Source of the DNA: Microcoleus sp. GA_180221_E-2-1-MAG-45_12
GTDB lineage: Bacteria; Cyanobacteriota; Cyanobacteriia; Cyanobacteriales; JAAUUE01
Direction: 5' to 3'
NCBI GenBank assembly: GCA_020692245.1
Contig: JAIMKT010000020.1
Coordinates: 1 to 36,382, forward strand
DNA: 36,382 nucleotides
Part shown: in pieces, positions 1-36,382 of the stretch
Layout of the letters: every line of letters begins with the position of its first letter
Numbering within the stretch: position 1 is the first letter of the stretch
Position numbers and translations under genes: made by a program
The notes under the pieces: model-generated
Databases searched by the model: none
Told to the model about the DNA's origin: nothing
What the model saw: only the letters and a program-made list of their open reading frames with translations

Positions 1-185
1 CCGTCGATGTCCACAGGAGGAGCAGCGATGAAGGCGATGATGAAGCAGGTGGTAGCGGTGAGCAGGGTTGGGATCATGATGACGCCGAACCAGCCTACAT
101 ACAGGCGGTTGTCGGTGCTGGTTACCCAGTTACAAAATCTTTCCCACACGCTATTTTGTTCGCGTTGTTGGATTGTTGTTGTCAT
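1..185 (-). CDS. psbA: Photosystem II D1 protein, N-terminal part (cut by window edge)
   Basis: Reading the minus strand from the ATG at 185-183 gives [17 protein letters not shown], followed by the D1 hallmark [17 protein letters not shown] and then AAPPVDIDG at the window edge. This is the N-terminus of the photosystem II reaction-centre protein D1, an integral thylakoid protein that binds the primary electron-transfer cofactors of P680. About 61 of roughly 360 codons are present and the 3' end lies outside the window. The supplied ORF track lists only the opposite-strand shadow at 7-195, so this gene is easily missed. Cyanobacteria usually carry several psbA copies regulated by light; which isoform this is cannot be decided from the N-terminus alone. 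Confidence 0.97.
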
Positions 186-275
186 TTGTTTATGATGGCT
201 TTGTTTGTTTACGGTAAGGTGTTGTTTTCCTCACCTGAATATACATTAACTTCTTTATTTAGTTTTGTAAAGCAA
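186..275 (-). promoter_or_regulatory. psbA upstream/leader region
   Basis: The region upstream of psbA on the minus strand is AT-rich and holds a TTTACA (266-271) and a TATATT (238-243) hexamer. Their 22-nt spacing is longer than a standard sigma-70 promoter, so the exact promoter is unsure. A purine-rich AGGTGAGG lies too far from the ATG to be a normal ribosome binding site. It is called regulatory mainly from its position in front of psbA. Confidence 0.3.
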
Positions 276-615
276 AATTAACATCAGATTTACTTATATT
301 GAAATAACCAGGTGATAAGTAAATCAACAATATATTCCTCAAGCCCCTACAGAATAAGGAAAGCACAAGCTCAAGATATGTTGCTCTAACCATCTTAGGA
401 AGCAAAAATGTTAAGTTTTCCGCAGTTTGCCTTAATGTTTTGTAAAGATGTTTTGTAAAGATATTACGTAAAGCTGTCTTGGTAAGAATAGGATTATTCA
501 TGGAGAAAACTGGTATTGATAGAGGCTCAAGTCTTTCATAGTCAAGCTCCCCGTCTTTGTTAACAGGGGCAGATACATTCCTAGATATTGCGATCAAGCA
601 ATTACGATCAAGCAA
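259..615 (-). pseudogene. Unrecognised ORF, probably decayed or non-coding
   Basis: A 118-codon open frame with a TTG start and no recognised domain. It contains a 13-bp tandem duplication (ATGTTTTGTAAAG twice, 435-460), whose length is not a multiple of three. Its 5' end lies in a 14-bp tandem duplication (CGATCAAGCAATTA/CGATCAAGCAATAA, 591-618). Its 3' end runs into the presumed psbA promoter. These signs fit a gene remnant or chance frame better than a working gene. The segment around SIPVFSMNNPILTKTALRN looks protein-like, so a remnant of a real gene is possible. No function can be given. Confidence 0.3.
435..460. repeat. 13-bp tandem duplication
   Basis: ATGTTTTGTAAAG occurs twice in direct succession (435-447 and 448-460), followed by a degenerate third start (ATATTACG). 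It sits inside the doubtful ORF 259-615 and shifts frame, which argues that the stretch is not under coding constraint. Confidence 0.85.
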
Positions 616-618
616 TAA
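591..618. repeat. 14-bp tandem duplication
   Basis: CGATCAAGCAATTA at 591-604 is followed directly by CGATCAAGCAATAA at 605-618, 13 of 14 bases identical. Together with the ACAATCTACAC-like repeats at about 650-682, it marks this intergenic stretch as locally repeat-rich. Confidence 0.8.
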
Positions 619-688
619 AATCCAGTTATGAGAGAGCTAACCCAGATTAGGCAACACAATCTACACAATCCATACAATCTACACACAA

Positions 689-1267
689 TTAACGGAAAGG
701 CTCACCCATAAACCAAGCAACTAGCGATCGCCGTACCCCTTGAGTTACTGGAGCGACTCGATGGAGCAGCATACTAGGGAAAACGATAATACTGCCTTGG
801 GGCTTGAATTCCTCTGGTTCCAAAACTAAGTCAGCAAAATTTTGGATTTGAAACTCTCCCCCTTGGTAAGTAGCTGGATCATTAAGTTGGATACTCATAC
901 TCAGCTTTCTAATCAAGCCATTCTGACCGGGAGAATTTCCACTATCCCGATGCCACACATACTGCTGCCCTTCTCCATAGACTGAGTATTGGAGAGCCTG
1001 AGTTGATTTGATCTCGTAGTGAAAAGTTTCTTGGTTTGCTAGTTGCATATAGTAGTTGGCAATACCGTAGAGCCAGTGGGGTTCACCGATACCAGACACA
1101 GAACTATTCCGATACTGCTCCATAACTTTGCCTTTGGCTCCGGGAGAGGGAATACCGATCGTGCCTGTGGTTCTCTCGATCGGGTCATAGAGGTTAATAA
1201 TCAGCTCGCATAATTCTTTTGGTAAAACTCCTGTCCAGTAGTGATAAAGAGGGGTATGTAAATTCAT
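689..1267 (-). CDS. 2-oxoglutarate/Fe(II)-dependent dioxygenase (prolyl 4-hydroxylase-like)
   Basis: A 192-aa protein with the double-stranded beta-helix Fe(II) site of the 2OG oxygenase superfamily. The iron ligands are HxD in YVWHRDSG (H106, D108) and the distal histidine in MLLHRVAPV (H169). The 2-oxoglutarate-binding Arg is likely R179 in GVRRSLVAWF. The segment GGEFQIQNF followed by GSIIVFPS is typical of the PKHD/P4H branch. The protein is expected to be cytosolic and to hydroxylate a protein or small molecule, but the substrate is unknown. The ATG start at 1267 gives a protein with no signal peptide. It stands alone, with a 139-bp gap to the cobalamin adenosyltransferase gene upstream. 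Confidence 0.85.
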   Translation of the reverse strand: MNLHTPLYHYWTGVLPKELCELIINLYDPIERTTGTIGIPSPGAKGKVMEQYRNSSVSGIGEPHWLYGIANYYMQLANQETFHYEIKSTQALQYSVYGEGQQYVWHRDSGNSPGQNGLIRKLSMSIQLNDPATYQGGEFQIQNFADLVLEPEEFKPQGSIIVFPSMLLHRVAPVTQGVRRSLVAWFMGEPFR

Positions 1268-1365
1268 AGTTAAGGTTAATTAATCCAAAATCAATCTAAA
1301 ATCAATCCAAAATAGTTATATTGCAAAAAATTTAGGGGCGTGACTTAGTTAAAGTCGTACCATAA

Positions 1366-1395
1366 ATTCGTAGGGGCGTAAGGCTTTGCGCCCTC
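1366..1395. repeat. Dispersed short palindromic repeat, copy 1
   Basis: ATTCGTAGGGGCGTAAGGCTTTGCGCCCTC can fold with GGGCG pairing CGCCC. Related copies lie at 30385-30415 and, inverted, at 32667-32691. This copy lies just beyond the 3' end of the minus-strand adenosyltransferase gene. Confidence 0.6.
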
Positions 1396-1406
1396 TTTAC
1401 TCTGCC

Positions 1407-2549
1407 CTAGAAATCTACACCCCGTTTCAGGTCTACCCCTCGATCGGCGTAATGTTTATGACAGATCATCTCAGAATGAACACTAGCAAGGTTGAAATAG
1501 GGGGGATTTTTGAGACAGCGACCCGTGATGATAATCTCTGTATCCTTGGGTTTGCGGAGTAAAACTTGGACGATCGCCTCCCCATCTAGTAGCTCCAAAT
1601 CCACTGTGGGATTCAGTTCATCAAGGATAATCGTTTTGTACAAACCAGAAGCGATGGCAACCTTGGCAATTTCCCAGCCTCGTTCCGCTTCAATGCGATC
1701 GATCTCCTGTTGTTGTCCCCGCCAGACAATGGCATCCCGACCACAGCGATGATGATCTACCAGAGCCGGATAGGATTTTCGGAGGGCAGCGATCGCCGCA
1801 TCTTCCGTGTAGCCATCGCCTCCCTTCAGCCATTGCATAATCAGCACCCGGTGAGATTTATCACTACTAATACCTTTGCCGATCGCTTGGAGAGCCTTGC
1901 CTAGGGCATTGGTAGATTTGCCTTTCCCCGCCCCGGTGTAGATTTCAATTCCTTCAATACCTTGCGCCCGCGCCTCTGGATGTTGGTGGGGGACAGATTC
2001 ACTATGGAGGTCGGTAATTTCTAATAATTCCGGCGGTGTGCCTCGACCTGTAACAATTACTTCAATACCGGGGGGCTTATGCTTCAGGGTTTTAATCACT
2101 TCCTCTAGGGGCAGTAAACCCAAATCCAGCACTGGGTTGAGTTCATCAAGGACAATCACTGAATAAAGCTCTGAGGCGATCGCTCCCTTGGCAATATCCC
2201 AGCCCCGCCGGGCCTCTTTGGCATCAAACTTGGTAATCTCATCTTTATTAAAATAGGAAGCTCGACCTGTGCGGATATGATCAATTAGATGGGGAAATCC
2301 TCTCTGGAGAGCCTCGATCGCCGCATCTTCATCGTAGGTACGCCCCACGCCCTTGAGGAACCGCAACAACATCACCCGACTGGGAGTTTCTTCCCCGTCC
2401 CCATCAATGCCCAAACCAATCGATCGTAATACTACCCCCAACGCTGCCTGAGATTTTCCCTTACCCTTGCCATCATAAACATGGATTTGCCCCTCCAACC
2501 GTTCCGGGCGGATACTAGCAGTGCGAATCCCAATCCCATTCCTTGTCAT
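1407..2549 (-). CDS. Cob(I)yrinic acid a,c-diamide/cob(I)alamin adenosyltransferase, two tandem domains
   Basis: A 380-aa protein built from two complete copies of the CobA/CobO/BtuR P-loop domain, each about 180 aa. Copy 1 has Walker A GKGKGKS at 27-33 and the acidic strand VIVLDELNP near 131-139. Copy 2 has Walker A GAGKGKS at 206-212 and TIILDELNP near 306-314. Both copies end in a His-rich tail (HQHPEARAQGIEG; HKHYADRGVDLKRGVDF). The single-domain family transfers the 5'-deoxyadenosyl group of ATP to Co(I) corrinoids (EC 2.5.1.17), making adenosylcobalamin. Usual bacterial members are about 200 aa and dimeric, so this fusion may form an intramolecular pseudo-dimer. Whether both halves are active cannot be told. 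It is divergent from fraC with only 21 bp between starts. Confidence 0.88.
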   Translation of the reverse strand: MTRNGIGIRTASIRPERLEGQIHVYDGKGKGKSQAALGVVLRSIGLGIDGDGEETPSRVMLLRFLKGVGRTYDEDAAIEALQRGFPHLIDHIRTGRASYFNKDEITKFDAKEARRGWDIAKGAIASELYSVIVLDELNPVLDLGLLPLEEVIKTLKHKPPGIEVIVTGRGTPPELLEITDLHSESVPHQHPEARAQGIEGIEIYTGAGKGKSTNALGKALQAIGKGISSDKSHRVLIMQWLKGGDGYTEDAAIAALRKSYPALVDHHRCGRDAIVWRGQQQEIDRIEAERGWEIAKVAIASGLYKTIILDELNPTVDLELLDGEAIVQVLLRKPKDTEIIITGRCLKNPPYFNLASVHSEMICHKHYADRGVDLKRGVDF

Positions 2550-2570
2550 AATATCTAAGATTAAATTTCT

Positions 2571-3092
2571 ATGTTTTACTTGATTATCTTACCAGTAATT
2601 ATTTGGCAGTCTCTATACTTAATTATTGCGATAGCTTGGGATACATTTTTGTTTTACCAACAATTACGAGTTGGCAGAAAAATATCGATCGAATATGCCA
2701 GAACTCTAAATCTATTTAATATTGTAATTTGGTGGATGCTTTTTTTTATAATTAGACCATTCATCTCTCAAACTAGAGAACTAAATTTAATTAATATTCT
2801 GTTTTTTAGTCGCCCTTTTAATCAGGAATATGACGGCTTCTATCTGGACTTATTTTGGCTGTTTGTAATCGTGAGTGTGGGAACTGTAACTATAAAATTC
2901 ATTATGATGCGGACATTACAAAATCTCCTCCAAAACTTTTCACCGGGAATTCCTAGTGTTACTAAACAAGGTATGGAATATAAGCCCATTTTTACTTTTA
3001 CTGGAGAGCTGTTTGCGATTTTTTTATCTACACTATTAACTAATATAAGTATTGGTATTCTTGTCTTTCTCCGGTTTCTCCAATTCTCCTAA
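2571..3092 (+). CDS. fraC: Filament integrity protein FraC-like
   Basis: A 173-aa integral membrane protein with about three to four hydrophobic segments: near residues 3-26, 48-66, 93-110 and 142-168. Size, membrane content and position as first gene of a three-gene run (173, 358, 257 aa, the last an ABC-2 permease) match fraC-fraD-fraE of Anabaena, where FraC is about 180 aa. There it acts at cell-cell septa and is needed for long filaments and intercellular molecular exchange. The assignment rests on sequence resemblance to remembered FraC (for example the KISIEYARTLNLFNIVIWW region) and on synteny. No clear Shine-Dalgarno precedes the ATG. fraD starts 14 bp downstream. Confidence 0.75.
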   Translation: MFYLIILPVIIWQSLYLIIAIAWDTFLFYQQLRVGRKISIEYARTLNLFNIVIWWMLFFIIRPFISQTRELNLINILFFSRPFNQEYDGFYLDLFWLFVIVSVGTVTIKFIMMRTLQNLLQNFSPGIPSVTKQGMEYKPIFTFTGELFAIFLSTLLTNISIGILVFLRFLQFS

Positions 3093-3106
3093 GTCAAAAC
3101 TAAGAT

Positions 3107-4183
3107 ATGCAAACAATTAACGACTTTTTAAGAAAGAAACTCCTAGATTTTTGGAAGTGGCTAGAAAAATCTCTCAAGCCACCGATCATATTTTCCTACC
3201 AGACTTTAATTCTTTTGAGTATTTATTCCTTAGTACTGGGGTTATTAACTACTGAATTTACCAATAGAGCAATTATTGCCTGTGGCTGGATGTTTTTCTT
3301 GTTGGGAACTGCTTGGGGATTAAATGAGAAACCCATCAGAATCGGCTCTTTTCTACTCAACTTTTGGATTATGTCAGTTCTCATCTGCATATTTGTCTTT
3401 GGCTATATTTTAGAAGATTTGTTTCAACCAGAACTATGGGTGACTTTGCCTTTGGTCGTAATTTTAATTATGACAATTAATGAATTTACAAATTCCAAGT
3501 TGCAGTTTCAAATACCTACTGTCGCTATTCGCCAGAGGCTTTTTACTCAGTTGGCAGTGCATTTACTAATTAGCTGTTGGATGCAGTTCTTTATAGTAGT
3601 TGATGATATAATTAAGAACTATCCAGTCTTGGTGAGAGAAGATTTCAGGAATAGTATTTTCGTGAATAAATTGCCATTTTTGCCAGCACCTAAATCTAGA
3701 GGAGAATTAGCCTTAGAGTCTGTGGTTACAGTGGTTGAAGAAAGATTAAATAATCAATCTTGGCAAACAATTGAGTCATTATTGGAGCCGACTAATCGAG
3801 AACAATGGATTGGGGAAATTTGGCAGGAATTCTTACCTGAAAATCCTAATATTTTGTCTATAACCCCCAATACTAAAGAGAATGACCTATGGGAATTTAC
3901 AACCAATGCTATCCCAGAGAATAATGGTTATCTTTTGACCCTGATTACCGAGTGGCAGGGGCCTAGGGCGGGGGCGGGAAAGATTAGTTTTGTCAGTAAT
4001 TGCGAAATTCGGCGATCGAGCGAGCCATTTACAGAGCCATTTACAGAGCCATCCACAGAACTGCCTATAGAGACTTTTGTAGAACCTTTTATTAATAACT
4101 TACCTAACTCCGTAGTGCCTGAAGGGACTTCTCCTAGTAAAATAGAATGTCGATCGATCGAAGAAGTAAGGAGAAATTCATGA
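3107..4183 (+). CDS. fraD: Septal junction protein FraD-like
   Basis: A 358-aa membrane protein with about five hydrophobic segments in the first 180 residues: near 28-46, 54-64, 78-100, 108-122 and 142-160. A soluble C-terminal domain of about 170 aa follows. This layout matches FraD of Anabaena (about 340 aa, five TM helices plus periplasmic domain), a component of septal junctions that connect neighbouring cells. The far C-terminus carries an acidic/proline-rich EPFT-type repeat (EPFTEPFTEPSTEL) encoded by a 12-bp tandem repeat, which looks like a local expansion. The stop TGA overlaps the fraE start ATG by 4 nt (ATGA), indicating translational coupling. Confidence 0.75.
   Translation: MQTINDFLRKKLLDFWKWLEKSLKPPIIFSYQTLILLSIYSLVLGLLTTEFTNRAIIACGWMFFLLGTAWGLNEKPIRIGSFLLNFWIMSVLICIFVFGYILEDLFQPELWVTLPLVVILIMTINEFTNSKLQFQIPTVAIRQRLFTQLAVHLLISCWMQFFIVVDDIIKNYPVLVREDFRNSIFVNKLPFLPAPKSRGELALESVVTVVEERLNNQSWQTIESLLEPTNREQWIGEIWQEFLPENPNILSITPNTKENDLWEFTTNAIPENNGYLLTLITEWQGPRAGAGKISFVSNCEIRRSSEPFTEPFTEPSTELPIETFVEPFINNLPNSVVPEGTSPSKIECRSIEEVRRNS
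4021..4056 (+). repeat. 12-bp coding tandem repeat in fraD
   Basis: GAGCCATTTACA is repeated in tandem with a third degenerate copy (GAGCCATCCACA), encoding EPFT-EPFT-EPST near the C-terminus of FraD. The period is a multiple of three, so copy-number change would keep the frame. Confidence 0.85.
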
Positions 4184-4953
4184 GTATGAGAAGAATTTGG
4201 GCTGTCACTCTCAATGTATTCCGGGAGGTCATTCGCGATCGGATTCTCTATGTAATTGGTTTCTTTGCCCTAGTAATGGTGGTTGCCCTCCGGCTATTAC
4301 CAGATTTGGCTGCTGCTCAAGAAGCAAAAATTAGTATTGATTTTGGGTTAGCAACTATCAATATTATTGGAGTTTTAGTTGCAATTTTTGTTGGTACAAG
4401 TTTGGTGAATAAAGAAATTGAAAAGAAAACTATTCTTGTCTTGATTCCTAAACCTATTAGTCGTTGGGAATTTATCCTAGGTAAACACTTAGGCTTATCT
4501 GGCGTGATGGCGGTGTTAATAGCATCTATGACTATTATTTACCTCATTTTATTGAATTTTTACAATATTAGTTATCCTTTAGGAAATATTTTATTAGCAG
4601 TAGGTTATTTGTTTTTTCAAGTTAGCCTGATTGTGGCGGTAGCGATTTTATTTGGAGTTTTCACTAGTCCATTACTGGGAATTTTGCTAAGTGTAGGAAT
4701 TTATTTGATGGGGAATTACACCCGTGATTTAGTCGAGGTGGGGAAACTTTCTCAGAATCCGCAACTAGAATCGATCGCCCAAGCTCTCTATATAATTCTT
4801 CCTGATCTATCAAGACTAGATATCAAAAATACTGCCGTCTATGGAGTTCTCCCAAGCGTGGGAAATATTTTTACTGATGGTTTTTACGGATTGGTTTATA
4901 CATTATTACTGCTAGCGATCGCTACCCTAATTTTTTCTCGCCGTCAATTTTAA
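4180..4953 (+). CDS. fraE: ABC-2 type permease, FraE-like
   Basis: A 257-aa polytopic membrane protein of the ABC-2 permease family. It has the N-terminal signature RIWAVTLNVFREVIRDRILY, a first helix, the cytosolic turn VNKEIEKKTILVLIPKPISRWEFILGK typical of ABC-2 permeases, then four to five further helices. In Anabaena the third gene of the fra operon, FraE, is such a permease and is needed for filament integrity. The ORF track starts at 4147, but ATG 4180 is preferred. It has AAGGAG (4168-4173) six bases upstream and overlaps the fraD stop as ATGA. No ATP-binding partner is encoded nearby. Confidence 0.8.
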   Translation: MSMRRIWAVTLNVFREVIRDRILYVIGFFALVMVVALRLLPDLAAAQEAKISIDFGLATINIIGVLVAIFVGTSLVNKEIEKKTILVLIPKPISRWEFILGKHLGLSGVMAVLIASMTIIYLILLNFYNISYPLGNILLAVGYLFFQVSLIVAVAILFGVFTSPLLGILLSVGIYLMGNYTRDLVEVGKLSQNPQLESIAQALYIILPDLSRLDIKNTAVYGVLPSVGNIFTDGFYGLVYTLLLLAIATLIFSRRQF

Positions 4954-4975
4954 GATTTTCATATCATCTATTTCA

Positions 4976-6211
4976 TCAAATACCTTGGATTAGTAATAAT
5001 ACAGTTTGAATTAAGCCTACTACTAAACCTAAAATTCCCCCAAGATTGACGATCGCTTGCAGTTCACTTTTGACGATCGCTTGAATATTACTTTCTAAAT
5101 CAGCCGGGGAAGTTGCCTTGACTCGATCGATAATTACCTGATCAATAGACAAAATCGGAATTGCTTTAGCCACAATTTTTTCTAAATCCTGCTCTAGATA
5201 TCGCTCCAGAACTAGGGCTAACTCTTGACTAACTACCCCCAAAGAAGTGGTGACAGTTTCCGAAGTTTGTAGACGATTTAGGATCAAACTTGCCAAGCCA
5301 TCCCACTCCACAGATTGACTCAAACCTTGGAGGAGGTCTGTACCTTTTTCTTGGAGATAGTTGCGAATTGCTTCCCGGGTGGTTTTGCGGAGTTGACGCA
5401 CCGTGGACATGGGCAGATTTTGCAGAGATAGAGTCTGTAGCCATTCTTGTAGGCGATCGCCAATCTTCAGGATCGTAATTAACTCCAAAATCTTGGCATT
5501 GCTTGCATCCCGCTCGTCAAGACAATAAGTTCGTAGGCGCACCAAAGAATTCCGCAACCCAAACAGATTAGCCACTACCCAATAAGTGCCGCTAGATTTT
5601 TCTCGAAACACTTCATCAATCACCTGAATATTGCGATCGGTCAAAAACTCAATCACCGCCTGCCGTAGCACCTCTGGGGGAAACACCACCTCTAGGAGCC
5701 ATTCTGACAATTTACCCGCCTGCGCTGGGTTGAGACTAAGTTCCAGTAGCACCTGATCAAAAATCTGATTTACCTGCGCTTCCAGAAAATCTTCCCGCCG
5801 AGCCAACACCTTCAGCAATCTCGGCAGCGACTCCCCTACCAAATCCCGGAGAATTCCCCCCAAAATTCTTGCTGTTTTTTGTTCTTTATCAATCTTCACT
5901 TGATTGAGTGCCGACTGGAGTAGCCAGAGGATAGCAGCTTGGACTCGCTCAGTTTGTAACAGTCTCCGGGCAATTCCTTCGAGTTCGCTGGGGGTGAGCA
6001 AAGCACCCATGATGGTGTCAGAGATCCGTAGGGCCAAGCGTTCCTGACTGCCGGGAATCAGTCCGGGAGTAAAGGGCAGTTGATATTTGCCTAGGTAGAT
6101 TGGCTTGTAGGGACGAAACAGCATTTTAATGGCTAGATCGTTGGTGAAGTAGCCAATAATTGCCCCCGCAAGGGGTGGTGTAAGATAAAGCCAGAGGTTA
6201 GAGAGTTCCAA
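4976..6211 (-). CDS. DUF445 family membrane protein
   Basis: A 411-aa protein with the DUF445/YheB-type N-terminus: a hydrophobic helix (about 8-25) leading into [18 protein letters not shown] and then [21 protein letters not shown] long, mostly helical middle follows and a second membrane helix lies at the C-terminus ([19 protein letters not shown], about 390-408). Both ends are thus membrane-anchored with a large soluble middle domain. The family is widespread in cyanobacteria and Firmicutes and its biochemical role is not established. It is convergent with fraE (23 bp apart) and divergent from ribD. Confidence 0.85.
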
Positions 6212-6319
6212 GGTGAGGAGAAAATTAATAACTCATCTATTCTAACGCTCAGAACCCCCTGAGTTTTGTGCCAAAGTTATTGAAAAATTCTTATTGAAAA
6301 ATTCTTGTTAAGAAATTCG

Positions 6320-7414
6320 ATGATCAATCTTGATGACGAATCCCTCATGCACCGTTGCTTAGATTTAGCCAAAAAAGCCTTGGGAAAAACTAGTCCCAAT
6401 CCCTTGGTGGGGTCAGTAGTGGTGAAAAATGGACAGATTATTGGGTCAGGTTTCCATCCGGGAGCAGGACAACCCCACGCAGAAGTTTTTGCCCTCCGGG
6501 AAGCAGGAGCCGAGGCGGCAGGGGCTACGGTGTATGTAAATCTGGAACCTTGTAATCATTATGGCAGGACTCCTCCTTGTACTGAGGCTTTGATCGGGGC
6601 AGGGGTAAAAAAAGTGGTGGTAGGGATGGTGGATCCGGATCCTCGGGTGCAGGGCGGGGGGATCGATCGACTACGCCAAGCTGGAATAGAAGTGGTGGTG
6701 GGCATTGCTGAAGCTGCCTGTCAGGAATTAAATGAAGCCTTTTGCCATCGAGTCCTGCATCATTTACCCTTGGGGATTTTCAAGTATGCCATGACCCTAG
6801 ACGGGAAGATTGCCACTAGTACGGGGCATAGTAGTTGGGTAACGGGTGCAGTTGCCAGGCAACGGGTGCATCATCTCCGAGCCACCTGTGATGCAGTGAT
6901 TATCGGGGGGAATACTCTGCGCCGTGATCATCCCCAGTTGACAACCCACGGAGTCGCTGACCACAATCCCCTCCGAGTAGTCATGAGCCGGAGTCTAGAT
7001 TTGCCTGCTGTGACTCCTTTGTGGGATCAAACTATTGCTAAAACCCTTGTCTTCACCGCACCGGGAACTAATCCTCAGTTACGATCGAGCCTCCTCGCTC
7101 AAGGAGTAGAAATCATTGATTTAGAAAATTTAACTCCCCGTGGAGTTATGGCTAATCTCTACGAACGGGGTTGTGCCTCGGTGTTGTGGGAATGTGGAGG
7201 CAATCTGGGGGCGCAGGCGATCGCCCAAGGCGTGGTTCAAAAAATCTGGGCGTTTATTGCTCCCAAAATTATCGGTGGTGCAGGGTATGCCCCGGTAGGT
7301 GATCTGGGCTTAAAATTTATGACGGAAGCTCTGGAGCTAGAAAGAGTTACCCTAGAGGCAGTTGATCAAGATTTCCTTTTCCAAGGCTACTTAACAGTGA
7401 ACAGTAAACAGTAA
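6320..7414 (+). CDS. ribD: Bifunctional riboflavin biosynthesis deaminase/reductase RibD
   Basis: A 364-aa two-domain enzyme for the second and third steps of riboflavin synthesis. It deaminates 2,5-diamino-6-ribosylamino-4(3H)-pyrimidinone 5'-phosphate and then reduces the ribosyl side chain with NADPH. The N-terminal cytidine-deaminase-like zinc site is visible as PHAEVFAL (H53, E55) and EPCNHYGRTPPCTEAL (C78, C87). The reductase domain begins around KYAMTLDGKIATSTGHSSWVT. The ORF track uses TTG 6305; ATG 6320 is preferred because the conserved domain starts soon after, though no strong ribosome site marks either. The last residues (TVNSKQ) and the stop codon lie inside a heptameric AACAGTA repeat. 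Confidence 0.95.
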   Translation: MINLDDESLMHRCLDLAKKALGKTSPNPLVGSVVVKNGQIIGSGFHPGAGQPHAEVFALREAGAEAAGATVYVNLEPCNHYGRTPPCTEALIGAGVKKVVVGMVDPDPRVQGGGIDRLRQAGIEVVVGIAEAACQELNEAFCHRVLHHLPLGIFKYAMTLDGKIATSTGHSSWVTGAVARQRVHHLRATCDAVIIGGNTLRRDHPQLTTHGVADHNPLRVVMSRSLDLPAVTPLWDQTIAKTLVFTAPGTNPQLRSSLLAQGVEIIDLENLTPRGVMANLYERGCASVLWECGGNLGAQAIAQGVVQKIWAFIAPKIIGGAGYAPVGDLGLKFMTEALELERVTLEAVDQDFLFQGYLTVNSKQ

Positions 7415-7427
7415 ACAGTAAACAGGG
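7393..7427 (+). repeat. Heptanucleotide tandem repeat (AACAGTA)n overlapping the ribD stop
   Basis: Four consecutive 7-mers (AACAGTG, AACAGTA, AACAGTA, AACAGTA) and a degenerate fifth (AACAGGG). The ribD stop codon at 7412-7414 lies within the array. Cyanobacterial STRR-type heptamer. Confidence 0.9.
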
Positions 7428-7453
7428 AAGATGTTTAATCAATTTTTTCTAAT

Positions 7454-7549
7454 TGATAACTGATAACTCTACCTCCTTTACCTCCCTTTATCTCCCCTTA
7501 CCTCCTTCCCTGATAACTGATAACTGATAACTGATAACTGATAACTGAT
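7454..7549. repeat. Heptanucleotide tandem repeats (TGATAAC)n with pyrimidine-rich spacer
   Basis: Two copies of TGATAAC at 7454-7467 and five at 7511-7545 plus TGAT. They flank a pyrimidine-rich block of imperfect CCTTTACCTC-like units (about 7470-7510). The array runs directly into the stop codon of the convergent oxidoreductase gene. The seven-base period and sequence fit short tandemly repeated repetitive (STRR) elements known from filamentous cyanobacteria. Confidence 0.9.
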
Positions 7550-9006
7550 TAGAAGAACTCCCCTACCCGAAATTTGTTTTTAACTTCCTGCCAGAGGTGA
7601 TAAAACTTAGACTGGCGATCGAGCCATTGGGCAGCGGTGCGTTGGAGCAGGGAGCAGTTAACTTCTGGCAATTGGGCAAGGTCAGCAACTCGGAGATGCG
7701 ATCGCATGGCAAGGCTAACAAGAGAAATTAATTCTGTAGCTTGATCACCCACGATCGTCGCCCCCAAAATTACCCCATTAGGCTGTACCACCAGTTGACA
7801 AAATCCGGTTAAATCTTCTCTGATCTGCGCTAGGGGCTGGTCTTTGACGTATTCCCGCAAGGTGATCACTCGTTTCTTATACTTTTGTCTAGCTTCCCGT
7901 TCCGTCATACCAATTCTCGCCAAGGAGGGCTTGGTATAAGTCAGTTTCCCCGATGGGCTAGATACTGGAAACAGAGGCTGGATCAGGATGTTTTTGAGGA
8001 GGGTGCGGATTTGCTGGGCAGATTCTGCGGTGAAGGGGTGATTGTAGGCGTAGATCCGAGTATTGGTAGTTTGCAGATATTGATTGGTGACAATTCCTTT
8101 TTTAGTAGTTTGCACCCCAGCAACCTCAAGGTTCAGGTTTTGGGTAGAGGGTACTTGTTGAGAACAGAGGAGTATTTGTTCGGCTTCGATCGCTCGATCG
8201 CCCGCCTGTACCCATTGTTGCCCATCAATTTGCCTGATTAATTTCACCGGACTATTGGTAATTAACCGAATCCCTTGAGCTTCTAGCTGCCCTTGGATTA
8301 GATAATTGGCGATCGGCTCCTCTTGGGGCAGGAATTGAACTTTGGGACTAATCAGGGTAACGGTCTTTCCCGATTGCTGCAAAATCTGACTAATTTCGGC
8401 TCCTTGGTAAGGGTTGCCCATAACTAGCCAAGATTGGGCTGCCAATTGCTTTTTTAATTGCTCTAGACTCTCTGAATTGTTTCCCCTCAAATCCGCCGCT
8501 ATTAAATCCGCCAACGTTAGATAATTTACAGTTGGCAAACCGGGAATTTCTGGCAGTACAGGGATTAATTCTGGTGCTAATAGATAGTGGTGCGATCGAA
8601 GTAGTCGCTGCCCGACCCGGAAACCAATTGTTTGAGAATTTTTTTGAGGATTTTGATTCCGTCGAGACCCCGACTCCAGCCGTTGAAATTCTCCCTGTCC
8701 CACAATCACATCTACCCCCAAACTACTCAGCCCCCTCAAGCTCAATTCCTCTGGCAGGAGTTCTATAAATTTTTGATATTGTTCTAAGAGAGTCCCTAAA
8801 TCCTGTGCTGTTGGAGATGCTAAATTAATTGACTCGTTGGCATAGCCTTCCCTTTGGGAAATCGCCCCTAGGGGAAAAAAAGGTTGCATTCGTACTTTCG
8901 ATCGCTCCACCAAAGCGACTCTCGCCCCTTGTTGTCTAGCCAGTCCCGCCCCATAGCGAGCCGCATAGCTTCCCCCCGCAATTACTAGGTCGTATTCCAC
9001 CTGCAT
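7549..9006 (-). CDS. FAD/NAD(P)-dependent oxidoreductase, pyridine nucleotide-disulfide family without the active-site disulfide
   Basis: A 485-aa flavoprotein with an N-terminal FAD Rossmann motif (VIAGGSYAARYGAGLARQQGARVALVE, about 8-36). It has a central NAD(P)-binding domain (WLVMGNPYQGAEISQILQQ) and a C-terminal dimerisation domain (YTKPSLARIGMTEREA onward, about 355-465), as in mercuric reductase and dihydrolipoamide dehydrogenase. The CxxxxC redox disulfide expected about 40 residues in is absent: after the first strand the sequence runs RMQPFFPLGAISQREGYAN with no cysteine. It therefore cannot do classical dithiol chemistry, and its substrate is unknown. The AT-rich region upstream has no clear neighbour in operon. 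Confidence 0.8.
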   Translation of the reverse strand: MQVEYDLVIAGGSYAARYGAGLARQQGARVALVERSKVRMQPFFPLGAISQREGYANESINLASPTAQDLGTLLEQYQKFIELLPEELSLRGLSSLGVDVIVGQGEFQRLESGSRRNQNPQKNSQTIGFRVGQRLLRSHHYLLAPELIPVLPEIPGLPTVNYLTLADLIAADLRGNNSESLEQLKKQLAAQSWLVMGNPYQGAEISQILQQSGKTVTLISPKVQFLPQEEPIANYLIQGQLEAQGIRLITNSPVKLIRQIDGQQWVQAGDRAIEAEQILLCSQQVPSTQNLNLEVAGVQTTKKGIVTNQYLQTTNTRIYAYNHPFTAESAQQIRTLLKNILIQPLFPVSSPSGKLTYTKPSLARIGMTEREARQKYKKRVITLREYVKDQPLAQIREDLTGFCQLVVQPNGVILGATIVGDQATELISLVSLAMRSHLRVADLAQLPEVNCSLLQRTAAQWLDRQSKFYHLWQEVKNKFRVGEFF

Positions 9007-9344
9007 GAATTTTCTAACACCTAATTTAATTAATTTGGGGAATCTGTAGATTAATCTTTAGATCATGCCCTATCCACTATCTTAAACAAAAGATGTCTTC
9101 TCAGCGAGGAACTAGTTGTGTGCTAAGATGAGGGTTTGAAAAATAAAATAATCTCTAAATCACCTAAGACTTAAAGTGTTGTTGCATCTTCACTAATTCT
9201 AAAACCTTAAAAATTCTTGCTAATTACCCGACTTGTAGATGGGGATCAGCAATTAGAATTATTAACAATATTGATTACTTTGATTCGTTTGATTAATTAA
9301 CGATCGAGTAACTTTTAACATAATAACTTTTGACATAGTAATTC
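9007..9344. other. Intergenic region between divergent oxidoreductase and mltG
   Basis: About 340 bp, AT-rich, with no credible ORF, tRNA or terminator seen. It must hold promoters for two divergent genes. A TAAGAT (-10-like) at about 9124-9129 lacks a good -35 box. A 14-bp direct repeat lies next to mltG. Confidence 0.6.
9309..9337 (+). repeat. Direct repeat TAACTTTTRACATA upstream of mltG
   Basis: TAACTTTTAACATA (9309-9322) and TAACTTTTGACATA (9324-9337), 13 of 14 bases identical with a 15-bp period, end seven bases before the mltG start codon. They may be a duplicated promoter element or operator half-sites. Confidence 0.6.
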
Positions 9345-10442
9345 ATGGCTAAGTCTGTACAACGTGTTGGAAATTGGATTTATGGATGGCTCCTAGTTCC
9401 GGCGGTGCTGGGAATAGGGGCTTGGCAGGGTTGGGCTTGGTGGAGTTGGGTAAGCGCCCCAGTCTTGACAGAAGTTGTGGCTGATCAACCCACAGAAATT
9501 GAGATTGAAGTCTCACCGGGAACGGGCAGCCAGCAAATTGGTAATGATCTCCAGGCAGCAGGAGTAATTCGCTCTAGTACGGCGTGGCGGATTTGGTATC
9601 AAGTGCTGAAATTTCAGGATAAGCAGGGTGATTTCCAATCGGGAACCTATACTGTGTCACCTACGGATTCTCTGCCGACGATCGCCCAAAAAATTTGGCA
9701 GGGGACGATCGTGGAAACCAGCTACACGATTCCTGAAGGTTGGTCTCGGCAACAGATGGCAGAGTATTTTGAAGCCCAAGGATTTTTCTCGGCGGCTGAT
9801 TTCATCCAAGCTAGCAACCAAATTCCCAGAGACAAATTTCCGTGGCTCCCAGAGGATTTACCCCACCTAGAAGGATTTCTCTACCCCGATACCTACCAAC
9901 TATCCAAGGATGGAATTACTCCAGAAAAAGTGGTTGAGCAGATGCTGGCGCAGTTTCAAACCGTCGCCTTGCCCATCTATGAACAGGGACAAACGCAATT
10001 AAGTTTTCTGGAATGGGTGAAACTTGCCAGTATTGTGGAAAAAGAAGCCGTGATCTCCAGTGAGAGACCAGTGATTGCCGGGATTTTCCTAGAGCGCTTA
10101 CGCCGGGGTATGAATCTAGAAACCGACCCCACGGTGGAGTATGGTCTGGGGATTAAACAAACGGCAGACCAGCCCTTGACCCTTAACCAAGTTAGAACTC
10201 CGAATCCTTACAATACTTACATGAATCCGGGTTTACCACCGACGGCGATCGCCAGCCCCGGTATAGCTAGTCTCCAAGCGACCCTTAAACCTCAACAAAC
10301 TGAATACCTATTTTTTGTGGCTCGCTACGATGGCAGTCATGTGTTTAGCAGAACCTACGAAGAACACGATGCCGCCGCCCTCGCTATCCGCCAGCAAAGA
10401 GACGGGGTTCAATCTGCTCCTAGCCCTCAATCAAGTCCCTAA
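9345..10442 (+). CDS. mltG: Endolytic murein transglycosylase MltG
   Basis: A 365-aa YceG/MltG-family protein. It has a single N-terminal membrane anchor (about 12-34), a LysM-like subdomain (IEIEVSPGTGSQQIGNDLQAAGVI) and the catalytic domain. The segment HLEGFLYPDTYQL and the catalytic glutamate region LASIVEKEA (about 228-235) are family signatures, as is the end motif NPYNTYMNPGLPPTAIASPG. The enzyme cleaves nascent peptidoglycan glycan strands at the outer face of the cytoplasmic membrane and is thought to set strand length. The C-terminal tail is Ser/Pro-rich and low complexity. The YqeG-like gene starts 22 bp downstream, suggesting co-transcription. Confidence 0.93.
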   Translation: MAKSVQRVGNWIYGWLLVPAVLGIGAWQGWAWWSWVSAPVLTEVVADQPTEIEIEVSPGTGSQQIGNDLQAAGVIRSSTAWRIWYQVLKFQDKQGDFQSGTYTVSPTDSLPTIAQKIWQGTIVETSYTIPEGWSRQQMAEYFEAQGFFSAADFIQASNQIPRDKFPWLPEDLPHLEGFLYPDTYQLSKDGITPEKVVEQMLAQFQTVALPIYEQGQTQLSFLEWVKLASIVEKEAVISSERPVIAGIFLERLRRGMNLETDPTVEYGLGIKQTADQPLTLNQVRTPNPYNTYMNPGLPPTAIASPGIASLQATLKPQQTEYLFFVARYDGSHVFSRTYEEHDAAALAIRQQRDGVQSAPSPQSSP

Positions 10443-10464
10443 TCAAGTCCCCCGCAAGTCCCCA

Positions 10465-11040
10465 ATGAATAACTCCGAACCCAGTTTAAGCCCCAACTCC
10501 AGCCACCGGGATCAGTCTGTATGGCGTAAGTATTTACAACCAGACCTAATTTTGGGGGGGTCTATTTTATCCCTCACGCCCCAAATCTTGGCAGAGCATC
10601 AATTGCAGGGGCTGATTTTGGATGTGGATGATACTCTTGTTCCCTTTAAGCGCAGTTTTGCCTCTGGGGAATTGGTGGAATGGGTGACGCAAATTCGGCA
10701 GACGGTGGATATTTGGCTAGTTAGCAATAATCTCCATCAAAGTCGGATCAGGACGATCGCCGATTCCTTGAATTTGCCCTACCTCCACGGAGCCGGAAAA
10801 CCTTCCCGCCGAAAATTACGCCAAGCTCTCACTGCCATGAATCTCCCCGCCCATCAGGTAGCCATGGTAGGCGATCGCCTCTTTACTGATGTGATTGCTG
10901 GCAACCGCCTAGGTTTATTCACGATTTGGGTAGAGCCGATCATGGCTAAGCACCTAAATTCTCCCTCTTTAAGAAATCTAGAAGTCTGGCTCTCTATGAA
11001 TTTGGGCGTTCCTTTACATCAACCACCAAAACTAAGATAA
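10465..11040 (+). CDS. YqeG family HAD IIIA-type phosphatase
   Basis: A 191-aa HAD-superfamily protein. Motif I is LILDVDDTLVP (D53, D55), motif II is WLVSNN, a conserved lysine lies in GAGKPSRRKL, and motif IV is MVGDRLFTDVIAGNRLG, the usual YqeG pattern. YqeG proteins are small cytosolic phosphatases of poorly known substrate; plant homologues act on phosphatidylglycerophosphate, so lipid phosphatase activity is possible here. The ORF track starts at 10315 inside mltG. ATG 10465 is chosen because it avoids a 128-bp overlap and starts just before the conserved WRKYLQPDLIL segment. Confidence 0.85.
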   Translation: MNNSEPSLSPNSSHRDQSVWRKYLQPDLILGGSILSLTPQILAEHQLQGLILDVDDTLVPFKRSFASGELVEWVTQIRQTVDIWLVSNNLHQSRIRTIADSLNLPYLHGAGKPSRRKLRQALTAMNLPAHQVAMVGDRLFTDVIAGNRLGLFTIWVEPIMAKHLNSPSLRNLEVWLSMNLGVPLHQPPKLR

Positions 11041-11366
11041 GCACTGAGATAAACAAAATATCAGCCAAGGCATTTTCCGAAATCTATACCTAACCAACTA
11101 TAAACGCTTATCCGAATATTTACTTAGATATTTGCCAAATAAATAAATGTAAAGAAAATATAAAAAAGTGTTTCTCCTGTCAATTAATCTGGCATAGTAT
11201 TAAAAGATACAAATGGGGTCAGCAGATATAAAGACCCTACTTATAAAACTACTATAATATTGAGAAAGCGCTGATATCCACCTATAGGGTATTGGTGCTT
11301 TCTCCTATGCAATAAACTAGAATTAATATCCTTGAATACTTGAACAAATATACTTAATGACCATCT
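11041..11366 (+). other. Intergenic region upstream of proB with a hairpin
   Basis: A 326-bp AT-rich gap without a credible gene. It contains a TATAAT hexamer at 11253-11258 followed directly by an inverted repeat at 11262-11304. No tRNA or recognised riboswitch motif was seen. Confidence 0.5.
11262..11304 (+). promoter_or_regulatory. Hairpin leader element upstream of proB
   Basis: GAGAAAGC (11262-11269) and GCTTTCTC (11297-11304) are perfect 8-bp arms, and inner CACC/GGTG pairing is possible. A -10-like TATAAT ends four bases before the first arm, so the hairpin would lie at the very 5' end of a transcript, about 60 nt before the proB ATG. No U-run follows, so it is not a standard terminator. 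Confidence 0.4.
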
Positions 11367-12479
11367 ATGCCGACTCTCCAAACCCTAGTTATTAAAATTG
11401 GGACTTCTAGCCTCACTCACCCAGTCACGGGACAGCTAGCCCTCTCGACGATCGCCAGTCTGGTGGAAACCCTTAGTGAGTTGCGCCAGATGGGTTATCA
11501 GGTGGTGTTAGTTTCCTCTGGGGCGGTGGGGGTGGGACGGACACGATTGGGGCTAAAAACTCGCCCGAAGACTCTTTCTCTGAAGCAAGCGGTGGCGGCG
11601 GTGGGGCAGGGCAGATTAATGCGGGTCTATGATGATTTGTTTAGTTCCCTAGGGCAGACGATCGCCCAAGTACTGCTCACTCGCCGAGATTTTGTTCAGC
11701 GTAGTTGCTATGTGAATATTTCCAATACTTTTCAAGAGCTATTACAACTGGGGGTAATTCCCATCATTAACGAAAATGATACGGTATCTACCGAGGAACT
11801 CCGGTTTGGGGACAATGATAGTTTGTCGGCGATGGTAGCAAGTTTGATTGAGGCGGATTGGTTATTTCTGCTCACAGATGTCGATCGACTCTATTCGGCG
11901 GATCCTCGATCGAACCCCGATGCGGAACCCATTATTTCCGTAAGTGATATTGCGGCGGTAACGGAACAGGTAGAAGTGGGGGATAGTGGCTCCAGTTGGG
12001 GGACAGGGGGCATGGTGACGAAAATCAATGCAGCGACCACAGCAACTAGTGCCGGAGTCCGTACGGTGATCACCGAGGGCAAGTATCCTCAAAATATTCT
12101 TAAAATCCTTCAAGGAGAACCCCTTGGCACGCAGTTTCTGCCCCAGCCCTCGATCGGCAATGCCCGCAAACGCTGGATCGCCCACGGCTTAGTTCCCCTT
12201 GGCAAAATTCATCTAGACCAAGGAGCAGTACAAGCCATTATTGATAAAGGAAAATCGCTCTTGGCAGCAGGCATCATTAAAGTCGAAGGAGAGTTTCTCC
12301 CCGGTGAAGCGGTACAACTATGTGATCCCTTGGGAGAAGAAGTGGCAAGGGGTTTAGTTAATTATGGCAGTGAGGAGTTGCATCAAATTCAGGGACAACG
12401 CTCGATCGACATTCCCCAAATTCTCGGCTACATGGGTGCAGAAACCGTAATTCATCGAGATAATTTAGTTCTACTCTAG
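11367..12479 (+). CDS. proB: Glutamate 5-kinase
   Basis: A 370-aa enzyme, usual length for the family. The N-terminal amino-acid kinase domain (about 1-255) has [28 protein letters not shown], and the nucleotide-binding [12 protein letters not shown] segment. The C-terminal PUA domain (about 278-365) includes [12 protein letters not shown] and [10 protein letters not shown]. It phosphorylates L-glutamate with ATP, the first step of proline synthesis, in the cytosol. Members with a PUA domain are usually feedback-inhibited by proline. proA is not adjacent here. Confidence 0.96.
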
Positions 12480-12529
12480 ATACAATTAAAGCATTCAAGT
12501 TTTTCATGAATACGATCGAGGAGTTAGAG

Positions 12530-12733
12530 ATGGAATTATCAATCAGTGACGAAAAAACAAAAGAAATTCTGACTGAGATTTTAGTTGATTTGATTAAGAC
12601 AAGAAAAGATTTGTTTTCTGAAATAATTCAAGAAGCTCTAGAGGAAGTCGGTTTAGCAAATGCAATTCTTGAGGGGCGAGAAAATGACTTTGTTTCCGAA
12701 GAAGATATATTTAAGATTCTTGACGGTGATTGA
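12530..12733 (+). CDS. Putative antitoxin of RelE-type toxin-antitoxin pair
   Basis: A 67-aa acidic, mostly helical protein without a recognised DNA-binding motif. The ORF track starts at 12506, but ATG 12530 has a strong AGGAG (12519-12523) six bases upstream and is the likelier start. It overlaps the downstream RelE-like gene (TTGA-type overlap at 12730-12733), the usual antitoxin-toxin order. The C-terminal NAILEGRENDFVSEEDIFKIL resembles the toxin-binding tail of small antitoxins. The antitoxin role is inferred from position. Confidence 0.65.
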   Translation: MELSISDEKTKEILTEILVDLIKTRKDLFSEIIQEALEEVGLANAILEGRENDFVSEEDIFKILDGD

Positions 12734-13002
12734 TTGTGAACATTAAGTTTGAATCTAAGTTTGAAAAAGATTTGAAGCTAATAAAAGATCGCAATCTTTT
12801 GTCAAGACTCAAGCAAATTATTCTGAATTGCAAACAAGCTGAGAATTTAGCCCAAATTAATAATCTCAAAAAACTCCAAGGATATGAAAATCTCTATCGA
12901 ATTCGTTTGGGTAACTATCGTCTAGGGATTGAAGTGGTTGAGAATGAATTGATTTTCACAAGATTCTTACATAGAAAAGACATTTATAAATTCTTTCCTT
13001 AG
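12730..13002 (+). CDS. RelE/ParE superfamily toxin, mRNA-interferase-like
   Basis: A 90-aa basic protein with the RelE/ParE pattern: FESKFEKDLKLIKDRNLLSRL in the N-terminal helices, LKKLQGYENLYRIRLGNYRLGIEV in the beta-sheet core, and a C-terminal FLHRKDIYKFFP. RelE-fold toxins cut mRNA at the ribosome. The KDIYK tail with its basic and aromatic residues fits the mRNA-interferase branch. It starts at TTG 12730 or GTG 12736; both keep coupling to the antitoxin. Confidence 0.8.
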   Translation: MIVNIKFESKFEKDLKLIKDRNLLSRLKQIILNCKQAENLAQINNLKKLQGYENLYRIRLGNYRLGIEVVENELIFTRFLHRKDIYKFFP

Positions 13003-13025
13003 AGGCTATCTGAAAAGCTAATAAT

Positions 13026-13928
13026 TTATGCTATTTCTTCTACTTCATGAAAATAACTGTAATCAATATAGCGTTGTCCATCGCTGGTACGGTAAATAAT
13101 ATCGACAAATTGTTGATTCCAAAGAATTTCTTCGGCAGTATAAAGGTGGCGGGCGTGAACCATTTGAGCGAGGGTTTCATCCAGACCACTGAGGGAAATC
13201 GTGATCACACTTTTGGTAGCTAATAAAGATTCGGCAGTCATGCCATAGAGGGGGCTAGATTCATTAATCGGGTGCATTACCATCCAAGTTGCAATAAAGC
13301 TGGGACTCCGACTTCTAACTAGTTCAAGGTCATGAATTTTCAAGACAAACTTACCTTCGGCACTGACTTCTTCTCGAATCAAATAAACTCGTAACTGCGC
13401 TTCTAAAATATGATTGTGGCGTTGGTTGGCAGCCCGAAAGATGAGAGTGGGAATTCCTTCGTGGGTGGTGATGACGGCGACTCGACTGAAGAGAACACGG
13501 GTGGTGGGGTGAGAGAAGCGGGCGAAGGCTAACCCCGTTAACATGGCAATGCTGACGAGGGAAGTGAATGCCTCTAGGGTGACGCAAGTATTCGCATAGC
13601 TGGTCTGGGGATACATGGCGCCATAGCCGATCGAGGCAAAGGTCTGGACGCTGAAGAAAAAGGCATCAAAGAAAGAACCGGGTTGGGCATTGGCAATATT
13701 ATCATCACCCACGAGATAGGCAATGGCAAAAACAAGATTAATAGTCAGGTAGAGGAGGGCGCTCAGGCAAATAAATCCTTGCCAAGGAATTGCTAACAGT
13801 AAATGGTAGGGGTCTCGCCAGTAGGAGTGCCACAGCCCCATTCCCGGCATAAAAAATCTGCCATTCTGCGATCGAATCATCACCCGCACAGATTTCTGTT
13901 TTTGTTTGGTTCTAGAAAATAACTGCAT
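13026..13928 (-). CDS. Inward-rectifier-type potassium channel (KirBac-like)
   Basis: A 300-aa protein with an amphipathic N-terminus and an outer helix (about 48-72). A pore helix with selectivity filter follows (FFFSVQTFASIGYGAMYPQT; filter S99-I-G-Y-G103), then an inner helix (about 115-138). The C-terminal cytoplasmic immunoglobulin-like domain (about 145-290) is typical of Kir channels. KirBac proteins usually carry T-V/I-G-Y-G; here the first filter residue is Ser. It is expected to pass potassium across the cytoplasmic membrane. It is convergent with the RelE pair (23 bp) and divergent from the restriction-modification gene. Confidence 0.9.
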   Translation of the reverse strand: MQLFSRTKQKQKSVRVMIRSQNGRFFMPGMGLWHSYWRDPYHLLLAIPWQGFICLSALLYLTINLVFAIAYLVGDDNIANAQPGSFFDAFFFSVQTFASIGYGAMYPQTSYANTCVTLEAFTSLVSIAMLTGLAFARFSHPTTRVLFSRVAVITTHEGIPTLIFRAANQRHNHILEAQLRVYLIREEVSAEGKFVLKIHDLELVRSRSPSFIATWMVMHPINESSPLYGMTAESLLATKSVITISLSGLDETLAQMVHARHLYTAEEILWNQQFVDIIYRTSDGQRYIDYSYFHEVEEIA

Positions 13929-14022
13929 AGCTTCCCCCTCTTCTCATGCTGTTGTTTTAGCATAGGGCATAATCGTTCTAGGGTTTAGTTGCCTTGCGAT
14001 CGCCCCATCATTAGATAGTGCT

Positions 14023-14054
14023 TGTTATAATCAACCAGATGACTACTAAGTAGT
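14023..14054 (+). promoter_or_regulatory. Extended -10 promoter with palindromic operator-like site before the restriction-modification operon
   Basis: TGTTATAAT (14023-14031) matches an extended -10 promoter. Eleven bases on, ACTACT-A-AGTAGT (14042-14054) is a perfect inverted repeat that would cover the transcription start, a good place for a repressor. The first gene follows with AGGAG at 14074-14078. No -35 consensus is seen. Confidence 0.5.
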
Positions 14055-14084
14055 TAGGCTTTTTTGCTATTTCAGGAGTTGAGG

Positions 14085-15812
14085 ATGTCTAGATTTTTGG
14101 TGACACAGTACCAAGCTGAGGTAGAAAGAATTATTCGCTATGGTGGCTCGAAGAACGAAACCAGTATTCGGAATGCTTTTGAGCGCTTGTTGAATGATTA
14201 TTGCAAGCCTCGCAATTATTTGCTTGTTCCTGAACTAGATTTTAAGACTAGGTTTAATAAAACGGTGAAGCCTGATGGCACGATTAAGGATGCGATTCGG
14301 CTAGATCATGGCTGGTGGGAGAGTAAAGATACCTATGACAAACTCGATCTAGAAATTGAGAAAAAGCTTAACAGTGGTTATCCTGATGAAAATATTTTGT
14401 TCGAGGATTCCCAGAATGCGGTCTTAATCCAAAATAGTCGGGAGATAGGGCGGGTGTCGATGGGGGAGGCGGAGGAGCTCGATCGATTGCTCAACATATT
14501 TGTAGACTATGAACGTCCAGAGGTGCGGGATTTTCGGACTGCCATTACTAAGTTTAAGGAAGATATTCCCAGTATTCTGGATAAATTGCGGGAGTCGATT
14601 CAAGTTGCCGAACAGGAGAATCAAGAGTTTCGCGATCGACGGAATACTTTTTTAGCTGTGTGTCGGCAGTCGATCAATCCAGAAATTACTATTTTTGATG
14701 TGCATGAAATGTTGATTCAGCATATTCTCACGGAGGATATTTTTACCAATATTTTCCATGAGTCGCAGTTTCATCGAGAAAACAATATTGCCCGTGAATT
14801 GTCGGCGATGATCGAGACGTTTTTTACAGGGACAACCCGCCGGAATACGTTAAAAAGTATTGAGTATTACTATGCGGTGATTCGCCGGAGTTCGGAAAAT
14901 ATAGCAAATCATCATGAGAAGCAAAAGTTCTTAAAGGCACTCTACGAGAATTTTTACAAGGCTTATAATCCGAAGGCGGCCGATCGATTGGGAATTGTGT
15001 ATACACCGAATGAAATTGTCCGGTTTATGATCGAGAGTGCGGATCATTTGGTACATAAACATTTTGGCAAGTTGCTATCAGATGAAGGGGTGGAAATTCT
15101 TGATCCTTGTACGGGAACGGGAACCTATATTACAGAGTTGATTGAGTATTTACCTGCCCATAAATTGGAGCATAAATATAAGCATGAAATCCATTGTAAT
15201 GAGATGGCAATTCTGCCCTACTATATTGCGAATTTGAATATTGAGTTTACCTATGCTCAGAAGATGGGCAGGTATGAGGAGTTTCAGAATATTTGTTTGG
15301 TGGATACGCTGGAGAGTTCTACTGGTCACGGTTTTCAGCTTAATATGCTTGCGATGAGTGTGCAGAATACGGCACGGATTAATGAACAAAATTCTCGTAA
15401 TATTTCTGTGATTATTGGCAATCCTCCGTACAATGCTTGGCAAGATAATTTTAATCAGGATAATGCTAATCGTAAATATGAAGAAATTGATCAACAGATT
15501 AAGGCAACTTACATTAAGAAGGGAACGGCGCAAAATCAAATTGCTGTTTATGATATGTATACAAGGTTTTATCGGTGGGCAAGCGATCGCCTAGGTAGTC
15601 AGGGTTTAGTAGCGTTTATCACTAATCGATCGTTCATTGATGGCAAAACTTTTGATGGTTTTCGCAAGGTGGTTTCTCAGGAGTTCGATCGAGTTTATAT
15701 TGTGGATTTGGGGGGTGATATTCGTAGTGGTGATACGACTGGGAATGTGTTTGATATCAAAACTGGTGTTGCTATAATGTTTTTAGTGAAAGTCAATAAG
15801 GAGCAAAAGTAA
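14085..15812 (+). CDS. Type ISP/IIG-like restriction-modification enzyme, nuclease and N6-adenine methyltransferase half
   Basis: A 575-aa protein. The N-terminal domain has a PD-(D/E)xK-like nuclease pattern (PDGTIKD at 63-69, WWESKD with E79 and K81). A helical coupler follows, then an N6-adenine methyltransferase with motif I DPCTGTGTY (340-348) and motif IV NPPYNAW (446-452). The SF2 helicase domain of true type ISP enzymes is absent. It ends abruptly after TGVAIMFLVK, where relatives continue into a specificity domain; that domain is found in the separate ORF at 16498-17748. ATG 14085 is chosen over TTG 14064 because AGGAG lies six bases upstream. Its stop overlaps the next start as TAATG. 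Confidence 0.85.
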   Translation: MSRFLVTQYQAEVERIIRYGGSKNETSIRNAFERLLNDYCKPRNYLLVPELDFKTRFNKTVKPDGTIKDAIRLDHGWWESKDTYDKLDLEIEKKLNSGYPDENILFEDSQNAVLIQNSREIGRVSMGEAEELDRLLNIFVDYERPEVRDFRTAITKFKEDIPSILDKLRESIQVAEQENQEFRDRRNTFLAVCRQSINPEITIFDVHEMLIQHILTEDIFTNIFHESQFHRENNIARELSAMIETFFTGTTRRNTLKSIEYYYAVIRRSSENIANHHEKQKFLKALYENFYKAYNPKAADRLGIVYTPNEIVRFMIESADHLVHKHFGKLLSDEGVEILDPCTGTGTYITELIEYLPAHKLEHKYKHEIHCNEMAILPYYIANLNIEFTYAQKMGRYEEFQNICLVDTLESSTGHGFQLNMLAMSVQNTARINEQNSRNISVIIGNPPYNAWQDNFNQDNANRKYEEIDQQIKATYIKKGTAQNQIAVYDMYTRFYRWASDRLGSQGLVAFITNRSFIDGKTFDGFRKVVSQEFDRVYIVDLGGDIRSGDTTGNVFDIKTGVAIMFLVKVNKEQK

Positions 15813-16117
15813 TGGTGAATACTATTGAAAAGACTCAAGAATCTAGCGAAACGATTTCTTTGGATGAGGAATTGCTCAAGGCTTTTAAAAGTATGCCAGA
15901 TTCACTCAAAGTTGAGGTTCTGCACTATGCAGAATATTTAATTAGTAAACAATCAGAGAGTAATTTGGAGAGTAATTCTGAATCTACTACTCAAACAGTG
16001 ACACCTGATGCAGAAGTGCCGCAAAAAAAGAAGCGCCAAGCTGGAACCCTAAAAGGTAAAATCTGGATGTCTGATGATTTTGATGAACCATTAGAAGAAA
16101 TGAAGGAATATATGTAA
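15812..16117 (+). CDS. DUF2281-family antitoxin
   Basis: A 101-aa protein with the DUF2281 pattern. The N-terminal helix pair (ELLKAFKSMPDSLKVEVLHYAEYLIS) is followed by a low-complexity linker and the conserved tail AGTLKGKIWMSDDFDEPLEEMKEYM, which wraps the partner toxin in this family. It is the antitoxin of the VapC-like toxin that follows with zero spacing. AAGGAG (15798-15803) lies in the end of the upstream gene, 8 bases from the ATG. The pair sits between two halves of a restriction-modification enzyme. Confidence 0.85.
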   Translation: MVNTIEKTQESSETISLDEELLKAFKSMPDSLKVEVLHYAEYLISKQSESNLESNSESTTQTVTPDAEVPQKKKRQAGTLKGKIWMSDDFDEPLEEMKEYM

Positions 16118-16501
16118 ATGTTGCTAGATACTCATACTTTAATTTGGTTTCTTAATGATGATGCTAAGTTATCAAAGAACGCTAAGACAATTATCGAAGA
16201 TGGGGATGATTTGTTTATCAGCATTATTTCTATCTGGGAGATGGCAATTAAGATTAGTGTTGGCAAGCTAAATATAGATATTGATTTTGCAAACTTACCA
16301 CAAATTTTAACAGAGTTAGATATTCACATTTTACCATTTGACTTTACTGATACTGAGATTTATATTGGTTTGCCTCTTCTGCGTGAGCATAAAGATCCTT
16401 TCGATCGAATGATAGTAGCCCAAGCAATAAGACGATCGATTGTTTTGGTAAGTGCAGATAAAAAACTAGATGCCTATCCAATAAAGAGGTTTTGGGAATG
16501 A
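16118..16501 (+). CDS. PIN-domain VapC-type toxin
   Basis: A 127-aa PIN-domain ribonuclease toxin with the acidic metal-binding set: D4 in LLDTHTLIWFL, E41 in SIWEMAIK, D96 in HKDPFDRMIVAQA, and D114 in VSADKKL. The DTHTLIW and ISIWEMAIK signatures are those of the cyanobacterial Sll0205-like group paired with DUF2281 antitoxins. VapC toxins cut specific RNAs, often tRNA. It starts directly after the antitoxin stop. Its TGA overlaps the ATG of the next ORF by 4 nt, with GAGG (16486-16489) inside its coding end serving that start. Confidence 0.9.
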   Translation: MLLDTHTLIWFLNDDAKLSKNAKTIIEDGDDLFISIISIWEMAIKISVGKLNIDIDFANLPQILTELDIHILPFDFTDTEIYIGLPLLREHKDPFDRMIVAQAIRRSIVLVSADKKLDAYPIKRFWE

Positions 16502-17748
16502 GTGAAGCGAGGATTTCTTATTTTTCGTTGCAGGGGTTGCAGGGGAAGGAGGCGAAGCTAGATTGGATTGCGGGGACTAGGTTTGAGGAGATTCCGTTTG
16601 AGAATATTAATCCTGACAGTAAGGGAAATTGGATTAATTTAACGGATAATGATTTCGATAGTTTTTTGCCGTTGGTAGATAAGGAAGTTAAGGCAGGAAA
16701 ATCTGAAGAGGCAGTTTTTAAACTTTTTTCGGCAGGGGTGAAAACTCAAAGAGATGAATGGGTTTATGATTTCTCGAAAGATGCTGTGATTGAGAAAGTG
16801 AAGTATCTTATTGATGCTTATATGGAGCAGTTAACTAATAAAACTACGAGAGAGTTTGATATCAAATGGGACGCTGATACAGTTCAATATATAAAGCGTA
16901 AAATATCTAAGTCTTTTGAAGAGTCTCAAATTTTTCAAGCTTTGTATCGACCTTACGTAAAGCGATATCTTTATTTTGATAAACATTTTAACGGAAGAAC
17001 TTATCAGCTATCTAATATTTTCCAAAAATCCCATTGCAATAACAATGTAATATGGACAAAAGCTGGCTCGGAAATTCCATTTTTTTGTTTATTAACTAGT
17101 TATATCCCTGATTTATTACCTCAAGGTGGTTCACAATGTCTGCCGCTTTATCGTTATGATGAAAATGGCGATCGCATTGATAACATTACCGACTGGGGCT
17201 TAACCCAATTCCAAACCCACTACAAAGATTCAGAAATTACCAAAGAAAATATTTTTCACTACACCTACGCCGTTCTGCATCATCCCCACTACCGCACCAA
17301 ATACGAACTCAACCTCAAACGAGAATTTCCCCGGTTGCCTTTTTATGAAAACTTCCATCAATGGACAACATGGGGTAAAGCCCTAATGGACTTGCATCTC
17401 AACTATGAAACGATCGAACCCTACAGACTCCAACGAGTCGAAATCGCCACCAAAGACAACCCCAAAGCCAAACTCAAAGCCGATAAAATCAAGGGTATGA
17501 TTAGCTTAGATGAAAACACTCAACTAGTCGGAGTTCCTGCCCTAGCTTGGGAATATAAACTCGGTAACCGTTCCGCCCTAGAATGGATTCTCGATCAATA
17601 CAAAGAAAAGAAACCCAAAGACCCCACGATCGCCCAGCTTTTCCATACCTACAAATTTGCCGACTACAAAGAACAAGTAATCGATTTACTCCAAAGAGTT
17701 TGCACTGTCAGCATCAAAACCATAGAAATTATCCAACAAATGCCATAA
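16498..17748 (+). CDS. Type ISP restriction-modification enzyme, C-terminal target-specificity half
   Basis: A 416-aa protein resembling the type ISP C-terminal specificity domain. It opens with ARISYFSLQGLQGKEAKLDWI, the strand that normally follows the methyltransferase core, then has QALYRPYVKRYLYFDKHFNGRTYQL. The conserved tail FHYTYAVLHHPHYRTKYELNLKREFPRLPF and WTTWGKALMDLHLNYE follows. No catalytic motif is present, so alone it would only recognise DNA. ATG 16498 (ATGA overlap with vapC) is preferred over TTG 16492. Codon usage changes near 17160 from A/T-ending to C-ending. Whether it complements the N-terminal half in trans is unknown. Confidence 0.85.
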   Translation: MSEARISYFSLQGLQGKEAKLDWIAGTRFEEIPFENINPDSKGNWINLTDNDFDSFLPLVDKEVKAGKSEEAVFKLFSAGVKTQRDEWVYDFSKDAVIEKVKYLIDAYMEQLTNKTTREFDIKWDADTVQYIKRKISKSFEESQIFQALYRPYVKRYLYFDKHFNGRTYQLSNIFQKSHCNNNVIWTKAGSEIPFFCLLTSYIPDLLPQGGSQCLPLYRYDENGDRIDNITDWGLTQFQTHYKDSEITKENIFHYTYAVLHHPHYRTKYELNLKREFPRLPFYENFHQWTTWGKALMDLHLNYETIEPYRLQRVEIATKDNPKAKLKADKIKGMISLDENTQLVGVPALAWEYKLGNRSALEWILDQYKEKKPKDPTIAQLFHTYKFADYKEQVIDLLQRVCTVSIKTIEIIQQMP

Positions 17749-17796
17749 AAAACGATTGCTAAAATATTTTTAAACAAAAAATATGAGGACAAAAAA

Positions 17797-18039
17797 ATGG
17801 ATGCTCAACTTATGATTCAACCATCTTTTTTCATCGATTCTGGAATACAAATGAAACTAGTTCGCAATTTATATTTGTTCAAATTTAATGATGATTTACA
17901 AGATCGCCTTGAGTTTTTGAATGAGAAAAAAAGAGACTTAGAATTAACTTCAGAAGAAGATTATGAGTTGAGAGGAATCCTTGAACTTGATCGGATTTTT
18001 ACATTATTAAATGCTAAAGTTATTGCCGAGTCTGCTTAA
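17797..18039 (+). CDS. Small conserved protein paired with HNH endonuclease
   Basis: An 80-aa protein with PSFFIDSGIQMKLVRNLYLFKFNDDLQDRLEFL, then a charged helical stretch, and the ending LDRIFTLLNAKVIAES. It has no known domain, but I recall this small protein next to HNH genes in other cyanobacteria. It ends two bases before the HNH ATG, so they are likely co-translated. A GAGG lies about ten bases upstream of the ATG. An inhibitor or accessory protein for the nuclease is possible but not shown. Confidence 0.7.
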   Translation: MDAQLMIQPSFFIDSGIQMKLVRNLYLFKFNDDLQDRLEFLNEKKRDLELTSEEDYELRGILELDRIFTLLNAKVIAESA

Positions 18040-18041
18040 AC

Positions 18042-18491
18042 ATGTCTATTTCTAAACAAATTCGTCAGCAGGTTCGAGACAGAGCTAATTATTTATGTGA
18101 ATATTGCCATTCGTCTGAAGAAGCAGGTGCAGCAAGGTTTGAAATTGATCATATTAAACCTCGTTCTTTAGGTGGTTCAGACAATCTTGATAATTTAGCT
18201 TTAGCTTGTCAAAGATGTAATGGCTATCGTTATAATTTTACAGAAGGAGTTGATCCTAATTCTTTAGTTTCTGTTGTGTTATTTAACCCTCGTTTAGATA
18301 GGTGGAATGATCATTTTATCTGGACAAATGATAAATTAAAAATCAAGGGTAAAACCTCAATTGGTCGGGCAACTTGTGATCGATTAGATTTGAATGACGA
18401 TAAACATAATGATGGTGCGATCGTTACTGCTCGCCGTCTGTGGATTGGTGGAGGGTGGCATCCTCCATTAAATGATGAAGTAGAAATATAG
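18042..18491 (+). CDS. HNH endonuclease
   Basis: A 149-aa HNH nuclease. The zinc-binding pairs are CEYC (C19, C22) and CQRCN (C56, C59). The catalytic beta-beta-alpha metal core is [24 protein letters not shown], with H37 as general base and N51 as the central Asn. The C-terminal half ([28 protein letters not shown]) is shared with the cyanobacterial HNH group found with the small upstream protein. It could be a solitary restriction or homing-type nuclease. Its position behind the restriction-modification cluster is suggestive. Confidence 0.88.
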
Positions 18492-18535
18492 TTTATAATC
18501 AACAGCAGATAACTACTAGGAGTTTCAGGGAATTT

Positions 18536-19936
18536 ATGACTAGCGATCGAGCCAAACGCATTATTGATATTCTCCAGCAAGGACAACCCGATGAACAGGT
18601 GACAGTCCAGGGCTGGGTACGCACCAAGCGGGAATCCAAGGGCTTTAGTTTTATGGAACTCAACGATGGTTCCTTCATGGCAAACCTGCAAGTAGTCATT
18701 AACGCCGATCTGCCAGATTATGAAGTGGTGATCAAAAAAATTAATACCGGAGCCTCCGTAGAAGTGGTGGGAACTCTGGTGACTTCTCAAGGCAAAGGGC
18801 AACGCATCGAACTCCGGGCAGCCAGCATTACCGTATTTGGGGAAGCTGACCCCGAAACCTATCCCCTCCAGAAAAAGCGTCATTCCTTTGAATTTCTGAG
18901 ATCGATCGGGCATCTGCGAGCCAGAACTAATACCCTGTCGGCAGTGTTTCGGGTACGGAATGCCTGTGCAGCAGCGATTCATCAATTTTTCCAAGAACGG
19001 GGTTTCCTCTGGATCCACGCCCCCATCATTACCGCCAACGATTGCGAAGGAGCAGGGGAACTATTTACCGTCACTAGTTTAGATTTACAGAAATTACCCC
19101 AAACAGCAGATCAAAAAGTAGACTTTACTCAAGATTTCTTTGGCAAAAAGGCATATCTAACCGTGAGTGGGCAGCTTCAGGCAGAAGTAATGGCAATGGC
19201 TTTTCGAGATGTTTATACCTTTGGCCCCACATTCCGAGCCGAAAACTCTAACACTTCTCGCCACTTAGCCGAATTTTGGATGGTAGAGCCAGAAATGGCT
19301 TTTTGTAATCTGCAAGGGAATATGGATTTGGCCGAAGATTTCTTAAAGTATGTATTCAAGTACGTGCTAGATCATTGCCAAGCAGATATGGAATTTTTCC
19401 AAGAACGTATTGATAAAACCGTCTTAGCCACGGCAGAAAATATTATTAATAATCAGTTTGAAAGATTGACCTATACCGAAGCGATCGCTATCCTGCAAAA
19501 AGCTGATAAAACCTTTGAATTTCCGGTGAATTGGGGCTTAGACTTGCAATCAGAACACGAGCGTTACTTGGCTGAAGAAGTATTCAAAAAACCCGTAATT
19601 CTCACTAATTATCCCGTCGAAATTAAAGCCTTTTACATGCGTCTTGATGAGGACGAAAAAACCGTAGCTGCCATGGATGTCTTGGCTCCCAATATTGGGG
19701 AAATCATCGGTGGTTCCCAACGGGAAGAAAGGCTAGATGTGTTGGAACGGCGAATTATTCAGCAGGGCATGGATCCGGCAGATCTCTGGTGGTATCTAGA
19801 TCTACGTCGCTACGGCACAGTTCCCCACGCTGGGTTTGGGTTGGGCTTTGAGCGCTTGGTGCAGTTCATGACCGGGATGGGCAATATCCGGGATGTGATT
19901 CCCTTTCCTCGGTTCCCAGAGAATGCAGATTTTTAG
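18536..19936 (+). CDS. asnS: Asparaginyl-tRNA synthetase
   Basis: A 466-aa class IIb aminoacyl-tRNA synthetase. An N-terminal OB-fold anticodon-binding domain ([25 protein letters not shown], about 20-110) precedes the catalytic domain. Motif 2 is [22 protein letters not shown] and motif 3 is [27 protein letters not shown]. It charges tRNA-Asn with asparagine in the cytosol. The stop codon overlaps the stop of the convergent EamA gene by 4 nt. No unusual insert is seen. Confidence 0.96.
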
Positions 19937-20895
19937 CTTTGGGAGCGAAAGGCTCGATCGAACAAAATCGGCAAAATCCCTTGACTTTGGAGCATGGCAG
20001 CCACAATCACGATCGCTCCTAACCATCCTTGCATATTCATCTGCTCTCCCAACAAGAAAAAGGCAAAAACCGTGGCAAAAACTGGCTCTAGGGTACACAT
20101 GAGGGCTGTGTCTGGGGCAGAAACTAGGCGTTGGGCAACCATTTGCATGGAGGTACTAAAAACACTAACCACTAAACCGAGATAGACCAATAACCACCAA
20201 TTATTTGTAATTTCGCCTCCTTGAGCTTTGAGAATAGGAGCCGCCCAAATTAAGCTCAGTCCCGCTACGAATAATAGTTGCACTCCTGTAATGGCAGTGA
20301 CTCGATGCCGATGGCTAATTAACTCTAGGTATAACAAGTGCAAGGCAAAAGCTAGGGCGCAGAGCAGCATCCATATATCTCCGCTACTCCAACTAGCTGC
20401 ACCACCAAACATAATGCCTAATCCCGCCAGAGCAAAGAGGGCTGCTGTCCATTTCTGGAACTTGATTCCTCTGGATAGGGGGGATGGCCTGGACCCAAAC
20501 CAGCGATAGAAGGCGGGAGCCAAGAGGGGAACTAGGACGACATTGAAGCCACAGATAAAGGCAGCACGGTTGGCGGGAATTGTTTCTAGTCCTTTGAGCT
20601 GGGTGAACATAGTCAGGAAAAATAGTCCACCTAAAACTGCTCCATCCCAAAGCAACTGGGGATATAGGCGACCCAAGAAAGGTAAGAGGGCGAGGGCAGC
20701 GATCGAGAACCGGGAGGCAGCAAGGGCAGCAGGTTCAAGGGTATCGATGGCATCTTTCATCAAGGGAAAGGTACTACCCCAGATCACCATGACAATTATT
20801 AATAGTCCCAAACCAAAGGGCTGAGATTGGAAAAATTTGCCCTGAACTTTACTAGTGAACTTACTAGTGAATTTATTTAATTTACTCTGCGGCAT
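19933..20895 (-). CDS. EamA/DMT family transporter
   Basis: A 320-aa membrane protein with two EamA repeats and about ten hydrophobic helices. The opening segment [33 protein letters not shown] is diagnostic of the drug/metabolite transporter superfamily, and the second repeat ends with [23 protein letters not shown]. The substrate cannot be predicted from sequence; members export amino acids or other metabolites. It is divergent from the LysR regulator gene across about 138 bp, so LysR control of this transporter is plausible. Confidence 0.9.
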
Positions 20896-21000
20896 CGGAC
20901 AACCCCAACTTTATCAAGTCTTATCGTCTTCTTAGCCTAGGGAGTTCTTCCCCAAAGGGCAAAAGGAAATTAGTATCACTACCATGAGTAAAATTAATAG

Positions 21001-21030
21001 ATAATTGAGAGTTATTGAGAAATATTGAGA
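21001..21030 (+). repeat. Three 10-bp repeats (nnTATTGAGA-like) before the LysR gene
   Basis: ATAATTGAGA, GTTATTGAGA and AATATTGAGA follow each other without spacing and end three bases before the ATG at 21034. They replace the usual ribosome-binding region and could also serve as binding sites for the divergent regulator. Confidence 0.7.
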
Positions 21031-21033
21031 ATT

Positions 21034-21933
21034 ATGCTGGCTAATTCTGACCTGCATCTGAAACTGCCCCAACTCCGAGCCTTAGTAGCCGTGGCTGACT
21101 GGGGAACCTTTAGCGAAGCTGCCCTACAACTGGGAATATCTCAATCGGGGATTAGTCATGCGATCGCTTCCCTCGAAGAAGAATTAGGCGTGATTTTATT
21201 CAAGCGGGATCGGCGGAAATCCAGTCTTACCCCCGGCGGTGAAGAAGTTACGGCTCAGGCAAGGCAGATTTTGGGATTACTGAGCGAGATTAAGGAGATT
21301 GTCGATCGAGCCAAGGGGTTGCGGGGCGGGATAGTCCGGGTGGCTTCTTTTCGCAGTGCTGCTACCCATATTCTGCCGGAAGTAATTGCCAAATTTCGCC
21401 AGAGGTTCCCCGCCATTGCGGTGAGTTTGCAGGAATATCATGATTATCCAGAGGTAGAACAGGTTCTGCGATCGGGGCTTGTCGATATCGGCGTTGTCTG
21501 TCTGCCCAACAGCAATGAATTTGAAACCTGGGAAATGTACCAAGATGAATATGTCGCCTTGTTTCCCCCAGATTTTCATCCATCGTTTCCCTCCTTGACT
21601 TGGGAAGAATTACTGGAGTATCCCCTACTCTTGCCACCCTCCACAGAAATCACCTACACCATCATCCGCAACCACTACCAAGCCCACGGTAAGCAAATTC
21701 GGGTCGCCTTCCATGTCAAGGAAGATTCGACGATCGTGAGTATGGTTGCCCAAGGATTGGGAGTTGCAATTATTCCCCGACTAGCCGCAGAACCTCTGCC
21801 CCAAGGGATCCAAGCCTTTAGTTTGCCCATACCTTTGTTTCGAGTCATTGGCATGGCGGTTCTTGCCGAAGCTTTACATTTACCGGCGGTGTTTGCTTTT
21901 CTAGAAATGCTCAGGAGTGGCAATAAAATCTAG
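21034..21933 (+). CDS. LysR family transcriptional regulator
   Basis: A 299-aa LTTR. The N-terminal winged helix-turn-helix is LPQLRALVAVADWGTFSEAALQLGISQSGISHAIASLEEELG (about 10-55), then a linker helix and a substrate-binding domain (about 90-295) opening with GGIVRVASFRSAATHILP. The ORF track starts at TTG 21025; ATG 21034 is chosen. It is divergent from the EamA transporter and convergent, three bases apart, with the amine oxidase. LysR proteins commonly control the divergent neighbour. The inducer is unknown. Confidence 0.9.
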   Translation: MLANSDLHLKLPQLRALVAVADWGTFSEAALQLGISQSGISHAIASLEEELGVILFKRDRRKSSLTPGGEEVTAQARQILGLLSEIKEIVDRAKGLRGGIVRVASFRSAATHILPEVIAKFRQRFPAIAVSLQEYHDYPEVEQVLRSGLVDIGVVCLPNSNEFETWEMYQDEYVALFPPDFHPSFPSLTWEELLEYPLLLPPSTEITYTIIRNHYQAHGKQIRVAFHVKEDSTIVSMVAQGLGVAIIPRLAAEPLPQGIQAFSLPIPLFRVIGMAVLAEALHLPAVFAFLEMLRSGNKI

Positions 21934-21936
21934 AGG

Positions 21937-23820
21937 CTACACCAAAGCCGGATTCTGGTCAAAGAAGCCTAGGGGTAAGAGCTTAAAACCGATGTAGGCA
22001 GCGGGCATGACTGACCAATCTTCGGGACGAGGAATATGGTGGTGTCCGAAGTTGTACCAGACGACAATGTTGGTATCTTCAATGCTGCGATTTGCCTGAG
22101 TCCATTGGGGTAAGCCTTCGCCCCCCGGATGCTGGTTGGGATATTCTCCGGCAGCATACCTTTCCTGTTGGTCGTAGGGTGTTACCCAGAGGTGTTTGGT
22201 CATAAATTTGGCTCGATCGATAATACTCGCATCATCTTGAGCAAAGGGCAGAATATTTTCCCCGGTCACGAGTTTGTAGCCTACAGGCTGTCCCCAACTA
22301 TTCAAAATATGGGGATTGACAACCTGCCAATATCTGCCGACAAGGGGATCAATTAATCTCTGGGCTTCCTGTTCAGTTTTGAGTAATTCTGCCTGTAATT
22401 CTGCCTGGGTAGCTGAGGTTTGGGTATTGACTTCGTAGATAGAGTTGCGATCGCCATCAATCTGCATATCAAGGCGCATACAAAAAAAGTGCTGATGGTT
22501 AATGGCATTTAGTTCGGGGGCGACTAAAGTTCCGTAGTTGGGAGTATCTGCCAAGGCTCCACAGAGGAGAATTCCCGTAAGCTTCACTTCGTACTGGATG
22601 CTGCCGTCTTGATAGAAATACCAAAAAAAGCCGTATTCGTAATTATCCACCGTGGCAACAAAGGAGATAACTAAGCGCCTCGATCGTCTTGTTTCTCGCT
22701 TGCCTGTCTGGGGGTCTTGATATTGCCAGAGAATACCGTAATCTTCTTCATGCATACACACCGCATTTTTGATCACCTCTGCTTCCCCGTAACTATTGGG
22801 AATCGCCATATCAAAATAAAAAATTTCCCCCAAGCAATCGCAACCGAGGGTCAGGGAATTAGCCAAAGAACCAACCCCGTGTTCTCCCACATCAAAGGCA
22901 TTTTTGCGGAAGTGTTGCTGCCGGGGATCACCGTAGGGAACAACCATTTCGGCAAGAGAAGCCCGGTAAATGATGGGGCGCAATTTACCCTGATCTTCGT
23001 AACCAATGGTATGTAAAACCACTCCTTCTCTGGGAGTCCAGCCGATCCGCATCTGCCAATTTTGCCAACTAACTTGGTAGCCCTGCACCGTGAAACTCAC
23101 GCCCTCTGGTTGTTTGATTTCTAGAGGTTTAATATCCTGCCGCAGTTCCGCCATAAATTCCGCAGCGTAGTTGCCATCCTCTGGGGGGACGGGGACAACT
23201 CCCAAATCTTCAATTCTCAAGACTTCCATCTTATTTAAATCCACCACCGGAATTAAACCGTCGATCGGGTGAGCATAGGCATTGTCACGGGGACTCGATC
23301 GCAACCAGCACAACCCCTTGGATAACCGCAAACCCTCTTCTTCTGGGAAACCGTAGTGGCCGATCGCCCAGGGATCAATCATCACCAAATCTAAGTTGGT
23401 AATTCCTCGTTTTTCTAGAGCCGCCTGAAACTCTAGGCTAGCTTTCACTGCTGCCTCACATTCCATCACCTCATCGGCAGTCAAGCGGGGTTGAACCTGG
23501 GGGATTTCTCGATGGTCATAAAGAGTTCCGTGATTAAGAGATACCGTCGCCTCATAGGTTTTCCCCGTGGCATTATCCAGCATGGTCAGATCAACTTCCC
23601 GCATAATTTCTGCACCACCTTCCAAACTACTCTGGTAGGCAGCAACCACGGCTTTACTGGGTTCTTTGAGAGCAACGACGGGAAACCGATAGCGGGGTGG
23701 GAGTTGGAGATGGCGGCGGGCGATCGAGGTAGCAAGGTTAATCTCGGCAGCACTGAGGGGATCGAGGGGATGGGAAGCCGTGATTTGGGGAGCAGTTTGG
23801 GTGGTAGAAGTGGCAGTCAT
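21937..23820 (-). CDS. Copper-containing primary-amine oxidase
   Basis: A 627-aa copper amine oxidase. The topaquinone precursor tyrosine is Y394 in VDNYEYGFF (consensus NYD/E). The catalytic base Asp is D310 in NAFDVGEHGVG. The copper ligands are H442 and H444 in INHQHFF, and a His of the HHH at 593-595 in FGHHHIPRPEDW. GCDCLGEIFYFD is another family mark. The enzyme oxidises primary amines to aldehydes with release of ammonia and hydrogen peroxide. No signal peptide is evident at the ATG chosen, so a cytosolic location is suggested. The neighbouring LysR and EamA genes could form an amine-use module, which is inference. Confidence 0.95.
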   Translation of the reverse strand: MTATSTTQTAPQITASHPLDPLSAAEINLATSIARRHLQLPPRYRFPVVALKEPSKAVVAAYQSSLEGGAEIMREVDLTMLDNATGKTYEATVSLNHGTLYDHREIPQVQPRLTADEVMECEAAVKASLEFQAALEKRGITNLDLVMIDPWAIGHYGFPEEEGLRLSKGLCWLRSSPRDNAYAHPIDGLIPVVDLNKMEVLRIEDLGVVPVPPEDGNYAAEFMAELRQDIKPLEIKQPEGVSFTVQGYQVSWQNWQMRIGWTPREGVVLHTIGYEDQGKLRPIIYRASLAEMVVPYGDPRQQHFRKNAFDVGEHGVGSLANSLTLGCDCLGEIFYFDMAIPNSYGEAEVIKNAVCMHEEDYGILWQYQDPQTGKRETRRSRRLVISFVATVDNYEYGFFWYFYQDGSIQYEVKLTGILLCGALADTPNYGTLVAPELNAINHQHFFCMRLDMQIDGDRNSIYEVNTQTSATQAELQAELLKTEQEAQRLIDPLVGRYWQVVNPHILNSWGQPVGYKLVTGENILPFAQDDASIIDRAKFMTKHLWVTPYDQQERYAAGEYPNQHPGGEGLPQWTQANRSIEDTNIVVWYNFGHHHIPRPEDWSVMPAAYIGFKLLPLGFFDQNPALV

Positions 23821-23969
23821 ACAGGGTTTTAGAATAATTATCTCATGGTTATAATATCTGTTTTCTTAACACAAAAATTGTGACCGAGCTATCTAAAACT
23901 TCAATAAAAACCATCAAAACTATCAAGTATTTTTCCAAGCGTATTAGGGGAAAGATGCTATAGTTATCC

Positions 23970-24140
23970 ATACACTTTGGTTTTAGTGGGGAGCAGCCAC
24001 TAGAAGTAATGGGGAAAGCCCAGCGTCAATCTGGCACTGTCCCGCAACTGTGATGAAACTCTTTTTAGTTAATTTCTAAGGATTTGTCTGGAGATTTCTA
24101 GAGATTATAAAGATTTCTTAGTCAGGATGCCCGCCAATGG
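23970..24140 (+). promoter_or_regulatory. Cobalamin riboswitch
   Basis: The sequence shows the B12 riboswitch core in order. A 5' arm (GGTTTTAGTGGGGAGCAGCC) is followed by AATGGGGAAAGCCCAGCGTC, then the B12 box CTGGCACTGTCCCGCAACTGTGA (about 24031-24053), and the 3' closing AGTCAGGATGCCCGCC (24120-24135). A -10-like TATAGT at 23959-23964 lies just upstream. Such elements turn expression off when adenosylcobalamin binds. The first start codon behind it belongs to a 23-codon ORF; the DUF1636 gene begins about 360 bp downstream. Confidence 0.92.
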
Positions 24141-24176
24141 TGCGTTTTATTACTTTTTACAATCTGCGAGGTACAG

Positions 24177-24248
24177 ATGATTAATTCAGCATTTTTGCGT
24201 TACAGCTTAGATTCCAAACTTCCTGATCTAGATAACTTTGCTCGATGA
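24177..24248 (+). CDS. Short ORF (23 aa) directly behind the B12 riboswitch
   Basis: ATG at 24177 follows GCGAGG (24166-24171) at five-base spacing, the best ribosome site in this region. The product begins MINSAFLRYSLDSKLP and ends at TGA 24246-24248. It could be a translated leader peptide or the truncated start of a former B12-controlled gene. No homologue is recognised. Confidence 0.4.
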   Translation: MINSAFLRYSLDSKLPDLDNFAR

Positions 24249-24265
24249 TTGCATGAACTCGATCG

Positions 24266-24332
24266 AGCCTTTTCTGCAAAACCTTAAAAATCAATAATTC
24301 TAGGGATAGATATTTACCTAAAAGGCTTTTTT
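24266..24332 (+). terminator. Possible intrinsic terminator with long loop
   Basis: AGCCTTTT (24266-24273) pairs perfectly with AAAAGGCT (24320-24327), which runs into six consecutive T residues (24327-24332). The 46-nt loop is long for a terminator, so this is tentative. If real, it would end the riboswitch transcript before the DUF1636 gene. Confidence 0.3.
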
Positions 24333-24460
24333 ATCGCTAATCTTGCCATCATCAATATCTAGTTAATTTCTCAGTCAGCATAACTAGTTTTCAACCTAAA
24401 TAATATTAACCAGACTTCAGTAAAAGTCTCAATCTTTGCTGTGAGTTTTTATATCTACAA

Positions 24461-24490
24461 AAATAAATCAAAATAAATCAAAATAAATCA
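24461..24490 (+). repeat. Three exact 10-bp repeats AAATAAATCA before the DUF1636 gene
   Basis: AAATAAATCA occurs three times without spacing, followed by a degenerate AAAATAAATT that touches the ATG at 24501. No Shine-Dalgarno is present, so the start region of this gene consists of the repeat. Confidence 0.85.
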
Positions 24491-24500
24491 AAAATAAATT

Positions 24501-24908
24501 ATGTCACAACACATTTTGTTTGTTTGTACCACCTGTGCCAGTAAGTATCAAGATGGTAAAAAAGTTGAGGAAAGTGGGGGCGAAAAGTTAATGCAACAGA
24601 TGCAAACCTCGGCTCAAACATGGGAACTAGCTTCCGAGTTTTCCATCGAGCCTGTGCAATGTCTGAGTACCTGTAGCCAAGCCTGTGCGATCGCCTTCAT
24701 GGGTAGCAATAAACTTACCTATCTCTTTGGCAATTTGCCCGTAGATGAAACCCAGATCGAAACCACTGCTGCCACAGTTCTAGAATGTGCAGGGCAGTAT
24801 TATGAAAATTCTCAAGGATTGCTTTCCTACAAAGAAAGACCAGAGCTATTAAAAAATAAAGTCATGGCTCGTATTCCTCCTTTTCCTGCCCCTGAGAATA
24901 GTAATTGA
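24501..24908 (+). CDS. DUF1636 family cysteine-rich metal-binding protein
   Basis: A 135-aa protein with FVCTTCAS near the N-terminus (C9, C12) and CLSTCSQACAIAF (C54, C58, C62). This is the pattern of the DUF1636 family, which resembles thioredoxin-like 2Fe-2S ferredoxins. The family is often found near cobalamin or cobalt genes, and here a B12 riboswitch lies upstream, so a role in corrinoid or cobalt metabolism is likely. That is family and context inference; the reaction is unknown. Direct riboswitch control is uncertain because of a short ORF and a possible terminator in between. Confidence 0.85.
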   Translation: MSQHILFVCTTCASKYQDGKKVEESGGEKLMQQMQTSAQTWELASEFSIEPVQCLSTCSQACAIAFMGSNKLTYLFGNLPVDETQIETTAATVLECAGQYYENSQGLLSYKERPELLKNKVMARIPPFPAPENSN

Positions 24909-24968
24909 TAAGTGTTGATTTATACATAGGAGGTAAATAGAAATTGCATAAATTAGAGGTTAAGAATC

Positions 24969-25415
24969 ATGCGATCGAGAAATAGCGAATGGCAGGGAAA
25001 CTTTGGCTACTGGCAACAGGATTTTATTCATGAGAATATGCTAGTTATTGGTTACTATGCTTGGCAAGGATTTATAGAATCGGGGCGGGGCATCGTCAGT
25101 CTGCATGTAGATTTAAATGCTGTAAAAACGGGGACTAATTACGGAGAGTTGGGGCTGAATAATAGTCAATTTAATTCCCGCTTTATTGGCAGAAATGAGT
25201 TGTCTAGTCAGATGCAGGAATACGATTTTGATCTAGAATCGATCGAGCAGTTACTATTTGTTGTCGATAACTACGATCCGCAGCAGGATATAATAGTATT
25301 GTTGATTGCGAATAATCGCCCAGAAGTCAATCTGTTACGGGATTTGAAAATTTCTCCCCAAGAGTGCGATCGACAAATCCGCCGTCGTTGGGCAGAATTT
25401 CAACCCTGTTTATAG
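24969..25415 (+). CDS. Conserved hypothetical protein
   Basis: A 148-aa soluble protein that I do not recognise as a named family. It opens with WQGNFGYWQQDFIHENMLVIGYYAWQGFIESGRGIV and ends with a basic helix (QECDRQIRRRWAEF). No signal peptide, membrane helix or metal motif is seen. It starts 60 bp after the DUF1636 gene on the same strand, so the two may share a transcript. Codon use looks like its neighbours, supporting a real gene. Confidence 0.65.
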   Translation: MRSRNSEWQGNFGYWQQDFIHENMLVIGYYAWQGFIESGRGIVSLHVDLNAVKTGTNYGELGLNNSQFNSRFIGRNELSSQMQEYDFDLESIEQLLFVVDNYDPQQDIIVLLIANNRPEVNLLRDLKISPQECDRQIRRRWAEFQPCL

Positions 25416-25510
25416 CCCTTCTGTGTCTAGCCCCAGAATATTTCCCTAAATAGTCTTCTAAAATCAAACTTTAGAATCAGACTTAGACTCTGCCCCACCC
25501 GTCCAAAATT

Positions 25511-26365
25511 ATGATGCGTCGAGATTTTGCCAGCCGAGAAGAATTAGTAGCCTACCTCAAGGAGCAGTTTCCTAAGGTTCCTGATACCCATATCAGCCAA
25601 ACCAAAGGAGGCAGAAAGGCGGCAGAACAGGCTCTCCAGAAAATTAATCCGGTACATTATGCCAAATCTCGGAACTTTTTAGCCGGGGCTGTGACTCGTT
25701 TGTCGCCCTACCTTCGTCATGGGTTATTAAGCCTAGCCGAAGTCCGGGATTACGCATGGCAACAGGTGGCAGAGCCGATCGAGGCAGAAAAATTAATTAC
25801 TGAGTTGGGCTGGCGGGACTATTGGCAGCGTCTTTATGCTGAATTGACTGCCAAGGGGGAAGATATCTGGGTCGATCGAGAGGAATACAAAACTGGCTAT
25901 CTCCCCAAGGATTACAACGCCACCCTCCCCCAAGAAATTCAGCAGGGCAGCACGGGAATGGTGTGCATAGATAGCTTCAGCCAAGAACTCCGAAATACAG
26001 GCTATCTGCACAATCACAGCCGTATGTGGTTAGCTGCCTACATTATTCACTGGCGCCGGATCAAATGGCAGGCGGGGGCAAAATGGTTCCTCGAACATCT
26101 CCTCGATGGCGATCCTGCTAGTAACAATCTCTCATGGCAGTGGGTTGCCAGCACCTTCAGCCACAAACCCTACTTTTTTAACCGAGAAAACCTAGAGCGC
26201 TACAGTAAGGGAGTCTATTGTCGGCGGTGTCCCTTGGCGGGTCGGTGTGATTTTGAAGGCGACTATGAAGCGATCGAAACCAAGCTCTTTCCGAGGGCGG
26301 GGGTTATTGATAAGCAAGGCAACAGCCAAAGTTGGCAAAAAGGTAAATCAACAAAATCAAAATAA
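25511..26365 (+). CDS. Photolyase/cryptochrome-like FAD-binding domain protein lacking the antenna domain
   Basis: A 284-aa protein equal to the helical FAD-binding half of the photolyase/cryptochrome family: SRNFLAGAVTRLSPYLRHGLLS, ELGWRDYWQRLYAEL, then NTGYLHNHSRMWLAAYIIHW and the flavin-binding GDPASNNLSWQWVASTFSHKPYFFN. The N-terminal alpha/beta domain that holds the antenna pigment is missing, although the start region shows no frame break. The C-terminus has a CxxC-x5-C group (C237, C240, C246), suggesting a metal or Fe-S site. It may be a DNA repair or light-sensing flavoprotein. ATG 25511 and 25514 are equally possible starts. Confidence 0.85.
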   Translation: MMRRDFASREELVAYLKEQFPKVPDTHISQTKGGRKAAEQALQKINPVHYAKSRNFLAGAVTRLSPYLRHGLLSLAEVRDYAWQQVAEPIEAEKLITELGWRDYWQRLYAELTAKGEDIWVDREEYKTGYLPKDYNATLPQEIQQGSTGMVCIDSFSQELRNTGYLHNHSRMWLAAYIIHWRRIKWQAGAKWFLEHLLDGDPASNNLSWQWVASTFSHKPYFFNRENLERYSKGVYCRRCPLAGRCDFEGDYEAIETKLFPRAGVIDKQGNSQSWQKGKSTKSK

Positions 26366-26391
26366 TTTAATATCGAACAAATTTCAGAAAA

Positions 26392-26640
26392 ATGACAGAT
26401 CAAGATCTTTTGAGCCGAGTCACTACTAGCCCAAACGTTATGGTTGGTAAGCCAGTTATTCAGGGGACACGCCTTACTGTTGAATATATTCTGGGCTTGC
26501 TTGCTCATGGCACAACTGTAGCGGAGATATTAGAAGAGTATGAGGGATTGACTGAGATAGATATTAGAGCTTGTCTTTTATTTGCGTCTCGATCGTTAGA
26601 AAGTGCAAGTTTCATGCCTTTAACTGGATCAATTAGATAA
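26392..26640 (+). CDS. DUF433 family antitoxin-like protein
   Basis: An 82-aa protein with the DUF433 signature: PNVMVGKPVIQGTRLTVEYILGLLAHGTTVAEILEEYEGLTEIDIRACLLFA, a small winged helix or helix-turn-helix fold. DUF433 proteins are commonly encoded just before DUF5615 PIN-like toxins, as here (11-bp gap). The role as DNA-binding antitoxin is inferred from that pairing. Confidence 0.85.
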   Translation: MTDQDLLSRVTTSPNVMVGKPVIQGTRLTVEYILGLLAHGTTVAEILEEYEGLTEIDIRACLLFASRSLESASFMPLTGSIR

Positions 26641-26651
26641 ATGTAGATACA

Positions 26652-27008
26652 ATGCGTTTTTTGGTAGATGAGAATACAGGGGTTGTTGTGGCACGTTGGC
26701 TACGGACTCAAGGATATGAGGTGTTTTCAGTTTATGAAGAGGCACGAGGGACTAATGATGATGAAATTCTTCAGAAGGCTTTTGATGAGAATTGGATTTT
26801 GATCACTAGCGATAAGGATTTTGGGGAAAAAGTTTATCGAGAACAGCGATCGCATCGGGGCATTGTTTTACTCCGGCTAGAGGATGAACGCTCTAATAAC
26901 AAAATTGATACTCTGCAAAGATTGTTAGACAACTATTCTGAACAACTGCCTAATAGTTTTGTAGTAGTGACTAAAAATCAAGTCCGCTTTGCTAGAGTAC
27001 AGTCTTGA
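26652..27008 (+). CDS. DUF5615 PIN-like toxin
   Basis: A 118-aa PIN-like nuclease-fold protein. The N-terminal MRFLVDEN holds the first acidic residues, GTNDDEILQKAFDENWILITSDKDFGE holds the next group, and the C-terminal beta hairpin FVVVTKNQVRFARV is as in other DUF5615 members. It is likely a ribonuclease toxin paired with the DUF433 protein. Direct toxin proof for this family is limited. Confidence 0.85.
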   Translation: MRFLVDENTGVVVARWLRTQGYEVFSVYEEARGTNDDEILQKAFDENWILITSDKDFGEKVYREQRSHRGIVLLRLEDERSNNKIDTLQRLLDNYSEQLPNSFVVVTKNQVRFARVQS

Positions 27009-27074
27009 TACATCTTTCCTAACAGCCAACGATTGATTATTTCCCTCGAATCCAAAAGCCCTAGCGTTTAACCA

Positions 27075-29969
27075 TTAGCGGTGATCTCCAATCAGAATAA
27101 AAGCTGACCAGTAGTAGGGATGACGACTTACAAGATTGAGTTTTGCTTGACGGAGAGCATCTCCTTTGGTTAATCCTTGCTGGATACCTTCATAAAAACT
27201 GACCATCAATTGCTTTGTGGCGGCATCATCCACATCCCACAAACTTGCTACCACGGATCTCGCCCCGGCGCGTTCAAACAGGTAGGCAATGCCGACAAAC
27301 TCTTCACCGCTATTCTGGGGTTGCACCGCCGTTTGACAGGCACTGAGGGTCACAAGATTAACTTTGTCTAGACCCAAGAGCGCCGCATCTGCAAGTTCCA
27401 AATTTTGGTCAGCAAAAAGAATCGTATTTTCGGTCATTTCTAAATCTGGACAACCACCCCGGACAAAACAACCGTGAGTCGCAATGTGTAGCACCGAAAA
27501 TTTGGGGGCAGCATTCTTGAACGTATCAAGGGTGGCGGATTGGCGGAGATGAAACTCTGTTCCCGGAATCAGGGCAGCGATGCTGGTGACTTCTGCCTCT
27601 GCCCCCGGTAGATTGCGGCGACCTTCGGGTCTGGGGTTGCCAAAGGCGAGGAGGGAAATTTCTCCGGGTACTAGAGCTGAAAGATTGCGTTGGGAGAGGC
27701 GGGTGAGGTTGTTGATGGGATATTTTTGAATTAGAAACTGGCGGGTTTCTTGGTCGTAGAGGGTTTCAAAGGGAATGTAGCGGAGTTTGTCGGTGGCAAT
27801 GATACTGAGTTGCTGGGGACGGAGACGGTTGATTTCTGCTTCTACAGGACGGATCAACAAATCGTAGAGGCGACGACTGGTAGCTCTCCAGGTAACTTGG
27901 GAGGGGGCTTGGAGTTGACGGTTGTATTGACTGACTAGTTGATTAAACTCTTCAGAATTAATTGCAGATTTGGTGACGGTGATTTGGTCTTTAGTAATGA
28001 GAAATAGGGCGATCGATTCGGGGATATCTGAGGTGTTAAATAACAACACGGGATGTAGGACAACCGTGCCTTCTGGTAAATTTCGCTGGAGTTGGGCAAT
28101 ATCTGCCGGAGTAGTTTCAAAAAGCTCGGCAACTGCGGGAAACTCTTGAGCGATCGCCTCCCCTTGGGTATTTAATTTCCCTTGGAGGGTGTTAATTTGC
28201 TGGGATAGCTCTGGGGAGAAGTTGGTGTGGAGTTGTTCTCGGAGATTGATTAATTGTTGATTCTGCTCCTGCCAAGCCTCGATCGCTCTCTGGGCTGCCG
28301 GGTTTGCCACACGGGCATTAATCAAGCGAGAATAATCAGCCAATTCTGCCACTGTTGCCAAGTTTGCCCACTGATAAGCCACATCAATTTGATTCTGCTC
28401 AATACTAAAATCTACTAAGCGATTAATTTGATTCTGTTGGGTTTCCAGAAAACTTTGGCGATTTTCCCGGCGGAGAGTGCGGCGAATTTCGAGGGAAATC
28501 TGGACAGCTTGCTGGAAGGCACTAAGGGCATCTTGGGGTCGATCGAGACCACGGTAAGTATTACCCAAAAGAGAAAGAGTTAGAGATTCTCCCAGGCGAT
28601 CGCCCACTTGACGACTGAGTTGCAGGGCTTGCTCTTGGAGGGGCAAAGCTTGATCAAACTTTCTTTGACTTTGGTAGATCAAAGCCAAGTTGCCGAGAAT
28701 TGTTGCTTCTGTAAATAAATCCTTGACCTCCCGGCTCAGGTTTAAGGCTTTTTGATAGTAATCTAAAGCTAAATCTAGTTGTCTTTGCTGCCCATAGATG
28801 TCCCCAATATTATTTAACCGCACTGCCTCCCCGGCTCGATCGCCTACTCTCTGAGCAATCACCAAGGAACGTTGGTAATATTCTAAAGCCTCTGTTAATT
28901 TTCCTTGAGTTTGGAGAATGGAGCCAAGATTATTAAGGGCAGTACCAAAATCTGGTTGATTATTGAGTCTTTCAAATAAATTTGCTGCCGCTTGGTAATT
29001 TTCCTGTGCTTGCACATACCGTCCTAGTTCACTTTGAAGTAAACCCAAGTTATTTAGGGTTCTAGCTTCCCCACTGCGATCGCCTATTTCCCGGCGCACC
29101 ACCAGAGATTGTTCAAAAAATTGCAGGGCTTCTTCTAACTGCCCCAAAGCCCGGTGAATATCTCCCAAGTTATTGAGAATAATTCCTTCACTACGGCGAT
29201 TCCCCAGTTCTTGCTGGATGGTGAGGGCTTGACGGTAGTGGTCTAGAGCTTGGCGGCGTTGCCCTAGATCGTCATAGGTAGCACCCAAGTTATTCAGGGT
29301 TCTGGCGATGGAGGCTTGATGGCGTTCTCTTGCTTCTGGTTCTCGACTCAGCAGTTCTCTGCGCCCCGCCAATACTTCTTGATGGAGAGCTAAAGCTCGG
29401 TCTGGATATCCTGTATTTCGGTAGGTTTCGGCAATATTGGTTAAAAGCAGAAACTGCCCCGGTAAATCCTCTAGTTCCTTGGTAATAACTAAGGCTTGTT
29501 GGTAATTATCTAGAGCCGCCGTGCGATCGCCGAGAATATTTTGTTGGAACCCAAGCCCCAAAAGAGCCAACCCTTCCGCCTCTCGATTAGCCACTTGCCG
29601 AGCAAGATTCAGCATTTGGGTAAAAGTCTCGATCGCTTCCCGGCGTTGATCGTTACTAGATTGTTGATTTGCTAGTTGATAAAGTCGCTCTAGTTCTTGC
29701 TGTTCTGGGGATGATCCAGAATCCCTAGGTGTAGAAGAAGATTGAGCAAAGAGGTGAGGCGGGAGAGGTTCAGCAAAATTAGCCGCCAGATCAGTAAGAT
29801 CGTCGGTAGAGATAAGGTTAGCAAGACTGGGAGCCAGATCAGACCGAAGATTACCCCCAAGATTATTTTGAGGAGCAATATTGAGGGCAAAACTAGCCGT
29901 AGTGCTGGGAATTACTCCACCAACCCAACTCAAAAGCAGAAGTGTGGCGATCGAGATTCTTGATCTCAT
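27075..29969 (-). CDS. TPR-CHAT domain protein (caspase-like protease fold)
   Basis: A 964-aa protein with an N-terminal signal-like hydrophobic stretch (about 5-27) and a low-complexity linker. About ten tetratricopeptide repeats of 40 aa (about 95-500) carry the recurrent LNNLG...ALxxYxQAL pattern. A C-terminal CHAT domain (about 690-964) follows. The caspase-like catalytic pair is H832 in HIATHGCF and C878 in LSACQTA. Cyanobacterial TPR-CHAT proteins are numerous and mostly uncharacterised; relatives act as proteases in Craspase and other defence systems. It starts 18 bp after the ndhM stop on the same strand, so the two are probably co-transcribed. Confidence 0.92.
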   Translation of the reverse strand: MRSRISIATLLLLSWVGGVIPSTTASFALNIAPQNNLGGNLRSDLAPSLANLISTDDLTDLAANFAEPLPPHLFAQSSSTPRDSGSSPEQQELERLYQLANQQSSNDQRREAIETFTQMLNLARQVANREAEGLALLGLGFQQNILGDRTAALDNYQQALVITKELEDLPGQFLLLTNIAETYRNTGYPDRALALHQEVLAGRRELLSREPEARERHQASIARTLNNLGATYDDLGQRRQALDHYRQALTIQQELGNRRSEGIILNNLGDIHRALGQLEEALQFFEQSLVVRREIGDRSGEARTLNNLGLLQSELGRYVQAQENYQAAANLFERLNNQPDFGTALNNLGSILQTQGKLTEALEYYQRSLVIAQRVGDRAGEAVRLNNIGDIYGQQRQLDLALDYYQKALNLSREVKDLFTEATILGNLALIYQSQRKFDQALPLQEQALQLSRQVGDRLGESLTLSLLGNTYRGLDRPQDALSAFQQAVQISLEIRRTLRRENRQSFLETQQNQINRLVDFSIEQNQIDVAYQWANLATVAELADYSRLINARVANPAAQRAIEAWQEQNQQLINLREQLHTNFSPELSQQINTLQGKLNTQGEAIAQEFPAVAELFETTPADIAQLQRNLPEGTVVLHPVLLFNTSDIPESIALFLITKDQITVTKSAINSEEFNQLVSQYNRQLQAPSQVTWRATSRRLYDLLIRPVEAEINRLRPQQLSIIATDKLRYIPFETLYDQETRQFLIQKYPINNLTRLSQRNLSALVPGEISLLAFGNPRPEGRRNLPGAEAEVTSIAALIPGTEFHLRQSATLDTFKNAAPKFSVLHIATHGCFVRGGCPDLEMTENTILFADQNLELADAALLGLDKVNLVTLSACQTAVQPQNSGEEFVGIAYLFERAGARSVVASLWDVDDAATKQLMVSFYEGIQQGLTKGDALRQAKLNLVSRHPYYWSAFILIGDHR

Positions 29970-29987
29970 AAATATTGCTTCAGCGAA

Positions 29988-30320
29988 TTACTGTACAACT
30001 TGAGGTAAGCCCATACTGTAGTTCTGCACCCGACTATTGAGATTGTAGCTGACTTCGCCATTTTGGAGGAGCGATCGAATGAAATGCTCTAGATCAGAAC
30101 CAATGCGGCGGAGATTATATTCAGTCAAATCTGCACCATCGTATTCTCCCACCAGGGCATCAAATCTTTGGTAAACCTTCTGGAGACTACCATCAGGCCA
30201 AGTCAACTCATTATCGGGGTCAATATCTAGGGTCAAAATTTGATCATTGGGGACGAGTTCACCATCTTTGACTTCGGCGGTGAAAATATGCACATGGCGG
30301 GTTGTGGACTTAAGTAGCAT
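29988..30320 (-). CDS. ndhM: NAD(P)H-quinone oxidoreductase subunit M
   Basis: A 110-aa protein whose start [17 protein letters not shown] and ending [13 protein letters not shown] ... NYSMGLPQV match NdhM as I recall it from cyanobacteria and plants. NdhM is a peripheral subunit specific to photosynthetic NDH-1, lying on the cytoplasmic arm that takes electrons from ferredoxin. It has no membrane helix, as expected. The ATG at 30320 is supported by the conserved N-terminus. A TPR-CHAT gene follows 18 bp downstream. Confidence 0.92.
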
Positions 30321-30384
30321 AGTGTTCTTAGTGTTCTATTCTCTAGAATTTTTTCAAAGATATTGATTTCAATTGTACACTCCG

Positions 30385-30415
30385 ATTTGTAGGAGCGTAA
30401 GGTTGCACATCCTCT
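30385..30415. repeat. Dispersed short palindromic repeat, copy 2 (degenerate)
   Basis: GATTTGTAGGAGCGTAAGGTTGCACATCCTC resembles the copy at 1366-1395 (GTAGGGGCGTAAGG, then TGCGCCCTC). It lies just past the 3' end of the minus-strand leuD. Confidence 0.5.
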
Positions 30416-30434
30416 GCTTTACTAGGTTCCAAGA

Positions 30435-30983
30435 CTAGGTGGCAGCCTTGATCATACCAGTTTGCCGAGCGTAGGCAAAAATCCCGCCAGCATCAATTAC
30501 GGGCTGAATTTCTCCAAGGGGTTTGAGGTGGTAGGTTTTATCGAGGGTGTGGTTAATAATCGTGTTATTGTCAAAATCGATCGATACCTCTTGTCCAGTT
30601 TGGAAGACTTCGCAGAGACGATCGACGGATTCCCAAGGATACAACTCTCCAGTGGCAGAGCAGTTACGGAAGAAAATCCGAGCATAGGAAAGCGCTACCA
30701 CAATTTCTACTCCTGCCGCTCCGAGGGCAATGGGGGCATGTTCTCTAGAGGAACCACAGCCGAAGTTTTCCCCCGCAATAATAATTGGGTACTGGGTTTT
30801 GGTTGCACCCTCAGCCATAAACTTGCCGTAGCGATCGGGCAGCCCAATCATGGCATAGCTCCCCAACTTCTCGTATTCATCAGGCTTAGACGGCACAAGG
30901 GTTAGGTATTCTGCCGGAATAATCTGATCAGTATCAATATTGTCATCAACTACAAAAATGCGACCACGAATTAACTTTGCCAT
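30435..30983 (-). CDS. leuD: 3-isopropylmalate dehydratase small subunit
   Basis: A 182-aa small (swivel-domain) subunit of isopropylmalate isomerase. It has GRIFVVDDNIDTDQIIPAEYL near the N-terminus and the conserved ENFGCGSSREHAPIAL segment. It then has IVVALSYARIFFRNCSATGELYP. With LeuC (not in the window) it converts 2-isopropylmalate to 3-isopropylmalate in leucine synthesis. The short length and the NIDTDQIIPAEYL form are closer to archaeal and plant-type small subunits than to the roughly 200-aa enterobacterial LeuD. A homoaconitase-like role cannot be fully excluded. It is divergent from alr. Confidence 0.9.
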   Translation of the reverse strand: MAKLIRGRIFVVDDNIDTDQIIPAEYLTLVPSKPDEYEKLGSYAMIGLPDRYGKFMAEGATKTQYPIIIAGENFGCGSSREHAPIALGAAGVEIVVALSYARIFFRNCSATGELYPWESVDRLCEVFQTGQEVSIDFDNNTIINHTLDKTYHLKPLGEIQPVIDAGGIFAYARQTGMIKAAT

Positions 30984-31126
30984 AGAGTTATAAATATTTT
31001 TTATCTAAGTTATCCGAGATTTATTATCTAAAATGTATTTCCAGAGGGTTTCTAGAGAATCTTGATGGGATCTTAAGCGATTAGTTAAGCGATCGCAACT
31101 AACGAGGACATTTAAAAAGTTTATAG

Positions 31127-31138
31127 CGACTATAGTCG
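31127..31138. promoter_or_regulatory. Perfect palindrome CGACTATAGTCG, possible operator
   Basis: A 12-bp perfect palindrome about 150 bp from the leuD start and 17 bp before a TTGACA box aimed at alr. Its position between divergent promoters fits a repressor or activator site. No regulator is assigned. Confidence 0.4.
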
Positions 31139-31154
31139 TTACTGCTCCCAAAAA

Positions 31155-31183
31155 TTGACATGTTGCTTCAATCCACAATAAAA
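31155..31183 (+). promoter_or_regulatory. Candidate promoter for alr
   Basis: TTGACA (31155-31160) is followed after exactly 17 bases by ATAAAA (31178-31183). The -35 is perfect, the -10 weak. It would give a 5' leader of about 145 nt. Confidence 0.4.
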
Positions 31184-31335
31184 AATCTCGATCGTACAGA
31201 GCAGTTGCTGATGGAGAAGTTAGGGCTTTGGGTATGGCTTTATTTTTTGCTTTATTTTTTGCTTAGATAGCTTATGATAATGGGAAGATTTTTGAAATGA
31301 ACCTATGCTGAACTAACAAGCCAACTGTGATTGTG

Positions 31336-32667
31336 ATGGATGGAGTAGTAACTGTGGTTAAAAGTAGACCGGTAGAAAACTTAAATGAACTAAACGCCCC
31401 AGATACCCTAAATATTGCAGAAACTATTACAGGAACTCCCGGAGCCTTGGGTAACACGCAAATTTCTCCAGATGCACTACTACCCAAAATTCTAACAATC
31501 CAGAAACCTTTTCTCGACCCCGCCCTCCGAGCTTGGTTAGAAATTGATACCGTCGCTCTTCTGCATAATCTCCAGCAATTACAGGCTCTACTTTCTCCCA
31601 GTTGTGAACTCATGGCTGTGGTCAAAGCTGATGCCTATGGTCACGGAGCCAGAGAGATTGTGGCAAGGTTATTGGAGCATGGGGTCAAGTCCTTGGCAGT
31701 AGCCACCATTAGTGAAGGCGTAGAACTCCGGCAAGCTGGGATTACAGCCCCAATTCTGATCCTTGGCTCGATCGCAACCCCAGAAGCTGCCCAAGTAATC
31801 CTCCACTATCACCTAGAGCCTACTATTTCTGATCTGCAACAAGCTCAACTCTTCTCGGAGATAGTTACTAACTCTCAACAATTCTTGCCAGCCCAAACTT
31901 TACCAGTCCACATCAACGTAGACACAGGTATGTCTCGTCTTGGTACACCTTGGCTACAGGCTAGGGAATTGATCCAGCAAGTCCAAACACTGCCGGGGCT
32001 AGAAATTGTCAGTATTTATTCCCACTTGGCAACTGCCGATGAATTAGACCCCACCATTCGGGAATTGCAACACGATCGATTCCAACAAGTGATCAAGAGT
32101 TGTCAGGATTTGAGCCTATCTCCCCGGGTCAAGTTTCATTTAGCCAATTCTGCTGGAACATTGGTTGATTCTGCCCTGCACTACGATCGAGTCCGCATTG
32201 GTTTAGCTCTCTATGGTTTATCCCCCGCTCCGCACCTACAATTGAAAGCCTCTTTGCAACCAGTTATGACAGTAAAAGCAAGAGTCACCCTTGTAAAACC
32301 CCTGACGGCGGGAACTGGAGTGAGTTATGGCTATAGTTTCATTGCTCCCCAAGATATGTCGATCGCTGTGGTCGGCATTGGTTATGCAGATGGGGTTCCC
32401 CGGCTATTGTCTAATCAAATGCAGGTAATTATTCGAGGGCAGCTAGTTCCCCAAATTGGGAAAATCACGATGGATCAATTAATGATCGATGTCAGTGCAA
32501 TTCCTGATGTGCAGCCGGGGGAAATCGTCACCCTGATTGGCGAAGACGGCAAGGAAAAGATTACTGCTGAGGACTGGGCTTGGGCGATCGACACCATTTC
32601 TTGGGAAATCCTCTGCGGTTTCAAATCCCGACTACCCCGCCTAATCTTGGGTAACAAAGATGGTTAA
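31336..32667 (+). CDS. alr: Alanine racemase
   Basis: A PLP-dependent racemase making D-alanine for peptidoglycan. The PLP lysine lies in ELMAVVKADAYGHGA (K97 from ATG 31336). The second catalytic base is the Tyr of AGTGVSYGYSF (about Y331). The TIM-barrel (about 60-300) and C-terminal beta-domain (about 305-440) are complete. Compared with the usual roughly 370-380 aa, there is an extra low-conservation N-terminus of about 60 residues before LRAWLEIDTVALLHNLQQL. ORF-track start GTG 31327 and ATG 31336 are both possible and neither has a clear ribosome site. A start after the extension would need a non-obvious codon. Confidence 0.95.
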   Translation: MDGVVTVVKSRPVENLNELNAPDTLNIAETITGTPGALGNTQISPDALLPKILTIQKPFLDPALRAWLEIDTVALLHNLQQLQALLSPSCELMAVVKADAYGHGAREIVARLLEHGVKSLAVATISEGVELRQAGITAPILILGSIATPEAAQVILHYHLEPTISDLQQAQLFSEIVTNSQQFLPAQTLPVHINVDTGMSRLGTPWLQARELIQQVQTLPGLEIVSIYSHLATADELDPTIRELQHDRFQQVIKSCQDLSLSPRVKFHLANSAGTLVDSALHYDRVRIGLALYGLSPAPHLQLKASLQPVMTVKARVTLVKPLTAGTGVSYGYSFIAPQDMSIAVVGIGYADGVPRLLSNQMQVIIRGQLVPQIGKITMDQLMIDVSAIPDVQPGEIVTLIGEDGKEKITAEDWAWAIDTISWEILCGFKSRLPRLILGNKDG

Positions 32668-32691
32668 GGACGCAAAGCCCTGCACCCCTGT
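32667..32691. repeat. Dispersed short palindromic repeat, copy 3 (inverted)
   Basis: AGGACGCAAAGCCCTGCACCCCTGT is the reverse orientation of the 1366-1395 element (reverse complement AGGGCGCAAAGCCTTACGCCCCTAC). It begins at the last base of the alr stop codon. Confidence 0.55.
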
Positions 32692-32704
32692 GATCGATTC
32701 TAAT

Positions 32705-33991
32705 TTAGGTTAGTTCTTGGTTTCGCCCTTGGGGAATAATCTTACTGAGAATGAAATACAAGATTACCGCCGCAATGATCCCGTTCACAGGTTTAATTCC
32801 GCCCGAAAAATAGGCGATCGCTGAACTAGCTACGTAGGCAATAATTCCTGCCCAATTAAAAGCTGGCTGGGGTGTATCCACATCCGGGAAAACTCCCTTG
32901 CGACAGAGCCAATAATCTGCCATAACAACTCCCCCAATAGGTGGAATAAAAGTACCTAGCAAAATCAAGTAGGGAACTAGCATTTCATAGATACCGCCCC
33001 AAGCCAACACCAAAGCCATAGTTGCCCCGCCCAAGACAAAAGCCGTGCGTTTATTTGTCCGAAACATGTGCGCTCCCGCTACGGAAAAGGCATAGATGGT
33101 ATTATCTTGGGTCGTCCACATATTCAGGAACAGCAAGATTAAACCCCAAAAAACTAGACCTTGGAGAGCCATCACCTCCACAATATCTTCCTTGCCATAG
33201 ACCAAAGCACAGAAAGCTCCAGAGAAAATCAGAAAGCCATTCCCAAAAAAGAACGCCGCCATGCTGCTGATAAAGGCTGACTTCCCAGAGGTGGCAAACC
33301 GACTCCAGTTAGTTGCTTGGGTTCCTCCAGAAACAAAAGTCCCCACAATGATAGTTAAAGCAGCCCCAATATCCATAGGTTTTTGAGGTACGATCGCCAT
33401 CAATCCATCCCAACCCCCTACCTGACCGGAAGCGATCGCCAAACTCCAGACCATCAAAATCACCATCGCTGGTACGGCAATCCGAGAGAGCCAATCCATC
33501 GCCCGGTAGCCAATATAGGCAGTGCTACAGAAGAAATAGGTGAAAAAGAGAATAGTTAACCAGTTCCAGCTAGGAGGAACCCCCGCCAGCTTATTTAGCA
33601 AGTTTGCAATGAGAGCCGAACCCCAAGCATACCAACCAATTTGGGTAAACCCCAGAATAAAATCTACCCACCGGGAGCCAATCCTGCCAAAGCTAAATCT
33701 TGCCATCAATACCGTACTCAAACCCGTGTTTGCAGCAATGTAGCCCAAGGAAGCCGCATACACCCCCAAAATCAAATTACCCACCACTATTAAGACAATC
33801 AAATCTGGAAAAAACTTAAAAGAAGGCCCAACTAAACCTCCTGCAAACAAAGTACCGGAATAAAGGGTAAACCCAATTAGGAGAGGAGCCAGAGAAATGA
33901 TAGATTTCCGGGCATTGGGAGGGACAGCAGTTAGGGGATAATCGGCGTTATTTGGTACAGTTTCTGCAACTAATTCCTGATTTGTTTCCAT
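32705..33991 (-). CDS. NCS1 family cytosine/purine permease (CodB-like)
   Basis: A 428-aa membrane protein with about 12 helices and NCS1 marks: PPNARKSIISLAPLLIGFTLYSGTLFAGG near the N-terminus, ARFSFGRIGSRWVDFILGFTQIGWYAWGSALIA, GTFVSGGTQATNWSRFA, and TTQDNTIYAFSVAGAHM. The length and start are close to CodB, the cytosine/proton symporter. The exact substrate (cytosine, purine or related) is unknown, and no codA deaminase is adjacent. It lies 130 bp downstream of, and in the same direction as, a histidine kinase that itself carries an NCS1-like domain. Confidence 0.9.
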   Translation of the reverse strand: METNQELVAETVPNNADYPLTAVPPNARKSIISLAPLLIGFTLYSGTLFAGGLVGPSFKFFPDLIVLIVVGNLILGVYAASLGYIAANTGLSTVLMARFSFGRIGSRWVDFILGFTQIGWYAWGSALIANLLNKLAGVPPSWNWLTILFFTYFFCSTAYIGYRAMDWLSRIAVPAMVILMVWSLAIASGQVGGWDGLMAIVPQKPMDIGAALTIIVGTFVSGGTQATNWSRFATSGKSAFISSMAAFFFGNGFLIFSGAFCALVYGKEDIVEVMALQGLVFWGLILLFLNMWTTQDNTIYAFSVAGAHMFRTNKRTAFVLGGATMALVLAWGGIYEMLVPYLILLGTFIPPIGGVVMADYWLCRKGVFPDVDTPQPAFNWAGIIAYVASSAIAYFSGGIKPVNGIIAAVILYFILSKIIPQGRNQELT

Positions 33992-34121
33992 ATTTTGTTA
34001 ATCCTCAACAGGTAATGATTTTGGAGCCATCTACTATAGTTTGAGGGATATTTTTACTTGCTTGAGGTTATTTATTATCTTGCAAAAATACCCAGTTGCT
34101 CATGAATAGGATACTTATAAA

Positions 34122-36382
34122 TTAACTCGCCTCTAAAGTCAAGATATTCAAGCTAGTAGGCAGATCAATAATAAAAGTAGTACCTTTTTGATCACTAGAA
34201 ACACAGCTTATTTTCCCCTTGTGCTTATCAGTAATAATTTGATAACTAATGGATAGACCCATCCCTGTACCTTTACCGATCGGCTTCGTTGTAAAAAATG
34301 GATTAAATATCTTTTGCCGTACCTCTTCAGGCATTCCTAAGCCATTATCACTGATGCTAATTCTCAGATAATTTTGATTGATTAGCTCCGTCCGGATCGT
34401 AATTTGTAAAGTGGGGCTGGTATTAATCTTCTGGGCTGATTTGTAGGGAGATGAGCTTAATTTCTGGGAAGTGGCTATCTCTTGATCGGCAAGAATAGTA
34501 GAAGTGTAATAGCTAGTTGATTTAATAGTATTTTTTGTGTAGCTAGAAATTTCTTCTGAAATATCAGTGGCAAGATTATTAGAAATACTAACGGAAATAT
34601 TACCAGAAACATCATTGTGATATTGACAAGCATCTTCTAGGGCATCGATCGCATTGGCAATAATATTCATAAAGACTTGGTTCAACTGCCCGGCATAACA
34701 CTCGACTAAGGGTAAGTTTCCGTACTCTTTAATAACTTTAATTTCTGGTCGATCGAAGCTAGCCTTAAGGCGGCTCTGCAAGATCATTAAGGTGCTATCA
34801 ATACCAGTATGAATATCCACTGCCTTACAGTCTGATTCATCCATCCGAGAGAAATTTCTCAGGGATAATACGATTTTTTGGATGCGATCGGTTCCCAGTT
34901 TCATTGAAGACAACATTTTCGGAAAATCTTCCACCAGAAAATCAACTTCCCATTCCTCCAAAGCCTCAATGATTTCTGATGAGGGCTGGGGATAAGTCCT
35001 TTGATAAAGATTAATCAACTTCAGCAAAATATCCGCATAGTCCATGGCATAGCCGAGATTCCCCGCAATAAAATTCACCGGATTATTAATTTCATGGGCT
35101 ACCCCCGCTACCAACTGCCCCAAGCTGGACATTTTTTCGGTTTGCACGAGCTGCGTCTGGGCTTGTTGTAAATCTCTCAGGGCTTTGGAGAGTTCACTAG
35201 TCCGGGCTTCTACACGGATTTCTAGCTCTTGAGTAAGTTTTTGTAGGGCTGTGTCGGCTCGTTGTCGATCGACAATCTCTGCCTGTAATTGACTGTTCTG
35301 GCGATCGAGTTCTTCCTCTGCCAACTGTTTGCTTTCTTCACTCAGGACTAACCACCAACTGCCTATGCCTAACAAAACTACTAGGGGGGCGTAGAGTTGG
35401 ATGAACAATACTGGAGAAATATCACTATTATGGGATTCTTGATAATAAACCAAGCCAAAGACCACCGCCGTGATCCCTGTAGACAAGCCAAAAAATCCCC
35501 CGAAGCGTATTAGCCTCAACCCCAGTAAAGGGGAAACTTTATCTTGGAAAAGTTTGGCAGTGAGATTCCAGACCAAATTCTCGATTACTTCCCCAGTATT
35601 TTGGTGCGGTTTGCAACTATCGTGACACCGGGCATCTAGACTACAACAGAGGGAGCAGATGGAGCCATCGTACACCGGACAGTAGGCAGTATCCGGGATT
35701 TCGTAGTCCTGTTCACAAATACAGCAAGCCACCAGAGATTTGCCTTCTAGGGTCGTCACTTGGGTGTTTTCTCTAGCAATGTAGTATTTACCCTTGGTGA
35801 TCACAGCAATGATCGGTGAGAGGATGAAGGCAATACCCAGAGCCAAAAAAGGAGCGTAGGCTTGGGGATAAGCACCAAAGACACCTACAAAGGCAAGAAT
35901 CGAGATCACGGAAGCCACGATCATCGACCCAAACCCCACGGGATTAAAGTTGTACAAATAAGCCCGCTTAAACTCAATGTAACTGGGACTCAAGCCCAAG
36001 GGTTTATTAATTACCAAGTCAGCAACCAAAGCTCCAATCCAAGCGATCGCCACATTAGAATACAACCCCAACACCGTTTCCAAGGTTTCAAACACCCCCA
36101 ACTCCATCAGCAATAGAGCGATCGCTACATTAAACACCAACCACACAACTCGACCGGGATGGCTATGGGTGAGGCGAGAAAAAAAGTTTGACCAAGCGAG
36201 GGAGCCAGCGTAGGCATTGGTGACATTAATTTTAATCTGGGAGATAACGACAAATAGCGTGGCGATCGTCAGCACTACCTTCGGGTCACTGAACATATCG
36301 GCAAAACCGCCCAAGTACATATTAATCGGTTGCTTGGCATCCCCTAGGGTCAAGCCGTGGTTAATTGCCAAGGTTGCGAGAA
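34122..36382 (-). CDS. NCS1 transporter-like domain / cysteine cluster / histidine kinase fusion (5' end outside window)
   Basis: Open from the right window edge; at least 752 aa are present and the TTG at 36371 is only the first in-frame start codon, not a real N-terminus. Numbering from it, residues 1-195 are polytopic and resemble the C-terminal part of NCS1 purine/cytosine permeases ([27 protein letters not shown]-like loop replaced by [14 protein letters not shown]). Residues 216-253 hold nine cysteines (CCIC ... C ... CSLCC ... C ... C), probably zinc-binding. Two more helices (about 290-343), a coiled coil (about 345-410) and the kinase follow: H-box [14 protein letters not shown] (H426), N-box [16 protein letters not shown]-boxes DNGLGMPEE and [14 protein letters not shown]. 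No receiver domain is present. It likely senses or transports a nucleobase-like ligand. Confidence 0.9.

Follow-up and report, generated by a model that had tools for sequence, protein, structure and literature searches.

A candidate urea- and short-amide-sensing transceptor kinase in a cyanobacterial contig and its cysteine-tailed permease family

A permease–kinase fusion and its accidental neighbour

The window, a 36,382-nucleotide stretch of a Microcoleus sp. contig, ends inside a minus-strand gene whose reading frame is open at the right edge and encodes 752 aa up to that point (Table 1). On the continuing contig (C20), the complete gene occupies C20:34122-37223 and encodes 1033 aa, the window holding the last 752; extending the sequence to the right, as the original prediction had advised, gave the full N terminus. 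A 14-base run of Ns (C20:36383-36396) lies inside the gene, starting exactly at the window's edge, and further N runs (C20:39363-39727, L100) fall in a large ATPase/TPR-type gene upstream of the kinase.

The full-length protein consists of a permease (residues 1-485), a cysteine domain (500-537), a helix pair (approximately 565-632), a coiled coil (to approximately 699) and the kinase domains HisKA (E 2e-7) and HATPase_c (E 1e-22). The H-, N-, G1-, F- and G2-boxes are all intact, identifying a HisKA-type kinase, and an AlphaFold model places two helices after the cysteine domain, at residues 565-599 and 604-682. A sister genome, Coleofasciculaceae cyanobacterium SM2_1_6 (L009), encodes a complete 1029-aa protein whose permease, cysteine and linker regions match those lying within the window at 93% identity. 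The reading made from the letters alone, of a CbrA-style fusion between a transporter and an intact histidine kinase, with nine cysteines in 38 residues followed by a second helix pair, was accurate in each of these respects, the cysteine count exactly so (C500-C537 in full-length numbering). It was also right that no response regulator is in view, both in the right part of the window and in the contig upstream to C20:50000. In the window genome, 74 DNA matches to the gene all fall, except for the gene itself, in the kinase part, reflecting dozens of related histidine kinases.

Table 1. Features of the kinase gene and its neighbour, in window coordinates.
Feature	Position	Strand	Basis
codB-bearing 1,471-bp stretch, absent from L009	32651..34121	.	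blastn junctions, L009 12247/12249
CodB-like cytosine permease, neighbour outside the system	32705..33991	-	NF008241
Candidate transceptor histidine kinase, residues 282-1033	34122..36380	-	ORF and contig continuation to C20:37223
Histidine kinase, phospho-acceptor His in AHEINNP; ATPase domain ~34155-34418	34122..35126	-	HisKA, HATPase_c, boxes
Predicted signalling coiled coil joining membrane part and kinase, residues 633-699	35127..35327	-	Unbroken helix 604-682 in model
Extra transmembrane helix pair, residues 565-632, sensor versions only	35328..35531	-	AlphaFold helices; hydropathy peaks 574-592, 600-628
Cysteine domain, C500-C537	35613..35726	-	Eight cysteines invariant in homologues
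Second half of predicted NCS1-fold permease domain, residues 282-485, end of TM7 to TM12	35769..36380	-	AlphaFold, Foldseek

The gene directly downstream was correctly recognised as a CodB-like permease, scoring 484.6 bits against the cytosine permease equivalog NF008241 (cut-off 326). The further proposal, that kinase and CodB form a sense-and-import pair, fails by the refuting condition attached to it, the lack of a link between the two in other genomes. In the 93% identical sister, the kinase stop and alr are 1 bp apart, and the window carries 1,471 bp more at this position, with codB; we did not find codB next to the other cyanobacterial sensors. Across a 291-genome sample of the phylum, CodB-like genes occur in 8 genomes and the sensors in 12, mostly different ones; both are present in the window genome's entry G000, in G008 on different contigs and in G110 as a fragment only. 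The adjacency of kinase and codB is accidental and goes back to a single insertion or deletion, and the sister junction, the other sensor loci and the genome co-occurrence led us to reject a nucleobase pair with CodB. The junctions of the codB stretch coincide with the stop codons of the kinase and alr, the mark of a clean and recent insertion or deletion.

A cysteine-tailed permease family with exchangeable outputs

An AlphaFold model of the permease built from 48 sequences (pLDDT 86.4, pTM 0.83) finds its closest PDB matches by Foldseek in CodB (E 2.4e-10, target TM-score 0.76) and Mhp1 (E 1.4e-9, TM-score 0.68-0.71), followed by the SSS family (SiaT, E 3e-7). The domain is thus predicted to be of NCS1 fold, a LeuT-type architecture of the CodB/Mhp1 kind, as had been proposed for the membrane part of the fusion. 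At the level of sequence, none of the 48 aligned members, fusions and stand-alone permeases alike, matches a Pfam transporter model at E <1; PF02133 is among the models without a match, and the family falls outside the NCS1 permeases as defined by PF02133/TIGR00800. An NCBIfam scan of five proteins returned a faint cytosine permease match in one stand-alone (E 2.9e-4, 19.7 of 326 bits). PDB sequence searches with the permease or cysteine profile gave no significant match over the domain and only CxxC zinc-finger fragments, and hhalign of the family against the window's single CodB (E 0.007, probability 6%) is too weak alone. Judged by the predicted fold, the family is a distant NCS1 branch for which Pfam and NCBIfam hold no model, with weak profile-level homology to NCS1. 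The original description of the fused permease as belonging to the same family as its CodB neighbour holds for the fold, but not by PF02133, which the fused permease does not match.

Likeness to CodB (7QOA) and Mhp1 extends to the 'LG...GG' pattern of TM1, where an ungapped match of 'LGGISFLALEAIGG' to CodB 'LGLTFFSASMWTGG' places G49 on Gly29 and F53 on Phe33; in CodB, Gly29 is a Na2 ligand and Phe33 stacks on cytosine (PMC9379551). Unlike CodB and Mhp1, the family has a C-terminal cysteine domain and a different gene context, and the TM8 hydroxyl ligands of CodB, Thr278/Thr279, appear to have no counterpart under either plausible alignment (Q/K/I instead). By sequence alignment, a lysine invariant in all members of alignment A1, K331, lies in TM8 near the site of CodB's Na2 threonines. 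It could mean proton coupling; in CbrA, which is proton-driven, a lysine side chain occupies the Na2 site (PMC13022988).

The cysteine cluster is the C-terminal tail of the whole permease family, with or without a kinase. Its core spacing, C-x2-C-x11-C-x7-C-x2-CC-x5-C-x3-C, is identical in all 82 distinct homologous tails, in a search in which two of the gaps could vary somewhat in length. In 106/106 homologues, which come from cyanobacteria, Proteobacteria, Actinomycetota, Bacillota and Verrucomicrobiota and include 51 stand-alone permeases, every one of the eight core cysteines is conserved; these homologues were recognised partly by their CxLC(C/S) core, which makes that part of the invariance, and not the remainder, a matter of construction. 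In alignment A1, whose stand-alones were first found through permease similarity, all eight are likewise invariant. Because the spacing recurs in 82 tails and the cysteines in every homologue, the cluster is not a product of chance. Its zinc-finger-like appearance had been noted correctly, but its description as an insert was wrong, since stand-alone permeases carry the same tail; a kinase-specific insert is ruled out on the same ground. The AlphaFold model shows a beta-rich knuckle pair and a short helix, whose nearest solved folds are two-zinc types (ZZ, RING/U-box, PHD and FYVE), none of them significant (best E 0.25). The domain likely binds metal and is probably a two-metal cross-brace.

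What follows the tail divides the family. In sensor versions, the cysteine domain leads into the helix pair, which the stand-alones lack, then into the coiled coil and finally into an output module that varies: a histidine kinase (HK) in most cyanobacterial sensors, including that of the window, HK-REC in Proteobacteria, PAS-HK-REC at L029, GAF-SpoIIE phosphatase in a Methylococcaceae (L032:9161-12923) and PAS-GAF-PAS-GGDEF-EAL, also given as PAS-GAF-GGDEF-EAL, in the methanotroph Methyloprofundus (L035:8761-13425). That such different outputs are combined with a single input module speaks for the permease part as the sensor. The SpoIIE fusion is followed by a gene for an anti-sigma-type HATPase, possibly a partner-switching output for a nutrient transceptor.

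An unrooted maximum-likelihood tree of the permease core, built without the cysteine tail, separates the 51 stand-alones from all sensors by one branch (SH-aLRT 100%). One protein initially scored as a stand-alone (L041_33) ends at a contig end and groups with the sensors; it is included in the transporter residue counts below (n=52). Almost without exception, residues in TM8 and on the substrate-facing side of TM1 distinguish the two groups. Sensors have F53, L/C56 and E57 in TM1 and A/G339 and A343 in TM8, whereas transporters have Y53 (46/52), D56 (49/52), mostly F/Q57, S339 (51/52) and S343 (51/52); G49, the EQxDxLRF motif and K331 are among the family-invariant residues that sensors keep. 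The sensor-specific residues F53, L56, E57, A339 and A343 suggest that sensors bind ligand yet transport poorly, as reported for Ks-Amt5 (PMC5764959). The same residues mark a single old split, and descent alone could account for part of the pattern.

Gene neighbourhoods and the probable ligand

We scored each locus by tblastn for formamidase FmdA, aliphatic amidase, urtB/C, urease and response regulators, over at most 10-14 kb on each side. Sampled loci were the 80 top hits from a single pattern scan together with hand-picked plasmid hits, and the fractions that follow describe this sample and are not population frequencies. Formamidase/amidase, urtBC or urease lie near 21/23 non-cyanobacterial sensor fusions, set against our rough estimate of 1-2 in 100 for a random gene, and a LuxR-type response regulator is present at 20/23 of these loci. 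Two methylotroph sensors, those with SpoIIE and GGDEF-EAL outputs, have no urea/amide neighbours.

On annotated plasmids, sensor and response regulator are typically divergent from urtABCDE-fmdA-fmdB, in B. vietnamiensis, M. currus, P. liaowanqingii, Chelatococcus, A. oryzae, P. desertarenae and P. aromaticivorans, or from urease, with or without urt, in M. trichosporium and Mitsuaria. Thioclava has urt and a separate formamidase at its sensor locus, and Methylovirgula groups sensor, regulator, stand-alone, formamidase and amidase all together. Stand-alone members adjoin urease in A. johnsonii, formamidase in Moraxella and Tsukamurella, and formamidase/amidase in 5/7 cyanobacterial cases; two plasmid stand-alones, from Arthrobacter and Streptomyces, have no urea/amide neighbour. 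Eleven loci combine a sensor with a stand-alone member. The family does have a sense-and-import pair, in which the transporter is the stand-alone cysteine-tailed member (for example at L044, L049, L083, L092, L024 and L027), not CodB.

Because relatives elsewhere sit by genes for using urea and formamide, the sensor probably reports small nitrogen compounds of this kind and not nucleobases; the nucleobase ligand originally envisaged found no support in these neighbourhoods, which indicate urea and short amides. We consider it reasonably probable that the window protein is a transceptor kinase for urea and short amides, in which an NCS1-fold, cysteine-tailed permease has turned into a ligand-binding sensor. 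A small nitrogen compound (urea, formamide or acetamide) would bind the central permease site, and the ensuing movement would reach the kinase by way of the cysteine domain with its bound metal, then the added helix pair and the coiled coil; phosphorylation of a response regulator by the kinase would in turn induce genes for uptake and hydrolysis. With slightly less confidence, we lean towards a joint claim about the wider class: a urea/short-amide permease family absent from Pfam, with a metal-binding tail, that split once into transporters and sensors, the latter coupled to kinase, kinase-receiver, SpoIIE phosphatase or c-di-GMP enzyme outputs, four kinds in all, its siblings often side by side, and that is widespread and has gone unrecognised.

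The cyanobacterial branch has a different context. By the same test, amide/urea genes lie near 1/23 cyanobacterial sensor loci versus 21/23 elsewhere, and relevant neighbours are kept at 2/23, L024 and L027, placed separately from the rest of the cyanobacterial sensors on the tree. In both, the kinase gene is immediately followed by one for a REC-MarR response regulator, and a stand-alone member lies nearby; L027 also has a formamidase. The other 21 loci, including the window's sister, showed no amide/urea gene or REC-MarR in the compared DNA, some of their contigs ending close by; most cyanobacterial sensors, the window's among them, are orphans. At L027, a 147-aa cysteine-rich protein with no Pfam match (L027:13425-13868) lies between the sensor/regulator pair and the formamidase and has relatives at L033, L036 and L037 (cluster 11).

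The window genome encodes a urease and two PF03069 proteins that are 26-31% identical to the linked FmdA. Our searches of it found no second permease copy and no stand-alone member, nor, by similarity to the L027 REC-MarR, a clear orthologue of that regulator; two candidates, a MarR-like 169-aa frame and a receiver, gave partial, weak matches to it only and were set aside. Each of the 12 genomes with a sensor in the phylum sample has urease, as do most of their relatives, and this co-occurrence is uninformative about the ligand. For the window organism, we infer the ligand class and the partner from homology and expect the response regulator to be encoded elsewhere.

Competing readings and known transceptors

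In one rival reading, the cyanobacterial branch is a transceptor for some nutrient other than urea or amides, whether a further small nitrogen compound or not, and its ancestral gene neighbours and regulator have been lost. The scarcity of amide/urea genes at cyanobacterial loci, the lack of a stand-alone member in the window genome and the distance of its PF03069 proteins from linked FmdA all fit such a change. However, window-type permeases remain 65-78% identical to those of other cyanobacterial sensors and 45-66% to the remaining sensors and stand-alones, all sensors share the diagnostic pocket residues, and L024 and L027 retain the linkage from elsewhere on the tree; we judge this reading rather unlikely. 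A variant compatible with our preferred one is doubtful too, if a little less so: the sensor could be a still-active permease and report both binding and transport, in the manner of CbrA, which transports histidine (PMC13022988, PMC7096432). Retention of the family-invariant residues in sensors agrees with it, whereas the consistent sensor-only changes in TM1 and TM8 fit altered coupling.

In another reading, suggested by the eight invariant cysteines immediately before the kinase linker, the cysteine domain itself would be the input, through its metal content or redox state, and the permease would act as a normal transporter or as an anchor in the membrane. We find this improbable, as the domain is equally invariant in kinase-free stand-alones, where it would serve the permease itself and not signalling alone, and the genes nearby concern nutrients rather than metals or redox chemistry. 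A nucleobase system of kinase and CodB, suggested by their adjacency on one strand and shared NCS1 fold, is more improbable still, given the codB-free junction in the sister, its absence from other sensor loci and the near-separate genome distributions of the two genes.

A urea/short-amide transceptor of this kind would join a small set of transporter-derived sensors. The known transceptor kinases CbrA, CrbS and RpuS are SLC5-STAC histidine kinases (PMC13022988, PMC9100948) and share with the window family a LeuT-fold transporter fused to a histidine kinase and the transceptor logic. They differ in having SLC5 and STAC, where the window family has the NCS1 fold and a cysteine domain with an extra helix pair; it also has other output modules and a urea/amide gene context. 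No SLC5 or STAC domain was matched by Pfam in the family, and its fold is closer to CodB/Mhp1 than to SSS. The ammonium sensor kinase Ks-Amt5, which lost transport and gained a binding site (PMC5764959), and AmtE, an Amt-GGDEF-EAL protein (PMC8467165), are likewise nitrogen-nutrient transporters turned sensors, with HK or GGDEF/EAL outputs. Theirs is a trimeric Amt/Rh fold with no cysteine domain, unlike the window family, in which Pfam gave no Amt/Rh match and the fold is LeuT-type. Our search of the open-access literature found no described NCS1-fold transceptor kinase and none for urea or formamide.

The fmdA-fmdB-urtABCDE operons that combine formamidase with a urea ABC transporter form the neighbourhood of the non-cyanobacterial sensors, and their regulator is unnamed in the papers we found. 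In Ectopseudomonas guguanensis, a hybrid kinase and a LuxR regulator stand beside urtABCDE-III and fmdA, the kinase not being named (PMC13296017); we suspect that it belongs to the sensor family. In culturable bacteria, the results point to a receptor for urea or simple amides, to the response regulator that it likely uses and to its target operons. The family also offers a clean test of the change from transporter to receptor, because its true transporters and sensors are encoded next to each other and a few pocket residues tell them apart. Relatives turn up in 531 records of plasmids, from Klebsiella, Sinorhizobium and Acinetobacter among other hosts. Annotation pipelines label the stand-alone members, among these plasmid relatives and at L093:5663-7270, 'cytosine permease', 'allantoin permease' or 'hypothetical protein', and our analysis identifies the permease family behind them; the names are probably wrong, because several stand-alones adjoin urease or formamidase.
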